Shown: in pieces, positions 1-64,000 of the stretch
Numbering within the stretch: position 1 is the first letter of the stretch
How the letters are laid out: every line of letters starts with the position of its first letter
DNA from: Verrucomicrobium sp. BvORR034
Lineage (GTDB): Bacteria; Verrucomicrobiota; Verrucomicrobiia; Verrucomicrobiales; Verrucomicrobiaceae
Length of the DNA stretch: 64,000 nt
Reading direction: 5' to 3'
Assembly (NCBI RefSeq): GCF_000739635.1
Contig: NZ_BATQ01000147.1
Location: 1-64,000, forward strand
Notes under the pieces: generated by a model
The model's input: the letters and a program-made list of their open reading frames with translations, nothing else
Told to the model about the DNA's origin: nothing
Database searches by the model: none
Program-made: the position numbers and the translations under genes

Positions 1-2
1 TT

Positions 3-149
3 CTAGTCGGACTTCGTGTACAAATCGAGATTCGCCATGGGAATCCTTTGGTCGTCAAGGCACAGGACCAGGGATTCAAGCCGCTCCTTGATGCGGACAG
101 CATCAGCTTCCCGATAACACTCGATCACAAGACTGAAGTACATGGCCAT
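3..149 (-). CDS. possible small protein of unknown function
   Basis: A 48-residue reading frame (starting MAMYFSLVIE) ends at a TAG close to the window edge. The composition looks protein-like: a hydrophobic start followed by an amphipathic helix with the pattern EADAVRIKERLESL. The frame stays open upstream to about position 296, so the true start could be earlier. I do not recognise a family. No signal peptide or known motif is visible. It could be a genuine short gene, the 3' end of a decayed gene, or chance. Confidence 0.25.
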   Translation of the reverse strand: MAMYFSLVIECYREADAVRIKERLESLVLCLDDQRIPMANLDLYTKSD

Positions 150-629
150 AGTAGCGCACAGTGGTTGGATATCATGAGTATCGGCAATCCCTTCCCGAAG
201 ACAAGAGCCGCTATCACAGATGGAGGTCAAAGACATCTCCACCCAACGCCCTGTGTAAACCGATCCCCGCAAGGGATCTGTACCTTGGGTATCCACAGCC
301 GGAATACTCAGGTGTGAAGGCCCAAGACGCCAGCTTCTGCCTCACCGCCACCAACACCTCCATGACATTCCAAACGAGGCACCCTGCATTCAAGATCCAA
401 GTCCCACGAAGACACTTACAACTTCCTGAACCGAACAATACCTGGAGTTCCCATTCCACATGGATCCATATTGACATCGAAAAGAGAAGGCCGGCGTCAC
501 CTTTGATCCCACAGACTCCCCACATGAAACCTCCTTCACCCACACCCGCCCCTCTCCACTTCCGAAAGATCCCCGTCCTCCCCGCCGTTCGTCTCAGCCT
601 GCCGCCCATTTTCACGGCGGCGTCCTGCC
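150..629. other. intergenic stretch without a convincing gene
   Basis: About 480 bases precede the first secreted esterase. Several frames are open here on both strands, but their translations are Pro/Arg/His-rich and look like chance frames in GC-rich DNA. No tRNA, clear terminator or strong promoter is seen. It presumably holds the promoter of the esterase that starts at 630. Confidence 0.4.
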
Positions 630-1676
630 ATGACCTTCCGCGCCTTCTCCCACTCTTTCTCCCGCACCCGTCTTCATGTTGCCCTGCCGCTGATCCTGGC
701 GACAGCCGCGCTCCCCCTCTCACTTTCCGCCGCTCCGCAGGATGACCAATACGTCCTAGGGCCGGATTCCCTGGCCCAAGAAGGCGTGCCGCGGGGCAAG
801 GTGATCCCGATGGCCCCCTGGCAATCCAAGATCTTTGAGGGCACGACTCGCGACTGGTGGATCTATGTGCCTGCCCAGTACGACGGCTCCAAGCCCGCCA
901 GTGTGCTGGTGCTGCAGGACGGTGGCGCGTCCAAGGGTGATCCCAAGCAGACCGGCCCAAACAACGCCACCTATGTGCTGGACAACCTGATTCACAAAAA
1001 GCAGTTGCCGGTCACCATCGCCATCTTCATCAGCCCGGGCAACTTCCCCGCGGCCAGTCCGACCGAGAAACCCCGCAGCAACCGCAGCTTCGAGTACGAC
1101 ACACCTTCCGATCAATATGCGCGTTTCCTTCTGGAGGAGATCCTTCCTGAAGTCAGCAAGCAGTACAAACTGACCGATGATCCCGAGCAGCGCGCCATCG
1201 CCGGCGGCAGCAGCGGCGGCATCTGCGCCTTCACCGTGGCCTGGGAGCGGCCTGACGCCTTCCGCAAGGTGATCAGCCACATCGGCAGCTTCACGAACAT
1301 CCGCGGCGGCTACATCTACCCGGCGCTCATCCGCAAGACGAAGCTCGAGGTGGCCAAGAACACTTACCACACACCCGAACTCCAGAAGCTCCTGGAATCC
1401 CGCCGGAAGATCCGCGTGTTCCTCCAGGACGGCAAGAACGACCTGGACAACCAGTTCGGCAACTGGCCCCTGGCCAATCAGGACATGGCCGCTGCGCTCA
1501 AATTTGCCGTCTGGAACTACCAGTTCGTCCTGGGCGAGGGCACCCACAACGGCAAGCACGGTGCTTCTTTATTTCCTGATACTCTGCGCTGGCTCTGGCA
1601 GACGGGTAGTGCAAACACCACCAAGCCAGCGGAGTCCGCGGCCACGACAACAGCAGCACCAGCTCCGGCCAAGTAA
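630..1676 (+). CDS. secreted esterase of the enterochelin-esterase-like / esterase D type
   Basis: A 348-residue exported alpha/beta-hydrolase. The first ~35 residues form a signal peptide ending near SLSAAPQ. The nucleophile elbow reads AGGSSGG (GxSxG type), followed by [12 protein letters not shown]; the candidate acid is in [10 protein letters not shown] and the candidate base in THNGKHG near the C-terminus. The family hydrolyses ester bonds, for example of siderophores or carbohydrate esters; the substrate here is unknown. The ~20-residue Ala/Pro/Thr tail after the catalytic domain looks like a low-complexity extension. A close paralogue starts at 4105, on the other side of the ABC transporter genes. 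The ATG at 630 gives a complete signal peptide. Confidence 0.85.
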
Positions 1677-1711
1677 GCCAGCCGTTTTTCATCCTTGATT
1701 CAGTCATAATG

Positions 1712-1744
1712 ACCGGGCTGTCCTTCATGGGCAGCCCGGTTTTC
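1712..1744 (+). terminator. rho-independent terminator after the first esterase
   Basis: A GC-rich hairpin with arms ACCGGGCTG and CAGCCCGGT is followed by a T-rich run (TTTTCTTT). It sits 36 bases after the esterase stop codon. Confidence 0.8.
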
Positions 1745-1766
1745 TTTGGCCCGCGCTGAGAGCTTA

Positions 1767-1987
1767 GAACCTGTTTGGATAAAAACTCTGGGTGTGTTGC
1801 GAGGCATTTTGAGTCTGGACAAGGCGCGAAGAGGGCGTGAATCGAGATTCACAACCGATGAGCAACGCAGTCCATGCTCAAAAGGACCGCAACCCGGAGG
1901 GGCAGTTCTCAGGCTTGGCGAAGCCGCTTTTATCTCATTCCCTTAATTGAACCTGCCACACCCGGATGTTTTTATCCAAACAGGTTC
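1767..1987. mobile_element. MITE-like element with 20-bp perfect terminal inverted repeats
   Basis: Perfect 20-bp terminal inverted repeats (GAACCTGTTTGGATAAAAAC at 1767-1786 and its reverse complement at 1968-1987) bound a 221-bp element. A second matching block, GGGTGTG/CACACCC, lies just inside. The trinucleotide TTA occurs directly outside both ends (1764-1766 and 1988-1990), consistent with a target-site duplication. No transposase is encoded, and the short internal frames do not look like real genes. It lies between a terminator and the end of the convergent gene at 1998. Non-autonomous transposition by a transposase elsewhere is inferred. Confidence 0.8.
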
Positions 1988-1997
1988 TTAGACTTAC

Positions 1998-2624
1998 TTA
2001 CTTCTTCCCTTCCTCCAGCACATAGCCTGCTGGCACAGCGAAGTCCGTGTCTGGCAGCGGATCGATCTTGGCCTCTTCCAGTGTTGTCGTGGCCGTGGCA
2101 CCGCCCAGATCAATGTGGTTCTTCACCACCATGCCATTGATATCCGTCAGCACATTCGCGCCCCCCATGGCGCTCAGGGTGGCGAGGTCCGCCTTGATGG
2201 CCTCATAATTGGGGTAGTTCTTCGCCACCCAAAGCTTGCTCTTGATCCCGCCGCCAAAATCCCATTCGTGGATCTCGCAATCGTAGGCCCCCACCTTCTC
2301 CGTCTTGCCCGTGCTAAGAGGCCGGTGCATCTTGGCGGCCGCCAGATTTTTGGCGATCTCCACAGCGATGGGACCCGTCTTGTAGTTGGACTTGGTCATC
2401 TTCTTCGTCGGATGAATGAGCACGATCATCTCCCCGGTGGCCGTGTCCACCAAGTTGGTCTGGTCACTCCCGGAGTCGATCCGGATCTTGCTGCCCTTCA
2501 CCTTCATCACCACGGGATTTTTCGCCCCGTGGGCATTGGATTTTTGCACCAGGGTCAGATCCGCCCGTCCCGTGGCGGGCACGATGGAAAGCAGGAGGGC
2601 GACGAAGAAGGAAAGCGGTTTCAT
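1998..2624 (-). CDS. exported DUF4412-like protein
   Basis: A 208-residue protein with a signal peptide (MKPLSFFVALLLSIVPATGRA). The rest is a soluble domain that begins with a LTLVQKSNAHG strand and continues with IRIDSGSDQTNLVDTATGEMI and MTKSNYKTG. This pattern resembles the DUF4412 family of periplasmic proteins of unknown role. The frame stays open upstream, but the ATG at 2624 is the one that gives a normal signal peptide. Its neighbours (MITE-like element downstream, divergent transporter upstream) give no clear functional clue. Confidence 0.6.
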   Translation of the reverse strand: MKPLSFFVALLLSIVPATGRADLTLVQKSNAHGAKNPVVMKVKGSKIRIDSGSDQTNLVDTATGEMIVLIHPTKKMTKSNYKTGPIAVEIAKNLAAAKMHRPLSTGKTEKVGAYDCEIHEWDFGGGIKSKLWVAKNYPNYEAIKADLATLSAMGGANVLTDINGMVVKNHIDLGGATATTTLEEAKIDPLPDTDFAVPAGYVLEEGKK

Positions 2625-2758
2625 GAGAGGGCACGCAAGCAAGTCCGCAATGCGCGACAGGTCAAGGACCATCCCGGAGCGCCCGGGCAGAATTGACAGG
2701 CCCCGCAACGGGCTATAGGGACAGGCCGCCCGGCTCCTTCCGCGAATCCAACTCATTC

Positions 2759-3430
2759 ATGACCCCCGACGACTGGCAGACCCTCTGGCTCACCATCTGG
2801 ACGGCGGCGGCAGCGGTGGCCCTCATCCTGCCCCCGGGGGCCGCGCTCGCCTGGCTGCTGGCGAGGAAGCAATGGCCCGGCAAGACGCTGGCGGAGACCC
2901 TGGTGGCCCTGCCCCTGGTCGTTCCCCCTGTGGCCACGGGACTGGTGCTACTCAAGCTCCTCGGCCGTCGCGGCCCCGTCGGGGGCTGGCTTTACCAAAC
3001 CTTCGGCTGGGAGATCGTCTTTACCTGGAAAGCCGTCGTCGTGGCCCTCGCGGTCATGTCATTCCCCCTGCTGGTCCGCAGCCTGCGCACCGCGTTTGAA
3101 GGGGTCCCCGTGCGTCTGGAGGGCATCGCCCGCACTTTGGGTCGCGGCCCTTGGAACGTCTTCTGGACCGTCACCCTTCCGCTCGCCCGCCGCGGTCTGG
3201 CCGCCGGAGTCGTCCTCTCCTTCGCCCGGGCACTGGGTGAGTTCGGCGCCACCATCATGGTGGCCGGGTACATCTCCGGTAAAACGTCCACCCTTTCCCT
3301 CTCGATCTACCAGCTCGTGCAGACCGGGCAGGACGCCCATGCCATGAAGCTCCTCGGCATCTCCGTCGTACTGGCCTTCACCGCCCTCTGGATCAGCGAA
3401 CTCCTCACCCGCCGGAAACAGCCCTCATGA
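2759..3430 (+). CDS. modB: molybdate-type ABC transporter permease
   Basis: A 223-residue inner-membrane permease with about five to six hydrophobic segments. The EAA loop that contacts the ATPase reads EGIARTLGRGPWNVFWTVTL, and FARALGEFGATIMVAG is typical of ModB/CysT-type permeases. It should form the channel for molybdate or another oxyanion. The ATG at 2759 is preferred over the more upstream open frame because the preceding residues are not conserved-looking. The stop overlaps the next ATG by four bases (ATGA), indicating translational coupling. No periplasmic binding protein gene (modA) is adjacent, which is unusual. Confidence 0.85.
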   Translation: MTPDDWQTLWLTIWTAAAAVALILPPGAALAWLLARKQWPGKTLAETLVALPLVVPPVATGLVLLKLLGRRGPVGGWLYQTFGWEIVFTWKAVVVALAVMSFPLLVRSLRTAFEGVPVRLEGIARTLGRGPWNVFWTVTLPLARRGLAAGVVLSFARALGEFGATIMVAGYISGKTSTLSLSIYQLVQTGQDAHAMKLLGISVVLAFTALWISELLTRRKQPS

Positions 3431-4065
3431 GCCTGGTCCTGGAAAACCTGCGCCTACCCCTGGCTGACTTCGCCCTTGAGGTGAATGTGGAGCTGGCTGC
3501 CCCGGTCACAGGCCTCTTTGGACCTTCAGGCGCGGGCAAGACCTCCCTACTTGAGGTCGTCGCAGGTCTGCGCCGCCCCTCCGCAGGTCGCGTACAACTG
3601 CACGGTCGTGTCCTCGATGACGCCGCGGCCCACCGACACCTGGCCCCAGAGAAGCGTCACGTGGGCTACGTCCCCCAGGATCTCGCCCTCTTCCCGCACC
3701 TTAACGCGCGGGCCAATCTCGAGTTTGGCCACTCCCCAGGCAGTCCCATTTCCAGTGCCAAGGTGGTGGAGATCCTCGAACTCGCCCCGCTTCTGGACCG
3801 TCGGGTCCATCACCTCAGCGGCGGCGAGAAACAACGCGTTGCCCTGGGCCGAGCGCTCCTCGCCTCACCGGCCATCCTGCTCATGGATGAACCTCTCTCC
3901 AGCCTTGATCAAAGGCTGCGTCAACGCGTGCTTCCCTACCTCCAAGCCGTCCGCCGCGAGTTCTCCATCCCCATGATCTATGTCAGCCATGCCCGGGATG
4001 AGATCGAGATGCTCTGCGATGAAGTGCTCGAGATCGCCGGAGGCCAGTGCACGAGGCGATCGTAG
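3427..4065 (+). CDS. modC: molybdate-type ABC transporter ATPase, short form
   Basis: A 212-residue nucleotide-binding subunit. Walker A is GPSGAGKT (about residues 32-39), the Q-loop lies in VGYVPQDLALFPHL, the signature is LSGGEKQRVALGRAL, and Walker B is ILLMDEP followed by LSSLDQ. Typical ModC is about 350 residues with a C-terminal TOBE/MOP domain that senses molybdate; here the protein stops right after the ATPase domain (EVLEIAGGQCTRRS), so that domain is absent. It overlaps modB by four bases. It could be a general oxyanion transporter ATPase; the modC name rests on pairing with a ModB-like permease. Confidence 0.75.
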   Translation: MSLVLENLRLPLADFALEVNVELAAPVTGLFGPSGAGKTSLLEVVAGLRRPSAGRVQLHGRVLDDAAAHRHLAPEKRHVGYVPQDLALFPHLNARANLEFGHSPGSPISSAKVVEILELAPLLDRRVHHLSGGEKQRVALGRALLASPAILLMDEPLSSLDQRLRQRVLPYLQAVRREFSIPMIYVSHARDEIEMLCDEVLEIAGGQCTRRS

Positions 4066-4104
4066 GAAACATTTTCCGCCCGCCGGGCGTTGATAGCAGC
4101 CACC

Positions 4105-4971
4105 ATGCGCATGCGCCTTCCCGTCCTCCTCTCCGCCCTTCTCCTCGCCTCGCAGGCCTCTGCCATCGATGACTACAAGATCGGCGAACTGGCGCTGGAG
4201 AAACCCGGCGTGCCCAAAGGCACTCTTACCCAGATGCCCACGTGGAACTCCAAGGTGTACGCTGGCACCACGCGGGACTGGTGGGTCTATGTGCCCGCCC
4301 AATACACCCCAGAAAAGCCCGCGGCGCTCATGGTGTTTCAGGACGGGCACGACTATGTGAACGCCAAAGGCAACTGGCGCGTGCCCACCGTCCTGGACAA
4401 CCTCATCGCCTCTGGTGCAATGCCGCCCACCATCGGCATCTTCATCAACCCTGGCCATCTGGGCGATCAGAAGCCCCAGAGCGCGTGGAAGTCCAACAAC
4501 CGCGGCAAGGAGTACAACACCCTGGGCAACACGTATTCGAAGTTCCTGCTCGAGGAAATCATCCCCGAAGTGCAGAAGCAGTACAAGCTGGGGGACGATC
4601 CCGAGCAGTGGGCGATCGGCGGAGCCAGCAGCGGGGCGATCTGCGCCTTCACCGTCGCCTGGGAGCGCCCCGACAAATTCCGCAAGGTCTTCTCCACGAT
4701 TGGCAGCTATGTGGACCTCGCCGGTGGCCATGCCTACCCCTACCTGATCCGCGTCACCGAGCGCAAACCCCTGCGCATCTTCCTCCAGGATGGGGCCAAT
4801 GATCTGGACAATCCCTATGGCAACTGGCCCCTGGCCAATCAGATGATGTTTGCCTCTCTCACCTTCATGAAGTACGACGTGAAGTTCGAGTACGGCGACG
4901 GGCAGCACAACAGCAAGCACGGCGGCTCCATCTTCCCGGAGGCCATGAAGTGGCTCTGGCGCAAGCAGTAG
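4105..4971 (+). CDS. secreted esterase, paralogue of the gene at 630
   Basis: A 288-residue exported alpha/beta-hydrolase with signal peptide MRMRLPVLLSALLLASQASA. It shares long blocks with the esterase at 630: [53 protein letters not shown] and [11 protein letters not shown]. The nucleophile Ser lies in GASSGA, the likely acid in LQDGANDLDN and the likely base in GQHNSKHGG. It lacks the low-complexity tail of its paralogue. An in-frame TTG at 4090 exists, but the ATG at 4105 gives the better signal peptide. It starts 39 bases after modC, so it may be cotranscribed with the transporter. Confidence 0.85.
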   Translation: MRMRLPVLLSALLLASQASAIDDYKIGELALEKPGVPKGTLTQMPTWNSKVYAGTTRDWWVYVPAQYTPEKPAALMVFQDGHDYVNAKGNWRVPTVLDNLIASGAMPPTIGIFINPGHLGDQKPQSAWKSNNRGKEYNTLGNTYSKFLLEEIIPEVQKQYKLGDDPEQWAIGGASSGAICAFTVAWERPDKFRKVFSTIGSYVDLAGGHAYPYLIRVTERKPLRIFLQDGANDLDNPYGNWPLANQMMFASLTFMKYDVKFEYGDGQHNSKHGGSIFPEAMKWLWRKQ

Positions 4972-5018
4972 CCGCTTTGCCCGCTCCCCATCTCCCGTCC
5001 TCATCTTCCCAAGGCTTT

Positions 5019-5927
5019 ATGAAACAATTTCTCGTCGCCGCCCTGCTGCTTTCCCCGATTGCGGGACTGGCCGCCCAGGACACCTCCCTTCATGACAACC
5101 TTCTCCCCGGCCAAGACTGGCAGGAGGCGGTCACGGGCTATGCCTTCACCGATGGCCTGGCCACCGACACCGCGGGCAATCTCCTCTTCACCGATGTGAA
5201 GGCTGGCAAGGGCATCTATCAGCTCGGCCAGGATGGCAAAGTCAGCCTCCTTGTCGACAACCAGCCCGGCATCAGCGGCCTGGCCGCGGGCCCGGAAGGC
5301 CGCCTCTACGCCTGCCAGAACAAGGCTGGCAAGGTCGTGGTCTTTGAGAAGGACGGCACCGTCAAGGAGCTGGTCAAGGATGTGAAGCCCAACGACCTGA
5401 TCGTCACTTCCAGAGGGTACGTCTACTTCACTGAAACTCCCACGAAGCGCATCCACTGCATCACGCCCGACGGCAAGACCTTCGTGGCGGACGAAGGCCA
5501 CGTGCTCCGGCCCAACGGCATCACCCTCTCCGCCGATCAGAACACGCTGGCCGTGTCTGAGCATGGCGGCAGCAAGGTCTGGGCCTGGCAGATCCAGGCA
5601 GATGGCACGCTCAAGGGCGGGGCTCCGTACATGACAATGCTCGTCTCGCCCAACAACGCCAAGGGCGAAGCTCTGGGGGACGGGGCCACCACCGATGAGA
5701 AAGGCCGCTACTACGTCACCACCGAGCTCGGCATTCAGGTGTTCGATGCCATGGGCCGCCTCTCCGGCACCATCGCTCCGCCCTACCCAGGGGCCAAGAT
5801 TGTCAGTGTGGAGTTTGCCGGCCCTGGCCGGGACTGGCTCTTCGTCTGCGCCGGGGACAAGATCTACAAACGCAAGACCAACACCCGCGCCGCGTGGATC
5901 ACCGCCCCCGCCAGTGGCAAGCCCTAG
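5019..5927 (+). CDS. secreted SMP-30/gluconolactonase-like beta-propeller
   Basis: A 302-residue exported protein with signal peptide MKQFLVAALLLSPIAGLAAQ. Repeated strand motifs (FTDGLATDTAGNLLFTDVKAG, LAAGPEGRLYACQN, NGITLSADQNTLAVSEHG, GDGATTDEKGRYYVTTELG) match the SMP-30/gluconolaconase/LRE six-bladed propeller. This family usually hydrolyses sugar lactones and needs a divalent metal. It follows the esterase by 47 bases and may share its transcript, which would fit a small sugar-ester or lactone catabolic set. Substrate unknown. Confidence 0.85.
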   Translation: MKQFLVAALLLSPIAGLAAQDTSLHDNLLPGQDWQEAVTGYAFTDGLATDTAGNLLFTDVKAGKGIYQLGQDGKVSLLVDNQPGISGLAAGPEGRLYACQNKAGKVVVFEKDGTVKELVKDVKPNDLIVTSRGYVYFTETPTKRIHCITPDGKTFVADEGHVLRPNGITLSADQNTLAVSEHGGSKVWAWQIQADGTLKGGAPYMTMLVSPNNAKGEALGDGATTDEKGRYYVTTELGIQVFDAMGRLSGTIAPPYPGAKIVSVEFAGPGRDWLFVCAGDKIYKRKTNTRAAWITAPASGKP

Positions 5928-6024
5928 CAGGGACCTCACCGGGGTGCATTATTTCATCGACTTTCAGCAGCAGCCCTGACAATCCGCACTTGCGTTTTGT
6001 CCTTGCTTGCGTTGTTCTTGGAGC

Positions 6025-7764
6025 ATGACGTCATTCTGGCAGCGATTCCCGCCGCCGCTCCGCATCAGCATCCCACTGCTGATGCTGGTCTTCAGTCTCG
6101 GGTTTGTTACGTTCAACACGTGGTTGCTTCTCCGGAGTGATCTGCGCATTGCGGAGGACCGGGTCATCGATCAAGCGGAGCGGACCGCAGCGCGTCTGGC
6201 GGAGATGGTCTCCTCCCGGCAGGGCACCAATGAGACCGACCTCAAGCGGGAGCTGGCCTTCCTGGGGCGGGATCCTCGCGTACACTGGGCCGTCATCTGC
6301 AATCAAGACCAAACCATCGTCTTCAGCACCCAGGAAGGCTGGCTGGGTCAACCCGCCACCTCCAGCCTGCCTCCACAGGCGATGGCGTTGGCTCTCCGCG
6401 CGGCCCGCGACCGCGCCCCCGCCTTCAGCACCGATCACAAACAGGCCGCCTACGCCGTGCGCCCGCTGCCCAGTGAGTCGGACGATCCCCTCCAGTGGCT
6501 CGTGATCGTGGAGCATGACCTCACCAAAGCGGTCGCCATTGCCTACCGCAGCGCCCGCAGCCAGGGCCTGGTCTCCGCCGGTGTGCATGCCGCGGCCTGC
6601 TTGCTCCTGTGGCTGGGGCTGCACCAGTTCTTCACCCGGCGCACCCGCCAGTTGCTCGAGAATGCCCGCATCACAGAGGCCGGCACCGCCCTGCCCGAGC
6701 CCCTCTCCGGTGGAGATGAGTTCGCCGAGCTGAGCCGCGCCCTGCGGGAGAACCAGGACCGCTTCCACCAGCTTGCCGACAACGTCGGGGACCTCTTCTT
6801 CATCTTCACCCGGGACCGGAAAGTCATCTACGTGAACCCCGCCTATGAGACCATGTGGGGCCGCAGCATCCAGCGGCTCATGGAGGACCCGGAAAGCTGG
6901 AAGGACTACGTGCTGGAGGAGTATGTAGAGCTGCTGGACCACTCCATGGACCCCCTCATGAATGGGGCCGCCATGACCCAGTGCGAGTACCGCATCCGCC
7001 ACCCCGATGGCTCCATCCGCTGGATTGAGGGCCGCCTCTTCCCGGTCAAGAACGCCGCGGGCGAGGTGTATCGCATCGCCGCCCTCTGTCGTGACGTCAC
7101 GGATCGCAAGGCCTCGGAGCAACAAATGCTCAATGTGAGCGAGCGCGAGCGGCGCAACATCGGGCACGATCTGCATGACGATCTCTGCCAGCGGCTGGCC
7201 GCCATCAAGCTCAAGTGCGAGCTCTTCACCGACCGTCTCCGCCGCCAGTTGCCCCCGAATCTGGCCCAGGCGTCAGAAATCAGCAGCCAGATCGCGGAGG
7301 CCACCTCCGTGTGCCGGAACATCGCCCGCGGCCTGGCTCCGGTGGACCTGGAAGGCGACGGTCTCATGGGAGCCCTCGGCAAGCTCACGAAGAACGTCGA
7401 GTCCATGTATGAAATCCCGTGCTTCTTTTATTGTCCGCATTCTGTGATGGTGGACAACCCCAACGCTGCGGTAAACTTATACCGGATAGCACAGGAACTT
7501 GTTAACAACGCCGCCCGCCATGGCAATGCCACCCGAATCGACATCCGCCTCGAAATGAACACCGAATCCGTGAGAATCGAGGTTTTGAATGACGGAGTGG
7601 AATTCCGAGACACCCCGGAGAATAGAACCGGCATGGGTTTAAAAATTATCCATTATCGCGTCAATGCGATCGGGGCAAACGTACGCATTTCTCCGCGCAA
7701 AGACGGAATCCGGGGCACCGCCGCTGTGGTCATCGCCTCCCATTCCACCTGCAATCCCAACTAA
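6025..7764 (+). CDS. membrane histidine kinase of the NarX/UhpB type with a PAS domain
   Basis: A 579-residue sensor kinase. A first membrane segment lies at about residues 10-32, then a ~150-residue periplasmic sensor region, a second membrane segment near 185-205, a PAS domain (from about 245, with IFTRDRKVIYVNPAYETMWG) and a PAC-like block, then a HisKA_3 dimerisation helix with the phosphoacceptor His in NIGHDLHDD (His381) and a HATPase_c domain (IAQELVNNAARHG; GMGLKIIHYR). It phosphorylates the adjacent response regulator. A TTG at 6007 is in frame; the ATG at 6025 is preferred. Its stop overlaps the regulator's start by one base. The signal sensed is unknown. Confidence 0.9.
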   Translation: MTSFWQRFPPPLRISIPLLMLVFSLGFVTFNTWLLLRSDLRIAEDRVIDQAERTAARLAEMVSSRQGTNETDLKRELAFLGRDPRVHWAVICNQDQTIVFSTQEGWLGQPATSSLPPQAMALALRAARDRAPAFSTDHKQAAYAVRPLPSESDDPLQWLVIVEHDLTKAVAIAYRSARSQGLVSAGVHAAACLLLWLGLHQFFTRRTRQLLENARITEAGTALPEPLSGGDEFAELSRALRENQDRFHQLADNVGDLFFIFTRDRKVIYVNPAYETMWGRSIQRLMEDPESWKDYVLEEYVELLDHSMDPLMNGAAMTQCEYRIRHPDGSIRWIEGRLFPVKNAAGEVYRIAALCRDVTDRKASEQQMLNVSERERRNIGHDLHDDLCQRLAAIKLKCELFTDRLRRQLPPNLAQASEISSQIAEATSVCRNIARGLAPVDLEGDGLMGALGKLTKNVESMYEIPCFFYCPHSVMVDNPNAAVNLYRIAQELVNNAARHGNATRIDIRLEMNTESVRIEVLNDGVEFRDTPENRTGMGLKIIHYRVNAIGANVRISPRKDGIRGTAAVVIASHSTCNPN

Positions 7765-8471
7765 TGACCGCCATGAGCAAGCCAAACACCGACCCTGACG
7801 ACCCCCACTCCGACAAGAAAAAGATCGCCTTCGTGGACGATCACACCATGCTGCGAGACGGGCTGCAGAAGCTGGTGGAGAGCCAGCCAGACCTCTGTTG
7901 CTACTGGACAGCCAGCAACACGCAGGACGCGCTGCAGCAGCTGGAGCAGGGCAAGCCGGACATGCTGGCGGTGGACATCTCCCTGCCGGGACGCAACGGC
8001 CTGGAGCTCATCAAAGACGCCCTCGCCCTCCATCCCGACCTGCCCATCCTCGTCATCTCCATGCATGACGAGAGCTTTTACGCCCAGCGCGTGCTGAAGG
8101 CGGGAGCCCGCGGCTATGTCATGAAGGACGCGGAGAGCACCACCCTCCTCCAGGCCATCCGCAATGTCCTGGAAGGCGGCCGCTACGTCAGCCCGGCCAT
8201 GAGCGCCCAGATCATGGAGGCCTTCTCCGGTCGTGGTGCCGCCCGCCCCGTGGATGGCGTGCAGCGCCTCAGCGATCGCGAGTTCGAGGTCTTCCAGCTC
8301 ATCAGTGAGGGCAAAAGCACCCAGCAGATTGGCGATGCCCTGAACATCAGCGTCAAGACAGTGGAAGTGCACCGCGCCCACATCCGCGAAAAGCTCAAGC
8401 TGGAAGACGGTGCCTCCGTGCTCCGCTACGCCGTGCGCTGGGCAGAGCGTCAAAAGCTCGGCACCGATTAG
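7764..8471 (+). CDS. NarL/FixJ-family (LuxR-type) response regulator
   Basis: A 235-residue two-domain regulator. The receiver domain has the acidic pair in AFVDDHTML, the phosphoacceptor Asp71 in LAVDISLPGRNG and the conserved Lys in GYVMKDAE. The C-terminal GerE/LuxR helix-turn-helix reads LSDREFEVFQLISEGKST followed by ALNISVKTVEVHRAHI. It is translationally coupled to the kinase (TAATG overlap; a second ATG four codons in could also start it). Target genes are not evident in the window. Confidence 0.92.
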   Translation: MTAMSKPNTDPDDPHSDKKKIAFVDDHTMLRDGLQKLVESQPDLCCYWTASNTQDALQQLEQGKPDMLAVDISLPGRNGLELIKDALALHPDLPILVISMHDESFYAQRVLKAGARGYVMKDAESTTLLQAIRNVLEGGRYVSPAMSAQIMEAFSGRGAARPVDGVQRLSDREFEVFQLISEGKSTQQIGDALNISVKTVEVHRAHIREKLKLEDGASVLRYAVRWAERQKLGTD

Positions 8472-8480
8472 AATCCCGGT

Positions 8481-8512
8481 GGCTCTGTCTGGATAGTTGG
8501 CTGGACAGAGCC
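8481..8512 (+). terminator. possible terminator after the two-component pair
   Basis: A 9-bp stem (GGCTCTGTC / GACAGAGCC) with a 14-base loop lies 10 bases after the regulator stop. The following bases, GCTCTTGCT, are only weakly T-rich, so termination may be partial. It also separates the pair from the convergent gene at 8558. Confidence 0.45.
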
Positions 8513-8557
8513 GCTCTTGCTACTTGATCTCCGCTCCAGCTATTTCAAATCCCCCCG

Positions 8558-9634
8558 TTATCTCTGCCGCGCCTGCGTGTGACGTTTCACCCAGTTCGTG
8601 GCATCCTCCAGCACCTCCTGGCGCTGGGAATCGTGCAAGAGCAAGTGGTAAGACTGGCGGTACCAGCGGATCGTTTTGTCCGGACTGCCGATCTGGTCAT
8701 AGAAGATCTGGATCTGCTCTTCACTGGCGATCACGTCGTTCGGACTCGCCAGCACCAGCACCGGCAGCTGTAGTTGGGTGGCAGCATGGGGAGCCGTGCG
8801 CATCATGTCATCCACCTCCCCCAGCAGGCGGAGGGTGAAGTGGGACACATAGTGGGAGGTGATCGCCATCTGGGCTCCGTGCGTGGTGTCATGCGTCACG
8901 CGGATCTGCTTGTCATCCACGCCCCCCAGGCGCTCCAGATTCACCTTGATCCACGGGGTCATGGCAATCGCAGAGTACAGCAGGGTGGCCCGTGCCCCCT
9001 TGGGCCGCAGACGCAGGCCCGCCGCCGGTGAGGAAAGCACCAGCCCAGCTGGAAGCTCGGCGGGGTCACGGATCTGGTCCGTCACCGTGTGCAGGGCGAT
9101 CAGGGTCCCCAGACTCTCCGCATACCAGATGATGGGCACCCCAGGATGCCGCTCCCGCACCAACCGGTGAAAGGTGAGCAGGTCCTTCTGCCAAACTTCT
9201 GCGGAGGAGATGTCGCCCCGGCGACGGCGGTCGGGGTCATTCCCCTGACCTCGCATCTCCATGCCATACACCGCCATGCCCAGCTCAGGCCAGGCATCCC
9301 GCAGCATCCAGAAGTCCAGCGCTGCCCCGCTCAGCCCATGCACGGTGATGACCACCGCCTTGGGCTTGCCGCCCTTGACCGGCTTGCCATCCCGCCAGGG
9401 CATGACCTTGCCGTCGTAGCTCCGCCAGGTTTGGGCTCCCAGTTCAGGCTTCATCTGACGGGCCGCCCCAGGGCTCCCGCAGCTGGCCAGCAGCAGGCAG
9501 AACATGCCGCACCAGAAGGAGCAAAAGGCCTGCAGTTTGGATTCATGGGCACTGGCAGCTGGCAGGTCAACCACGGCGGAGGCCGTGTTCCAGTGCGGAC
9601 CGGATGAAGGTCTTTTGCGCTTCGATACGGTCAT
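8558..9634 (-). CDS. monoacylglycerol-lipase-like alpha/beta hydrolase, probable lipoprotein
   Basis: A serine hydrolase of the Hydrolase_4/S33 group: VHGLSG near the oxyanion hole, MRGQGND, nucleophile elbow WYAESLGT, acid in LASPNDVIAS and base in SYHLLLHD. The N-terminal part contains a lipobox-like LLLASCGS, suggesting a lipid-anchored envelope enzyme acting on lipid esters. The start is uncertain: the ATG at 9634 gives 358 residues but overlaps the upstream gene by 68 bases; a GTG at 9574 would leave a more normal signal before the lipobox; the ATG at 9505 would make the signal too short. Confidence 0.8.
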   Translation of the reverse strand: MTVSKRKRPSSGPHWNTASAVVDLPAASAHESKLQAFCSFWCGMFCLLLASCGSPGAARQMKPELGAQTWRSYDGKVMPWRDGKPVKGGKPKAVVITVHGLSGAALDFWMLRDAWPELGMAVYGMEMRGQGNDPDRRRRGDISSAEVWQKDLLTFHRLVRERHPGVPIIWYAESLGTLIALHTVTDQIRDPAELPAGLVLSSPAAGLRLRPKGARATLLYSAIAMTPWIKVNLERLGGVDDKQIRVTHDTTHGAQMAITSHYVSHFTLRLLGEVDDMMRTAPHAATQLQLPVLVLASPNDVIASEEQIQIFYDQIGSPDKTIRWYRQSYHLLLHDSQRQEVLEDATNWVKRHTQARQR

Positions 9635-10334
9635 GCAGGGAAAACTCCGAGGGGGATTCGAAGGTAAGTGTGAGCGGTGTACCCATCAAATGCAACACAA
9701 TGGCTTCGGGATGGCCAGGCATTTCCGGCAACACCCGGCGCACGATCAGGCCGTCCTTGGCAGCACGCCCGTCGATCCGTTTGCGCTGATCGATGGGTAA
9801 AACGCGGGCGCAGTCGTTCAGGATCGCATGGCCCACCACCGGGTGGCGCGGGTTCAGCTCGTACAGGTAGCAGCCCTGCCCGTCATAGTCCTCATGCAGA
9901 CAGAGGGCCAGGGCAAACTCCCGTCCAGCCACCACCCGCAGCCACGCGGTGATGAGGGGATGCCCGGGCACGTTGAAGCTCCGGTTCAGATCCGCGCCAT
10001 CTTGGTCGATCCGGGTGTTCATGATGAGCCCATGCGGGTTCAGCACTGGGAAAATCAGAAATCGGTCCGTCTTGAACCGGGCCACATTCTCCCTGGCCCA
10101 GGCCAGCAGCCCCCAGGGGGCGGCAGCCTCATCGCCATGAATGCCAGCAGAGAGGTAGATGGTCGGACGCGCATCTCTGGCCGCATCCTTGGTGCGGAGG
10201 ACGTACACAGGCAGCTCTCCCACCCGGGCAAACACCTCCATCTTCAGCCCCGCCTCTTTCGCCAGCGCCTGCCACTCCCTCACCAGCGCCCGGTAGTCAT
10301 GGGCACGGTGGTTGGCCAGGGGATGGACGGACAT
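9567..10334 (-). CDS. M14-family zinc carboxypeptidase
   Basis: A 255-residue cytoplasmic-looking metallopeptidase. Zinc ligands are visible as HGDE (His66, Glu69) and a later His147 in ALCLHEDY; the substrate-anchoring Arg lies in GADLNRSF, and the candidate catalytic Glu in LTLTFESPSE. This layout fits M14 peptidases such as MpaA-type murein-peptide amidases or the related succinylglutamate desuccinylase/aspartoacylase branch. The neighbouring mpl gene makes a role in murein tripeptide turnover attractive, but that is inference. The ATG at 10334 is chosen over an upstream TTG. Confidence 0.82.
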   Translation of the reverse strand: MSVHPLANHRAHDYRALVREWQALAKEAGLKMEVFARVGELPVYVLRTKDAARDARPTIYLSAGIHGDEAAAPWGLLAWARENVARFKTDRFLIFPVLNPHGLIMNTRIDQDGADLNRSFNVPGHPLITAWLRVVAGREFALALCLHEDYDGQGCYLYELNPRHPVVGHAILNDCARVLPIDQRKRIDGRAAKDGLIVRRVLPEMPGHPEAIVLHLMGTPLTLTFESPSEFSLHDRIEAQKTFIRSALEHGLRRG

Positions 10335-10410
10335 CGCGGGAGTCGTGGCAGTTCTCAAGGTTGCATTTCACTACGTCTGCGGAAGCCCGCCGACCTGCAA
10401 AACGCACCTC

Positions 10411-11793
10411 TTAAAGCCGGTCCATCAGCTTGCCGTGGATGCCCTCAAACCCGCCATTGCTGAAGACGATCACCACATCGCCCTCTTTCGCCAGAGGCTT
10501 GAGTCGCTCGATGATGGCGTCCACGTTCCGCTCATGATAGCTCGGTCGCCCGGAGGCGCTCACGGCTGCGGCCACAGCGTCCACGTCCAGGAGCTGGCCG
10601 GCAGGCACTTTCTCCGGCATGTTCACCGCCGCAATGATGCTGCCGTCAGCCTCCTTGAGCGCGTCAATCAGCTCACCCTGCAAGGTGTTACGGCGGCTGG
10701 TATTGGACCGCGGCTCGAACAGCGCCCAGAGACGGCTCTGGGGATACTTCTGACGCAGACCCCGCAGCGTCTCCCGGATCGCGGTCGGATGGTGGCCAAA
10801 GTCGTCGATGATCGTGATGCCATGCACCTTGCCCCGCTCGGTCTGGCGACGCTTCACCCCGCGGAACTCTAGCAGGGCCGCACGAATGTCACTGTCTGAG
10901 AGACCAGCAAACCGAGCCACACAGATGGCCATGGCGGCATTGCGGGCGTTGAACTCGCCCACCATCGGCAGGCGGAAGGCCACGCCGTTCAGCTCAAAGT
11001 CGGTGTGCTCAGGCGCTGCAGAGGTCACGCGCAGGCGCACTTCACAGTCTTCACCCGTGCCCACGGTCACCGCCGGGGCCGGGCAGGCCTCTAGCAGTTT
11101 GCGACAGTTCGCCTCATCCCCGTTCAGGAATACCTTGCCGTTCCGCGGTACCACCCGCAGAAGCCGGCTGAAGGTCAGCAAAATGTCATCCAGCGTGTTG
11201 AAAATGTCCGCGTGATCGAACTCGATGTTGTTCACGATCACCGCTTCCGGGAGATAGTGGAGAAACTTGGACCGCTTGTCGAAGAAGGCCGTGTCATACT
11301 CGTCCCCTTCGATCACGAAGCACTCGGAGTCCGAGTAACGCGCGCCCACATCGAAATTATCCGGCACACCACCGATGAGATAGCCGGGATTTTTTCCAGC
11401 GTGCTCCAGCAGCCACGTGAGGATGGAGGTCGTCGTGGTTTTGCCATGTGTGCCGGAAACCACAAAGTTCCGCTTCCCCTGCATCACTTCCCACTTCAGC
11501 AGTTCCGGAAGGGAGGTGTAGGGCAGCTTGCGTTCCAGCAGGGCTTCCACTTCGGGATTGCCGCGGGAGACCGCGTTGCCCACCACATACATGTCGGCGT
11601 CATCGGGCAGGTTTTCCGCCTTGTACCCACTGGCGATCTCAATGCCGTGGCTCTCCAGCATCGTGGACATGGGCGGATACACCGCATTGTCAGAACCCGT
11701 GATCTTGTGTCCTAGCTGGCGGAAAGCGGCTGCGGCGGATCCCATGGCGGTGCCGCAAATGCCAATGAAGTGAAAGTGCTTGGTCTGACTCAT
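10411..11793 (-). CDS. mpl: UDP-N-acetylmuramate:L-alanyl-gamma-D-glutamyl-meso-diaminopimelate ligase
   Basis: A 460-residue Mur-ligase that joins recycled murein tripeptide directly to UDP-MurNAc in the cytoplasm. It begins FHFIGICGTAMGS (Rossmann-type nucleotide site), has the ATP loop SGTHGKTTTT at about 113-122, INNIE-type block VNNIEFDHADIF, GEFNARNAAMAI and DDFGHHPTAIRET, the last being characteristic of the MurC/Mpl group. The insertion pattern and the short IGICGTAMG start favour Mpl over MurC. The frame is open further upstream, but the ATG at 11793 starts at the conserved fold. The adjacent M14 peptidase gene lies 76 bases downstream on the same strand. Confidence 0.9.
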   Translation of the reverse strand: MSQTKHFHFIGICGTAMGSAAAAFRQLGHKITGSDNAVYPPMSTMLESHGIEIASGYKAENLPDDADMYVVGNAVSRGNPEVEALLERKLPYTSLPELLKWEVMQGKRNFVVSGTHGKTTTTSILTWLLEHAGKNPGYLIGGVPDNFDVGARYSDSECFVIEGDEYDTAFFDKRSKFLHYLPEAVIVNNIEFDHADIFNTLDDILLTFSRLLRVVPRNGKVFLNGDEANCRKLLEACPAPAVTVGTGEDCEVRLRVTSAAPEHTDFELNGVAFRLPMVGEFNARNAAMAICVARFAGLSDSDIRAALLEFRGVKRRQTERGKVHGITIIDDFGHHPTAIRETLRGLRQKYPQSRLWALFEPRSNTSRRNTLQGELIDALKEADGSIIAAVNMPEKVPAGQLLDVDAVAAAVSASGRPSYHERNVDAIIERLKPLAKEGDVVIVFSNGGFEGIHGKLMDRL

Positions 11794-11977
11794 GAAGCGA
11801 TGACTGGGGGAAATCCGGAAAATGCGAAAGGCTGAGCCGCGCTTCTTAAAGTGGAGCAGGCGTCCGTGCAAGTGAGTGTTTGCCCGCCTGTGCGTTCCCT
11901 GTGGTGATGACATCGTTGACACGAAGTGAGCCCACGCTTGCATCCCGGGTGGGAAACCGGGATAAAGGCCCTCAACC

Positions 11978-12409
11978 ATGGAAAAAAACTCCTCCCCTGC
12001 GTCCCCCTCCTCAGCTCTGGAGCTCGTCCAGCAGCTCTACACCGCCTTTGAACATCGTGATGTGGCCACCGTGGCCAGTCTGCTGGACTCACACGCCATC
12101 ATTTCCCAGTCCGCCCTGCTCCCCTGGGGCGGCACCTTCGAGGGGCTGGAGGGTTTTAGCCGCTTCTTCGGCATCCTTCTCCAGCATATCGACTCCAAGG
12201 TGACCGTGGAACGCTACATCGACGCCGGGGAATGCATCGTCGCCGTCGGCAGCACCCGAGGCACCGTGAACGTCAACGGCGCCAGCTTCGAAGTCCCCGT
12301 CGTGCACGTCTGGCAGGTGGAGGAGGGCAAGATCACCAAGTTCTCACCCTATATCGACGTGCCAACCATGAACGCCGCCCTTCACAAGGAACCCATCCCC
12401 ACTTCCTAG
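11978..12409 (+). CDS. SnoaL-like / NTF2-like fold protein
   Basis: A 143-residue protein whose pattern ELVQQLYTAFEHRDVATVASLLDSHAII, followed by FEGLEGFSRFFGILLQHID and VVHVWQVEEGKITKFSPYID, is typical of the SnoaL-like NTF2 superfamily. Members are small ligand-binding or isomerase-like proteins; no specific function can be assigned. It is divergent from mpl and convergent with the HAD gene at 12435, and looks monocistronic. Confidence 0.8.
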   Translation: MEKNSSPASPSSALELVQQLYTAFEHRDVATVASLLDSHAIISQSALLPWGGTFEGLEGFSRFFGILLQHIDSKVTVERYIDAGECIVAVGSTRGTVNVNGASFEVPVVHVWQVEEGKITKFSPYIDVPTMNAALHKEPIPTS

Positions 12410-12434
12410 CCAACAATCCAACACTCCGCATTCC

Positions 12435-13313
12435 TCAGAATCCCGGCGCACTTACCGTGGAGTTCTCGATCTCGAACCGCTTCCGCCGGAGCATGCCATC
12501 CGCTATTTCCAAAACCATCTCCTCCAGCAGCAGGCGCAGGTGGCTGCTGGCGCGGTAGTCGCTGGGCGCGATGTACTTCACCCGGTCGGCATGGGCCGTG
12601 AGTTGATAACACTTGCGGAAGCTGCTGCGGGTGGTGTCCGCCGGGTTGTACACGGCCACCGCGTTGCCGCCATACTTGCGCATGAGGGTGAAGCACGGCA
12701 CATCCGTGGGCCCATCGCCAATGTAGATCATGTGCTGGAACGGGATGGGGCGCATGTCTGCCGGCATGTGATCATTCACATCATCGCCCGGCTCCAGCAT
12801 GCCCTTGTTGATGCGGAAGAGGTACTGCGTCTTCGTGGTGTGGCCGATGACCCGCTTGGGGAAATTGATGCGGCCCTCACGGTCTTCGGAGAACTCACAA
12901 CCAAACACCGCATTCACATGAGGACGCAGTGCGCTGCCCTCGATCAACTCCTTCAGGCCTGAGGAGATGATGTAGTGCTCCAGCTTGATGCCCATGGTCT
13001 TGTGCTCGGGGCGCAGCACACCGTTCATCTCCTGGAACATGTCCGGCAGGCCCGGGTAGAAGTGGAGCTTGGAGCCCAGCGCACGCAGCTCTGCATTGGA
13101 AGGCCGGACGGGCGTCAGACAGTCCAGCATGACCTTCAGATAGGCCAGTTCATTGTCGAACCCATCCTCCCTTACGAGGGCGTGCGCCTTCTTCCAGAAC
13201 TGCTCCACATGGATGCCAAAGTGCGGAAACACCACCTCATCCGTCATGTAGTACGGGCTGAGGGTCTGATCATAATCGTAAACTAGGCCAATGGTGGTCT
13301 GAGCGGCTGCCAT
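12435..13313 (-). CDS. HAD-superfamily hydrolase, phosphoserine-phosphatase-like
   Basis: A 292-residue protein with HAD motif I as YDYDQTLSP (nucleophile Asp in the DxDxT pattern), motif II probably YIISSGLKE, and motif IV GDGPTDVPCF. The large middle segment between motifs I and II is a helical cap. A phosphatase acting on a small phosphorylated metabolite is likely; the substrate is unknown. It is followed in the opposite direction by the NTF2-like gene and preceded by the epimerase gene on the same strand, 46 bases away. Confidence 0.8.
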   Translation of the reverse strand: MAAAQTTIGLVYDYDQTLSPYYMTDEVVFPHFGIHVEQFWKKAHALVREDGFDNELAYLKVMLDCLTPVRPSNAELRALGSKLHFYPGLPDMFQEMNGVLRPEHKTMGIKLEHYIISSGLKELIEGSALRPHVNAVFGCEFSEDREGRINFPKRVIGHTTKTQYLFRINKGMLEPGDDVNDHMPADMRPIPFQHMIYIGDGPTDVPCFTLMRKYGGNAVAVYNPADTTRSSFRKCYQLTAHADRVKYIAPSDYRASSHLRLLLEEMVLEIADGMLRRKRFEIENSTVSAPGF

Positions 13314-13359
13314 GAGGAAGGAGTGAGGAGGAAAGAAAATCTAACGGGGGTCGAAAGGA

Positions 13360-14253
13360 TCAAACGAGCGAAGCCACGGCCTCGCGGAACTGCGAGTGCT
13401 TGAAGACGTAGCCACTGTCAAGCGCCGCCTGGGGCACAGCCCGCTGGCTCTCGAGCACCACGGAGGCCAACTCGCCCATGAGCAGCTTCATGCCAAAGGC
13501 GGGCGTGGGGATGAACGTCGTCGTGCCCAGCACACTGGCGATCTGCTGGGTCATCTCCGCATTCGTCACCGGATGCGGCGCGGAGAGATTAAAGGGCCCT
13601 TCACAGGCCGGGTTCTCCAGCAGATGCAGGATCAGCCCCACCTCGTCCACCAGATGGATCCAGGGCACCCACTGTTTCCCATCACCCAGACGGCTGCCCA
13701 GTCGCAGGCTGAAGATCTTTTTCAACATCGGCCAGGCTGCGCCCCCCTGACCCAACACCATGCCAGTGCGCAGCAGGGCCACCCGGGCTCCAGGGATCTG
13801 GTTCGCTTCGTTGGCCGCCTTCTCCCAGTCCCGGCACACATCCGCCAGGAAGCCCGTCCCCATGGGAGCCTTCTCCGTGAGCACCTCGTCGCCGCGGTTG
13901 CCATAGGCACCAGTTCCAGAGGCGCACAGGAGCACCTTGGGCCCGTCTGGACTGGCCTTCATGGCCTCCACCACGGCTTCCGTCACCGGAATGCGACTGT
14001 CACGGATCCGCTGCTTCTTGGCATCGGTCCAGTAGCCCATCACACTCTCACCGGCCAGATGGACGATGGCGTCCAGGCCACCCAGGTTCAGGGCTGGCTT
14101 CTCGGTCATGTCCAGCACCCGGCACTCCACCGCCCACTCCGGCGGTGACTGGGGCTTGCGCGAAAAAACGATCACTTCATGGCCGCGCTGCTGGGCCTCA
14201 CGCCCCACGGCCGCGCCAATGAACCCCAACCCACCCGTGATGCCGATTCTCAT
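13360..14253 (-). CDS. TIGR01777-family NAD-dependent epimerase (YfcH/SDR39U1-like)
   Basis: A 297-residue Rossmann-fold protein. The dinucleotide site is GITGGLGFIG at the N-terminus; DAIVHLAGESVMGYWTDAKK followed by IRDSRIPVTEAV is the hallmark of the TIGR01777/YfcH group, and VLLCASGTGAYG carries the tyrosine of the active-site region. The C-terminal domain matches the DUF1731 type (LLMGELASVVLESQRAVP, ALDSGYVFKH). The physiological substrate of this family is not established. Confidence 0.88.
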   Translation of the reverse strand: MRIGITGGLGFIGAAVGREAQQRGHEVIVFSRKPQSPPEWAVECRVLDMTEKPALNLGGLDAIVHLAGESVMGYWTDAKKQRIRDSRIPVTEAVVEAMKASPDGPKVLLCASGTGAYGNRGDEVLTEKAPMGTGFLADVCRDWEKAANEANQIPGARVALLRTGMVLGQGGAAWPMLKKIFSLRLGSRLGDGKQWVPWIHLVDEVGLILHLLENPACEGPFNLSAPHPVTNAEMTQQIASVLGTTTFIPTPAFGMKLLMGELASVVLESQRAVPQAALDSGYVFKHSQFREAVASLV

Positions 14254-14339
14254 GCCAGGAACTCAAGACCCAGACCGGGAACTTGCAAGGCCAAGCGGGT
14301 GATTCTTGGCCCTGTTCTCCGTCACCTCTGGATGCCAGC

Positions 14340-15182
14340 TCAGGGCGGCGAGGCCCAGCGACCGCTTGCCGGGAAGGGATTCGCCTTCTCGCGCCGCTGA
14401 ATGTCGCCCGTACGCCATGGGCCGGGAACCGGGTCTGAAAAGTGCGGCACCGCATCCTCCCCGAGGAAAACGGCCACGCCGATGACGCCCACATTCCGGG
14501 TGTCACCGTGCTTCATGGCCGCATAGGACCGGGAGACGCTGGCAAAGCGGAAGGCCGCCACCTGGTTCATGGAAGTACGCCATCCCTCGATGCGCACCGA
14601 CCCGTGCCCCGGAATCACGTAACCGCGCTTCTGCACAGAAGCCGGTCTCCCGTCCAGAACATCCAGACCATCCACCGACACCACCACCTCCACCCGGCGG
14701 CTGGTTTCGTTGCGCAGCAGAATGTCATACCGCTCTCCAGGCTCGCCAATCACGTAGGTGTTGCCGTCCTCCACTCCACGAAGCCAGCCCCCCTCGCTCT
14801 TCAGACCGAAGGACACCGAACCACTGCCAATTTTCTTCCACCCACTGAATTTCCTGCCACCGCCCCCGGTGGCCGCCAGCACGCCCTGTCGGTCGTTGTA
14901 GAAGATTTTCTCGCTGATGGCCGGGTGGGAACTGCCTCGTCGGAAAGTGGTGCTGTCCACTTCCGACCACCGGGACTCGCCAAAACCAGTCCCCAAGCCG
15001 GGGCGACTCTTCTCAGCCAGAGAAGCCGTGCGGGCAGAGCCTCCCAATGCCCCGTCGGAGCTGCTCCCAGACGAGACGGGAGACGCGCACTGGGTGGCCA
15101 ATGTGGCCAGGGCCAGGGCAAAAAGCCCGCGCAACGCGGACTGGAGGGAGAACACACGAGACCAGGGGGTGGAGCGTTTCAT
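14340..15182 (-). CDS. probable lipoprotein of unknown function
   Basis: A 280-residue protein starting MKRSTPWSRVFSLQSALRG, then a hydrophobic stretch and the lipobox-like LATQC. After a Ser/Gly-rich linker comes a globular part with VSVDGLDVLDGRPASV, KRGYVIPGHGSVRIEGWR and MNQVAAFRFASVSRSYAAMKHGD blocks, which looks like a beta-sandwich. I do not recognise a named family. The ATG at 15182 is chosen because it gives the lipoprotein signal. Confidence 0.65.
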   Translation of the reverse strand: MKRSTPWSRVFSLQSALRGLFALALATLATQCASPVSSGSSSDGALGGSARTASLAEKSRPGLGTGFGESRWSEVDSTTFRRGSSHPAISEKIFYNDRQGVLAATGGGGRKFSGWKKIGSGSVSFGLKSEGGWLRGVEDGNTYVIGEPGERYDILLRNETSRRVEVVVSVDGLDVLDGRPASVQKRGYVIPGHGSVRIEGWRTSMNQVAAFRFASVSRSYAAMKHGDTRNVGVIGVAVFLGEDAVPHFSDPVPGPWRTGDIQRREKANPFPASGRWASPP

Positions 15183-15320
15183 GGGATCAGGGGGTCTTTC
15201 AAAAGCAGCCTTCGAGAACGGTGCTGCCACCCCTTCATGTGGAGAAAAACCGGAGCGTGACAGCAGCGTGCGTGATTTTTCTCCTTCGCCATGCCTGGAA
15301 TGTGGGATGCTGCCCCCGCA

Positions 15321-15824
15321 ATGATTGTTCGCCCCTCCACGTCAGAAGACCTGCCTGAAATCAAACGACTCCTCGATGCGGCTTTCGCTCCCAGTCTGTT
15401 TGAATCCACGCTCGTGGAGCTGATCATGAATCGGACAGAGGCTCATCATGACTGGGTGGCTCAGTCGGACTCCACGATTGCAGGTTTCATATCCTACACC
15501 GTGGCCACTCACGACTCCGCGCCCATTGGTTGGCACCTGGCTCCGCTCGCGGTGCATCCTGAATTCCAGCGTCAGGGCGTGGGCTCTCAACTGGTAACCA
15601 CCAGTTTGCGATCTTCGCCGCTAAAGGACCAACCGGTGTTTGTCCTCGGCGACCCCCATTTTTACGAACGCTTTGGCTTCAAAGCCCTGGAAAATCCAGA
15701 CTGTCCCTACGATCCCGGCAACGCTCACTTTCGCGCTCTGCGCTGGCGGGAACCCGCAGAGACCTTCGTCGTGGGGTACTCTCCAGCCTTCCATCTCACT
15801 GCCCAGCAGCTGGAGCAGATGTGA
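15321..15824 (+). CDS. GNAT-family N-acetyltransferase
   Basis: A 167-residue acetyl-CoA-dependent acyltransferase. IVRPSTSEDLPEIKRLLDAAF is the N-terminal strand/helix, LAVHPEFQRQGVGSQLV is the acetyl-CoA pyrophosphate-binding loop (Q/RxxGxG/A), and VLGDPHFYERFGFKAL the C-terminal core, similar to YhbS-type members. Substrate unknown. The ATG at 15321 starts directly at the conserved fold. It is divergent from the lipoprotein gene. Confidence 0.88.
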   Translation: MIVRPSTSEDLPEIKRLLDAAFAPSLFESTLVELIMNRTEAHHDWVAQSDSTIAGFISYTVATHDSAPIGWHLAPLAVHPEFQRQGVGSQLVTTSLRSSPLKDQPVFVLGDPHFYERFGFKALENPDCPYDPGNAHFRALRWREPAETFVVGYSPAFHLTAQQLEQM

Positions 15825-15912
15825 CGCGGTTCCCCTGATTCTTTGATGTGACAGAAATGTGATTTTCTGTTCGCGCTTGTCTGCATGACGGCTACTAGAT
15901 CGGCTCCCTCAC

Positions 15913-17010
15913 GTGATACTTATCCTTACGGCAGGCTTCGGCGACGGACACAACACAGCGGCACGCAACGTGGCGGGCGGCTTGCGCCGTCTTGCGCCCA
16001 ATGAAGAGGCCCTGGTGGTGGACTTGTTCGACATCGCGCATCCAGCACTCTCTCCTGTGATGAAGGAGAACTACCAGATGCTCATCACCCGTGCCCCCTC
16101 TGTGTGGGCGTGGATCTACGGTCGCTCTGCGAAAGTGAGCTTTGACGGGAGCCCCGATATTCTCGCCGGACTCCGCAAGGCTCTGGCGGGTCTTCTGAAA
16201 AAGCACCGCCCCCGCGCGATCGTCTGCACCTACCCGATCTATCCGAAGCTGCTCAAGCAGATTCAGGCCACCGGGGTGGTCACTCCGCCGATCTACACGG
16301 TCATCACGGACTCGATCAGCATTCACCCCATCTGGTTCATCGCTCCCAGCGACGCCTACTTTGTGGCGGACGAGGACTCCCGGAAGAGCGCCCTCCGGCT
16401 CTGCCGCGTGGCGGATGAGATCCATGTGGCAGGCTTCCCCGTGAGCCTCGATTTCCTGGACCAGCCCACGCCTGAAGAGAGCGCCTCCCCCCACGGGAAG
16501 ATCCTCTATCTGCCCTCCACGGGTTTGAAGCACGTCCAGCGCACGCTGGCCTCCCTGCGCCCGCTTCTGCTCGCAGGCACCAAGCTGACCCTGCCAGTGG
16601 GCAAACACGCCTCCCGGCTCTATCACGTGGTCACCCAGTTCGTGGACTCCGTTCCAGATGGCTCCGTGGAGGTCATCGGCTGGACCAACCGCATCCCCCG
16701 GCTCCTGCAGACGCATGACTTCGTCATCTGCAAGGCAGGCGGGGCCATCCTGCATGAGTCCCTCGCCGCCACCTGCCCGGCCATCATCGACTACGTCGTG
16801 CCCGGCCAGGAGGAAGGCAACGCCGAGCTGCTGACCAAACACGAGTGCGGGGTGACCACCACCACCCCGGAACAGACTGGCAAGGAAGCCGCCCGGCTCC
16901 TGGCCAACAACCGTGCGGAGGCCCGACGAATGAAGGCCAATATGAAGGCACTCAGCGAGCCGGATGCCGCCTTGAAAATCGCCTCGTGGGTGATCGCTCA
17001 TGCCCCGTGA
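15913..17010 (+). CDS. MGDG-synthase/UgtP-like lipid glycosyltransferase (GT28-type)
   Basis: A 365-residue GT-B enzyme. ILILTAGFGDGHNTAARNVAGGL is the N-terminal motif of monogalactosyldiacylglycerol synthase and diacylglycerol glucosyltransferases, and the C-terminal domain has the donor-binding pattern HDFVICKAGGAILHESLA and ... VPGQEEGNAELL. It likely transfers a hexose to a membrane lipid on the cytoplasmic face. The only start in the conserved position is a GTG at 15913. Its TGA overlaps a GTG of the downstream HAD gene, suggesting coupled translation. Confidence 0.82.
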   Translation: MILILTAGFGDGHNTAARNVAGGLRRLAPNEEALVVDLFDIAHPALSPVMKENYQMLITRAPSVWAWIYGRSAKVSFDGSPDILAGLRKALAGLLKKHRPRAIVCTYPIYPKLLKQIQATGVVTPPIYTVITDSISIHPIWFIAPSDAYFVADEDSRKSALRLCRVADEIHVAGFPVSLDFLDQPTPEESASPHGKILYLPSTGLKHVQRTLASLRPLLLAGTKLTLPVGKHASRLYHVVTQFVDSVPDGSVEVIGWTNRIPRLLQTHDFVICKAGGAILHESLAATCPAIIDYVVPGQEEGNAELLTKHECGVTTTTPEQTGKEAARLLANNRAEARRMKANMKALSEPDAALKIASWVIAHAP

Positions 17011-17018
17011 CCCGCACC

Positions 17019-17627
17019 ATGCCCGACTCCGCCCTGCTTTTCGACATCGGCAATGTGCTGGTCCATTTTGATTTCACCCCTGCCGCCCGCCGATTCGCCA
17101 CCCTGAGTGACGCAACCGAGGCCGAAGTGCTGGCACGGCTCCGCCCATTCAAGGACGATCTGGAGTCCGGCCGGATCAGCGACGACGATTTCATCCGCGA
17201 GAGTACGCGGCTCATCGGCTTCCATGGCACTCGGGAGGACTTTATCACCACCTGGGGAGACATTTTCACAGAGAACACCCCAATGATCGCGCTCGTGGAG
17301 GAACTGTCCGGGAAGGTGCCATTGTACCTCCTCTCCAACACCAGCGGTCTGCACAAGGAGTGGCTCTTCGCCAAATTTCCCGTTTTTCGCCACTTTGCGG
17401 GAGGGATCTACTCGCATGAAGCGCAGTGCATGAAGCCGCACGACGCGATCTTCCAACAAGCGGTGGCTGCCTATGGACTCGATCCCGCCCGCACGTTCTA
17501 TATCGATGATCTGGAGGACAATATCGCGACGGGACAGCGCCTCGGATTCGTCAGCCATCACTACCACCACGACCGCCATGCCGCTCTGGAGGCGGAACTG
17601 CGGGCTTGGCTGGGCACCCCGGCGTGA
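17019..17627 (+). CDS. HAD-IA family phosphatase (YihX-like)
   Basis: A 202-residue HAD hydrolase: motif I LLFDIGNVLVHFD, motif II LLSNTSGLH, motif III with Lys in SHEAQCMKPHDAIF, motif IV FYIDDLEDN. This pattern is that of YihX-type sugar-phosphate phosphatases. A GTG at 17007, overlapping the stop of the glycosyltransferase in GTGA, is an alternative start four codons upstream. Coupling to the glycolipid synthase suggests a role in the same pathway, perhaps precursor or by-product dephosphorylation; that is inference. Confidence 0.82.
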   Translation: MPDSALLFDIGNVLVHFDFTPAARRFATLSDATEAEVLARLRPFKDDLESGRISDDDFIRESTRLIGFHGTREDFITTWGDIFTENTPMIALVEELSGKVPLYLLSNTSGLHKEWLFAKFPVFRHFAGGIYSHEAQCMKPHDAIFQQAVAAYGLDPARTFYIDDLEDNIATGQRLGFVSHHYHHDRHAALEAELRAWLGTPA

Positions 17628-17696
17628 CAGGCCCGTCACGCAAAAGAGGCCTTTTTCGTTTCCCCGCCTGCTAGCGGTGGTGTAGGCTCTTCGCCT

Positions 17697-18389
17697 ATGG
17701 AGTTACTCAAGCAGTTCCTGCACTTCGTCATGCATCTGGATGAAAGCCTCCCGGATTTCATCAGCCAGCACGGCATTTGGATCTACGGCCTTCTGTTCCT
17801 CATCATCTTCTGCGAGACCGGTCTGGTGGTGACCCCTTTCCTGCCAGGTGACTCCCTCCTTTTCGCCGTGGGCGCGGTGGCCGCCAATGATGCCTTCACG
17901 AACAGTCTGCGACTGGAGTACGTGATCCCCCTCATGATTGTGGCTGGCGTCTTGGGAGATGCCGTGAACTACGCCATCGGGCGAAAACTTGGCCCCGCCG
18001 TCTTCAGCCGGGAAAATGGCCGTCTGCTGCGCAAGGACTACCTCATCAAAGCCCAGCACTTCTACGACAAACACGGCGGCAAGGCCATCATCCTGGCCCG
18101 CTTTGTCCCCATTGTCCGCACCTTCGCTCCCTTCGTCGCTGGCATCGGCCGCATGAAGTACAGCTCCTTTGCCTACTACAACATTCTGGGCGCGATCATC
18201 TGGGTGGTGAGCCTGACCCTCGCTGGCTTCTTCCTGGGCACGATCCCGATCATCAAGAAGAACTTCGAGGCCACGATCATTCTCATCATCATCGTGTCCC
18301 TGCTCCCCATCGCCTTTGAGTGGTGGAAAGCCCGCAAGGAAGCAGCCGCCACCGCAGCAGCAGCCAGTGATGCCGAACCGGCTGCCTGA
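17697..18389 (+). CDS. DedA-family membrane protein
   Basis: A 230-residue polytopic protein. GIWIYGLLFLIIFCETGLVV, FLPGDSLLFAVGA, GDAVNYAIGRKLG and ARFVPIVRTFAPFVAGIGRM are the classic DedA/SNARE-associated motifs with the conserved Glu, Asp and Arg residues. DedA proteins are thought to be phospholipid or undecaprenyl-phosphate flippases dependent on proton motive force. The C-terminus is short and Ala/Glu-rich. It follows the HAD gene by 69 bases and has its own terminator downstream. Confidence 0.92.
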   Translation: MELLKQFLHFVMHLDESLPDFISQHGIWIYGLLFLIIFCETGLVVTPFLPGDSLLFAVGAVAANDAFTNSLRLEYVIPLMIVAGVLGDAVNYAIGRKLGPAVFSRENGRLLRKDYLIKAQHFYDKHGGKAIILARFVPIVRTFAPFVAGIGRMKYSSFAYYNILGAIIWVVSLTLAGFFLGTIPIIKKNFEATIILIIIVSLLPIAFEWWKARKEAAATAAAASDAEPAA

Positions 18390-18416
18390 TCCGCCGGTAC
18401 CTTGAACCCTTCTCCA

Positions 18417-18451
18417 GCCCGGAACTCCACCAGTGAGTTCCGGGCTTTTTT
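18417..18451 (+). terminator. rho-independent terminator after dedA-like gene
   Basis: An 11-bp perfect stem (GCCCGGAACTC / GAGTTCCGGGC) with a 7-base loop is followed by TTTTTT. It lies between two convergent genes, so it serves the plus-strand gene directly and may also stop the opposite transcript. Confidence 0.88.
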
Positions 18452-18461
18452 GTGTCTCCCT

Positions 18462-19604
18462 CTACTCGATGGGCCGCTCCTTGAGCGCCCACACCATGAA
18501 CCGGTAGGCCAGGGCATTGGACTCCTCAGTGGGCTCATGCAGCGGCCGGTTGTGCATGCCCGCCAGCGCCGGGACTTTCTGCACAGTGTAGGCTTCACGA
18601 ACCCGATTCAGGTCCGTCCATCGGGAAGGGAAGTCTTCTGACCCTCCGGAGATTAGGAACGGACGGGGGGCCATGAGCATCTGGAACTCACTGAGGCTGC
18701 GCCCCTGCTCCATCATCGTCTTGTAGGGACCGGTCCGGGGACTCTGCGCCGTGATCAGCCCTGGTTTGCGCGTGTAGCCAGGTTCATAGCCTAGGTACCA
18801 CGGCTCCCAGTAGTTGATGCTGATGCGTGCCTCATCAAACACGATCCCGGGGTCGGACCAGACGGCACAGGCGAACTTGTCCCACAGGCAGGAGCCGAAC
18901 ATGGCCCACTTGCCGCCGTAGGAATGTCCCATCACGCCGATGCGCTTGCGATCCACCTCTGGACGGTCCGCCAGGGCCTGCCAGGCATTGGCCGAAAGGT
19001 AGCCCAGGTAAGAAAGCGGCTGGCACTTGGCCGCGGTGGGCAACACCGGCTTGCGGGCATCCCCACCGGGTGCCCCCATGCTCAGGCTCACAAAGCCCCG
19101 CTTGGTCAATTGATAGGCAAAGTCCCGCAGAGGCTTCTTGCCCAGGCCGATGCTCGTCTCAGGATCATAGAACGGCACATACACCGCCGGGAAGGGCCCT
19201 TTCCCATCAGGGATGAGGAGATAACCTTCCCCTGTCTGGCCCGGGGCAATCTCCAGGCGGATCCGATGCTGGGTAAAGTCCTCCCGGCGGCTGGTCTCCA
19301 GGATCTCCAGCTTCGGGTGCTCCAGGACCGGGGGCCATTCGCCCATCAGAGCCTGCCAGGCGTTGAGGATTTCCTTGCGTCGCGTCGCCCACTCCTCCTT
19401 CGTCTGGGGTGTCTTGCCAGAGGAGAGATTCACCAGTTGCGGTCCCGGCGTCACCTTGCCGGCGAACTCGGCCGGAGGGCTGAAATAGGGAGCGAGCTCA
19501 CTGGGGATCTCTTCCGCTGCTGCATTCGAAGTCCGGCCCAGCAGCATGCCTGCCGCCACAACCATCATGCCCGTCTTTATCGTCAGGTGAGAAACTCGTT
19601 TCAC
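18462..19604 (-). CDS. secreted alpha/beta-hydrolase (acetylxylan-esterase/dienelactone-hydrolase-like)
   Basis: A 380-residue exported esterase. The GTG at 19604 gives a complete signal peptide (MKRVSHLTIK, then a hydrophobic core ending near RTSNAAA). The nucleophile elbow is GVMGHSYGGKWAM; LMAPRPFLISGGSEDFPSRW carries the candidate acid and LAGMHNRPLHEPTEESN the candidate His. Fold and length fit the large group of planctomycete/verrucomicrobial secreted esterases that remove acyl groups from polysaccharides; substrate unknown. The elbow resembles that of the second domain of the 781-residue protein at 24824. Confidence 0.82.
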   Translation of the reverse strand: MKRVSHLTIKTGMMVVAAGMLLGRTSNAAAEEIPSELAPYFSPPAEFAGKVTPGPQLVNLSSGKTPQTKEEWATRRKEILNAWQALMGEWPPVLEHPKLEILETSRREDFTQHRIRLEIAPGQTGEGYLLIPDGKGPFPAVYVPFYDPETSIGLGKKPLRDFAYQLTKRGFVSLSMGAPGGDARKPVLPTAAKCQPLSYLGYLSANAWQALADRPEVDRKRIGVMGHSYGGKWAMFGSCLWDKFACAVWSDPGIVFDEARISINYWEPWYLGYEPGYTRKPGLITAQSPRTGPYKTMMEQGRSLSEFQMLMAPRPFLISGGSEDFPSRWTDLNRVREAYTVQKVPALAGMHNRPLHEPTEESNALAYRFMVWALKERPIE

Positions 19605-19695
19605 CAGTCAAATACGCAATGCCCGACAGGATTTTGCAGATTGACCCGTTACGTCAGCCTTCACGCTCATCGGCATCCTCTTTGCCCGCCTCCTC

Positions 19696-20874
19696 ATGAA
19701 AGCTCTGCCCACGCTCGCCCTCCTCCTCGGCACCACCTGTCTCTCCGCCATTGCCCAGGAGAAAACTCCGGTGTTCAAGGCCCAGGAAATCGACAACCAG
19801 ATCCAGATCGGGTACGGCCTCGCCATCGCGGATGTGCAGGGCGACGGCAAGCCCGACATCCTGCTGGCAGACAAAACCGCCTTCGTCTGGTACGAAAATC
19901 CCACCTGGACGAAGCATGTCATTGCCGAGAATCTGACCGCCAAGGACAACGTCTGCATCGCCGCCCGGGACATCGATGGCGACGGCAAGTGCGAGATCGC
20001 CGTGGGCGCGGAGTGGAACCCTTCCGACACCGTGAACAGCGGGGCGGTGTTTTACCTCATTCCCCCTGCAGACCGCACCCAGAAGTGGGAGCCGGTGAAA
20101 TTGACTCATGAACCCACCACCCACCGCATGAAGTGGGTGAAGCGCAGCCCGGATCGCTATGATCTCGTGGTCGTCCCCCTTCATGGCCGCGGCAACAAGA
20201 ACGGCGAAGGCGAGGGCGTTAAGGTCCTCGCTTACCAAAAGCCCGAGGATCCCAAAGCCGAATGGAAGACCGAGCTTGTCTCGGGCGACATGCACATGAC
20301 TCACAACTTCGATGTGGTGCAACAGGATGGGGAGAACTTCGAGCGACTCCGTTTGGGCGGCAAGGAAGGCATCGAATGGCTCACCCCCACCACCAGTGGC
20401 TGGAAGAAGGAGCATCGCGTGAAGCATGAAGCAGGAGGTCCGCTCAAAGGATCCGGCGAAGTCCGGGAAGGCAAGCTGGGCACAGCCACATTCGTCGCCG
20501 CCATTGAGCCTATGCATGGCAACGACCTGGCCGTGTACAACGTCCCCGCCGGAGATGGCACCCCTAACCGCATCGCCTTGAGCACCACCCTCGACGACGG
20601 CCACGCCCTGGCCAGTGCCGACCTTCTCGGTCTGGGCCGCAACCAGATCGTCGCTGGCTGGCGAGCCAACGCCAACAAACTCGCTCGGGTAGGCATCAAG
20701 ATGTGGGTGCCAGATGCCGCAGGCTCAGCATGGAAGGACTACAGCATCGATGACAACCAGATGGCCTGCGAAGACCTCGCCGTGGCCGATCTCAACGGCG
20801 ACAAAAAGCCCGACATCATCGCCGCCGGCCGCCGGACCAAGAACGTCAAGATCTATTGGAACGAGACGCCTTAA
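19696..20874 (+). CDS. secreted FG-GAP/VCBS repeat protein
   Basis: A 392-residue exported protein with signal peptide MKALPTLALLLGTTCLSAIAQ. Calcium-binding-like propeller repeats recur: IADVQGDGKPDILLADK, ARDIDGDGKCEIAVGAEW, ADLLGLGRNQIVAGW and VADLNGDKKPDIIAAGR, matching the FG-GAP/VCBS repeat (integrin-like beta-propeller). Such proteins occur in great numbers in Verrucomicrobiota and Planctomycetota with largely unknown binding roles. It is divergent from the esterase gene at 18462, with 91 bases between them. Confidence 0.85.
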   Translation: MKALPTLALLLGTTCLSAIAQEKTPVFKAQEIDNQIQIGYGLAIADVQGDGKPDILLADKTAFVWYENPTWTKHVIAENLTAKDNVCIAARDIDGDGKCEIAVGAEWNPSDTVNSGAVFYLIPPADRTQKWEPVKLTHEPTTHRMKWVKRSPDRYDLVVVPLHGRGNKNGEGEGVKVLAYQKPEDPKAEWKTELVSGDMHMTHNFDVVQQDGENFERLRLGGKEGIEWLTPTTSGWKKEHRVKHEAGGPLKGSGEVREGKLGTATFVAAIEPMHGNDLAVYNVPAGDGTPNRIALSTTLDDGHALASADLLGLGRNQIVAGWRANANKLARVGIKMWVPDAAGSAWKDYSIDDNQMACEDLAVADLNGDKKPDIIAAGRRTKNVKIYWNETP

Positions 20875-21319
20875 CGGAAGCTCCGTCAATAAAGGAGACA
20901 GGGGGAGGCCAGCCCCGCTCAGTCGTACCGTGTAAGAGAGGTTATAGATGACAACGAGGTGCAACGTAAATTCCACGCCCTTCTTCGCTCCCCACCCGGT
21001 TGGGACAGCCGGACTACAACCTCCGTTCCGCACCGGGGTTGGAGTACCGACTTTAGTCGGCTCAGGCTGTGGTTGAAGAACTTCCGCCGACTAAAGTCGG
21101 TACTCCAACACTGAGGTCCATCACGGCAAAGGACGCTATGCCACTGCGCCCCGCTCAATCGCCCGTCCCCTGACACCGCAGACGGCAACCCTCCAGCCAA
21201 CTTAGCTCCTCAAACCCTCCACTCCCCTCCACACAAAGGCGTACTCGATCCTGCCTTCTGGCACGAGAACTGAAACAAATCACAGCCAAAACGGATTCTG
21301 ATTTGCTATACCTCTGTGC
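20875..21319. other. intergenic region containing a REP-like inverted repeat
   Basis: A 445-base stretch without a convincing gene. It contains the 23-bp perfect inverted repeat annotated separately (21038-21109). An extended -10-like TGCTATACC lies only 8 bases before the prepilin-like ATG at 21320, which would imply a nearly leaderless transcript, but no -35 match is visible. No RNA gene is recognised. Confidence 0.4.
21038..21109. repeat. REP-like inverted pair, family A, copy 1
   Basis: Two perfect 23-bp inverted arms (21038-21060 and 21087-21109) are separated by 26 bases. Each arm contains a smaller internal hairpin, CCGAC-TTTA-GTCGG on the left and CCGAC-TAAA-GTCGG on the right, next to GGTACTCCAAC. 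The nested palindromes and pairing are typical of REP/BIME elements. A related copy lies at 24685-24740. Confidence 0.8.
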
Positions 21320-21703
21320 ATGCAGCGTTCACGCGGTCCCCTGTCCTCATTTCACCGTGGCTTCAGCCTCGTGGAGGCTCTCGTCACGGTCGCGGTGATC
21401 GGGGTGATCGTGTCCATTGCCCTGGTCGGTCTGGACGACTACCGGGAAGCCACCCAGAATGCCCAGCGTCGCCGCAATGCCCAGAACATCGTCGGGGTCT
21501 TTGAGGCCGGACGCGCTGCTGGAGTCCACTGGGAGGTCTCCAGCCTGGACGCCGCCCTGAAAGACGTGACCCGTGGCAAGGCCGTCGAGACAGGCGTCCT
21601 CCGCGGCAACTACTTTGCCTTTCCCGAACCTGACGCTGAGGCGGTCACGAATGCGAAAAAGTACATCCGCCTGGAGGACGGCAGGTTGACCTACCATCCT
21701 TGA
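21320..21703 (+). CDS. orphan prepilin-like (pseudopilin) protein
   Basis: A 127-residue protein with a class III signal: a basic leader MQRSRGPLSSFHRG is cut before FSLVEALVTVAVIGVIVS, with Glu at +5 and a long hydrophobic helix. The remainder is a short alpha/beta domain. Such proteins are substrates of PilD-type prepilin peptidases and assemble into type II secretion pseudopili or type IV pili. No pilin assembly gene is nearby, so it is an orphan. The ATG at 21320 gives the expected leader length. Confidence 0.88.
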   Translation: MQRSRGPLSSFHRGFSLVEALVTVAVIGVIVSIALVGLDDYREATQNAQRRRNAQNIVGVFEAGRAAGVHWEVSSLDAALKDVTRGKAVETGVLRGNYFAFPEPDAEAVTNAKKYIRLEDGRLTYHP

Positions 21704-21726
21704 ACCAGGCTCCTACTCCCTGGCTT

Positions 21727-22965
21727 CTAAAACACCCGCGCCCAGAGCGCCTTCAGATAGCGGCTCTCGGGGCAGTTCGACATGACCGGATGGTCTGAAC
21801 CCGCCCCGGTGCGGTCCAGGATTTGCAGCTTGCGCCCGTTGCGGTGGGCAATGCCGATCACGAGTTCCTCGAACTGCTCCACCGGCATGAGACCGGAGCA
21901 GGAGCAGGTCACAAAGAGCCCGCCCTTGGCTACCAGGGAGATGGCCAGCTTGTTAAGGTCATGGTACTTGGCCTTGCCTTCCTCGAACCCTTCGCGGGAA
22001 TGAACCAGCTTGGGCGGATCCAGCACCACCGCGTCCCAGGTCGCCCCGTTGCGCTGCATCTGGCGCATGTAGGTAAAGGCATCCGCATGCACGAAGTCGA
22101 TGCGCTGCTGGTTCAGGTTGGCGTTCTTCTTGGCCTGCTCCACCGCCTTTTCGTCCAAGTCCACGCCGATGACTTCGGCGGCACCGCCAAGCTTGGCCGC
22201 CACGGAGAAACCGCCGGAGTAGCAGCAGACGTCCAGCACGCGGCAGTCCTTCACCCAGCGGCCCAGTTGGGCCCGGTTGTCCCGCTGGTCACAGAAGAAA
22301 CCTGTCTTGTGGCCTTCGGCAAAGTTCACATGGAACCGCATGCCGTTTTCAGTGATTTTCGTGCCAGCCTCCGGGGCACTGAGCTGATTCACCTGCTCCA
22401 GAACTTGATGGGGTACCAACCCTTCGGCACGGATCGGAGCGTCGTCGAAATGCACCACTGCCTGGGTCGTGCCCAGCAGTTCATGCAGAAGAGGAATCCA
22501 TTCCCCTGCCCGCTGGAGGGCTGAGGCATTGCTCAACTCCACCGCCAGCACCTCGCCAAACTTGTCCACCATCAGGCCGGGAATGCCGTCGGCATCCGCA
22601 TGCACCACGCGGAAGGCATCGCTCTGCTGGGGCAGGGCCAGAGTCTTCAGCCGCAGATCCACCGCCTGGCGCAGCGCCTTGGTAAAATGATCGGGATCAA
22701 GGGGTTCCGCACCATGCTGGAACACGCGCAACGGCACGCGGGCCCCCGGGCTGAAAAATCCGTGCCCGAAAGGCTTCCCCTCCTTGTCGTACACCGTGAC
22801 CGCATCCCCACGCTTCGCATCAGGCGAAGCGGCCATGATCATGTTGGGGAAGAAATTCGGGTGGAAATTGTAGTACTTGATCTGCACCCAGGGCGTGGAC
22901 CAGCCCTCGCTTCCGGTGGGAACTTGGCGGGGACGGACGGGGCGGCGGTGGCTGGGAGCGGGCAT
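21727..22965 (-). CDS. rlmI: RlmI-like 23S rRNA (cytosine-C5) methyltransferase
   Basis: A 412-residue SAM-dependent enzyme with an N-terminal PUA-like RNA-binding part (GDAVTVYDKEGKPFGHGFFSP), an EEHD-like central part (HADADGIPGLMVDKFG) and a Rossmann methyltransferase domain: RVLDVCCYSGGFSVAA (motif I), VIGVDLDEKAVEQAKKNA, VVLDPPKLV (motif IV) and FVTCSCSGLM, whose Cys is the likely catalytic residue. This architecture is RlmI/RlmK-like, modifying cytosine in 23S rRNA. The first ~25 residues are Pro/Arg-rich and may not be translated; a later start is possible. Confidence 0.85.
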   Translation of the reverse strand: MPAPSHRRPVRPRQVPTGSEGWSTPWVQIKYYNFHPNFFPNMIMAASPDAKRGDAVTVYDKEGKPFGHGFFSPGARVPLRVFQHGAEPLDPDHFTKALRQAVDLRLKTLALPQQSDAFRVVHADADGIPGLMVDKFGEVLAVELSNASALQRAGEWIPLLHELLGTTQAVVHFDDAPIRAEGLVPHQVLEQVNQLSAPEAGTKITENGMRFHVNFAEGHKTGFFCDQRDNRAQLGRWVKDCRVLDVCCYSGGFSVAAKLGGAAEVIGVDLDEKAVEQAKKNANLNQQRIDFVHADAFTYMRQMQRNGATWDAVVLDPPKLVHSREGFEEGKAKYHDLNKLAISLVAKGGLFVTCSCSGLMPVEQFEELVIGIAHRNGRKLQILDRTGAGSDHPVMSNCPESRYLKALWARVF

Positions 22966-23128
22966 GGATTTGGAACTGAGGTTGATACCCCGATCCTGGT
23001 CACTCGCAACCCTGAAAGAGGAGCATGGACTTAAGGTACCCCCCTATTTTGGATGGGACCCAATTTTACATACAAGGGCCGGGACCGTGGCTAAAAGGGG
23101 AGCCCACTACCCCTCCCTTCCCCTGGAC

Positions 23129-23371
23129 ATGACGACCAACAACATCACGCCCCTGACCCAGATCCTCCCGGCCGCAGAGAAGTCCTTTGCCTCCTTGCTC
23201 AGCGCCTCCGGCATCAGCTCGCCCACCGATCTGGCAAAGAACCAGCCAGAGAAGCTGCTGCGCTGGATGGAGGAAGTGAACTCCGAACAACGTCTGGTGC
23301 GGAAGCTCCCGACGCTGGACACGGTCCGGGAATGGATTCGCCAGGCGCAGTCCTGGGGCACTGCCGCCTGA
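23129..23371 (+). CDS. small DUF4332/helix-hairpin-helix-like protein
   Basis: An 80-residue protein: ILPAAEKSFASLLSASGISSPTDLA, then NQPEKLLRWMEEVNSE and LPTLDTVREWIRQAQSW. The pattern of short helices with a GISSPTDLAKNQPEKL hairpin resembles DUF4332/HhH-like modules. No signal peptide. The ATG at 23129 is used; the upstream open frame is not protein-like. It ends 27 bases before the convergent SGNH hydrolase gene. Confidence 0.65.
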   Translation: MTTNNITPLTQILPAAEKSFASLLSASGISSPTDLAKNQPEKLLRWMEEVNSEQRLVRKLPTLDTVREWIRQAQSWGTAA

Positions 23372-23398
23372 CGAAAAAGGTCAACCCAAGCAAGGCCG

Positions 23399-24583
23399 CT
23401 ACTCCGCGGCCTTCAATGCCTCCCGCAGCACCGGCTCAAACGCATCCGCCTGACGGAAGAAGCCGAGGTCGCTCGGGTGCGAGCCATCCGTTGCGCCATC
23501 GGAGTCGTCTCCCAGCAAGTTGTCGCCCGGGAGATAGAAGAGACCGGTCACGTTCTCGGCCTTGAGCTTGTCGAAGGCTTCCTTGAGCGCCACGTGGTTG
23601 TCGGTGTGGTACTTGGCGCGATCCGGGTGAATCCAGGAGTTCGTATTGCGACGGTCTTCCACCAGCACAATGGGTGTCTTGGGCCGGGCAGCCCGCAGCT
23701 GTTTGACGAGAGGGACGCAACGCTCACGGATCAACTCCGCGCCCATGTTCGGGTTGCAGTCGATCACGTACACTGCCGGGTCCAGCTTCACGAGTTGATC
23801 GCCAACGGCGGCATCCATCTTCCCGTTGCCGGAGAAGCCGAGGTTCATGACATGCCGGTCCAGCCGACGTCCGAGGATCGCGGTATGAACCATGCCCGGA
23901 CGCGACGCACAAGCCCCATGGGTGATGGAGGTGCCGTAGAACACCACCGGCTTGGGTCGAGCGGTTAGCCCCTCAAAGGTGGCCCCCTCACTGACGCCGA
24001 TCTCCAACTTCTCCACGCCATTGAACAGCGGCAGATACAGCATCCATTCGCGAGCCTCTCCCTTGATCGTACCCGTGAGATCCGCCTGGAGCTCCTGTTT
24101 GTCCGGCTTGCTCACTCCCACCCAGCGCCACTTGCCATCTTCAGCCTTGGCATAGAGATCCACGCCGCTCACCCCGGTGGCTGGCATGTGCGGCATGGCG
24201 AGATTGGCTTTAAGCAATTTGTACCGCACCTGGATGTTGGTGGCGTTGCTTTTGAAGCGCACCAGCATGCCCGCGCTGTCGCGGCTCAGATTCCACACCG
24301 TGTCCGTCACCTTGCCTTCCGCCCCAGAAGGGAAGCGATCATAGTACCGCTTGCGGGCCTCATCCGGCCAGCCCCGCCCTTCCAGATAAGGAGCGGCATC
24401 GTGCCAGGTCAACGGCTTGGCCGCAGGCTTGGCAGGCTGCGCCGGGATGGAGCTGGGCACCGGTTCTGAGGTGATCGTCGCGGACTTGCCTCCCTCAGGT
24501 GAAATCACCGTGGCCCCTTTTTGGGCCATGAGCGGGACGGTGGAAAGGGAGAGAGTGGTCGTGATGAAGGATCGGCGTTTCAT
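23399..24583 (-). CDS. secreted SGNH/GDSL hydrolase
   Basis: A 394-residue exported esterase. The start MKRRSFITTTLSLSTVPLMA looks like a twin-arginine-type signal (RRSF). An N-terminal jelly-roll-like domain (about 70-215, for example MLVRFKSNATNIQVRYKL) precedes the SGNH domain: block I VVFYGTSITHGACASRPG with the catalytic Ser, block II LGFSGNGKMD, block III CNPNMGAEL and block V DGSHPSDLGF with the catalytic Asp and His. The family deacylates carbohydrates and lipids; substrate unknown. The ATG at 24583 gives the signal peptide. Confidence 0.88.
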   Translation of the reverse strand: MKRRSFITTTLSLSTVPLMAQKGATVISPEGGKSATITSEPVPSSIPAQPAKPAAKPLTWHDAAPYLEGRGWPDEARKRYYDRFPSGAEGKVTDTVWNLSRDSAGMLVRFKSNATNIQVRYKLLKANLAMPHMPATGVSGVDLYAKAEDGKWRWVGVSKPDKQELQADLTGTIKGEAREWMLYLPLFNGVEKLEIGVSEGATFEGLTARPKPVVFYGTSITHGACASRPGMVHTAILGRRLDRHVMNLGFSGNGKMDAAVGDQLVKLDPAVYVIDCNPNMGAELIRERCVPLVKQLRAARPKTPIVLVEDRRNTNSWIHPDRAKYHTDNHVALKEAFDKLKAENVTGLFYLPGDNLLGDDSDGATDGSHPSDLGFFRQADAFEPVLREALKAAE

Positions 24584-24684
24584 GGGGAGGTGGAAAACAA
24601 AAGTAGCTCCTTTACTGAGCCTCAACAAAAACGCCATCAATCGACCACCATCTTGCAGGAGAAACGCACAAGGCCCACTGACAC

Positions 24685-24740
24685 GCCTAAAGGCGGAACT
24701 CCAACCCTCTCCGCTCCACTTTCATGGTTCGAGTTCCGCC
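24685..24740. repeat. REP-like inverted pair, family A, copy 2 (degenerate)
   Basis: GGCGGAACTC at 24692-24701 pairs perfectly with GAGTTCCGCC at 24731-24740. The left unit, GCCTAAAGGCGGAACTCCAAC, is a variant of GACTAAAGTCGGTACTCCAAC in copy 1 (21089-21109), with matched changes in the small internal stem. The right unit is truncated or diverged after GAGTTCCGCC. Units face the opposite way relative to copy 1. Confidence 0.65.
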
Positions 24741-24823
24741 CCGCATGCAGGACGGCTACCTCTCTACGGCCCATGATCCACCCTTTCTCACAAATTACCT
24801 CGAACCCCAACAGGCTGACTGTT

Positions 24824-27169
24824 CTACCGAATTACTGAATCACCGGACTGCCGGTTCCCCGCTCCCAAGTGTCGCTCCAGAAACTCAAACGTCCCCACCC
24901 CATGAATGGTGTGCGGACCATTAAAATATTCGATCCGAGACTTCTCCCCCAGTCCCAGCTTGTTGTAATACCGGAAGACCTTGGCGTACTCGTAGGCCAC
25001 CCATTCATCCAAGCCCACGCCATCATCGTGCCCGCGCTCCACCATGAAGGGCCGCGGTGCAATCAGCGCCGCCATCTCTGCATAGTTGAAGGTGTTGCCA
25101 AGGTCCCATTCCCAGATTTCATACTCGCCGCTGTAAACGTAGCTCAAAGGCAGGTCCACGGTGGCGCACTTTCGCACCCACTCGTTGAAGTCACCCGAGC
25201 AGATCGAAAGACAGTAATCCGGCAAGACCGCGGGGATGCGCATGGCGGACTTGCCTCCGTAGCTGAGGCCATAGAAGGCGATTCGATCCCCATCCACAAA
25301 GGGCTGCGTTTTCAGCCAGGCGAGCGTTTGCTGATGCTGCCCGATGATAACGGAGAACAGGCTCAGCCCCACGAGATTGAGCTTCCGCTGGATGACTCGA
25401 AAGTGGTCCTTGCCGCGGTAGAAGTTATGCGGGGCAAACGTGACATAGCCCTTGCGGGCCAGGGTCGCTGCGAAGCCTTTATAGGCCCCGTAGGCTTTGG
25501 CTGAGGGGGCCTCGTTCACCACATCTTCCGGCAGGCCTTCCAATCCGTGCTGACAGACCACCACCGGGCGCCGCTCGCCTTCCTTGATACCCTTCGGTAC
25601 AAGCAAATAACCCCAGGCCGGCACGCCGGGCCAGACCTCCATCATCACCTCATGAGTCGCGAACTCGGAGTTCTGGTCCAGAACACGGCTCCGGGCAGCA
25701 GGCGGCCCCACAGGATCAGGCAGGCGCCCAATCGACTCCTCCCAAAAACTTTCCCGTAGCTTCGCCGTGGTGGAGGACCGCTCTGCGTCGGTCTTGGCCG
25801 TCGTGAGCGGCTTCCACACCAGAGTGTTCCGCTGGCGCTCGCAAACCTGAAGCGCCCGCCGGGCGTGATCCACCAGCTCGTTCACCAGACGCTGTTGCCG
25901 GGCCCTGTCATCTGGCAGAGACCCGCGACGAATGCGCAGTTCAGAAGGTGCGTCCAGTTTGCCCAGTCGCAGCGCCTTGCGAAGCCAGCCCACAGCTTCC
26001 ACGGGAAAGATCGCCAGCTCCCCTTCGTCGGCGATCACGAGCCGGAGATGCTCCGTCAACTTGTCCCCTGCCAGTTGACGAGCCCGCTTGATTCCTTTTC
26101 TCACTGCGTCCTCATCAGGTGTGGCCAGGTTGCCAGGGGCTGCGTTTTTCCTCACCCCCCCAGCAAGCTCCACCGGGGCAGGGAGAACGGGATATTGGCC
26201 GTGGGCGATGATGAGGGGGCGCGGCATCACCAGACTGGCGATTTCGGCCTCGCCAAACTCCTTCACCAGCCCAAACCCGTTTCGTTCCAGTGGGCGTTGC
26301 CAGGTTGCTTCCAGTTCCTCCCACGCCCCGCTCACCAGGGTGGCATCGATCCGCTTGTCCAAGGCGGCCGCCATCAGAGCCAGCCGCCCGCCTTCGCCAT
26401 AGCCTGCGACGCCCACTGGCACCTTCCTTGCGTTCATCCACTCCACCAGCGCCAGGACTTTGTGGAGCTCGTAGCCCCCCACATTCCGGCCCAGTTCGAA
26501 TGTCTGCCGGTAGATCCACTCCCGGTGCGACTGGTTGGTGCGCAAGCCCAGCTCGGGATTGCCCGAGAAATCAGACTGGCGGTTGATCAGGGCCGGGATG
26601 ACCACGTCACACCCTGCCAGGGCCAGTTCGTGCGCAGCCTGCCCGAGCACCTCTTTGCCCTCCACCAGACCAGCCAGTTCCTCAGGAGTCTGGTCGGCAT
26701 CCGGCAGGAGGACGATGCAGGCGGTCGCTTCTCCCCGTTGTTTGAGGTAGATGGCTTCCCCGTTCACGCCGTCCAGCACCGGCCAACGCACGGCGTGCAC
26801 CACATACTTTGCCGCCTCCGCCAGACGCAGTTCATGCACTGATGAGCTCAGGTACTCCAGCCCCACCATCGGCATGCGGACATCCAGTTTGTTTACTCCC
26901 AGGATCGTCGCCAAACGAGCGCGCTGGGGCTCTACTGAGGCTTCGTATGCCTTGGCAGAACTGAGATCCCGCTTCCAGAACGCCGCCCGCTCTCCCTCCG
27001 CCTCCTGAATGAGGCGGGTGGCAAACTGATCGATGTCTGCCACCATCGCCGCTGATCGGGCATCCCCGGTCGCCTCCTCCAGTGGGGTGGTGCCTGCCAA
27101 CGGTTCCTGCCCCAAAACCGGGCCCGCCAGGGCCAGGCACACCGGAATCCAGCCAAAATGGAAGTGCAT
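24824..27169 (-). CDS. secreted tandem alpha/beta-hydrolase with an apparently inactive first domain
   Basis: A 781-residue exported protein, about twice the usual esterase length. After a signal peptide (about residues 1-20) there are two alpha/beta-hydrolase domains. In the first (about 90-400) the nucleophile elbow is VAGYGEGGRLALM, with Gly258 where Ser/Cys is expected; the second (about 480-765) has the intact AFYGLSYGGKSAM with Ser636, VCQHGLEG for the oxyanion region, APRPFMVERGHDDGV for the acid and NGPHTIHG for the His. The second domain resembles acetylxylan-esterase-like enzymes, so deacylation of polysaccharide is likely. The first may now be structural or substrate-binding. Confidence 0.8.
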   Translation of the reverse strand: MHFHFGWIPVCLALAGPVLGQEPLAGTTPLEEATGDARSAAMVADIDQFATRLIQEAEGERAAFWKRDLSSAKAYEASVEPQRARLATILGVNKLDVRMPMVGLEYLSSSVHELRLAEAAKYVVHAVRWPVLDGVNGEAIYLKQRGEATACIVLLPDADQTPEELAGLVEGKEVLGQAAHELALAGCDVVIPALINRQSDFSGNPELGLRTNQSHREWIYRQTFELGRNVGGYELHKVLALVEWMNARKVPVGVAGYGEGGRLALMAAALDKRIDATLVSGAWEELEATWQRPLERNGFGLVKEFGEAEIASLVMPRPLIIAHGQYPVLPAPVELAGGVRKNAAPGNLATPDEDAVRKGIKRARQLAGDKLTEHLRLVIADEGELAIFPVEAVGWLRKALRLGKLDAPSELRIRRGSLPDDRARQQRLVNELVDHARRALQVCERQRNTLVWKPLTTAKTDAERSSTTAKLRESFWEESIGRLPDPVGPPAARSRVLDQNSEFATHEVMMEVWPGVPAWGYLLVPKGIKEGERRPVVVCQHGLEGLPEDVVNEAPSAKAYGAYKGFAATLARKGYVTFAPHNFYRGKDHFRVIQRKLNLVGLSLFSVIIGQHQQTLAWLKTQPFVDGDRIAFYGLSYGGKSAMRIPAVLPDYCLSICSGDFNEWVRKCATVDLPLSYVYSGEYEIWEWDLGNTFNYAEMAALIAPRPFMVERGHDDGVGLDEWVAYEYAKVFRYYNKLGLGEKSRIEYFNGPHTIHGVGTFEFLERHLGAGNRQSGDSVIR

Positions 27170-27272
27170 GGATCAAAGCGAACCAAATCGGCAGCCGTTG
27201 GTCAACATTTGCCGCTCCTCACCTGCGAGTCCCCTCTTGCATTCTCCGCCCGCTGCCGTTTGAATCTCCGCC

Positions 27273-28034
27273 ATGAAGCGCCTTGTCCCTTTCCTGCTTG
27301 CCCTGATCCTCACGCCGCTCCTTGTGGGGATGAGCAAAAAGGTCCCGTACTCCATCACCTTCCATGCCCAGGCTTCGGAGCAGGATCCTCCCAAGACCTA
27401 CTTCCCGCTCGACATGGGAGCCCAGCGCATGCTCTTCAAGCTCATCCCGGAAGTTTCTCAGGAGAACGTCGTGGCCTTCCACCCATTCCCTGCCGAAAAC
27501 GGCAACGCCAAGGGCATCGCGCTTCAACTGGATTTTCGTGGCAAAGGCTCGCTGGAAATCATCACCCGCGCCCGCAAAGGGGAATACCTCATCGCCATGG
27601 TGAATGGCAAGCCCACCGACTTCGTGGTCATGGATGAACCCGTCACCGACGGCCTCATCACCATCTGGGAAGGAGTATCGGACGAAGTCATCGCACAGAT
27701 GGACAAGAAGATCCCGCGGATCAAACCCGGCGGACCGCCTTCCATGTCCAAAAACATGGACATGGCACCCGTAGGCAAGCGCGAGCGCAAAGACGCGTAC
27801 GAAGCCCACAAGGCTGAGGAGAAGGCGAAGGAGAAGGCCCGCAAGGAAGGCCGCCCCACGGAGCCTGAAGTCCCCAGCCTGCCCGCCGCTCCGACGACGA
27901 GCCGCATCCCTGTGGAAGGCGCCGACCCGACCCCGGCTCCCACGCCCGCCCGCCCCGGCGCCCCTGAGCCGTATATTCCTCCGACGAACCCAGTCCCGAC
28001 CGTCCCCACCGAGCCGCTGTTGCCCCGCCGTTAA
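27273..28034 (+). CDS. exported protein of unknown function with a Pro-rich tail
   Basis: A 253-residue protein. MKRLVPFLLALILTPLLVG is a signal peptide. A globular part (about 20-155: KVPYSITFHAQASEQDPPKTYF, RMLFKLIPEVSQENVVAFHPFP, TRARKGEYLIAMVNGKPTDF) is followed by a charged helix (KRERKDAYEAHKAEEKAKEK) and a Pro/Thr/Ala-rich tail rich in PTP, PAP and PTVPTEP repeats. I do not recognise the family. The tail suggests a linker crossing the periplasm or a surface location. It precedes the M23 peptidase gene by 39 bases, probably in one transcript. Confidence 0.6.
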   Translation: MKRLVPFLLALILTPLLVGMSKKVPYSITFHAQASEQDPPKTYFPLDMGAQRMLFKLIPEVSQENVVAFHPFPAENGNAKGIALQLDFRGKGSLEIITRARKGEYLIAMVNGKPTDFVVMDEPVTDGLITIWEGVSDEVIAQMDKKIPRIKPGGPPSMSKNMDMAPVGKRERKDAYEAHKAEEKAKEKARKEGRPTEPEVPSLPAAPTTSRIPVEGADPTPAPTPARPGAPEPYIPPTNPVPTVPTEPLLPRR

Positions 28035-28073
28035 GTTTCAGCCACAAAAAGCCCGCACACCCGTCTTCGCAGC

Positions 28074-29198
28074 ATGATCCGGATCGTCCCCGCCGTCGCC
28101 TGCCTGCTGGCCGCCGCTGCCAGCTTGATCGCTCAAGCCCCATCGACGCTGGGGACGCCCCCCACCCCAACCGCATCGTTCCCGTTGGCCCTGCCTACCG
28201 ACAACGATGCGCTTCTGCGTGGGGACAACGCCTCCTTCTACATGTATGTGGACCGGATTTTTGAAAATCAGGTCTCCAGTCCGTGGGAAGGCGGCCAGTA
28301 CGGGTACGTGCGCGGCCCGGTCAGGCATGGGAGTGACATGGTGCTGATGGCCTTCCACGAAGGCATCGACATTGCTCCGACAAAACGGGATGCCGCTGGC
28401 GATCCGACCGACGAAGTCCGGGCCATCTCCCCGGGCAAAGTGGTGCACTGCTCTCAACTCGCAGGGGCCAGCAACTACGGTCGCTACGTGGTGGTACAGC
28501 ACGACACTCCCGACGGTTCCTTCTTCTCCCTCTACGCCCATCTCAGCAAGATCGGCGTGCAGCCAGGGCAGGAAGTCCACCTCGGCACGCCCTTGGGCGT
28601 CATGGGCTACACCGGCAGCGGGCTGAACCAGAAGCGGGCCCACGTCCACCTGGAGCTCAACCTCATGTTGAGTAGTCGTTTCGACGACTGGCACGCCCTG
28701 AACTTCCGCCCCAGCCCAAACAAACACGGCATCTACAACGGCATTAACCTGACGGGAATCAACATTGCTGCCTTCTACCTGGCGCACCAGAAAGACCCGG
28801 CGCTGACCATTGCCAGCTTTGTCCGTAACACAGAGCCCACCTGGAAAGCCGTGGTTCCGCGCAAAGGTGACCTGGAACTGCTGAGCCACTACCCCTGGCT
28901 GGGAGACTCGCCAGCCGCCCCTTCCCCTTCCTGGGAAATCACCTTTGGCGACTCTGGTCTGCCCATACGCGTCCAGCCCAGCGCGCTTACCGTGACCCAG
29001 GCCCAGATCACCTGGGTGAAGGATCGCGGCATGCCACACGGTTACTACACCCGCGGCTACATCGCCGGCAGCGGAGAAAAAGGCACCCTCACCGCCTCAG
29101 GCAAACGCTTCCTGGACTTGGTCTCAGGGGATTTTGTGGCCCCGGCACCGGCTAAGGAAGAGGAGAGCAGGAAAGTGTCCGTAAAGAAGAAGGGATAG
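28074..29198 (+). CDS. secreted M23-family metallopeptidase
   Basis: A 374-residue exported protein with signal sequence MIRIVPAVACLLAAAASLIAQ. The LytM/M23 zinc site is complete: HEGIDIA (HxxxD) and AHVHLEL (HxH), with VVVQHDTPDGSFFSLYAHLS and GVMGYTGSG between. A C-terminal ~100-residue domain (TFGDSGLPIRVQPSALTVTQ) has no obvious family. M23 enzymes cut peptide cross-links in peptidoglycan or act as non-catalytic activators of amidases; the intact zinc ligands favour an active enzyme. A REP-like repeat follows the gene. Confidence 0.87.
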   Translation: MIRIVPAVACLLAAAASLIAQAPSTLGTPPTPTASFPLALPTDNDALLRGDNASFYMYVDRIFENQVSSPWEGGQYGYVRGPVRHGSDMVLMAFHEGIDIAPTKRDAAGDPTDEVRAISPGKVVHCSQLAGASNYGRYVVVQHDTPDGSFFSLYAHLSKIGVQPGQEVHLGTPLGVMGYTGSGLNQKRAHVHLELNLMLSSRFDDWHALNFRPSPNKHGIYNGINLTGINIAAFYLAHQKDPALTIASFVRNTEPTWKAVVPRKGDLELLSHYPWLGDSPAAPSPSWEITFGDSGLPIRVQPSALTVTQAQITWVKDRGMPHGYYTRGYIAGSGEKGTLTASGKRFLDLVSGDFVAPAPAKEEESRKVSVKKKG

Positions 29199-29254
29199 GA
29201 AGGGTGTCAGTCGCTCCGCTGGCGTATTTCGACAGGCAGCGAAGCCTTGGAAAA

Positions 29255-29327
29255 GTAGAAGAGCCGTCTCGGCTCTTTATGCATACGCTGGATGGCACGG
29301 AAGCAAGAACCGAGACGGTTCTTCCAC
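29255..29327. repeat. REP-like inverted pair, family B, copy 1
   Basis: Two perfect short hairpins in inverted orientation: AAGAGCCG-TCT-CGGCTCTT at 29259-29277 and AAGAACCG-AGA-CGGTTCTT at 29305-29323, each flanked on the outer side by GTAG/CCAC-like bases. The reverse complement of the right unit differs from the left by a paired G:C to A:T change in the stem. A second copy lies at 62079-62149. Confidence 0.8.
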
Positions 29328-29426
29328 CTTGCTGACGCCGCCCCCCCGGGAACTCCGGCTGTTCAGCACAGAGCGCTCACCTGAGACACCAGACCCGCAT
29401 GACGGGTCCGGCCGCGCACTCTCACC

Positions 29427-30506
29427 TCAAGACACTGGAGCGAGAATGATCTTCTGCACATCCATGATGGCCCCGCCGTTCTTGCTCTGGGGCTTCACAG
29501 CCAGGCGGTAGGTGCCGGGTTCCTTGATCTCCAGTTCACCCACATTCACCGGAGCCCACTTCTGGAAGCCGCCGGTGTCCTGCACTTTGAACGTGAGAGC
29601 CTGTTCACCAAGCTGGATGGCCACCTCGCTGCCGCCACCGGCTCCGCAGCCCTGGTGCACGGTCACATTGTACTTGCCCGCTTTGTCCACGGTGAATTCC
29701 CACTCGGCAAAGTCTTCCTTCTCTGTCCAGAAGCCGAGGCAGTTCTTCTCCGGCTTGGGCTCATAGCGCATGTTTTCGCTCCAGGTCGTGGCGTCCTTGG
29801 CCAGCAACTGAAGAGAGCCATCTTCAGTGGGCTTCACTTCCTCTCCTTCCTGGGTGGGTACCAAGGCCACTTCTTCCAAGACGAACGTGGACCACGCCAC
29901 GCCATTGGGAGTGTAGAACGCCATGAACTGGTCACCGCCCTGTGGGATGTAGATGTCGCCGATGTAGAGCCGCTTGGTCGCGCCACTGGTGCTTACCAGG
30001 GTCTTCTTCAGGCGGAGATCACCAAATTTGAACTGCACACCCAGCGTGGAAGACTTGAGCGAATACGAAATCCGGACACTGTAGCGGCCCCAGCGCTTCG
30101 ACTGGAACGGGAAGTTGTATTGCTCCCAGTGCTCCATGGGGGCGAAGGTGCTTTGATCTTTGGCCACCTTGAAGGCAATCACCCCACGCTCCGGAAGATC
30201 TTGACGTTCAATGGGTTCACCACTGCCGAAGTCACCCAGCCCGGAGAGGGAATCCGTCACCGCAAAGGGCGAAAGCGGGGCCGTTGTCGGAGCTGGCGCG
30301 GCCTGTTGAGGCTGGTCCGTCTTCAGCACTTCATCCGCTTTCACGGATTCCACAGGAGCCGTCGCGACCGCCTCTTTCGTCTCCTGCTGGACGACCTCCT
30401 TCACGGCCTCCGGAGTCGCTTTGACGACTGTGGCTTCACTCTTGCCGCACGCGGAAAGAGCAAGAGGAATTCCAACGATCAGCAGGGAAGCAAGAGGGCG
30501 GTTCAT
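29427..30506 (-). CDS. lipoprotein with a C-terminal DUF5077/CBM-like domain
   Basis: A 359-residue protein with signal MNRPLASLLIVGIPLALSAC and lipobox LSAC. A Glu/Val/Ala-rich linker (ATPEAVKEVVQQETKEAVAT) is followed by a beta-rich middle domain and a C-terminal domain (AEWEFTVDKAGKYNVTVHQG, EVAIQLGEQALTFKV, LEIKEPGTYRLAV) that resembles DUF5077 or CBM6-like beta-sandwiches. A role in binding carbohydrate at the cell surface is plausible but not shown. The ATG at 30506 starts the lipoprotein signal. Confidence 0.7.
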   Translation of the reverse strand: MNRPLASLLIVGIPLALSACGKSEATVVKATPEAVKEVVQQETKEAVATAPVESVKADEVLKTDQPQQAAPAPTTAPLSPFAVTDSLSGLGDFGSGEPIERQDLPERGVIAFKVAKDQSTFAPMEHWEQYNFPFQSKRWGRYSVRISYSLKSSTLGVQFKFGDLRLKKTLVSTSGATKRLYIGDIYIPQGGDQFMAFYTPNGVAWSTFVLEEVALVPTQEGEEVKPTEDGSLQLLAKDATTWSENMRYEPKPEKNCLGFWTEKEDFAEWEFTVDKAGKYNVTVHQGCGAGGGSEVAIQLGEQALTFKVQDTGGFQKWAPVNVGELEIKEPGTYRLAVKPQSKNGGAIMDVQKIILAPVS

Positions 30507-30609
30507 GCGGGCAATAGCTCTGGACAAAGAGGAGTACGAACGGCTTCAACGCCCAGCTCTCCCACCTTATTAGGCCGAATTCTCCTATTCCGCGGCCCCA
30601 CTTGGAGCC

Positions 30610-31965
30610 TCATCCGCCGCACACTTCCTCGACCGCGAGTCGCACAGCCTTCACCATCGTCTCCAGTTCGGACTCCACCACGCAGAGCGGCGGCATGAGG
30701 ACGATGGTATTGGCAATGGGACGCGTCAGCAGCCCATGCTTGCGGGCAGCCACGCACACGCGGGCCCCCACCTGCTCCGCCGTATCATAATCCAGCCGCG
30801 GCGAGCGCTGTTTCACCAGCTCAATACCCGCGATCAAACCGCAGCGCCGGACGTCCACCACGTGGGGCAGGTCGGTCAACCCTTGCAGGAAGCGATCGAA
30901 GGCCTTGATCTTGGCAGGCAGCTGTTCCAGCACCTTCTCCTCGCGGAAGACGGCCAGACTGGCCAGCGCCGCAGCGCAACCGAGTTGGTTGCCGGTGAAG
31001 CTGTGCCCGTAGAAAAAGGTGCGCCCCTCTGAAGGTGCCCCGAGAAACCCCTCGTACACCCGTTGATTCACCAAAGTGGCCGCCAGCGGCAGGTACCCAC
31101 CCGAGAGCCCCTTGGCCATACAGAGGAAATCCGGCACCACCTTCTCCTGCTGGCAGGCAAACATCGTGCCGGTGCGGCCGAACCCCGTCATTACCTCGTC
31201 CAGAATGAGGAAGATCCCCTGCCCACGGCACCAGGTCTCCAGGGCCTTCAGCATGCCCTTCGGCCAGACCCGCATGGTGTTCACCCCCTGGACCAGAGGC
31301 TCAATGATGACCGCCGCGATGTGCTGCAAGTCATCGGCCGGGAGGGCTGCCAGGTCTTCAAACGTTCGCACCCGCTGCACCACATAGCCAAACTGGTTGG
31401 CGCTCCCTTTGAAAAGGGGGATGCCGCCCAAACTCGCAGCGCCCAGAGTATCGCCATGATAGGCCGCATCGAACGCTAAAATGACGTCCCGACCAGGTTG
31501 ACCGTTCTGCCGCCAGAACTGGAGAGACATCCGCACTGCCGCTTCAATCGCGGTGGAGCCGTTATCTGAGAAAAAGACCTTCTCCAGCCCGCCATCAGGG
31601 AACAGGCCCACAAGTTCGCTGGCCAGTTGAGCCGCCGGTGGATTGCCAAAACCGAGGTACGAGGTGTGCGCCACCTGATCAAGCTGCGCCTTGATGGCAT
31701 CGTTGATCCGCGGATGGCAGTGTCCGTGGATGTTCGTCCAGATGGAAGCATTCCCGTCCAGATACCGATTGCCGTGCTGGTCCACCAGATAAGCACCGTG
31801 ACCACTGCACAGCATGAGGGGCTCATGCTCCGGCGCGCACCAGTCGCGCATAGGGGTGAAGGGATGCCAGGTGTAGGCCTTGTCGAGTTCCGCGTAGTTC
31901 AAGCGTGTTGGGAGGGGGGAGTTTGAAGATGCCGCCCCTCCCATGAACCCAAATGGCAGAGGCAT
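30610..31965 (-). CDS. bioA: adenosylmethionine--8-amino-7-oxononanoate aminotransferase
   Basis: A 451-residue PLP-dependent class III aminotransferase that makes 7,8-diaminononanoate in biotin synthesis. YTWHPFTPMRDW is the BioA N-terminal motif, SDNGSTAIEAAVRMSLQFW and AYHGDTLGAASLGG are typical BioA blocks, LILDEVMTGFGRTG is the PLP-Asp region, and MAKGLSGGYLP contains the Schiff-base Lys. The ATG at 31965 overlaps the stop of the upstream HDAC-like gene (TGATG); the next ATG is 21 bases in. No bioB, bioD or bioF lies in the window. Confidence 0.9.
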   Translation of the reverse strand: MPLPFGFMGGAASSNSPLPTRLNYAELDKAYTWHPFTPMRDWCAPEHEPLMLCSGHGAYLVDQHGNRYLDGNASIWTNIHGHCHPRINDAIKAQLDQVAHTSYLGFGNPPAAQLASELVGLFPDGGLEKVFFSDNGSTAIEAAVRMSLQFWRQNGQPGRDVILAFDAAYHGDTLGAASLGGIPLFKGSANQFGYVVQRVRTFEDLAALPADDLQHIAAVIIEPLVQGVNTMRVWPKGMLKALETWCRGQGIFLILDEVMTGFGRTGTMFACQQEKVVPDFLCMAKGLSGGYLPLAATLVNQRVYEGFLGAPSEGRTFFYGHSFTGNQLGCAAALASLAVFREEKVLEQLPAKIKAFDRFLQGLTDLPHVVDVRRCGLIAGIELVKQRSPRLDYDTAEQVGARVCVAARKHGLLTRPIANTIVLMPPLCVVESELETMVKAVRLAVEEVCGG

Positions 31966-32915
31966 CAACCCCCGGATAGGGCAGTCACGTGGGAGGCCAC
32001 CGCCTTGCCCAGCCCATCGAGGTTGTAGCCGCCCTCCAATACCGAAACCAGTCTTCCGGAACAATGCTCGTCGGCGAACTTCATGAGCGTCTTGGTGAGG
32101 GCGGCAAAATGCGCGTCGGTGAGTCGAAACTGCCCCAAAGGATCATCCACCCGGGAGTCAAACCCTGCTGAGATCATCACGAGATCCGGCTTGAGCTTGG
32201 CCGCCTCCTGCAAGATGTGATGCTCCAGCGCCCCACCGATCTCGCCATAGCCCGCTCCAGCCGGGAATGGAAAGTTCAAGATCATCCCCTTCCCCTTTCC
32301 CTCCCCCTTCTCCTCGGCCCAACCGGTGTAGGGATACCACGGGGCCTGATGAGTGCTGGCGAAGATGACACTGCCGTCAGCATAGAAGATGTCCTGCGTG
32401 CCGTTGCCGTGGTGCACGTCCCAGTCCACGATCAATACCCTGGAGGCTCCATGTTTCTTCTGGGCCACCCGGGCCCCCACGGCCACGTTGTTAAAGAGGC
32501 AGAAGCCCATGCCCTGGGCAGGGCGGGCATGATGCCCCGGCGGCCGCACGGCACAGAAGGCATTTTTGAGCTTCCCGGTCATGACCGCATTCACCGCCTC
32601 CACGACACTGCCTGTGGCATGACGCGCCACATCCAGGGAACGCGGGCAGATCGCGGTGTCGCCGGTGCTCAGGTCGCTTTTGCCCGCTGCCACGTCGCGC
32701 TTGGCAGCTTCCAAGTACACCCGTGTATGGCAGAGCAGGATTTCGTCGTCCGTGGCTGGCCGGGAGGCGATGGTTGTCATCGTCTTGGTCAGGCCCGCAG
32801 CGGTGAGCGCCCGGGCCACTGCCTGGTAGCGCTGCGGCGACTCCGGGTGCCCGCCTCCGGTGTCATGCTCTGCGCTGATGGCATCAAGTACGAGTCCAGA
32901 AGTGGGGGCAGCCAT
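31965..32915 (-). CDS. histone-deacetylase-family amidohydrolase
   Basis: A 316-residue zinc-dependent deacetylase. RPPGHHARPAQGMGFCLFNN carries the catalytic His pair, LIVDWDVHHGNGTQDIFY the zinc ligands and SAGFDSRVDDPLGQF the third ligand. This family includes acetoin-utilisation proteins, acetylpolyamine amidohydrolases and true deacetylases; the substrate is unknown. It is translationally coupled to bioA by a stop/start overlap, so it is the first gene of a two-gene operon. Confidence 0.88.
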   Translation of the reverse strand: MAAPTSGLVLDAISAEHDTGGGHPESPQRYQAVARALTAAGLTKTMTTIASRPATDDEILLCHTRVYLEAAKRDVAAGKSDLSTGDTAICPRSLDVARHATGSVVEAVNAVMTGKLKNAFCAVRPPGHHARPAQGMGFCLFNNVAVGARVAQKKHGASRVLIVDWDVHHGNGTQDIFYADGSVIFASTHQAPWYPYTGWAEEKGEGKGKGMILNFPFPAGAGYGEIGGALEHHILQEAAKLKPDLVMISAGFDSRVDDPLGQFRLTDAHFAALTKTLMKFADEHCSGRLVSVLEGGYNLDGLGKAVASHVTALSGG

Positions 32916-33017
32916 GCCCTATGGGAGCAGTCCGGCGTTCCGGTGTCAATGCAGGATGCCTGGGCCGCTGCTTGCAATCCCGCTTGGCCAGAGCCATGAC
33001 AACACCTCGCATCTTCC

Positions 33018-35153
33018 ATGAGTTCCGCCGCCAGCGTCATCAGCCTCGATACCCCGCTTGATCAGGTGGAGGGACTGCGTCCCGCAGCCGTGCGCATGCT
33101 GGCCAAGGAGGGACTCGCCACGGTGGGCGGTCTGGTCCTGCACTTCCCGGCCCGCCATGAAGACCGGCGACGCATGGACTTCAAAGGGTTCTGCCCCAGC
33201 GAGACGCCCGTGTGCCACCATGTCCGGGTGCTGAAGACGCGCGTGTTGCGTTTTGGCCAACGCGGCGGCGTGTTTGAAACGGTGGTGGAGGCGGCAGAAG
33301 CCAATCCCATGCACCAGCAGCTCACGTTGCGGTGGTTCGGCATGGTGTACCTGCAAAAGGTCCTGGCCGTGGACATGGAGCTCATGGTGTACGGCAAGAT
33401 CAAGGAAATAAAGGACCGCCTCCTCATGGACCACCCGGAGTACGAGATCGTCCGTGGGGAAGAGGACGACGACGAGGCCGGCATCCACTCCTCCCGCATC
33501 GTCCCCGTGTACCGGCTGCGGGGCGGACTGAAGCAGAAGCCCCTGCGCCGCACCACGTGGCAGGTGATGGAGCAACTCCCCGCCGCCGCCCTGCCGGACA
33601 TCCTGCCCCGGCCCAAGGCGGGTGGCGATTTTGCCGGGATGACCCGTGCCACCGCCCTGCGCACCCTGCACCATCCGGATGGGTTCGATGAACTCACTCA
33701 GGCCCAGCGCTACCTGGCTCTGGAAGAGTTTTATCTCATGCAGCTCCGCGCCGTGCGGAGGAAGCTGCAGTTCAAGCATCACGGCGGCACTCCACAGCGC
33801 GCGGAGGGACGACTGCTGGCGGCGTTCCTGGAAACTCTGCCGTTTCAGATGACGGGAGCCCAAAGCCGCTCGCTTGATGAGATCCTGGCCGACATGGCCC
33901 TGCCTCAGCCTATGAACCGGTTGCTGCATGGTGACGTCGGCAGCGGCAAAACGGTGGTGGCCCTGGCCGCCATGCTCATGGCCGTGGAGGCAGGTCGCCA
34001 AGGGGCCCTCATGGCCCCCACCCAGATCCTCGCAGAGCAACACTACGAGAACGCCCGCCGCTGGCTCGAGCCCCTCGGCATTCGCGTCGCACTGCGTACA
34101 GCGGACAGGGTGCTGGATTTCGATGCGGAATGCCGCACGCTGGAAGCGTGCGCTCCCCAGATCCCTGCAGCCGATCGCGGCCCCGACATCGTCATCGGCA
34201 CTCACGCGCTGCTCTATGAGCGCAGCGCGGGCAACCTCCCCCGCCTGGGGCTGGTGGTCATCGATGAGCAGCACAAGTTTGGGGTGGCCCAGCGGGCCCG
34301 GCTCATCGCGCAGGGCGAGACACCGGATGTGCTGGTGATGACGGCGACACCGATTCCTCGAACCCTCACGCTCACCCTCTATGGGGATCTGGATGTCTCG
34401 ACCATTGACCAGCGGCCCAAAGAACGCGGCAAAATCATCACCGCGGTACGGGAGGTGACCAAGGTGGAGGAGGTCACGAAGTTTGTCCTGGCCCGTCTCG
34501 AAGAAGGACGGCAGTGCTACATTGTCTATCCCTTGATCGACGAGTCAGAAAAGCTCGATGCCGGGGCCGCGACCACCGGGCTGGAAGAGTGGACCAAACG
34601 ACTGGCCCCGCATGCCATCGGGTTGTTGCATGGCCGCATGGACACCGACGCCAAGGAGTCGGTGATGCGGCAGTTTCGAGAAGGCAGCGTCAAGGCCCTG
34701 GTCAGCACCACGGTGATCGAGGTGGGCGTGGATGTCCCCAACGCGACCGTCATGATCATCCACGACTCCGGCCGTTTCGGTCTGGCCCAGTTGCACCAGC
34801 TTCGCGGCCGCATCGGCCGGGGGGCTCACACCTCCTACGCCATCCTCTTCGTTCCCAAGGGTGACAAAGAGGCCATGGCGCGGCTCAAGCTGCTGGAGGA
34901 AACCACGGACGGCTTCAAGATTGCGGAAGAAGACCTCGTCCGGCGTGGCCCTGGTGATGTGCTCGGCAGCGCCCAGAGCGGCCAGTCCCCGCTACGCTTC
35001 GGTGCCCTGCTCGCCGACACGCGGCTGGTCACCACGGCTCGACGCCTGGCCGAACGGACGCTCAAGGCAGATCCGGAACTGCTTCAGCCCGGACACGCCC
35101 ACCTGCGCGCCCTGGTGGGCGAAGAAGTGTTTGGCAAGGGCACCATGCAATAA
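33018..35153 (+). CDS. recG: ATP-dependent DNA helicase RecG
   Basis: A 711-residue superfamily 2 helicase that remodels stalled replication forks and recombination junctions. The N-terminal wedge/OB domain (about 1-250) is followed by Walker A LHGDVGSGKTVVALAAML near residue 305, VVIDEQHKFGV (DEQH box), TATPIPRTLTLT, and the C-terminal helicase motifs VSTTVIEVGVDVPNATVMII and QLHQLRGRIGRG; the TRG-like ending is present. Length is normal for RecG. It is divergent from the HDAC/bioA pair. Confidence 0.94.
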   Translation: MSSAASVISLDTPLDQVEGLRPAAVRMLAKEGLATVGGLVLHFPARHEDRRRMDFKGFCPSETPVCHHVRVLKTRVLRFGQRGGVFETVVEAAEANPMHQQLTLRWFGMVYLQKVLAVDMELMVYGKIKEIKDRLLMDHPEYEIVRGEEDDDEAGIHSSRIVPVYRLRGGLKQKPLRRTTWQVMEQLPAAALPDILPRPKAGGDFAGMTRATALRTLHHPDGFDELTQAQRYLALEEFYLMQLRAVRRKLQFKHHGGTPQRAEGRLLAAFLETLPFQMTGAQSRSLDEILADMALPQPMNRLLHGDVGSGKTVVALAAMLMAVEAGRQGALMAPTQILAEQHYENARRWLEPLGIRVALRTADRVLDFDAECRTLEACAPQIPAADRGPDIVIGTHALLYERSAGNLPRLGLVVIDEQHKFGVAQRARLIAQGETPDVLVMTATPIPRTLTLTLYGDLDVSTIDQRPKERGKIITAVREVTKVEEVTKFVLARLEEGRQCYIVYPLIDESEKLDAGAATTGLEEWTKRLAPHAIGLLHGRMDTDAKESVMRQFREGSVKALVSTTVIEVGVDVPNATVMIIHDSGRFGLAQLHQLRGRIGRGAHTSYAILFVPKGDKEAMARLKLLEETTDGFKIAEEDLVRRGPGDVLGSAQSGQSPLRFGALLADTRLVTTARRLAERTLKADPELLQPGHAHLRALVGEEVFGKGTMQ

Positions 35154-35282
35154 CCTTCCGTTTCATCTTCGTTCCCGAATTCCAGAACTACGAAAAAAAT
35201 CTAACATCCCCGGCCCATCCCCTTCCAAGGGAAGGACGCCCGGGCCATCTCTCCCAACCTGGCTGCCGTACCTCTTTGAGAC

Positions 35283-36446
35283 ATGCTTGAACAATTCCGC
35301 CGCATCCTTCTTGTCATCATCATATTCTTCGCCGCCACCTGGCTCTATCGGCAGTGGCAGGCGCGTCAGGGTGGTGAGAGCCTGTTTGACTACATCCAGA
35401 CCAACAGCACCACTCCGGAGAAGTTCACCAGCCCCTCAGCAGCGAGGTTGACGGCAGCAGATGTCCCAGGTCTGGCCAAGCTCAGTGAAGAGTCAGCCAA
35501 ACTCGCCGGCTCCGTCCTGCCCTCCGTGGTGAGCATCGACACCGCCACCATCAGTCGTGTGGCGGTCAGGGACATCTTTGGCTACTTGCGCGGCTACCGC
35601 AACGACGTATCGCCCGGCCTGGGCTCCGGCGTCATCGTCAGCAAGGAAGGTCACGTCATCACCAACTACCACGTGATCAAAGGCGCCACGCAGATCAAGA
35701 TCACCACCAACGACCGGAAGTCCTACAAGACCGAGATTATCGGCGCTGACAGCCAGCGGGACATCGCGGTGCTCAAGATCGTGGGTGGCGGAAACAACTT
35801 CCCCGCGCTGAACTTTGCCAACTCGGACCATGCGCGCGCTGGACAGATCGTCTTCGCCGTGGGCAATCCCTTTGGCCTCACCGGTACCGTGACCCAGGGC
35901 ATCATCAGCGCCACGCAGCGCCGTTTCAGCGACACGTCCAACTCGCTGCTCCAGACAGACACCGTGATCAACCCCGGCAACTCAGGTGGACCATTGGTCA
36001 ACATCTACGGAGACATCATCGGCATCAACGTGGCCATCTTCACCCGCGGAGCGGTGACCAACCAGGCCTGGCAAGGCGTGGGTCTCGCGGTGCCCTCCAA
36101 TGATGTGAAGGAATCGTTTCAAGCCATCATGAACCGCGGCGCTCCGGTGCTGGGCTTTCTGGGCATCGAGGTAAATCCTGAACCCGTGGCGGTGGATTCC
36201 GCACTGGGCACCACGCTCGGCGCCATGGTGGAAACCGTGAACCAGGAGTCCCCCGCGGCCAAGGCCGGCATTCAGGTGGGAGATGTCATCATGCAGTTCG
36301 GCCCGCGGACTTTCAACTCGGTGGATGAGCTGATGCTGATGATTGCCAAAGCACGCCCCGGGCAGGAGATTCCCATGATTGTGGTCCGTGACGGACACAT
36401 CCTCAACATCAAAGCCGAGATCGCCCCACGACCCGCAACCAACTGA
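35283..36446 (+). CDS. membrane-anchored HtrA/DegS-like serine protease
   Basis: A 387-residue S1C protease. An N-terminal anchor (RILLVIIIFFAATWLYRQW, about 7-25) places the protease in the periplasm. The catalytic triad is His130 in ITNYHVIKG, Asp160 in SQRDIAVL and Ser234 in NPGNSGGPLVN. A single PDZ domain follows (about 290-380: ESPAAKAGIQVGDVIMQFG). One PDZ and an N-terminal anchor resemble DegS, but degP/degQ-type functions in envelope quality control are equally possible. It lies 129 bases after recG. Confidence 0.9.
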   Translation: MLEQFRRILLVIIIFFAATWLYRQWQARQGGESLFDYIQTNSTTPEKFTSPSAARLTAADVPGLAKLSEESAKLAGSVLPSVVSIDTATISRVAVRDIFGYLRGYRNDVSPGLGSGVIVSKEGHVITNYHVIKGATQIKITTNDRKSYKTEIIGADSQRDIAVLKIVGGGNNFPALNFANSDHARAGQIVFAVGNPFGLTGTVTQGIISATQRRFSDTSNSLLQTDTVINPGNSGGPLVNIYGDIIGINVAIFTRGAVTNQAWQGVGLAVPSNDVKESFQAIMNRGAPVLGFLGIEVNPEPVAVDSALGTTLGAMVETVNQESPAAKAGIQVGDVIMQFGPRTFNSVDELMLMIAKARPGQEIPMIVVRDGHILNIKAEIAPRPATN

Positions 36447-36487
36447 GGAACAGTCCAGGCTCGACAAACGCGCCTCCGGCTGTTGCA

Positions 36488-37960
36488 ATGGGTGAAAGGT
36501 TGGAACATTACATGCTTATGTCCAACGCCCGTTGCTCCATCCGTTCTCGCGCCCGCGGTGGCGCGTTCGGGCCGCTCTTGATTATCATCGTGGCACTGGC
36601 CATGAGTGCTGCGGTGTTTTTTCTATTCACCAAAAAGTGGATCGAAAAAGAGAAACCCGCCTCTGATCCACAGACCAGCACGCAACCGGCGACAGAAGCG
36701 CCTCCATCGGCCGCCCCAAAGAGCTCCCCTGCTCCCGGTGCGGAAACCGCTGCCTCCAAGAAAGCTGCGGCACCCAAAACTCTGGGCTTTGCCCGGCCCC
36801 AAGATCTCGCCCAACAGCTCACTCGAAATCTGGCAGAAGGCGATCTGAAGTCGGCCGCCGGCCTCGTGGCTGCTGGTGATCCCTCACAGGCCGCAGCAAG
36901 CCTGGGCGTAATGGAGAAGATCAAGGAGCTCGGCTACAAGGGCGGGGCCGTGAGCCTGGTGCAAACCTTGGGCCAGACCGAAGGCGTGGTCCGCCTTTCC
37001 ATTCCGCTCTCCAGCACCCAGGGCGGTGCCCCCGATCTCAATTTGCAGATCGACGTCGTCAAAGACCCGAACATGGGCTGGCGCGTGCACAAGCTGCGTT
37101 TGCCCAAGGATCTGGAGATCGCCGTTGCCGCCGTGATCCCTCCTGGCGCCCCCATGATCAACCCCGCTGGCGGGCCTCCCCTTCCAGCAGGCACTGGCCA
37201 GTCACTCTTCGTGGTGGACTCCGAGCCAGACGCCATCACTCATGCCAGCAATTTTGTCCGCGCCCTGCTCAAGCTCGACTACGACACAGCACGGGCGTAT
37301 GTGGATGAGGGCAAGATCCCACCGGTGAAACTGGCCGGTCTTTGCATCGTCTTCGAAGACGGCAAGTACTCCCTGCAGGATCACAAGCCATTGGTCGCCA
37401 CCGTTTCCACCGAGACCTCTAGCTGGATCATCGCCAAGGTGCGTTCCGACATCTACAAGGAAGAAACCGAGTTCGGCCTGGAGATGGAGAAACTCGCTGG
37501 CGGTTGGCGTATCATCGGGCTGAACCTCTCCCGCCTGCTGGCAGACAATGCCCGGTCCTCTGCGATGGTCGGCATTCCCTACACCCCGCTGGTGCAGAAC
37601 CCGAAAGGAGGCGAGAGCATCGCCCTCTACTTCGAGTACGATCAGACGATATTGCATCCACGTGCCCAGGCGCAGCTCAATATTGTGGCCTCCATCCTGA
37701 AGGCCAGCCCCAGTAAGAAACTCAAGATCGGCGGCCACACGGATGCCAAGGGCAGCGACCTGTACAACGTTGCTCTTTCCCAGCGACGCGCCGCGACCGT
37801 AAAACAGTACTTCCTGGATCAGGGCGTGCCGCCGCCGCAGGTGGAGACAGTCGGCTTTGGTAAGGCGCTGCCCCTCAGCCCCAACGCCAATCCCGATGGC
37901 TCCGACAATCCTGAAGGACGCTCCCGCAACCGGCGTGCGGAGATCCTGCTCGACTTCTGA
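36488..37960 (+). CDS. membrane-anchored OmpA-family protein
   Basis: A 490-residue protein with one membrane segment (FGPLLIIIVALAMSAAVFFLF, about 28-48), a Pro/Ala/Ser-rich linker, two similar periplasmic segments of about 100 residues (each with ... LAEGDLKSAAGLV and LKLDYDTARAYVDEG themes), and a C-terminal OmpA domain: IALYFEYDQTILHPRAQAQL, IGGHTDAKGSDLYNVALSQRR, QVETVGFGKALPLSPN. The domain binds diaminopimelate in peptidoglycan. ATGs at 36512 and 36518 are alternative starts. It follows the protease gene by 41 bases. Confidence 0.85.
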   Translation: MGERLEHYMLMSNARCSIRSRARGGAFGPLLIIIVALAMSAAVFFLFTKKWIEKEKPASDPQTSTQPATEAPPSAAPKSSPAPGAETAASKKAAAPKTLGFARPQDLAQQLTRNLAEGDLKSAAGLVAAGDPSQAAASLGVMEKIKELGYKGGAVSLVQTLGQTEGVVRLSIPLSSTQGGAPDLNLQIDVVKDPNMGWRVHKLRLPKDLEIAVAAVIPPGAPMINPAGGPPLPAGTGQSLFVVDSEPDAITHASNFVRALLKLDYDTARAYVDEGKIPPVKLAGLCIVFEDGKYSLQDHKPLVATVSTETSSWIIAKVRSDIYKEETEFGLEMEKLAGGWRIIGLNLSRLLADNARSSAMVGIPYTPLVQNPKGGESIALYFEYDQTILHPRAQAQLNIVASILKASPSKKLKIGGHTDAKGSDLYNVALSQRRAATVKQYFLDQGVPPPQVETVGFGKALPLSPNANPDGSDNPEGRSRNRRAEILLDF

Positions 37961-37970
37961 TGCTGTAGCG

Positions 37971-38582
37971 TCAGGCCTCTCTCCGCTGCGCCCATTTTTT
38001 CCCGCCAGCCAGCGCGCTCATGGTTTCCTCCAGGCGCTTGTCCAGGGTCTCCGGGCGTTTGGCGGTGCTGATCCACACCATGTACTCCCTCTGGTAGGTG
38101 GGTTTGAGACTCTCAAAAAAGGCCGCGGCTTTCTTGTTCTTCTTGAGCGCCGCTTCCAGTGGTGGCGGCATGGGCCAGGGCTCACGCTTCACCTTCGGCG
38201 GAGGCGGAGCCACGGGGCTCAGATCCACGGCCACCGCCGCATGCAGCATGGCCTTGAAGGCGGGCTTGGGCACCTCAGACAGATCCTTCAGCTTGATGCC
38301 GCGAATGGAGAGGCTCTCCAGCCCGTGATTAAACAGTCTGGCGGGATCTGCCACTTCTCCGCCGCGATAAAAAGCAATCTCCACGTGATCATTGAACGCT
38401 CCCAGCGCGCAGACTCTCTTGCGTCCGGAAAAGCAAAGCATGTTGGAGTTGATGCTCTCCTTCAAATCCGGTTCCCAGCGGAAAATCAGATCGCGCAGCT
38501 CCTCACAGATCTCGCGCGTGAATCCCGGACAGGTGGCGATCCATTCATCGGGATCCTGGGTACGTGAGGCGCGGCAGTCCAT
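37971..38582 (-). CDS. DUF1801 / YdeI-OmdA family protein
   Basis: A 203-residue protein. The N-terminal half (GFTREICEELRDLIFRWEPD, MLCFSGRKRVCALGAFNDHV) fits the DUF1801 (YdhG/YjbR-like) fold. The C-terminal half (PPLEAALKKNKKAAAFFESL, TYQREYMVWISTAKRPETLDK) is the OmdA/YdeI bacteriocin-protection domain, a combination common in bacteria. Biochemical role is not established. It is convergent with the OmpA-like gene, 10 bases apart. Confidence 0.8.
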   Translation of the reverse strand: MDCRASRTQDPDEWIATCPGFTREICEELRDLIFRWEPDLKESINSNMLCFSGRKRVCALGAFNDHVEIAFYRGGEVADPARLFNHGLESLSIRGIKLKDLSEVPKPAFKAMLHAAVAVDLSPVAPPPPKVKREPWPMPPPLEAALKKNKKAAAFFESLKPTYQREYMVWISTAKRPETLDKRLEETMSALAGGKKWAQRREA

Positions 38583-38715
38583 GACAAATTTGCGGGTGTG
38601 AGGAGTGAACCAAACATGAGCTCAGCTCGTCTCACTGACAAGGTCCGAGTGGACGCGACGCTCATCGCCATGTCGTTTGGCAGGCACGAATTTTTCCCAG
38701 TATCTTCCCATCTCC

Positions 38716-39687
38716 ATGGTCCGGATCGCCCCTTCCGCCACCGCCACTGCGGCCAGCTCCGTGCTGCTGGCCTGTCTTCTTGCCTCCTGCGGGGAGAAAG
38801 AGCCCCCTCCTCCTGTGAAGAGGCCGCCCGCTCCCGTCGAGATGACTCCTCCTGCCCCGCCCGCACCGTCGCCCCCTCCCGTGCCCCCGACGTCCGTGCC
38901 AGTGCCCGCGCCCGCTCCTCCCACCCCGGCACCCGCTATGCCCTCACCAACGCCCACCCCACCTGCCCCGCAGCCTCCACCGCCACCTGCGCCCAGCGTG
39001 CCGGACTCCGTGCCTCCGGAGGAGCGATTGGAGGAAGTACGCAAGCTGCGCACCCCCGGCCTGACGGAGGAGTTGCGCCAGCAGGGGTTGGCCTTGGGCG
39101 ATCCGATTTTCATCCGGGTGTTCAAGGAGACGTTGGAACTCGAACTCTGGATCAAGCCGAAGGCTGCCTCTGCCTACCGCAAGTGGAAGACCTGGCCCAT
39201 CGCGGCCATGTCCGGCGAGCTGGGTCCCAAGACCAAGGAAGGCGATCGTCAGGCACCGGAGGGTTTCTACCAGGTGACGACCAAGTCTCTGAATCCTCGC
39301 AGCAACTACCACCTCTCCTTCAATATCGGATACCCCAATACCTTTGACCACGCCCACCAGCGCACAGGCAGCTTCATCATGGTGCATGGCAAGGCGGTGT
39401 CGATCGGCTGCTTCGCCATGACCGACCCCGTGATTGAGGAGATCTACCTCATGGCTGAGGCCGCTTTGAAGAGGGGGCAACCTTCCTTTGGCGTGCACGT
39501 GTTTCCCTTCCGCATGACCTCCGAGCGGCTCCTGCAAGCGGGCGAGGAGCATCCGTCACTGATGAACTTCTGGCTCGATCTCCGCCAGGGCTATACAGCC
39601 TTTGAATCCACCCAACAGCCGCCGATCATCAAGGTGGAGGAAAAACGCTACCGGATCACCCCAGTGGGTGCCACTCAACCGTCTTGA
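38716..39687 (+). CDS. L,D-transpeptidase-family lipoprotein (YafK-like) with a Pro-rich linker
   Basis: A 323-residue envelope enzyme. Lipobox LLASC puts the lipidated Cys at 25. Residues about 30-100 are an extreme Pro/Ala/Val/Ser linker, and the catalytic domain (about 110-285) carries the YkuD-type active site with His224 in MVHGKAV and Cys232 in SIGCFAM. YafK-type domains transfer or hydrolyse peptidoglycan or lipoprotein cross-links. The long linker would let a membrane-anchored enzyme reach the wall. The ATG at 38716 gives the lipoprotein signal. Confidence 0.85.
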   Translation: MVRIAPSATATAASSVLLACLLASCGEKEPPPPVKRPPAPVEMTPPAPPAPSPPPVPPTSVPVPAPAPPTPAPAMPSPTPTPPAPQPPPPPAPSVPDSVPPEERLEEVRKLRTPGLTEELRQQGLALGDPIFIRVFKETLELELWIKPKAASAYRKWKTWPIAAMSGELGPKTKEGDRQAPEGFYQVTTKSLNPRSNYHLSFNIGYPNTFDHAHQRTGSFIMVHGKAVSIGCFAMTDPVIEEIYLMAEAALKRGQPSFGVHVFPFRMTSERLLQAGEEHPSLMNFWLDLRQGYTAFESTQQPPIIKVEEKRYRITPVGATQPS

Positions 39688-39718
39688 CCAAAATTCCCGA
39701 ATTTGATTGAATGAGTGT

Positions 39719-40540
39719 ATGAAAACCACCCTCCTGGTTCTCCTATCCGGAGTGCTCGTCGCCACTGCTCCCGCAGGCGACCTGGCGGACTTCACCGGCC
39801 AGCCTTTCAAACTGACCACCAATTTCGGTGACTCCTACTACGGCTGCCGGGTGGTGAAAGTCACGCCTGAGACCGTGACTATCATGCACGAACAGGGGGT
39901 GACCAAAATCGGCCTCGACCTCCTGTCGCCCGATCTGCAGAAGAAGTTCAACTACGACCCGCTGAAAGCCCGTGAGTTCGCCCGGGCAGAACAGGAGAAA
40001 AAGGACCAGGAAGTGGCACGGGTGCGCAGCCTCAAAGAAAAGCGTGACCGGGAAGAGCGCACCATGATGGCCGGACTGATGGCGGAGGAGAAGAAACAGC
40101 TTCAGGATCAGGCAGATCGCGAGCGGGCCCGCCACGACGACGCCCGCACAGCCCCCCAGCCAACGCAACCGCTGGCCGCCATGCCGGGAGATCCCACTCC
40201 CATGCTGGGCTCGCCAGCTCCCGTCGTGTCGGTGATGCAGGTTGAGTCCGCAGTTCCCACTGTCGCTCCCATCACTGAGGTGTACTCGCCTGAATCCAAC
40301 CGGAACCGGCGCTATCTCAGCCGGGACAACGGCTACTACTATCCTTGGTACCCAGGCTATGGCTATGGAGCCGGTTATGGCTACGGCTCAGACTACGGGT
40401 ACACTTATCCCTACTACGGCAGCGGGTACTACTACTCCCGCCCGCAGGCACCTTGCCCGCCCTTCATTCAGCAGCCCCGCCGCCCCATCATATCTGGCAC
40501 CTTCAAGGTCGGGAATGGCGTGATCAAGATCAACCGGTAG
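39719..40540 (+). CDS. secreted protein with a Tyr/Gly-rich C-terminal region
   Basis: A 273-residue exported protein with signal peptide MKTTLLVLLSGVLVATAPA. The first domain (DSYYGCRVVKVTPETVTIMH followed by EQGVTKIGLDLLSPDLQKKF) matches a short beta-rich motif I associate with many uncharacterised Verrucomicrobiota proteins. A charged helix follows, then a striking segment of Tyr/Gly/Pro repeats (about residues 212-245: GYGYGAGYGYGSDYGY and similar). The tail returns to basic and hydrophobic residues. It starts 31 bases after the L,D-transpeptidase gene; a structural wall or surface role is a guess. Confidence 0.65.
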   Translation: MKTTLLVLLSGVLVATAPAGDLADFTGQPFKLTTNFGDSYYGCRVVKVTPETVTIMHEQGVTKIGLDLLSPDLQKKFNYDPLKAREFARAEQEKKDQEVARVRSLKEKRDREERTMMAGLMAEEKKQLQDQADRERARHDDARTAPQPTQPLAAMPGDPTPMLGSPAPVVSVMQVESAVPTVAPITEVYSPESNRNRRYLSRDNGYYYPWYPGYGYGAGYGYGSDYGYTYPYYGSGYYYSRPQAPCPPFIQQPRRPIISGTFKVGNGVIKINR

Positions 40541-41777
40541 GCATCCATCGCCTGCTCACCCACCAGAACACCAAGGCCAGGAGGCTGACGCCACTTCCCA
40601 GAAGGCACACGCCGCTCCAGCCAGCATGGGCATACATGGCGGTGGCCGACACCGCCCCCAAGCCGCTGCCGACGGCATAGAAGGCCATGTAGCACCCGAC
40701 CAGCCGACTGTGGGCCTCTGTGCCACGCTGAAAGATCATGCTCTGGTTGGCAACGTGCAGCGCCTGCCCACCCAGATCCAGCACCAGGATCCCTGTGACC
40801 AGAGCCCACAAGCTGTGCAGGGAGAACGCCAGTGGGAGCCAAGCCAGTAGCAACAGAGCCAACGCCATCCCGCTCACCCACTGTCCCCTGCCCCGGCCTG
40901 TCCAATAGCCAGCGCGCGATGCGCCCAATGCTCCGACGGCGCCCACCAGCCCAAAGGCACCCATCACGGTATGGCTGAAGCCAAAGGGCGGGGCCGCCAG
41001 TGGCAGCACCATCGCGCTCCAGAAGATGTTTAAGCCTGCGAACATCAAGAGCGCGAGAGTTCCCCGAATCTGGAGCACGCGATCTCCCGCCAGTATCGTC
41101 ACCATGGAGCCCAACAATCGGGGGTAGGAAAGCGGCTGAGCACCCACCTCCTGCTTGGGGAGCACCTTCCACAAGACCGCCAGCAACGCCAGGGACAGGC
41201 CTGCAGAACCAAGGTAAACAAAGCGCCATCCCGCAAGATCTGCCACCAACCCCGATACGACACGGGCCAGCAACAGCCCCATGACCACCCCGCCTTGAAC
41301 GGCGCCCACCACCCGGCCCCGCTCCGCAATGGGAGCCGCGGTGGCGGCATACGCGATGAGGCCCTGCGTCATGGCTGTGCCCAGCAGTCCTACCATGACC
41401 ATGCTGAAGAGCAGCATGGGCCGGGACGAAGCCGCCCCCGCCAGGATCAGTGCCCCTCCCAGGGCCATCAACTGGAGAAGCATCAGCCGGCGGCGCTCCA
41501 CCAGATCCCCCAGCGGTACGAGGAACAACAGTGCCAGCGCAGAACCCACTTGAGTGACGGTCACCACCACCCCGGCGGCCGCATGGGTCAGGCCAAACTC
41601 CGTTGCCAGGGTCTCCAGGAGGGGCTGGGCGTAGTAGACGTTGGCGACGCAGCTCCCGCAGGCGGTGGCGATGAGCAGCACCAGGCCACGCGGCAGGACT
41701 GCCGTGGCCGGCCCCTCGTCCTCCGGCTCATGGGGAGAGGCTGAAGTTGCCGGAAGAGGACAGATGGAGTGATTCAT
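40530..41777 (-). CDS. MFS transporter (drug-efflux type)
   Basis: A 415-residue polytopic protein with 12 predicted hydrophobic segments. VPLGDLVERRRLM is the conserved loop 2-3 motif of the major facilitator superfamily, and the YYAQPLLETLA start is typical of the arabinose-efflux-permease/YgaY-like group. It probably exports a small toxic compound. The ATG at 41777 is used; a TTG at 41798 is upstream. It is divergent from the HxlR-type regulator, whose operators lie between the two genes. Its 3' end overlaps the preceding plus-strand gene by 11 bases. Confidence 0.88.
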   Translation of the reverse strand: MNHSICPLPATSASPHEPEDEGPATAVLPRGLVLLIATACGSCVANVYYAQPLLETLATEFGLTHAAAGVVVTVTQVGSALALLFLVPLGDLVERRRLMLLQLMALGGALILAGAASSRPMLLFSMVMVGLLGTAMTQGLIAYAATAAPIAERGRVVGAVQGGVVMGLLLARVVSGLVADLAGWRFVYLGSAGLSLALLAVLWKVLPKQEVGAQPLSYPRLLGSMVTILAGDRVLQIRGTLALLMFAGLNIFWSAMVLPLAAPPFGFSHTVMGAFGLVGAVGALGASRAGYWTGRGRGQWVSGMALALLLLAWLPLAFSLHSLWALVTGILVLDLGGQALHVANQSMIFQRGTEAHSRLVGCYMAFYAVGSGLGAVSATAMYAHAGWSGVCLLGSGVSLLALVFWWVSRRWMPTG

Positions 41778-41788
41778 GGAGGCGACAT

Positions 41789-41809
41789 CCAGTTTCAAAA
41801 TGAAACTGG
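41789..41809. promoter_or_regulatory. probable HxlR operator, site 1
   Basis: A perfect palindrome CCAGTTTCA-AAA-TGAAACTGG with 9-bp arms and a 3-base spacer, lying directly upstream of the MFS gene start and within the divergent intergenic region. A near copy (3 mismatches in 21) is at 41826-41846. Palindromic sites of this size in the divergent region are expected for HxlR-type repressors. Confidence 0.8.
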
Positions 41810-41838
41810 TTTACACAACACGAAACGAGTTTTAAAAT
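41810..41838 (+). promoter_or_regulatory. probable promoter of the HxlR-type regulator gene
   Basis: TTTACA (41810-41815), a 17-base spacer and TAAAAT (41833-41838) form a near-consensus sigma-70-type promoter reading towards the regulator gene. The -10 lies inside operator site 2 and the -35 abuts site 1, so binding would block this promoter (autoregulation). Confidence 0.65.
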
Positions 41839-41846
41839 GCAACTGG
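41826..41846. promoter_or_regulatory. probable HxlR operator, site 2
   Basis: CGAGTTTT-AAA-ATGCAACTGG matches site 1 at 18 of 21 positions. Its centre is 37 bases from that of site 1, about three and a half helical turns. It covers the TAAAAT -10 element of the regulator's own promoter. Confidence 0.65.
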
Positions 41847-41901
41847 ATGCAACTCCGGACAGGACGTTCTTTTTTTCTGCGTCCGCCTCTCTTGATCAGC
41901 C

Positions 41902-42351
41902 ATGCCCCGAACCAAGAAGCCTCCTTACCAAGCCTGCCCGGTGGCACGGGCTGCCGATATCATGGCCGACCGGTGGTCGGTCCTCATTGTTCGGGACGCC
42001 TTCGACGGTTTGCGTCGTTTTGGCGAGTTCCAGAAGAGCCTCAGCATTGCCCGCAACATCCTGGCGGACCGACTGCACACGCTGGTGGAGGCGGGCATTC
42101 TGAGCATGGAGCCCGCCTCAGACGGCAGCGCCTATCAGGACTACGTGCTGACGGCAAAGGGTGAAGCGCTTTTTCCCGTGGTGGTGAGCTTCCGACAGTG
42201 GGCGGAGCAGCATCTCTTCCAACCAGGAGAGCCTCACTCGGTGCTCGTGGAGAGCAAGACCGGTCGACCGATACGAAAGATGGCACCAAGCACCCGCGAT
42301 GGACGGGTGCTTGGCCCTCAAGATGCCTTTGTCAGGAAGCTGCAGTCTTAG
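41902..42351 (+). CDS. HxlR-family transcriptional regulator
   Basis: A 149-residue winged-helix DNA-binding protein. CPVARAADIMADRWSVLIVR is the HxlR N-terminal signature with the conserved Cys and Trp, followed by FDGLRRFGEFQKSLSIARNILADRL and LVEAGILSMEPASDGSAYQDYVLTAKG (wing). HxlR proteins sense electrophiles or aromatics, often through the conserved Cys, and repress an adjacent efflux or detoxification gene. Divergence from the MFS gene and the operator pair supports this here. Its 3' end overlaps the convergent antiporter gene by 20 bases. Confidence 0.92.
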   Translation: MPRTKKPPYQACPVARAADIMADRWSVLIVRDAFDGLRRFGEFQKSLSIARNILADRLHTLVEAGILSMEPASDGSAYQDYVLTAKGEALFPVVVSFRQWAEQHLFQPGEPHSVLVESKTGRPIRKMAPSTRDGRVLGPQDAFVRKLQS

Positions 42352-44089
42352 GCGCAGGTGCCGTAAACAACTCTTCACGCACCCGGTCACGTTCGCGGTC
42401 GATCATCTCATCCGTGGCCCCCATCTCCTCCAGAAGATAGTCCGTCATGGCCAGGGCGATTTCACCTTCGCTTGTGAACACCGCATTCGCTCCGCACTGG
42501 CGCAAGGCCTCCGCCTGGTTGAGATAGGAGGTGCGGGAAAGGATGCGGATCTTGGGATTGAGGTCGCGGGCAGCCTCAACGATTTCCTTGGCCGGCACAC
42601 CGGAGGCGGCAATGATCAGGCCTTCTGCCTTCTCGATACCAGCATGGTGCAGGATCTCCCGCTGCGCGGCGTCGCCATACACGGCTGGTTTGCCATCGGC
42701 CAGAAGCTTGCGCACGGTCTCGATGTTCATTTCCACGATTACCGGCCGGAAGCCATTGTCTTCAAGGATACGGCTGAGCGTGCGCCCCACCGGACCGTAG
42801 CCGACCACCACCACACGGTGGACGGTGTCATCCAGCTCCAGCACGTTCTGCATATCCGCCGGCCGAGCCGGACGGGCCCAGCCCCTGCGCTCCAGCCACT
42901 TCATCAAGGGGGCGATGCCCTTGTACATGAGCGGGTTCAAGGTAATGGAGATCACCGAGGTGAGCACGAGGGCGTTGGTCGCTTCTGGTGGAAGGATCTT
43001 CATTGAGGTGCCCAGCGCTGCCAGGATGAAGGAGAACTCCCCGATCTGCGCCAGTGCCACGGCGATGGAGAGCGCAGAGGAGAGAGGCTTCTTGAAGAAC
43101 AGGACCACCGCCAGAGCAGCGAGCGGCTTGCCGATGATGACAATGCCCAAGGTGGCCAGCATCAGAGGCCAGCCGGTCTTGAGCGCCCCAGGGTCAAACA
43201 ACATGCCCACGGAAACAAAGAAGAGCACCGCAAACGCATCGCGCATGGGAAGCGCCTCCGATGCTGCACGACCACTGAACTCCGACTGCCCCACCACCAT
43301 GCCAGCGAGGAATGCCCCCAAGGCCATGGAAGCCCCGAAGAACTTGGCGGAACCCACAGCAATGCCGAGAGCCAGCACCAGCACCGTCAGCGTGAAAAGA
43401 TCCCTTGCCCCAGTCTTGGCCACATAACCAAGGAACCACGGAATGATCTTCTGCCCTGCCACGAGGGTGAACACGCACAACAGCCCCAGCTTGAACATGG
43501 CCACTCCCATGGTCACCCACACATTGCCACCTTCTGCCACATGCCCTGCACCATGCGCATCCGCCGGGTTGCCGAAGATGGCAGGCAGGAGCACCAACAC
43601 GAGAATGGTGAACAGATCCTCCACAATGAGCCAGCCGATGGCGATGTGCCCGCTGGGCGTGTGCAACGCGCGGTTGTCGGAAAGCACACGGGTGAGCACT
43701 ACCGTACTTGCCACAGAGATGGCCATGCCGAAGACGATGCCCGCCTCAATCGACCAGCCAAAGAAATGCGTGACGATTGCACCCAGCACGGTGGCGGCAG
43801 CAATCTGTGCCACGGCGCCCGGAATGGCGACCTTCCGCACTGCCAGCAAATCTTTGAGATGAAAGTGCAGACCCACGCCAAACATGAGCAGAATGACGCC
43901 GAGCTCCGCGAACTGGGTCGCGATGTCATTGTCCGCAACAAAGCCTGGAGTAAAAGGGCCAACCAAAATGCCAGCTAACAGGTAGCCGACAATCGGAGAC
44001 AATTTGAGCTTTTGGGTGATGAAACCCAGGGCCAACGCAGCGGTCAACCCTCCCGTCAGTGTCAGGATGAGATCAAGGTTGTGGGGCAT
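42332..44089 (-). CDS. Kef-type cation:proton antiporter (YbaL-like)
   Basis: A 585-residue CPA2 antiporter. About 12 membrane segments occupy residues 1-395 (LSPIVGYLLAGILVGPFTPGF, ELGVILLMFGVGLHF, SKFFGASMALGAFLAGMVVGQS-like block), followed by a TrkA-N/RCK NAD-binding domain (HRVVVVGYGPVGRTLSRILEDNG; AVYGDAAQREIL). It exchanges K+ or Na+ for protons, with the RCK domain sensing nucleotides or redox state. No ancillary KefF/KefG is nearby, and domain order matches YbaL. Convergent overlap with hxlR is 20 bases. Confidence 0.88.
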   Translation of the reverse strand: MPHNLDLILTLTGGLTAALALGFITQKLKLSPIVGYLLAGILVGPFTPGFVADNDIATQFAELGVILLMFGVGLHFHLKDLLAVRKVAIPGAVAQIAAATVLGAIVTHFFGWSIEAGIVFGMAISVASTVVLTRVLSDNRALHTPSGHIAIGWLIVEDLFTILVLVLLPAIFGNPADAHGAGHVAEGGNVWVTMGVAMFKLGLLCVFTLVAGQKIIPWFLGYVAKTGARDLFTLTVLVLALGIAVGSAKFFGASMALGAFLAGMVVGQSEFSGRAASEALPMRDAFAVLFFVSVGMLFDPGALKTGWPLMLATLGIVIIGKPLAALAVVLFFKKPLSSALSIAVALAQIGEFSFILAALGTSMKILPPEATNALVLTSVISITLNPLMYKGIAPLMKWLERRGWARPARPADMQNVLELDDTVHRVVVVGYGPVGRTLSRILEDNGFRPVIVEMNIETVRKLLADGKPAVYGDAAQREILHHAGIEKAEGLIIAASGVPAKEIVEAARDLNPKIRILSRTSYLNQAEALRQCGANAVFTSEGEIALAMTDYLLEEMGATDEMIDRERDRVREELFTAPAPKTAAS

Positions 44090-44169
44090 CGTCTTCCATA
44101 CCCGGTTGAGCTAGTGAGGCAACCCATGAGGACGATTTAGGGAAATTTTCACCTATCGCGTGGCTAAAT

Positions 44170-44198
44170 TTCGCCATTCTTTTCCGAAAGAATATAAT
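44170..44198 (+). promoter_or_regulatory. possible promoter of the cytochrome c'-like gene
   Basis: A perfect TATAAT at 44193-44198 has a weak -35 candidate TTCGCC 17 bases upstream. The region is locally AT-rich, unlike its surroundings. It lies 100 bases before the ATG at 44298. Confidence 0.5.
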
Positions 44199-44297
44199 CT
44201 CTTTGTCTCGTGGAGTTTTTCTTGCTTCCTTTTGCGTTTTTGCCTGTAATTGCGCCTCCAAATCCCCGGGCTGCTCCTCTGGGACATCTGCAACTCC

Positions 44298-44645
44298 ATG
44301 AAAACCACCTCATTCAAACTTGCCTGCCTGCTCAGCCTTGCTCTCGCCGCCCCGGCCTTCGCGGACATCTCATCCATGATGAAGGAGTCCATGAAGGGCG
44401 AAACCAGCCTCTACAAGAAGGTCGCCACCGGCAAGGGCTCTGACGAAGACGCCCAGAAGCTCCTGAACTACGTGAAAACCCTCCCTGCCGAATCTCCTGA
44501 AAAGGGCGATGCCGCCAGCTGGAAGGAAAAGACCGACAAGCTGGTGAAGGCCACTGAAGACGTCGCCGCCAAGAAACCTGGTGCGCTTCAGGAACTGCAA
44601 ACCGCTGGGAACTGCAAGGCCTGCCACAGCGTCCACAAGGGCTAG
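44298..44645 (+). CDS. small periplasmic cytochrome c'-like protein
   Basis: A 115-residue protein with signal peptide MKTTSFKLACLLSLALAAPAFA. The mature part is Lys/Ala-rich and probably helical. A single covalent haem motif, CKACH (Cys106, Cys109, His110), sits six residues from the C-terminus, as in the four-helix cytochrome c'/c556 group, but the protein is shorter than typical c' (about 125-130 mature residues). It may bind NO or carry electrons. It has its own terminator and no obvious redox partner nearby. Confidence 0.8.
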   Translation: MKTTSFKLACLLSLALAAPAFADISSMMKESMKGETSLYKKVATGKGSDEDAQKLLNYVKTLPAESPEKGDAASWKEKTDKLVKATEDVAAKKPGALQELQTAGNCKACHSVHKG

Positions 44646-44677
44646 AGCTGCCACTCCGCATTTTGCCAGTCACTCCC

Positions 44678-44709
44678 AACCGCCCCCACTCCCAGGGGAC
44701 GGTTTTTTT
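44678..44709 (+). terminator. rho-independent terminator after the cytochrome gene
   Basis: Arms AACCGCCCC and GGGGACGGTT pair with one bulge, followed by a run of seven T. It lies 33 bases after the stop codon. Confidence 0.8.
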
Positions 44710-44807
44710 GTGTCTGCCCACTTGGCGGCGGACCATGTCACGAGATCTTTGCTTTCCCCTCATGGACGGAGCATCGGTTTCAGGTTGAGAGGCGGCAGTA
44801 CGCACCC

Positions 44808-46532
44808 ATGACCGCCGATCCGCAGCCTGCCTCGCCTCCCGCCCCCCTCTCACCTCCTCAGAAGCGCTCCCTTCCCGCGTGGCTTCTGTTGCTCCTGCTG
44901 ACGGCCCTCCTCTATCTGCCCGGCACGGGAGACATCCCCCTGATGGACCGCGACGAGCCCAGATTCGCGCACGCTACCATGGAGATGATGCAGCGGGACA
45001 CCTGGCTGATCCCTTATTTCAATGGTGAGTACCGATTTGACAAACCCCCGCTCACCTACTGGTGGATGCGCCTGCACTACCTGCTGCTCGGCTTCAATGA
45101 GTTGGCCGCCCGGCTGCATTCCGTAGTGGCCGTCTGGCTGGTGGCCATTGTCGTGTTTAGCACGGGAAAGCGGTTGTTCAGCCCGCCTGCGGGCTGGTGG
45201 GCGGCAGTGGGCTGGCTCACGTGCCTGCAGGCCCTGATTCACGGGCGGCTCTGTGTCGCAGACATGCCCATGGTTCTATGTGTCACGCTGACCATGGCCG
45301 CGCTGCTGGAGCTCCTTAGCGGACGGGCGGTGTCAGACCGCAGATTCCCGGCTGCCTGGTGGCAGCTTTGGCTCTCGATCGGTGCCGGCTTCCTGGCCAA
45401 GGGCCCCATTGCGCTGCTCGTACCCGTGCTGGCAGTGTTGCTGTGGCGCTTCGCCTTCTGGCGCAAACCCGCCCCATGGCGGCGGCTGGGCATGGGCTGG
45501 GGGTTGCTCATGGCATTGGTCATCGTCGCGGCATGGGGCATCCCTGCGCTGATGCAGACTCATGGGCTGTTCTGGAAGGTGGGCATGGGGGAACATGTCG
45601 TGAAGCGCGGCACCCAGGCCTTCAACGGGCGCGTCGTCCTGCCTTTCTACTACTTCGCCACCGCCTTCCTCAGCCTGCTGCCGTGGATCGCCTTTCTGCC
45701 GCTCGTGTGGAAGCATCTACGGGCCTCCTGGAATGCCCAGACCACCCTGCTGCTGGCTTGGTTCACCGCGCCGTACTTGATCTTTCTGGCCTATGCCACG
45801 CAACTCCCCCACTACGTGATGCCCGGATTCCCCGGCTTCTTCCTGCTGCTGGGCGCCACACTGGCAGCGGCACCTGCCCAGAGAGGAATCTCATGGGGAC
45901 TCTTTGGCTGGATCTACGCCGCGTTGATGGCGCTCGTGGCAATGGCTGTCCTCTCCCTGGCTTGGGCTGGACCCTGGGTCACGGTGGATTCCCTGCGCTG
46001 GGTGCTCACCGCCGGTGCGGGTCTGCTGTTGGCGCTCGTGACCTTGGGGATTGCCGTGGAGCGCGGGCACCGTGTCGCCATGGGATTGGCTGTTGTGCTT
46101 GCAGCAGGCTGTCTGGTGCCCTTTGGCAAGGCGTTGCGGGCCGAGCATCCCGTCATCCGACTTGCCCCGGAACTGGCGCAGGTTTCAGGAGACAAAGACC
46201 TTCTCGCCTGGGGGTTCACAGAACCGAGCCTGGTCTTCTACTCCGACCGCCAGTGGACGATGCTTTCCAAGATGGAACGCGTGAAGGAACGCCTGGCCAA
46301 AGGCCGTGCAGGAGCTGTCGTGATGCTGCGGCGGGAATGGACCCTGAGCGACCGTATCAAACAGTGGCGCACAGGCAGCCCCATTACCACCAGCAAGGAC
46401 AATCAGCAGGAGGTGGAGGCTGTGTGCGCCACCCTGCCTGGTGCCCGGGTGGTGGATGTGGAGGGATACAACCTCGCCCGAAGCAGTTGGGTTGAACTCA
46501 GACTGGTCATCCCGGTCAAAATGCAGGAGTGA
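44808..46532 (+). CDS. ArnT/GT39-family membrane glycosyltransferase
   Basis: A 574-residue polytopic protein of the GT-C fold. The first periplasmic loop carries MDRDEPRFAHATMEMMQRD with the catalytic acidic pair, and FNGEYRFDKPPLTYWWMRLH is the classic ArnT/PMT family block. About 12 hydrophobic segments follow, then a ~120-residue soluble C-terminal part. ArnT-like enzymes move a sugar from undecaprenyl phosphate to lipid A or other acceptors in the periplasm. The two PAP2 phosphatase genes downstream on the opposite strand make an envelope-lipid role plausible. Confidence 0.87.
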   Translation: MTADPQPASPPAPLSPPQKRSLPAWLLLLLLTALLYLPGTGDIPLMDRDEPRFAHATMEMMQRDTWLIPYFNGEYRFDKPPLTYWWMRLHYLLLGFNELAARLHSVVAVWLVAIVVFSTGKRLFSPPAGWWAAVGWLTCLQALIHGRLCVADMPMVLCVTLTMAALLELLSGRAVSDRRFPAAWWQLWLSIGAGFLAKGPIALLVPVLAVLLWRFAFWRKPAPWRRLGMGWGLLMALVIVAAWGIPALMQTHGLFWKVGMGEHVVKRGTQAFNGRVVLPFYYFATAFLSLLPWIAFLPLVWKHLRASWNAQTTLLLAWFTAPYLIFLAYATQLPHYVMPGFPGFFLLLGATLAAAPAQRGISWGLFGWIYAALMALVAMAVLSLAWAGPWVTVDSLRWVLTAGAGLLLALVTLGIAVERGHRVAMGLAVVLAAGCLVPFGKALRAEHPVIRLAPELAQVSGDKDLLAWGFTEPSLVFYSDRQWTMLSKMERVKERLAKGRAGAVVMLRREWTLSDRIKQWRTGSPITTSKDNQQEVEAVCATLPGARVVDVEGYNLARSSWVELRLVIPVKMQE

Positions 46533-46562
46533 CGTCAGCGACGGTCTGTTGCTATTTCAGCT

Positions 46563-46669
46563 AACCACAGAGACACAGAGGGATGACTTTTTAGACAGAA
46601 CTCAGAAACTGAGAACCCTAATTCCGCAAATCCTGCCTAAACCTCAGTTTAAGTCTCTGTGTCTCGGTT
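46563..46669. repeat. inverted-repeat element with ACAGAGACACAGAG arms
   Basis: The left arm AACCACAGAGACACAGAG (46563-46580) pairs with the right arm CTCTGTGTCTCGGTT (46655-46669) over an 11-bp core. A second inner pair, AAACTGAG (46606-46613) and CTCAGTTT (46643-46650), also matches. The AACCACAGAGACACAGAG word is a dispersed repeat I recall from several bacterial genomes. It fills the gap between two convergent genes and could act as a terminator or MITE-like element. Confidence 0.6.
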
Positions 46670-46689
46670 GCTTAACCAGAAAGCAACAT

Positions 46690-47511
46690 TCATCCCACTC
46701 GGGCCTCGCCGGCCTCCACCACTTCGTCCTCGTCATCTTCCGACACCACGGCATCTTCGGGATCCCCGGCGGCTTTTTTGAACCGGGAGCGGCGTACCGC
46801 CAGCCCCAGAGGAACGCCAAACAACACAGCGATCCAAATAGCGACAGCCACGTCCGAGGGATGATGCTGATTCCCGTACATGCGGGCCCAGCAGACGCTG
46901 GTGGCGCAGAGCAGGGCAGGCACCCCCACCACGGGCATGGCCACGGCCAGCGGGATCGAGGAGCCAAAAGCGGTGGCGGTGTGACCGGAGGGAAAGGAGT
47001 TGAAGTCCCACTTCACCTGAGGGCCATACCAGCCATCGGCCACACCCTTCTTGGCGATGGCGTTCGGCCGGGGACGCCCGACGGAGAAGCGGAAGACATT
47101 GGCCACCAGCCCGGCAAAGACAGCGCACAACATGCTGGCCACGGCCAGTCTCTGGAAATAACGCGATTTGAACAAGCGTCCCGCCATCCAGACTCCAATG
47201 ACCAGCACGAGGTTGTAGCCCCCAAAATCGCCCCACTTCCCAATCTCACCGGACAGTTCTTTCAGGTCCTGCCGAAGCTCACGATTGGGCATCTGCTTGA
47301 GCTGCACCACCTTGAGCACCTCGGCATCCCGCGGCACAAGGAAGGCAAACACCAATCCCACCACGATGACCGTGGCTGCGGCCATTTTCCAGCGATGGCG
47401 GGACATCACCCCCACCATCTCGCTCCAGAGCAACCGGATGTCCGGCCACATTTTCAGGGTCACGGGCACTCGTTTGAGCCGGATGCAGCGGGGTGCAATG
47501 GAGGAACTCAT
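46690..47511 (-). CDS. PAP2-family membrane phosphatase
   Basis: A 273-residue protein with about five to six hydrophobic segments. The three phosphatase motifs are present: RFSVGRPRP (with the Lys/Arg-rich part of motif 1), SFPSGHTATAFG (motif 2) and ARMYGNQHHPSDV (motif 3, with the catalytic His and Asp). It should dephosphorylate a lipid phosphate in the envelope, such as undecaprenyl pyrophosphate or lipid A. The C-terminus is acidic. The ATG at 47511 is chosen; the frame is open further upstream. It is followed by the inverted-repeat element. Confidence 0.87.
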   Translation of the reverse strand: MSSSIAPRCIRLKRVPVTLKMWPDIRLLWSEMVGVMSRHRWKMAAATVIVVGLVFAFLVPRDAEVLKVVQLKQMPNRELRQDLKELSGEIGKWGDFGGYNLVLVIGVWMAGRLFKSRYFQRLAVASMLCAVFAGLVANVFRFSVGRPRPNAIAKKGVADGWYGPQVKWDFNSFPSGHTATAFGSSIPLAVAMPVVGVPALLCATSVCWARMYGNQHHPSDVAVAIWIAVLFGVPLGLAVRRSRFKKAAGDPEDAVVSEDDEDEVVEAGEARVG

Positions 47512-47590
47512 GGGATGGGTTAAAGCTGTGATTTCACCCTCGCGAATCCCACTGCTTTCGCGAAAACATCTGTGCAAAGAGACCGTCACC

Positions 47591-48997
47591 TCACGGTCGT
47601 TTCCCTGCCTCAACAAGACGGATCACACCTCGTTCCAGAGAGGCTTGAAGCCGGAGCTGGGGAGGCTTACCAGGTTTGAACCAACGTCCGCCGGCATGGG
47701 AAAACTTGCCCGTGGCATCTTCCACCACCACCCCAGCCCCCGGCATCACCAGCACTTCACGATCCTGCGGCACCACCAGATCCACCTCCCCTTGCCCGGC
47801 AAACTCCCACTGCTGTCTGGTGGGTGCGCTGCCGGGGTTGAGCAGCACTTCCGTTCCCGCCAGGGTCAGCACCGCCTCTGACACGCGCTCCAGGGGAAAC
47901 TCCAGCTTCAGGTTCTGGTTTAGTTCCGTGAACCATCCCTTGCGGGTCTGCACATAGCGAACCTCAGGCAGGGTCTGCTCCGCCCCCTTTTTCAGCCGCA
48001 CGCCAGTGAGCACCACGCTCCAGACCATGCCATGCCCGCTGGCATCCACTTCAATCTTTGGACTGGCCCCGGCCACGATGTCCAGGTTGCCTTCCTGAAA
48101 AGTGCCGGAGAGTTTCAAGTCTCCTTTCAGAGGCAGGTCCGGGCCCACCACCACCTGATTGCGCTGGTACGGGGTGGCCAGCAGGGAACCGGTCGTGGCC
48201 AGGCACACCAGCATTCCCACAATGGCCGCGCCGCTGCGGGGATGCTTCAGCAGCCAGTCAAAGCCCCTGGCGAACCACTGCCGGTGCTCCAGCACCTGGG
48301 TGCCGGTCCAGAGACCAGCACAGGTGAACCACATGAGCCCCATCGCCCACCAGGTGTCGGTGAGAAAGTGGCCTCCTTGAACCGCACGGGCCAGCCCGAT
48401 GAGCCAACCCAGCACCAGCCCGCCCCACAACCCCGCCCACGCCAGTTGCGCGTTCCGGCGTCGGTGGATGAAGTAGTAGGAGAAAAAGAAGAACCCCATG
48501 GTGGCATGCCCGCAGGGGAAGGATTTGCCGGTACTGCTCACGTCCCGCACCCAGACCGGTTCATAGGCATGGCGTCCGCCAAACTCCACCACGTCCCGTG
48601 GTCGGGGCCGACCCCAATGATCTTTGAGGATGGCATTTGCCACCAGACCTGGCCCCATGGCGAGCACCAATGCGAGATACACGGTGGCGAAGTTACGCTC
48701 CGCCGGCAGACGCCGCCCCACCTTCAATACGAGCCCCCCCAGGGCCACCAGCACCGCCAGCATGGCTGGCAACGTGCCAAAGTGGTAGAGCACATGCCAG
48801 GGGAACGTACCCCCCATGTGCCAGCCCGTCTCCGATGAATGGACCAGGCGCTGAAACTTCAGGTCAGCCCCTGTCAGGTTCATGAGATAACTTCCCGCCA
48901 CCAGCACCAAAGCCGGCAAAGCCAGCTCCAGGGTCCAGGCGGGGATGCTGCGGGCCTGCCCCTCGCGGGGCCCTTCCAGGGTGGCGGATGAAGTCAC
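47591..48997 (-). CDS. PAP2-family phosphatase with a C-terminal soluble domain
   Basis: A 468-residue membrane protein starting at a GTG. Motif 1 is LKDHWGRPRPRD, motif 2 is SFPCGHATMGF with Cys where Ser is usual, and motif 3 is GLARAVQGGHFLTDT. Seven or so hydrophobic segments occupy residues 20-290. The last ~190 residues form a predicted beta-rich soluble domain (GDLKLSGTFQEGNLDIVAG, PEVRYVQTRKGWFTELNQNL) unlike standard LpxE/PgpB enzymes. Likely a lipid A or undecaprenyl-lipid phosphatase. The second PAP2 gene starts 79 bases downstream, so the two may be cotranscribed. Confidence 0.85.
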   Translation of the reverse strand: MTSSATLEGPREGQARSIPAWTLELALPALVLVAGSYLMNLTGADLKFQRLVHSSETGWHMGGTFPWHVLYHFGTLPAMLAVLVALGGLVLKVGRRLPAERNFATVYLALVLAMGPGLVANAILKDHWGRPRPRDVVEFGGRHAYEPVWVRDVSSTGKSFPCGHATMGFFFFSYYFIHRRRNAQLAWAGLWGGLVLGWLIGLARAVQGGHFLTDTWWAMGLMWFTCAGLWTGTQVLEHRQWFARGFDWLLKHPRSGAAIVGMLVCLATTGSLLATPYQRNQVVVGPDLPLKGDLKLSGTFQEGNLDIVAGASPKIEVDASGHGMVWSVVLTGVRLKKGAEQTLPEVRYVQTRKGWFTELNQNLKLEFPLERVSEAVLTLAGTEVLLNPGSAPTRQQWEFAGQGEVDLVVPQDREVLVMPGAGVVVEDATGKFSHAGGRWFKPGKPPQLRLQASLERGVIRLVEAGKRP

Positions 48998-49068
48998 ACT
49001 TCTGCGCTATCATCTCCCGCGTTCCCGTCCAAGCAACGCTTTCGTCAAGGTCGTTCCCGGAAAATACG

Positions 49069-49101
49069 AAAGGCGTGGTGTTGCCACCACGCCTTTGTTT
49101 T
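49069..49101. terminator. bidirectional hairpin terminator after the porin gene
   Basis: A 12-bp perfect stem (AAAGGCGTGGTG / CACCACGCCTTT) with a 4-base loop. On the minus strand it follows the porin stop and is trailed by CGTATTTT; on the plus strand it is trailed by GTTTTTTT. Confidence 0.8.
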
Positions 49102-49153
49102 TTAAGCCCAGTTGGAAACAACCAAACCCAACGTGACCCTAGAATAGTTCAGC

Positions 49154-50383
49154 CTAGAAGAACATGCGGAGGCCCACCAGTGTGGTCCAGCCGTCATAGT
49201 CGCCACCGTCGCCGCCGCCGCTCATGGTGTTGTATTCAACACCGCCCATAAGCTTCAGCTTGTGACCGTAGAGGTAGTAGTTGAGGCCCATGTAAACGGC
49301 CTGGTATTCGTCGCCACGACCACCGTCGGTGAGGTCAGGAGCAAGGCGCTCATAGCGGCTCTGAAGACGGAGACCGTCGTTGTCGCCGTGAGCGTACTGG
49401 TAACGCACCACGAGCTGGAGGCTGTCAGCCACATACACGGAGGGAGTCACGATGACACCCCAGACATCGCCCACTTCACCGAATCCGCTGGCACCAAGCA
49501 CATCAGTGTAGAGACCGAAGCGGCCCTGCTCGATGTTGGTGTTGAGGGAGAAGGCGTGCTCATAGCTGGCAGGACCTTCGGTGTTGGTGTTGTCAGTGCT
49601 GTACTGGTAGTCCAGCTTGGTGATGGCTTTTTCAAGACCAAGGGCAGGGCCCAGGTCGTAGCCCACGCTGGCCTGGATCACAGCGCCTTCGTCGAGACCA
49701 CCGAACTCAGGATCGTACTGGCCGCCGAAGGCTGCGAGTGCGTAGATGAAGTTGTCGATCTTGCCGTTGATCCACACGCCAGTAAGCTCAGCAGGGCGGA
49801 TCTGGTTGACGAGCAAGCTGCGCTCGAACACGATAATTTCCTTGGAGGAGGTGAAATACTCGTGGGAGAAGAACTTGGCCTTCGTCTTACCAACGCTGAG
49901 GTTGAACTTGTCGTTCGGAGCCCAGGTCAGGTAGAGGTCGTAGATGTCGCGATAGAAACCATCGCCCAGCTCAGGATTGGCACCGGGTTCAAGGTCGAAG
50001 TTCGGGTTCACGTCGATCTGACCTTCGAGCTTGAATTGACGAAGGATCTTCGACTTGAAGCCAAGGCGCCAGCGGCGCACTTCGATGTCACCCCAGCGGG
50101 TTTCTTCGGGACGGTCACCGGAGCTGAAGTCGCCCTGGTCAGAATCACCATCAGCCCACTGAAGCTGGATGCGGCCCTGAAGTGCGAACTCCTGGATGAA
50201 GTCGTTGTCGTCGTTCTTGTAGAGCGTGGCCAGTCCCCAGATCTTGTCGTAGATGGACTTTTCGGATCCGGCGGGTTGCACCGCGGGCTCAACGCCCTTT
50301 CCGGAGGCGACCATCACCTCACCAGCATGGGCGCTGGAGAGAAGACCTGCGGTAAGCAGGAACAGAGATGTTTTCAGTTTCAT
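49154..50383 (-). CDS. OprO/OprP-type (phosphate-selective) porin
   Basis: A 409-residue outer-membrane beta-barrel protein with signal MKLKTSLFLLTAGLLSSAHA. Alternating hydrophobic/polar strands with aromatic girdles are visible throughout (FALQGRIQLQW, VRRWRLGFKSKILRQFKLEGQ, DLYLTWAPNDKFNLSVGKTK, TGVWINGKIDNFIYALAAFGG, TPSVYVADSLQLVVRYQYAHG), matching the Porin_O_P family. The C-terminus is Met-Phe-Phe, the usual Bam-targeting aromatic end. It should pass phosphate or other anions through the outer membrane; the pst transporter 4.4 kb away fits that role. A terminator follows and hairpins precede it. Confidence 0.87.
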   Translation of the reverse strand: MKLKTSLFLLTAGLLSSAHAGEVMVASGKGVEPAVQPAGSEKSIYDKIWGLATLYKNDDNDFIQEFALQGRIQLQWADGDSDQGDFSSGDRPEETRWGDIEVRRWRLGFKSKILRQFKLEGQIDVNPNFDLEPGANPELGDGFYRDIYDLYLTWAPNDKFNLSVGKTKAKFFSHEYFTSSKEIIVFERSLLVNQIRPAELTGVWINGKIDNFIYALAAFGGQYDPEFGGLDEGAVIQASVGYDLGPALGLEKAITKLDYQYSTDNTNTEGPASYEHAFSLNTNIEQGRFGLYTDVLGASGFGEVGDVWGVIVTPSVYVADSLQLVVRYQYAHGDNDGLRLQSRYERLAPDLTDGGRGDEYQAVYMGLNYYLYGHKLKLMGGVEYNTMSGGGDGGDYDGWTTLVGLRMFF

Positions 50384-50413
50384 GCGTGTCTTGTCGGAGT
50401 TGTGTGTGTCGAT

Positions 50414-50445
50414 CGCCGAGGGGGCTCGGCGCGCCAATACTGGCG
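50414..50445 (-). other. two tandem hairpins in the porin 5' leader
   Basis: CGCCGAG-GGGG-CTCGGCG (50414-50431) is a perfect 7-bp stem, directly followed by CGCCA-ATAC-TGGCG (50432-50445), a 5-bp stem. Both lie 31-62 bases upstream of the porin ATG and could shape mRNA stability or translation. Confidence 0.5.
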
Positions 50446-50565
50446 TTGACACATAAAACCGTCGAGACAGGCTGTGTTACGATTGCGTCACGCATTGAGC
50501 AATTCCAAACATTCTGACACTCATGGAGAGTCGTGCGCAATGACGCTGCCACCTGGAACCGGTGA

Positions 50566-51048
50566 CTAGCGGCTCAGATCGCCCTGGGAAAGCACAATGA
50601 ATCCACTCTTGTTGAGGGACTCCGCCCCTACTTCTGGATCATCCAGATACAATGCCAGCAAAGGTTTTCCGTGGGTTCTAGCCAACAACGGATAAGTGTG
50701 GTGAATGTTGATCTCAGCGCCGAGAAGCGCAGCCAGCGCATGTCCCAGGTCATGCACCCCCTCCTTGAGCTCCACCACCACAATGGTGCGGGAGGTGCAC
50801 GAATGACCGTGCTGCGTCAGCGTGTTGTGCGCCCCCTCTGGATCAGTGACCACCAGGCGGACCAGGGTCAGTTCGACCGAGTCCTGCACGGAGAAGCCGA
50901 GCACCTCGATCTCATGATCGTTGAGCAGCTTGACCAGGGAGAGCAGAGCCCCCACCTGATTATGCAGGAACACGGAAATCTGGCGGACCGGCGACTGGGC
51001 CTGGGTGATCTCCAGAGTGAGGGGCGGAATCTCGATGGAAGAGGACAT
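50566..51048 (-). CDS. ACT-domain protein
   Basis: A 160-residue protein with one or two ACT-like modules: SPVRQISVFLHNQVGALLSL and KLLNDHEIEVLGFSVQDSVE, then IVVVELKEGVHDLGHALAAL and NIHHTYPLLARTHGKPLLAL. ACT domains bind amino acids and regulate metabolic enzymes; standing alone they may act as sensors. The ligand is unknown. It lies downstream of the DUF6941-like and PBP2 genes on the same strand, separated by 98 bases. Confidence 0.75.
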   Translation of the reverse strand: MSSSIEIPPLTLEITQAQSPVRQISVFLHNQVGALLSLVKLLNDHEIEVLGFSVQDSVELTLVRLVVTDPEGAHNTLTQHGHSCTSRTIVVVELKEGVHDLGHALAALLGAEINIHHTYPLLARTHGKPLLALYLDDPEVGAESLNKSGFIVLSQGDLSR

Positions 51049-51146
51049 GATGGGAATCGTGACGCAGGAATCAGGCAAGTCTTTGGCGCATCTTGCAACA
51101 AAATACGCAACAGAGACCGGCTCAGGCCGTGAGAATCCCCACCGCC

Positions 51147-51572
51147 TCAACCCGCAGGCCCGCTGGAGGCCCGCATTTCTTCAAAACGGGTCACGCGGAA
51201 CGGAAGGTTGATGAGCACTTGTTCATCCAGGCTGACCACGAAACGATACACACCCGTCTTTTCAAACCGCAGCCTCTGGAGATTCAGAACGATGTTTCGC
51301 GTGACGAATGGCACCGCGCCAGGAGGAAAGGCCACATCCACCGTGGGTGGATAGGGCGGCATCACTTCCGCTCCGCTTTCGTCCTGCAGGACGATGCGCA
51401 TCTGATGACGCCCTACATCACGGGGCTCAAACAGAAGCCGGACGGCGAGAGAACATTGCGGATGCACCACCGGAAATTCCGGGGCGCACAAGGTGTCAAA
51501 AGCCCCCGTGATACAGAGCTTTCCCTGATAGTCCGCAGCAAAATCACAGAGGGTGGCGAGCAGGAGTTGCAT
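51147..51572 (-). CDS. DUF6941-like protein
   Basis: A 141-residue soluble protein: MQLLLATLCDFAADYQGKLC, ITGAFDTLCAPEFPVVHPQC, LAVRLLFEPRDVGRHQMRIV, then PFVTRNIVLNLQRLRFEKTG and VYRFVVSLDEQVLINLPFRV. This layout matches the DUF6941 family in my recollection; no biochemical function is known. No signal peptide or membrane segment is seen. The ATG at 51572 starts at the conserved part; the gene lies 52 bases after pbp2 and may be translated from the same transcript. Confidence 0.65.
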   Translation of the reverse strand: MQLLLATLCDFAADYQGKLCITGAFDTLCAPEFPVVHPQCSLAVRLLFEPRDVGRHQMRIVLQDESGAEVMPPYPPTVDVAFPPGAVPFVTRNIVLNLQRLRFEKTGVYRFVVSLDEQVLINLPFRVTRFEEMRASSGPAG

Positions 51573-51624
51573 GCTGTCTGGGTGAATCGTGGCGGAACCC
51601 CACCTGGGCCTGCCCTTCTCTCGA

Positions 51625-53703
51625 TCAACGACCGAACAGCTTCCGCAAGAATCCGCCAAAGCCTTTGCGCTCCTCTTGGGGAGGCGGCGGAGGCGGAGGC
51701 GGTGCGCCGCCTGCAGGTCCCGAGCCGGAGCCGTAGCTGCGCCCCCCTTCGACTTCTTCGTCCGCGCTGGAGACAGGAATTCCCTTGGCGCTGCCTTCAG
51801 CCTGTACAGCTAGCAGGAGGGGCTCCTCGGGATTGGCATCCTTCAGGATGCGCTCAAACACGTCATGCACAATCGGGGCGGCCTTACGCCCACCGCTGAC
51901 GTCTTCACCCGGCTGCCCTTCATAGATCACGGCATATGCATAGACGGGATTGTCGGCGGGCAGGAAGCCGGTGAACCAAGCGAGGTTCCGGTCCTCCGCC
52001 GGCTTCCACTGTGCGGTACCGGTCTTCCCAGCTATCTGGCACTGTTCAAGTGCTGCGGCACGCCCCGTGCCTCCAGAACCATTTACCACCGCCACCATGC
52101 CTTTGACCACGGATTCACGCGCGTCCTGGCGAAGGTCCACGCGACGACGGGTGGATGACGAAAAAGCCTGCACGACCCGGTCGTTGGGATCCTGAATCTG
52201 CTTCACCAGCCGCGCCTGGGGCATGTTCACCCCATCAGCGAGCGCCGCCATGGCTTGCACTGTCTGAAGCGGGGTCACCAGCGTGGCCCCCTGGCCGATG
52301 GAGAAGTTTGCGATGTCGCCACTCATCATCTTGGAGCCGTAGCGCCCCATCCACCACGAGTCGGTGGGCACGAATCCAGGAGATTCTGCAGCAAGGGGAA
52401 TGCCCGTGCGTTCCCCGAAACCGAGGCGCATGGCTGTATCGGAGATGGCCGGAGCCCCAATGGCCATGCCCGCCTGGTAGAACCAGGTGTTGCACGAGCG
52501 CTTGATGGCGCTCACCACGTTCATGTAACCTTCGCCGTCGCGGTTCCAGTTTTTGAAATAACGGTCGCCGATCCAGAGGCTGGGGCTGCAGTCGTAACCA
52601 GTGCGGGCTGTCACAACACCGCTCTCCAGGGCCGCCAGGGACACCACCACCTTGAAGGTGGACGCCGGAGGGTACTCACCGCGGAAGGCTCGAGCCAGCA
52701 TCGGCAGGCGCTTGTCCTCATTCAGACGCTGGAAGTTTTCCGAGGTGATCCCAGGGATGAAAAGATTGGGGTCAAACAGCGGATAGGACGCCAGGGCCAG
52801 CACATCGCCAGACTTCACGTCCATGATGACCATGGCCCCACCCTTGGTGTTCTGCTCGAGGGCCTCCTCGGCATACTTCTGGAAGTTGTAATCCAGCGTG
52901 GTGACCACGTTGTTGCCAGGCACGGGGCGGCGTACGGTTTCCTCCGTCGCCTTGGTTCCGTCCGAATTGAAGAGGACGTTCACCACCCCGGGCTTGCCCT
53001 CCAGATCTTTGTCGAAGGACTTTTCCAGACCATCGCGGCCTTCCGTCTCTTCAAAAATAGGATCGCCATCCTGCGCTGGCGTGGTCGGCAGCGCCCGCTT
53101 GCGGCCCACAAAGCCGATAACATGCGGCGCACTGGCCCCTTTCGGGTACACGCGCAGGTAGGCCGCCTGCAGCAGGACGCCGCTGCCGGGCTTCAACAAC
53201 GGGGTCAGCTTCCGCTGTTGATCGGCGGTGATTTCCTCATTCAAGCCGTCCACGCTTGAAAAGACCATCGGGAGCCACCGACGGTTCTTGTAGTGGGAGA
53301 GCAGCTTCTCAGGCGTCATGTCCCACCGTTTGCCCAGCAGGGTGTTGGCCTGCATGATGCGGGACCGCCCATAGCCGATGATCTCCGCGTCCGTCGCTCC
53401 CTTGCCGAGAAAGGGGTAGTTCAGCGCCAGGTACATCACCACCCGGGACTGGGCCAGCGGGACACCGTTGCGATCCACAATCTGGCCACGAGGCGCAGGA
53501 ATGTTCAGATTGAGCGCTCGCGCCTCGCTTTCCGTCTTCCAACCGGCGGTGAGCTCCTTTTTCTTCGTCGGTGGATCGCCTGGATCTTCATTCACCGGCA
53601 CGGCCTTCATGGCCACGGGTGACTGGGCACCTAGCATGCCGGCCCCCAGAACTGGGGCGACCGTCAAAGCGAGCAGTGTGATGGGGTTCCGAAATCGGGA
53701 CAT
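51625..53703 (-). CDS. mrdA: penicillin-binding protein 2 (class B transpeptidase)
   Basis: A 692-residue class B PBP that cross-links peptidoglycan, normally with RodA during elongation. A short N-terminal anchor (FRNPITLLALTVAPVLGAGM) is followed by the pedestal/dimer domain (APRGQIVDRNGVPLA at about 70-85) and the transpeptidase domain: SxxK as Ser348-Thr-Phe-Lys351, SxN as Ser403-Cys-Asn405, KTG at 560-562. The ending is odd: a Gly/Pro run (GGAPPPPPPPPQEERK) and a short basic helix, not common in PBP2. rodA is not adjacent. The ATG at 53703 gives the anchor. Confidence 0.88.
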   Translation of the reverse strand: MSRFRNPITLLALTVAPVLGAGMLGAQSPVAMKAVPVNEDPGDPPTKKKELTAGWKTESEARALNLNIPAPRGQIVDRNGVPLAQSRVVMYLALNYPFLGKGATDAEIIGYGRSRIMQANTLLGKRWDMTPEKLLSHYKNRRWLPMVFSSVDGLNEEITADQQRKLTPLLKPGSGVLLQAAYLRVYPKGASAPHVIGFVGRKRALPTTPAQDGDPIFEETEGRDGLEKSFDKDLEGKPGVVNVLFNSDGTKATEETVRRPVPGNNVVTTLDYNFQKYAEEALEQNTKGGAMVIMDVKSGDVLALASYPLFDPNLFIPGITSENFQRLNEDKRLPMLARAFRGEYPPASTFKVVVSLAALESGVVTARTGYDCSPSLWIGDRYFKNWNRDGEGYMNVVSAIKRSCNTWFYQAGMAIGAPAISDTAMRLGFGERTGIPLAAESPGFVPTDSWWMGRYGSKMMSGDIANFSIGQGATLVTPLQTVQAMAALADGVNMPQARLVKQIQDPNDRVVQAFSSSTRRRVDLRQDARESVVKGMVAVVNGSGGTGRAAALEQCQIAGKTGTAQWKPAEDRNLAWFTGFLPADNPVYAYAVIYEGQPGEDVSGGRKAAPIVHDVFERILKDANPEEPLLLAVQAEGSAKGIPVSSADEEVEGGRSYGSGSGPAGGAPPPPPPPPQEERKGFGGFLRKLFGR

Positions 53704-53800
53704 GAGCAGGCAGGAAGGCCGTGAGAGAGTCAAACTCGGCACGTTCGAGTCGAAGGTGCGGCTCGTCAAGAACTCCCACTCAAGTCACCCCGCCCGTCAC

Positions 53801-54496
53801 TCAGGGGAGCTGGCGACGGCGACGCACCAGCAGAATCACGCCCACTGCTCCCAGCAGCAGCGCCCCACCGGGCTCCGGCACCGCCTGCACGTTCACAAAA
53901 CTGGCGGAAGCACCCTGCGTCCCAATCTCCTGGACGTGGATCCCGATTCTGAGATCTCCATTGTTGATCGCTCCAAGCAAACCTGAGTACCCCTCCAGAC
54001 TCTGGAAGGCCACGGTGAGAGATTCGCCCGTATCCAGACCATTTTTGGAAGGAGGCGGATTGGATTGGAACAGGTAGTCCGAGTCGAAGCCTGCATTCTG
54101 GCCGGCAGGAAGGTTGCCCCCACCGCCTGCCACCGAGTAGGACACCGCATTGTCGGGCCCGACCGTCGTCCAGGAGATGATGGAGGGCGAGCTCAGCAGA
54201 TCGAGCGAATCCTCGAAATAGATGTTCGTGATCGTGGGTTGGGTGCCACTGACCCAGGACGACTGCGAATTATTGGAGGTATTCGCAATCGTAAAATAGA
54301 ACGTGTTGGCGTTGGGGCCCTGGGCCAGGCTGTACTGGAACGACACGCTCTGAAGGAGACTCACGTCAAAATTCGGCGTGATCAGGCTGAACGAACCAGT
54401 GGCTTGCGCCTGCGTCAGCCGGGAGAATCCCAATAGGGCGAAGGCGAAAATCAGAACGGCCTTAGCCGTCATCGAGAAGGGTGCTTTAGAGCTCAT
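53801..54496 (-). CDS. PEP-CTERM-sorted secreted protein
   Basis: A 231-residue exported protein with signal MSSKAPFSMTAKAVLIFAFALLGFSRLTQA. The mature part is Ser/Asn-rich and probably beta-sandwich. The C-terminus is a sorting signal: VPEPGGALLLGAVGVILLVRRRR, that is VPEP motif, membrane helix and basic patch. Such proteins are processed by exosortase and displayed on, or released from, the outer surface, often in exopolysaccharide. No exosortase gene is in the window. It is divergent from pstS. Confidence 0.85.
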   Translation of the reverse strand: MSSKAPFSMTAKAVLIFAFALLGFSRLTQAQATGSFSLITPNFDVSLLQSVSFQYSLAQGPNANTFYFTIANTSNNSQSSWVSGTQPTITNIYFEDSLDLLSSPSIISWTTVGPDNAVSYSVAGGGGNLPAGQNAGFDSDYLFQSNPPPSKNGLDTGESLTVAFQSLEGYSGLLGAINNGDLRIGIHVQEIGTQGASASFVNVQAVPEPGGALLLGAVGVILLVRRRRQLP

Positions 54497-54818
54497 AAAA
54501 GTGCGCCTCAAAATTGTTAAACAACTCAATCCTGAAGACGCTTATAAGCGAAACTTCTCAAAAATGCACGCACTACTTTTGATGATTTCTCATATTTATG
54601 TATCCATCACTCTTGCATTATCATTTTTGAGACCATAACGACACGTAAATGGAAGGCATGGAGGGGCCGCGTTATTTCAGAGAAGGCCCGGAGCGTGAAC
54701 CCTTTGCTCTTGTGACGTTTTGTTCACCCACCCCACCTTGCTGGAGGTGGGGCTGTTCCCGAAGGTGGAGAAGCCGGTTCAAAGCCGGCGAGTGAAACAC
54801 AATCGAACACACCAACAC
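54497..54818. other. AT-rich divergent regulatory region upstream of pstS
   Basis: A 322-base gap between the PEP-CTERM gene and pstS. The half next to the PEP-CTERM gene (about 54500-54640) is markedly AT-rich, unlike the flanks. A perfect hairpin CCCCACCT-TTGCTG-AGGTGGGG lies at 54731-54752 and a weaker GCCGG/CCGGC pair just after it, both in the probable pstS leader. I could not recognise a canonical Pho box with 11-base periodicity. Confidence 0.45.
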
Positions 54819-55625
54819 ATGAAATCCACCATCATCACCTCGCTGCTGGCCCTCGCGTTCACGGCCGGATTGAACGCCCAGAGCGTGCTGCGCGTGCGCG
54901 GCTCCGATACGCTGGGTGCGAAGCTTGTCCCCCAGTGGGCAGAACAGTTTAAGAAGCAGGGCGGCGGCGTCAGCTTTGACATCGCGGCTGAAGGCTCCTC
55001 CACCGCTTTCACCAACCTCGCCGCAGGCACCGCCGAAATCGGTATGTCCTCCCGCAAGGTGAAGGACGACGAGCGCACCTTCGCCAAAACCAAGGGCGTG
55101 TTCCTCACCGAACATGAAGTGGCCTGGGACATGATCGCCGTTGTGGTGAACAAGAACAATCCAGTGGCCAACCTGACCAAGAAGCAGATCGCTGGCATCT
55201 TCACCGGCGCGATCAAAGACTGGAGCGAAGTCGGCGGCACCCCCGGCCCGATCTCTGTGTACACCCGCAACACCTCCTCCGGCACCTACAAAGACTGGCA
55301 GACGCTGGCCATGAAGGGCAAGGACTACGCCTCCAGCAGCCAGAAGATGGCTGGCAACGAGCAGATCGTGGCTGAAACGGCCGGCAACGCCGGTGGCATC
55401 GGTTACGTAGGCCTCGCTTACGCTCATGGCAAAGGCATCAAAGCGATCTCCGTGGACGGCACCGCCCCCACCCCTGAGAACGTGAAAGGCTATGCTTACA
55501 GCCGCCCCACCTTCTTCTACACGAACGGCGCCCCTCAGGGCAAAGTGAAGGAGTTCATTGACTTCGTGCACAGCGACGCTGGCAAGAAGGTCTCCCAGCT
55601 GGTGGGCTTCATCCCCGCCAAGTAA
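54819..55625 (+). CDS. pstS: phosphate ABC transporter substrate-binding protein
   Basis: A 268-residue periplasmic binding protein with signal MKSTIITSLLALAFTAGLNAQ. VLRVRGSDTLGAKLVPQWAEQF, DIAAEGSSTAFTNLAAGTAEI, DMIAVVVNKNNPVANLTKKQI, ISVYTRNTSSGTYKDWQTLA (ligand loop) and a hydrophobic KVSQLVGFIPAK end match the PstS-like PBP family. It delivers phosphate to PstCA. The ATG at 54819 gives the signal. A strong terminator lies between it and pstC, which should raise pstS mRNA over the other subunits. Confidence 0.9.
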   Translation: MKSTIITSLLALAFTAGLNAQSVLRVRGSDTLGAKLVPQWAEQFKKQGGGVSFDIAAEGSSTAFTNLAAGTAEIGMSSRKVKDDERTFAKTKGVFLTEHEVAWDMIAVVVNKNNPVANLTKKQIAGIFTGAIKDWSEVGGTPGPISVYTRNTSSGTYKDWQTLAMKGKDYASSSQKMAGNEQIVAETAGNAGGIGYVGLAYAHGKGIKAISVDGTAPTPENVKGYAYSRPTFFYTNGAPQGKVKEFIDFVHSDAGKKVSQLVGFIPAK

Positions 55626-55656
55626 GACTCCGAAACGCACTCATCCCGTGATTCTC

Positions 55657-55699
55657 GCCCGATGGGAGACAGCATCTGCCGCCTCCCATCGGGCTTTTT
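55657..55699 (+). terminator. intra-operon terminator/attenuator between pstS and pstC
   Basis: A 12-bp perfect stem (GCCCGATGGGAG / CTCCCATCGGGC) is followed by TTTTT. It lies 32 bases after pstS and 65 bases before pstC, consistent with stoichiometric over-expression of the binding protein. Confidence 0.88.
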
Positions 55700-55763
55700 G
55701 TCTCGCCAGACTCCCCTTTCTCTTTCAGTCCCAGCTTCGATCAAGTTTTGCCCGTAACATCGC

Positions 55764-57695
55764 ATGAACGAGGAAAAGCCCAGCCCCAGCAGTGACTTTC
55801 AAGGTCTCATCAAGCCGCCCAGCTTCCTCGGGCTGCGGGTGGACCGCCAGAGCTTGATCAAACACTTTTTCACAGGAAGCGCCGCCGTCACGATCCTGAC
55901 GCTCTTCCTGATCATGTACTCCCTGCTCAAAGAGGGCACGGGGTTCATTCCCACCTACCAGTTTGAACTGAAGGTGTACCGCCAGGCCGGCCTTGAGTTC
56001 TGCGACTTCATCCAGAAGCCTCTCACGGAAAACACCGCGCTCCTGAGCAAACTGAACCGCGCTGTCAACGCAGACACCGCCACCCTCACCCAGAAGGCCC
56101 AGGTCCGCCGTGATGCCCTGTTCCTGGCCAAAGGACGGGTTGAGGAAAAAACAGCCCGCCTGCGTGAGGCCGTGACAGAGGCCGTCGAAACTGCCAATAC
56201 CCCTCCGGAAAAACTCGCACAGGCCCGCCAGGCGCTCAATGAGGCGAACGCAAAGGCCGTGGGAGAAGAGGCCTTCCCGGATGTGTACAGTGCGGAAGAA
56301 CGCCGCCAGATCGCGTCCGATCTCGGCACTCTGCAGCCTGATGCCGCCGAACCTCCCGCGATCATCAAGACCTTGAGCGCCGAGTTCGCCGAACAAGACC
56401 GCATCGCCAAGGAAAAGTACGCGGGTTTCCTCGAAGCCGTCGAAGCCTTCGAAGAGGCCACCGAACCGATCGTGGAGCTTCATGACGGGATCGCCGAGCT
56501 GGCCAAGTCCACCAAGGAAGCCGCGGTACAACAGCACATGGCCGAGGATGCCAAGGCCCAATTGCTGGCCGCCGCTGAATCCGCCAAGACCCCCGAAGCG
56601 AAAGCCAACTTCCAGAAAGAAGCGGATGCGACCTCGCTGGAGGCCATCGACTACAAAGGCAAGATCGAGCCCATCGTGGCCAAGCTTCCCGAGTATGAGG
56701 CCATGGTCCCGACCTATGTTGCCGCCATCAAGGCCGCAATGGAAAAGGTCCCCCAGAAGGGTGAAACCAAGGAGTCCACCGCACTGATCAACGAAGTGCG
56801 CAAGCAGCTCCCCAAGCACCTCACTCATGCTGAGGAGTCCCCGGCCCTGATGAAAGCCTGGCAGTGGGACAAGCCCATTCCGATGGTTCAAGCCCTTACC
56901 GCCTTCCTGTTCGGCGGCGACTGGATTACCAACAGCTCCTGGCAGGACTTTTACGGTGTGGTGCCCCTGCTGACCGGCTCCCTCCTGATCGCCGTGATCG
57001 CCCTGGTCATCGCCCTGCCCTTGAGCGTCGGCGCCGCGATCTACACGAACCAGTTCGCCTCGCCGCGCGAGCAGGAGCTCATCAAGCCCTTCATTGAATT
57101 CATCCAGGCCATCCCCTCCGTAGTGCTCGGCTTCATCGGCATCTCAGTGGTGGGCGACCTCATCAAGGAGACCAGCAATGTGGCCTGGTTGCAATGGATC
57201 CCCGGCTTCCCCGTCCAGGAACGCCTGAACATGTTCAACGCCGGCCTGCTGCTCGCCCTCATGGCCATCCCGACGATGTTCAGCCTCGCCGAGGACGCCA
57301 TCCAGAACGTGCCCCGCGCCTTCAGCGAGGCGAGCGAGGCTCTGGGTGCCACGAAGCTCCAGACCGTCTTTCGCGTGATCTTCCCCGCCTCCCTCTCCGG
57401 GGTGTTCGCCGCGATGCTCCTCGGTCTGGGCCGCATCATCGGTGAAACAATGGTGGTGCTCCTGGTCGCAGGCAACCGAATCGCCATCCCGGACTTCTCC
57501 GACGGCATCGGAACGGTCTTCCAGCCGGCCCACACCCTTACGGGCATCATTGCCCAGGAACTGGGTGAGGTGTCCAAGGGCAGCTCCCACTGGCAGGCGC
57601 TCTTCATGGTGGGCATCCTCCTGTTCACCATCTCGCTCCTCATCAACTTCGTCTCCCGCAAAGTCGTGAAGCGTTTCCAGCTTCCCAAGATCTGA
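55764..57695 (+). CDS. pstC: phosphate ABC transporter permease PstC with a long helical insert
   Basis: A 643-residue permease, about twice the usual PstC length of about 300. A first membrane segment lies at about 38-55 (SAAVTILTLFLIMYSLLKEG). Residues about 65-370 are Ala/Glu/Lys-rich and strongly helical, with heptad-like stretches such as AAVQQHMAEDAKAQLLAAAE, followed by the permease core (about 400-640): LTGSLLIAVIALVIALPLSV, EFIQAIPSVVLGFIGISVVG and the EAA loop EASEALGATKLQTVFRVIFP. The insert probably reaches into the periplasm as a coiled-coil hairpin. The ATG at 55764 is used. Confidence 0.9.
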   Translation: MNEEKPSPSSDFQGLIKPPSFLGLRVDRQSLIKHFFTGSAAVTILTLFLIMYSLLKEGTGFIPTYQFELKVYRQAGLEFCDFIQKPLTENTALLSKLNRAVNADTATLTQKAQVRRDALFLAKGRVEEKTARLREAVTEAVETANTPPEKLAQARQALNEANAKAVGEEAFPDVYSAEERRQIASDLGTLQPDAAEPPAIIKTLSAEFAEQDRIAKEKYAGFLEAVEAFEEATEPIVELHDGIAELAKSTKEAAVQQHMAEDAKAQLLAAAESAKTPEAKANFQKEADATSLEAIDYKGKIEPIVAKLPEYEAMVPTYVAAIKAAMEKVPQKGETKESTALINEVRKQLPKHLTHAEESPALMKAWQWDKPIPMVQALTAFLFGGDWITNSSWQDFYGVVPLLTGSLLIAVIALVIALPLSVGAAIYTNQFASPREQELIKPFIEFIQAIPSVVLGFIGISVVGDLIKETSNVAWLQWIPGFPVQERLNMFNAGLLLALMAIPTMFSLAEDAIQNVPRAFSEASEALGATKLQTVFRVIFPASLSGVFAAMLLGLGRIIGETMVVLLVAGNRIAIPDFSDGIGTVFQPAHTLTGIIAQELGEVSKGSSHWQALFMVGILLFTISLLINFVSRKVVKRFQLPKI

Positions 57696-57754
57696 CCCCG
57701 AAGCGATTGGTTCTTTCCTAAAACCAGAGATTGAGACCACCCTCTCCTGCTCCC

Positions 57755-58891
57755 ATGCACGCACCCGCCACTTCAGCCCTGCTGGAAAACCCCTTTGCGA
57801 AGCGCAGGTCGCACCGCGAGACCTACGAGTTCATCGTCAGGTCCGTCTTGCGCGGCGCCACGTACCTCATCCTGTTCGCCACCGCGGCGATCTTCCTCCA
57901 CATCATTGTCAAAGGTTCGCCCATCCTGTTCCAGGCCAAGGCCCCTTTCATCAATGTGGAGTTCCTCACGAAGCTGCCTGAAACCCTCCACGTGCTGGAG
58001 GACAAGCAGGGCCACATCTACAAGACCGACCCGAAAGGAGCGGATGCCATCAAGCATCAGCTCGGTGACAACCTCCGCCAGGAAAAGACCATCTCCTATT
58101 CCGGCGGCGGCATCCTCGGTCCCATCGTAGGCACCTTCCTGCTGGTGCTGGTCTGCATTGTGATTGCCCTCTTCTTGGGCATCTCGTCTGCGATCTACCT
58201 CAGTGAATACGCCAAGCCCGGCAAGTTCATTGAGTGGGTACGGCTGGCCATCCTGAACCTCGCCGGTGTGCCTTCCGTGGTCTTCGGCCTCTTCGGTCTC
58301 GGGGTCTTCGTTCTGGCTGCTCCCGTCTTTACCAACACCCCTCTGGATCGAGCCCTGCTGGTGATTCCGCTGGGATTCACCCAGATGAGCTTCCAGGGAT
58401 GGGACACGAGTGTCCTGAGCGGTGCCTTCACCCTCGCCTTCGTCATCCTTCCGGTCATCATCACCGCCAGTGAGGAGTGCCTCCGCGCGGTGCCGATGGG
58501 CTTCCGCGAGACTTCCCTTGCTCTGGGCGCCACCCGCTGGCAGACCATCTGGCGCAGCGTTCTCCCCTTCGCCATGCCGGGCATCCTGACCTCCAGCATT
58601 CTGGGCATCGCCCGCGCCGCTGGCGAGACGGCCCCGATCATGTTCACCGCAGCCCTGGCGTTCAAAGACAAGCTGCCCTGGCAGGGTGAAGCAGGCTTCG
58701 GCGGCGTCTTCACAGAATCCGTACAGGCCCTTCCCTATCACATCTACACCCTGGCGGCCCGCATCCCGCAGAATGAATACTCGGAGCGTGCCCAGTATGG
58801 TTCCGTTTTCGTCTTCCTCGTTCTCGTCATGACCCTTGCCACCGCTTCGGTCTTGCTCCGTCGTAAACTCCGCGCCAAATACAAATGGTAA
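57755..58891 (+). CDS. pstA: phosphate ABC transporter permease PstA with an extracytoplasmic insert
   Basis: A 378-residue permease, somewhat longer than the usual ~290. The first membrane segment ([20 protein letters not shown]) is followed by a ~65-residue soluble stretch ([40 protein letters not shown]) before the remaining membrane segments and the EAA loop ([20 protein letters not shown]). It pairs with PstC. The ATG at 57755 is preferred to an upstream TTG. Its stop lies inside the first codons of the first pstB (7-base overlap). Confidence 0.9.
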
Positions 58892-59733
58892 CCGCCGAAC
58901 CACCCCAAAAAGCCGTGGAAGTTCTCAAAACTACCGAAACGAAATCGGTCGAGACACCCGAGGCCGCCCCTACCGGGGAGACCATGATTTCCGTTCGGAA
59001 CATGGACTTCAACTACGGAACCAAGCGCGCCCTCCATGGCATCAACATGGAGATCCCTTCCCGCCAGGTCACCGCATTCATCGGTCCCTCAGGTTGCGGC
59101 AAGTCCACCCTCCTGCGCTGCTTCAACCGCATCAACGACCGCATCGCCGGAGCTCACATCTCTGGCGGCCAGGTGGTCATTAAAGGCAAGAACATCTATG
59201 ATGCCGATGTGGATACGACCCAGCTCCGCCGTCAGGTGGGCATGGTGTTCCAGAAGTACAACCCCTTCCCCAAGAGCATCTACGAGAACGTCGTGTACGG
59301 CCTCCGCATCAACGGTGTGAAGAAGAAGTCCGACCTGGATGACGCCTGTGAGTACGCCCTGAAGGCCGCGGCCCTCTGGGAGGAATGCAAGGACCGTCTG
59401 AAGGCCAACGCCTTCGGCCTCTCCGGTGGCCAGATGCAGCGCCTTTGCATCGCCCGTGCCGTGGCCGTCAAGCCGGACGTGCTGCTCATGGATGAGCCCT
59501 GCTCCGCCCTTGACCCCATCGCCACCCTCAAGGTGGAAGAACTCATCGTGGATCTGAAGAAGGACTACACCGTGGTCATCGTCACCCACAACATGCAGCA
59601 GGCCCGCCGCGTGGCGGAACTCACCGCCTTCATGTATCTGGGAGAGCTCATCGAGTTCGCTGAAACTGACCAGATCTTCGGCAATCCCCAGCAGAAGAAA
59701 ACGGAAGACTACGTCCGTGGTCAGTTCAGCTGA
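58885..59733 (+). CDS. pstB: phosphate ABC transporter ATPase PstB, first copy
   Basis: A 282-residue ATPase. After a ~35-residue polar N-terminal extension ([20 protein letters not shown]) come [20 protein letters not shown], Walker [12 protein letters not shown], the Q-loop region [19 protein letters not shown], signature [15 protein letters not shown], Walker [14 protein letters not shown] and the H-loop [14 protein letters not shown], all typical of PstB. It overlaps pstA by seven bases. A second, clearly paralogous ATPase gene follows 57 bases later. Confidence 0.94.
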
Positions 59734-59790
59734 TCACTCCGCCGCCCTCCCTCCCATTTCCGGCAAAAGAGTGCGAACCCTCCCTGCCCC

Positions 59791-60621
59791 ATGACTCAAA
59801 CAGTCGCCCCTCCTTCCGTGTCCAGTTCCTCCGCCAGCACTGCTGCTGCGTCGTCCGCGACCACGCAGCCGCTGCTGAAGATCAATGAAGTGGATTTCGC
59901 TTATGGTGCCCGCCAGACACTCTTCGGAGTCAACATGGGCATCGCCCAGCGCGAAGTCACGGCTTTCATCGGCCCCTCCGGTTGCGGCAAGTCCACCCTG
60001 CTGCGCTGCATCAACCGCATCAACGACATGATCGAAGGTGCCCGCATCACCAAGGGCAACATCACCCTGGGGAATGTGGACATCAACCACCCGGACCTCG
60101 ATGTCATCGCCTTGCGCCGCAAGGTCGGCATGGTGTTCCAGAAGTACAATCCCTTCCCCCGCAGCATCTTCGAGAACGTCGCCTACGGTCTCGAAGTGGC
60201 AGGCATGAAGAACAAGAAGCTCATCGCTGAGACCGTGGAACGCAGCCTGCGTTCCGCGACCCTCTGGGAAGAAGTGAAGGATCGCCTTCATGAAAGCGCC
60301 CTGGGCCTCTCCGGTGGTCAGCAGCAGCGTCTCTGCATCGCCCGCACCCTTTCCGTGAGACCGGAAGTGGTGCTCATGGACGAGCCCTGCGCCGCGCTGG
60401 ACCCGATCGCCACCGCGAAGATCGAGGAACTCATCCACCAGCTCAAGAAGGACTACACCATCGTCATCGTGACCCACAACATGGAGCAGGCCGTCCGCGT
60501 CTCTGACAAGACTGCCTTCTTCTACCTGGGCAAGTTGATCGAGTTCAACAACACCATGACCCTCTTCTCCACCCCGGAGAACGAACAGACCGAGCGCTAC
60601 CTGAGCGGCCGCATGGGTTGA
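59791..60621 (+). CDS. pstB: phosphate ABC transporter ATPase PstB, second copy
   Basis: A 276-residue PstB paralogue of the preceding gene. N-terminal Ser/Ala-rich extension (about 1-28), then [20 protein letters not shown], Walker [32 protein letters not shown], signature [15 protein letters not shown], Walker [14 protein letters not shown] and H-loop [12 protein letters not shown]. Both copies keep all catalytic motifs, so they may form a heterodimer or serve alternative conditions. A terminator follows. No phoU gene is present after it. Confidence 0.94.
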
Positions 60622-60655
60622 TCTCCCGCACAGAGAGATTCTACGATGTCTTGGG

Positions 60656-60682
60656 AAAAGGGAGCACACCGCTCCCTTTTTT
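60656..60682 (+). terminator. rho-independent terminator at the end of the pst operon
   Basis: A 10-bp perfect stem (AAAAGGGAGC / GCTCCCTTTT) with a 5-base loop ends in a T-run. It lies 35 bases after the second pstB. Confidence 0.88.
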
Positions 60683-60810
60683 CATGCCTGCGCATCATCG
60701 GCCTCCACGCAAACTGACCGCAGCCCACGGCAAAGTCGCATCACATCGCCCGCCGCAGCCGATGAACACAATTCCTGGGCGGGAAGAGCCAAGGTCCGGG
60801 ACATTGCCGA

Positions 60811-62037
60811 ATGTCTTCTTGTCAGCTCCGGCAAGCCCCCTCACCCGCCAAGGTCCTGCCCGCCCGGAAGGTCTCGACACGCATTGAGGAGCTGGATGCC
60901 CTGCGAGGTCTGGCGCTGGCGGGCATCCTGGTGGTGAACATCATGGCCTTTGCCTCGCCCTACTATGGAAGCGGCGTGATCGATCCCCAGTTCGCCGATG
61001 TGTGGAGCCAGGGGGCACGGTGGATCATCGCCCTGTTGTTCGAGACCAAGTTCTACCTTTGGTTTGCCTTCCTGTTCGGCTACAGTTTCACGCTCCAGAC
61101 CGACTCGCTTGAGCGCAGCGACAGAGCGGTTGTGCAAGCGCTCCTCAGACGCATGGCCGGTCTTTTGATCATTGGCATCCTTCATGGTGCCCTGTTGTTT
61201 CAGGGTGACATCCTGACGCTCTACTCCCTCTGCGGCCTGGTCTTGATCTGCATGAGAAACGTTGCAGACCGAACCGCCCTCCAGACCGCTGGTTGGCTGG
61301 TGGCCATCACCGCCTTTCTCTGGGCGGCCGTGGGCATGATCCTCCTGGCTGTGGGAGAGGTCACCGATGCCACCGCCGTGTATGCAGAGGTGCAAGAAGC
61401 CCTCGCTGCCTGGCAGGGCCCTGTGACAAGCGTTCTGGTTCGCCGTCTGCATGAGTGGACCACCAGCGGGTTGGGCCTCTTCTTGATTCAGGGGCCAACC
61501 TCCCTGGCGATGTTCCTCCTCGGCATGGTGGCCGGCCGCCATCACCTGCTGCGCCGCCGGGCCGCCAGCGAGCTGTTCTGGTGGAAAATTGTCCGGCAGG
61601 GCATTGTCATCGCCCTCCCTTGCGCCGCCTTGTACGCAACCTCGACCGTCTTCGCGGGTGGCACTGGGGGGGAGATCTTGGGGCTCGCCTTTGGGCTGCT
61701 CACCGCCCCATTCCTCACTGGCACCTTCATCTTCGCCTCTACGTCCGCAATGGGTTCCCGCTGGGGCCGTCGCATCATGGATTGCCTGGCTCCGGCAGGC
61801 AGCATGGCATTGTCCAACTACCTCCTTCAGTCAGCCGTGTGTGCGTGGCTTTTCACAGGGTATGGACTGGGGCTGATGGGAAAGGTTTCCCCTCTCCAGG
61901 CCGCCGCTCTGGCCGTGTCCATCTATCTCGCCCAACTCGCCCTGAGCATCGCCTGGCGTAATCGGTTCGACCAGGGGCCGATGGAGATGGTGTTGCGCGC
62001 GATCACGTATCTTGAGTGGAAAGTGCCAAAGGGATAG
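60811..62037 (+). CDS. DUF418-family membrane protein
   Basis: A 408-residue polytopic protein. RIEELDALRGLALAGILVVN is the DUF418/YeiB-type N-terminal motif, followed by FYLWFAFLFGYSFTLQTDSLE and about 10 further hydrophobic segments; the C-terminal DUF418 part contains MALSNYLLQSAVCAWLFTGYG. The family is widespread but its transport or acyl-transfer activity is unresolved. It lies after the pst terminator and is probably transcribed separately. Confidence 0.85.
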   Translation: MSSCQLRQAPSPAKVLPARKVSTRIEELDALRGLALAGILVVNIMAFASPYYGSGVIDPQFADVWSQGARWIIALLFETKFYLWFAFLFGYSFTLQTDSLERSDRAVVQALLRRMAGLLIIGILHGALLFQGDILTLYSLCGLVLICMRNVADRTALQTAGWLVAITAFLWAAVGMILLAVGEVTDATAVYAEVQEALAAWQGPVTSVLVRRLHEWTTSGLGLFLIQGPTSLAMFLLGMVAGRHHLLRRRAASELFWWKIVRQGIVIALPCAALYATSTVFAGGTGGEILGLAFGLLTAPFLTGTFIFASTSAMGSRWGRRIMDCLAPAGSMALSNYLLQSAVCAWLFTGYGLGLMGKVSPLQAAALAVSIYLAQLALSIAWRNRFDQGPMEMVLRAITYLEWKVPKG

Positions 62038-62078
62038 CGGTGCTGACGCGCACGCCATTCACCCGCTGGATGCCCACT

Positions 62079-62149
62079 GTAGGAGAACCGTCTCGGTTCT
62101 TGTTCTTGTAAGACCATTGCGTCATCAAGAGCCGGGACGGCTCTTCTAC
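62079..62149. repeat. REP-like inverted pair, family B, copy 2
   Basis: AGAACCG-TCT-CGGTTCT at 62084-62100 and AAGAGCCG-GGA-CGGCTCTT at 62127-62145, in inverted orientation and flanked by GTAG/CTAC. The units match those at 29255-29327 except that the two stem variants (AACC/GGTT and AGCC/GGCT) have exchanged places. Confidence 0.8.
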
Positions 62150-62229
62150 CTTTCCGAGCGATCCTGCTGAATGCCTGTTGGCCAATCGCACAAATGTTTC
62201 TCATCTCCAGCTCCCCCCGCACCTTTCGA

Positions 62230-62361
62230 GTTCATGAGATAACGTGCGCAGGGCACCAAGAGCCACCACAGTGGATTGCGATGCCAGGGTTACGCTCCTG
62301 GCGTCTCGTCGCACCCCAAAAAGACCTACCGCCCCGAACCCGGAGGGTTCATGAGATAACG
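62230..62361. repeat. 15-base direct repeats with a 102-base spacer
   Basis: GTTCATGAGATAACG occurs at 62230-62244 and again at 62347-62361, in the same orientation and just before the heptamer array. The spacer holds a small palindrome (GCCAGG-GTTACGCT-CCTGGC). The pair may mark an inserted or duplicated segment. Confidence 0.7.
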
Positions 62362-62369
62362 CGCCACGC

Positions 62370-62473
62370 AAATCCAAAATCCAAAATCCAAAATCCAAAA
62401 TCCAAAATCCAAAATCCAAAATCCAAAATCCAAAATCCAAAATCCAAAATCCAAAATCCAAAATCCAAAATCC
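62370..62473. repeat. heptanucleotide tandem repeat (AAAATCC), about 15 copies
   Basis: Fourteen complete, uninterrupted AAAATCC units (62376-62473) are preceded by a partial unit AAATCC (62370-62375). On the minus strand it reads GGATTTT repeatedly, directly after the stop codon of the esterase gene at 62473, whose first stop-codon base on the plus strand is the last repeat base. Perfect heptamer arrays of this length are prone to slippage, so copy number may vary between strains. Confidence 0.95.
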
Positions 62474-63360
62474 TACTTCAAATACTTGTCAAACCAGTCC
62501 CCCATCGCCTTCGCCGTCTCATCCAACCACGGCTGGCTCATCCAGAACGGATGGGGTGCCTCTTTCAAGGTCACCAACTCGGTGGGTACGCCGGCCGTAC
62601 GCAGCTTCTCCTGCATTTCGGCACGCCCCACCTTCAGCGTGTCCTTCTCCCCCTCAATGTACAGGGTCGGGGGGCTGCCTTTGCCCGCATGGGTGATTGG
62701 CGACGCCTCCACATAAGTGGCCTTCTTTTCGGCAAATTTCCCAAAGAAAAGAACGGCACTCTCCGCATTCTTTTCCTTGTTCGCTTCAACCAGATCCATC
62801 GTGGCCGCCATGACCACGCAGGCCTTGATGGCGGTGGACTGCTCCGGATTTCCACCCGTGCCTTCCAGCGCATTCACCTCGCCGGTCATGCCCGTCAGAC
62901 CACTCAAATGCCCGCCCGCGGAGCCACCTGCGCAGCCGATCCGCGCGGGATCAATCTTGTACTCTCCCGCATGGGCCCGCAGAAATCGCAGAGCCGCCTT
63001 GCAGTCGTGCAGCGCGGCCGGATAGGGCGCGTCCGTGGACAAGCGGTATGCGACCTGGGCCACCACATAACCACGCGCCGCCAAACGCTCGGCCAGAGGC
63101 TTGTCTGCCTCCACCTGACGCTTCTGCCAGCCGCCGCCGTGAATCAGTAGCACCGCGGGATATTTGCCCTCAGCCTTGGGCACATAGATGTCCAGCAGCA
63201 CCGGGTATCCACCTGGCTTGGAACACTCCACCTTCTCGTGCAGCGCCAGGGTCTCAGGCAAAGCAGGCGACACCTTCTTCCACTTGGGTTTCGTGTCGGT
63301 TTGCGAATAGGCAGCCGAGGCTGCGGCCAGAGCAAGAAAGGCAACAAGGGCAAGTTTCAT
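62473..63360 (-). CDS. secreted BD-FAE-like alpha/beta-hydrolase
   Basis: A 295-residue exported esterase with signal MKLALVAFLALAAASAAYSQ. The oxyanion motif is LLIHGGGWQKR, the nucleophile elbow CAGGSAGGHLSGL, the acid in YIEGEKDTLKV and the His in LKEAPHPFW. This HGGGW/GxSAG pattern is that of BD-FAE/hormone-sensitive-lipase-type esterases, often acting on acetylated or feruloylated polysaccharides. The ATG at 63360 gives the signal peptide. The heptamer array begins right at its stop codon, in the 3' untranslated region. Confidence 0.88.
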   Translation of the reverse strand: MKLALVAFLALAAASAAYSQTDTKPKWKKVSPALPETLALHEKVECSKPGGYPVLLDIYVPKAEGKYPAVLLIHGGGWQKRQVEADKPLAERLAARGYVVAQVAYRLSTDAPYPAALHDCKAALRFLRAHAGEYKIDPARIGCAGGSAGGHLSGLTGMTGEVNALEGTGGNPEQSTAIKACVVMAATMDLVEANKEKNAESAVLFFGKFAEKKATYVEASPITHAGKGSPPTLYIEGEKDTLKVGRAEMQEKLRTAGVPTELVTLKEAPHPFWMSQPWLDETAKAMGDWFDKYLK

Positions 63361-63389
63361 GGCAAGGAAACAACTAGATGATGAACTGA

Positions 63390-64000
63390 CTACAGCGCCG
63401 CCCGGTAGATCGCGGCAAAGTCCGCCTCGGAAACCGGTCGGGGATTGAAATTCGCAGTCCATTGCTTGGCGGCACCTGCTGCCAGGCCTGGAACATCCGC
63501 CTCGGTCACACCCAGTTCAGAAAGCCGGACACTGAGGCCGGCGGCGCGGAGCCAGTGCTGCACCTGCTCTGGCAAATGCTCTCCGTAGGCGGCATAGATG
63601 CTCGCGATCTCCGAACGCTCAGAATTGAAACGGATGACGTGCGGAAGCATCAACCCCACGGCCTGACCGTGCACGGTGCCGAACTTGGCGGTCAGGGGAT
63701 TGGCACAGGAATGCGCCGCGCCGAGCATGGAATTCTCAATCGCTGTGCCGGCAAAGGCTGCTCCCAGCAACATGAATGAACGCGCCTCCTGGTCGGTGGG
63801 AGACTCCAGCACGCGGTCAAATCCCGCCCGCAGATAGCGGAAGGATTCGAGGGAATACAGCGCAGAGACCGGGTTGCGCTTGGTGGTCACCGCCGTTTCC
63901 AAGGCATGCGCGATCGCATCGATGCCTGTGACGGCCGTGACCTTGTGTGGTTGCGAAATCGTGAGCTCCGGATCCAGGATGGCTACCGCAGCAGCGGCCT
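63390..64000 (-). CDS. iron-containing alcohol dehydrogenase (C-terminal part; 5' end outside window)
   Basis: The reading frame runs off the window edge; about 203 residues are visible. They include DPELTISQPHKVTAVTGIDA followed by IAHALETAVT, which carries metal ligands, and AHSCANPLTAKFGTVHGQAVGLMLPHVIRF with further conserved His residues, then the C-terminal helices ending VSEADFAAIYRAAL. This is the group III Fe-dependent ADH family, which oxidises alcohols or reduces aldehydes with NAD(P). The next gene downstream, the esterase at 62473, starts 29 bases after this stop on the same strand. Confidence 0.9.
   Translation of the reverse strand, partial: AAAAVAILDPELTISQPHKVTAVTGIDAIAHALETAVTTKRNPVSALYSLESFRYLRAGFDRVLESPTDQEARSFMLLGAAFAGTAIENSMLGAAHSCANPLTAKFGTVHGQAVGLMLPHVIRFNSERSEIASIYAAYGEHLPEQVQHWLRAAGLSVRLSELGVTEADVPGLAAGAAKQWTANFNPRPVSEADFAAIYRAAL

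Follow-up and report, generated by a model that had tools for sequence, protein, structure and literature searches.

The 64,000-nucleotide stretch of Verrucomicrobium sp. BvORR034 DNA analysed here (the window; contig NZ_BATQ01000147.1) carries a phosphate-transport operon in the order pstS-pstC-pstA-pstB-pstB, as read from open reading frames and from Pfam and NCBIfam families, so that its PstC is encoded alongside PstS, PstA and PstB (Table 1). Two start sites were chosen by eye: pstS is taken to begin at the ATG of MKSTIITSLLALAF, its frame itself opening at TTG 54720, and ATG 57755 is the likelier start of pstA, whose frame opens at TTG 57731. The two pstB copies form a tandem pair (58885-60621), and two pstB genes also follow pstC, by motif, in most of loci L042-L075. 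Near the operon, Pfam identifies a Porin_O_P (phosphate-selective porin) frame at 49154-50452 and a PAP2 phosphatase-like frame at 47591-48997. The same genome holds a second, compact phosphate-type system on contig C155 (L167:3009-5794), comprising a 289-aa PstC (235.2 bits), a 292-aa permease and a 307-aa protein that is PstS-like by eye, and lying near a TonB-dependent receptor-like frame.

Table 1. Features of the pst operon and of its PstC protein, in window coordinates
Feature	Coordinates	Strand	Evidence
pstS, phosphate-binding protein with signal peptide	54819..55625	+	TIGR02136 213.6 bits (cut-off 206.6); PF12849
pstC, 643 aa, ATG start	55764..57695	+	ORF; TIGR02138
PstC TM1, residues ~33-56	55860..55931	+	hydropathy; helix 28-59 in model
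Insert, residues 58-378, predicted all-helical	55935..56897	+	AlphaFold2; no Pfam/NCBIfam family above cut-off
N-terminal membrane-proximal segment, residues 58-85, ELxVYRxAGLExxD	55935..56018	+	conservation, 75 sequences
Variable distal segment, residues 116-211	56109..56396	+	length comparison; tree
C-terminal membrane-proximal segment, residues 366-398, FLFGGDWITNSSWQDFYG, runs into TM2	56859..56957	+	conservation
PstC permease core, residues 399-643	56958..57692	+	TIGR02138; E. coli PstC fold, Z 20.7
pstA	57755..58891	+	TIGR00974 229.5 bits (cut-off 193.45)
PstA TM1-TM2 loop, like one repeat unit	57962..58111	+	by eye
pstB copy 1	58885..59733	+	TIGR00972 387 bits
pstB copy 2	59791..60621	+	TIGR00972 377.8 bits

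Family score, operon partners and fold identify the window protein as PstC, with phosphate transport as its predicted activity. The PstC family TIGR02138 matches residues 378-638 at 243.8 bits, above its cut-off of 196.45, and Pfam places BPD_transp_1 at 424-638 and nothing else on the protein. Preceding this core, some 320 extra residues separate the first two membrane helices. The AlphaFold2 model (residues 27-639) superimposes on residues 14-313 of E. coli PstC chain 9k3y_B with Z 20.7 and rmsd 4.7 over 282 aligned residues, and Foldseek retrieves 9k3x_B at E 1.5e-9; thus TM1 and the core find their counterparts in E. coli PstC, and the insert is additional. The E. coli protein (PDB 9k3s/9k3x/9k3y) shares the permease family, the fold and the partners PstS, PstA and PstB, but its solved chains number 319 residues and its TM1-TM2 loop lacks a comparable domain. 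A frameshift, a fusion or a chance reading frame was rejected as the origin of the long protein, since full-length insert-bearing proteins occur in 13 of 38 genomes searched, its own included, the other 12 being 41-97% identical to the window protein. The original sequence-only reading, which described a PstC with an insert of about 300 residues between its first membrane segment (TM1, ~33-56) and the permease core (from 378), is thereby borne out.

Residues 60-365 comprise 18.6% Ala, 13.1% Glu and 8.8% Lys with a net charge of -12, in keeping with the charged, Ala/Glu/Lys-rich and helical character first ascribed to this region. Structure prediction yields an all-helical insert both within PstC and in isolation. 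In the full PstC model, computed from 75 sequences, pLDDT runs at 76-92 in ten-residue blocks over residues 61-380, while the model as a whole is weaker (mean pLDDT 77.8, pTM 0.64), its core being less certain; residues 53-398 folded alone reach pLDDT 92.7 and pTM 0.83, indicating a compact domain rather than a loose coil. The prediction is thus of a compact helical bundle whose chain exits TM1 and re-enters the membrane at TM2, with two long helices in the PstC model (residues 77-129 and 234-273). Hydrophobic periodicity exceeded that of shuffled sequences in all six insert stretches (39 long sequences), the best period being 3.50, the heptad value of coiled coils, for residues 199-273, where none of 1000 shuffles was equally strong, and 3.6-3.75 elsewhere (3.60 for 61-129, 3.75 for 308-365). 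The initial description of the insert as coiled-coil-like is refined in that the model is of a folded bundle and not of one coiled coil.

Comparison with known folds and families gave no clear relative. No Pfam or NCBIfam family lies above cut-off over the window insert; Foldseek with the insert alone returned nothing at E <= 0.001 (best 0.024, TM about 0.1), and the best VIA-align match, a designed bundle at Z 9.6, falls under the noise level of about 13 for helix bundles. The same noise range holds the sensor domains of McpS (2yfa_B, Z 8.3, rmsd 3.3, 114 residues aligned), TorS (Z 8.0) and McpZ (Z 6.7). The claim is accordingly limited to a helical bundle, with no known fold family assigned to it, and the lack of a clear match does not by itself make the predicted fold new. 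A PDB sequence search gave only weak matches over the insert (best E 2e-4), mostly to helical or coiled-coil proteins among the 60 listed, and Pfam searches with 70 inserts returned 132 families at E <= 1, of which the 25 listed are scattered, each occurring in at most ten inserts, with a best E of 6.5e-5 in three of them; both sets of matches are taken as composition noise. The HBM sensor domain has two stacked helical modules between two TM helices; the insert is predicted to be all-helical and lies between TM1 and TM2. The Pfam family of HBM, PF16591, gave no match at E 0.001 in the organism's own genome (24 candidates scored; the control responded in one of 14), matched one of 38 relatives, below cut-off and not at pstC, and is absent among the five Pfam families listed for the window insert. 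As to mobile elements, the plasmid search found nothing matching the insert, and the phage search, in the 12 of 26 records listed, found matches to the PstC core only. PHROGs contains a weak match to the insert (phrog_13369, E 4.4e-4, function unknown). In phrog_6743, a phage family of 582 positions and unknown function, positions 330-530 match the PstC core at E 3.6e-27, so that a long stretch precedes the core in this family as well.

In type I importer permeases of the PstC kind the N-terminus is cytoplasmic, so that a domain in the TM1-TM2 loop would lie in the periplasm. Homology to E. coli PstC (alignment Z 20.7) accordingly argues for a periplasmic insert located on the PstS docking side, in line with the placement originally proposed. 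The acidic composition of the insert agrees with this site but proves nothing.

A search of public genomes with the insert profile yielded 79 loci (from the best 80 of 112 confirmed stretches), all belonging to Verrucomicrobiota by their record titles, the search patterns having been derived from the helical-insert family itself; names such as Opitutus and Prosthecobacter were taken to denote members of this phylum, which is also the one given for the named rows in both core trees. In a phylum-wide sample consisting of Verrucomicrobiota genomes, the profile matched 61 of 387 at E <= 0.001, in 11 cases along its full length and in 50 along parts of it, with open frames of 506-682 residues, and the remaining 326 gave no match; the PstC family was matched in 360 of these genomes and reached its cut-off in 261. 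The insert is thus common in part of Verrucomicrobiota and kept across several of its families, although not universal. The sequence-only reading would have been undercut had the insert already been described as common in the family: common it is, but the literature searched, which covered few subscription papers, contains no description of it. The helical insert is real and conserved.

The insert is under purifying selection, somewhat looser than that on the core, as judged from dN/dS values among three close species of 0.048-0.069 for the insert and 0.026-0.044 for the core. In an alignment of 74 loci and the window (75 sequences, alignment A2, leaving out the contig-end-cut L063, L096, L100, L113 and L114 of the 79; L084, L095, L109, L112 and L116 were additionally left out of alignment A3), conservation is 0.80 in the core, 0.67 in residues 58-85, 0.68 in residues 366-398 and 0.38-0.52 in between, and F61, Y72, G76, E78 and W366 are invariant. 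Conservation does not simply drop with distance from the membrane: the least conserved part of the insert is formed by helices 308-365 (0.38-0.39), which return to the membrane, and the distal tip stands at 0.43.

Insert length ranges from about 200 to 360 residues because the distal segment comes and goes. The spacing between Y72 and W387 is 315-318 residues in most Verrucomicrobiaceae loci, 283-292 in L068-L071 and 198-201 in L073 and L077-L079; most Opitutae and Chthoniobacteraceae have 207-218, L099 and L119 252-255, L090 and L115 314, and L076, L080, L081, L085, L103 and L107 337-359. The main part absent from short inserts is residues 116-211, which are missing in L073, L077-L079 and the Opitutae and Chthoniobacteraceae members except L099 and L119, where part is kept; a second variable spot lies at 271-300. 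On the core tree (75 rows), four changes are required to account for the label 'long', and L073 and L077-L079 sit apart from each other, in two separate places among long-insert Verrucomicrobiaceae. Most simply, with the direction being inferred, the distal segment was lost more than once. Its absence in separate lineages makes it dispensable for whatever the insert family shares, and suggests that the insert is modular.

Length alone is no novelty in a PstC, given the long proteins of the Pseudomonas or beta type, from whose insert the helical one differs. Open frames of 782-834 residues were matched in 19 of 38 genomes, one of which (G014) also has the helical type, and L163:2168-4585, L164:5710-8088, L171:5264-7648 and L172:5410-7734 encode PstC proteins of about 775-806 residues with an unrelated insert in the same place. 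The roughly 800-aa class resembles the 677-aa P. aeruginosa PstC (WP_003123734.1; 36% identity over 91% of the query), encoded in a pst operon on a record labelled plasmid, and both have a large extra domain in the same place as the helical insert, an FFGxxW-type anchor and a long PstA as neighbour. Judged by eye, the insert of the 800-aa class is probably beta-rich; labelling it a beta-propeller is a guess prompted by the beta-rich sequence and by weak matches in one protein (E 0.01), and a PDB search with it gave no match. Kinship between the helical insert and the Pseudomonas-type or beta-type insert was considered and found no support: profile-profile comparison gave a probability of 0.2% with six columns aligned, and the two align at the FFGxxW anchor only, which ends both before TM2. 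A tree of 63 cores separates helical from beta-type (Pseudomonas-type) proteins, in clades each supported at 100/100. This tree comprised 45 insert-bearing rows (mostly every second one), ten beta-type, two mid-size and six 'canonical' rows, several of the last on very long branches and one, L157, taken from a 548-residue frame; the canonical loci L151, L152, L154 and L167 were missed by the motif and left out. The mid-size PstC proteins (about 390 aa; L170:4049-5221 and L022) have a smaller TM1-TM2 insert and form a clade of their own.

The neighbouring permease PstA varies in the corresponding loop. PstA frames of 708-724 residues, in which the TM1-TM2 arm measures 346-352 residues, occur at L081:9816-11978, L085:9798-11969, L103:6951-9077, L107:9816-11984 and L165:5567-7690, and no Pfam family covers the arm in the three that were scanned. 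Self-comparison of the arm profile gives off-diagonal matches beginning near offsets 80, 163 and 241; the strongest (97%, E 3e-11) has drifted by its end to an offset near 42, the value expected of units of about 40 residues. The arm consists of tandem repeats of about 80 residues, each possibly made up of two such units. In hhalign, 43 short PstA loops of relatives (L042 first) match the last unit of the long arm at E 1.9e-6 and the first at 7.3e-6. By eye, the window PstA loop looks like the short type with a single unit of about 50 residues, and duplication of such a unit is the probable origin of the long arm. The smaller PstA insert noted at the outset thus resembles one unit of an arm that some relatives carry as tandem repeats.

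With respect to regulation, it had been proposed that the inserts may replace part of a missing control of the transporter, an idea that found no support. The genome contains two PhoU genes, on contigs other than the window's, scoring 170.6 bits (above) and 109.5 bits (below) against the TIGR02135 cut-off of 130.25 and both over the Pfam cut-off. A PhoU-like gene, identified by motif, follows shortly downstream in 23 of the 79 insert loci (best 80 of 112 stretches). On these two grounds the insert was rejected as a PhoU substitute. In the loci nearest the window (L042-L075) the phoU motif was found downstream in none of 34, several of which have too little downstream sequence; at L165 the insert and the long PstA are accompanied by a PhoU-like gene (101 bits).

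The reading tentatively favoured here, at somewhat less than an even chance, is that the insert acts as a membrane-anchored domain that docks and retains PstS. An arm fixed on the docking side of the permease would hold PstS, the conserved ends of the insert would lie near the permease mouth, the soluble, positively charged PstS would be kept close to its transporter, and the distal segment would be an optional extension. Consistent with this, conservation within the insert peaks in the two short membrane-adjacent stretches, and a pstS-like frame lies directly upstream in 66 of the 79 loci (by motif; best 80 of 112 stretches), eight of the 13 loci lacking the motif starting within 1 kb of the locus end. 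The low conservation of helices 308-365 means that only the immediate ends of the insert support a membrane-proximal function. Median net charges are -10 for the insert and +5 for PstS (65 rows), with a Spearman correlation of -0.45 between the two. The control correlation between core and PstS is stronger (-0.57), so that charge complementarity may reflect shared ancestry, and charge coevolution was rejected as a specific signal. Speaking against docking, E. coli and the 326 sampled Verrucomicrobiota genomes lacking a match manage without the insert, its likeness to sensor domains recognising ligands or binding proteins stays within the noise for helical bundles (Z 8.0-8.3), and the HBM model matches nothing in this genome.

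Precedents are available from two directions. In MalF of the maltose importer MalFGK2, the P2 region sits in the TM3-TM4 loop, another loop than that holding the PstC insert. As reported (PMC3150292), P2 likewise extends a type I importer permease by a large periplasmic region, part of which contacts the binding protein MalE, but it spans MalF residues 91-271 and is built of beta-sheets and a short helix; no homology is claimed. According to two further papers, the 286-residue CtpL-LBD of P. aeruginosa is a predicted-helical periplasmic domain binding Pi-loaded PstS 1:1 with a KD of 3.7 uM (PMC4926252), and CtpL is counted among receptors with an HBM domain (PMC5126104); it belongs to a chemoreceptor rather than a permease, and its likeness to the insert is one of description. 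A structure entry that by its title pairs the TorS sensor domain with TorT, a binding protein, is also among the VIA-align matches of the insert.

A sensory role, in which the membrane-bounded bundle would read phosphate, an organophosphate or phosphate-loaded PstS and signal via TM1 to the transporter or to PhoU/PhoR, appears unlikely. The insert is bounded by membrane segments on both sides, as are the sensor domains of chemoreceptors and kinases, its segment following TM1 is conserved, and the McpS, TorS and McpZ domains are among its VIA-align matches. These Z values, however, are those of helical-bundle noise, and PF16591 found no match among the 24 candidates scored in the genome. Similarly improbable is a scaffold in which the PstC domain, with or without a PstA arm, recruits an envelope protein other than PstS, such as a porin or a phosphatase. 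L081, L085, L103, L107 and L165 do carry arms of about 340-360 residues on both permeases, and the Porin_O_P and PAP2 phosphatase-like frames lie nearby, yet several lineages lack the distal end that would have to extend to a distant partner. The same absence weakens the original suggestion of a stalk touching or spanning the cell wall, which now seems very improbable, even though conservation does not fall outward: the two long helices would suit such a reach, but lengths of about 200-360 residues are ill-suited to a fixed distance, and no wall-binding family is found among the Pfam matches listed (25 of 132).

Rather unlikely, too, is that the insert is mostly stabilising or near-neutral, a folded domain that a permissive loop tolerates and that has no specific partner. 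The unrelated insert occupying this loop in relatives indicates that the site is permissive, length varies, and conservation is no more than moderate over most of the insert; against this stand an insert dN/dS of 0.05-0.07, the five residues invariant in 75 sequences, and retention across several Verrucomicrobiota families. Returning to PstS docking, a broader and more doubtful version would make the PstC/PstA TM1-TM2 loop a hot spot for docking arms, in which exchangeable arms tether PstS in place of free diffusion and so tune the importer. It draws on the presence in the Verrucomicrobiota PstC loop of at least two unrelated domains, one helical and one probably beta-rich, and of a tandem-repeat arm in some PstA proteins.

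High-affinity phosphate import is typically the work of Pst, which is also the input to Pho regulation, and the solved structures of the complete importer that were found come from E. coli, whose form is small. In one branch of Verrucomicrobiota the importer has a large folded domain, periplasmic by homology and unnamed in the family databases searched, whose naturally occurring long and short versions amount to a ready-made deletion series. Should the insert hold PstS, it would illustrate how such importers retain scarce binding proteins at their entrance.
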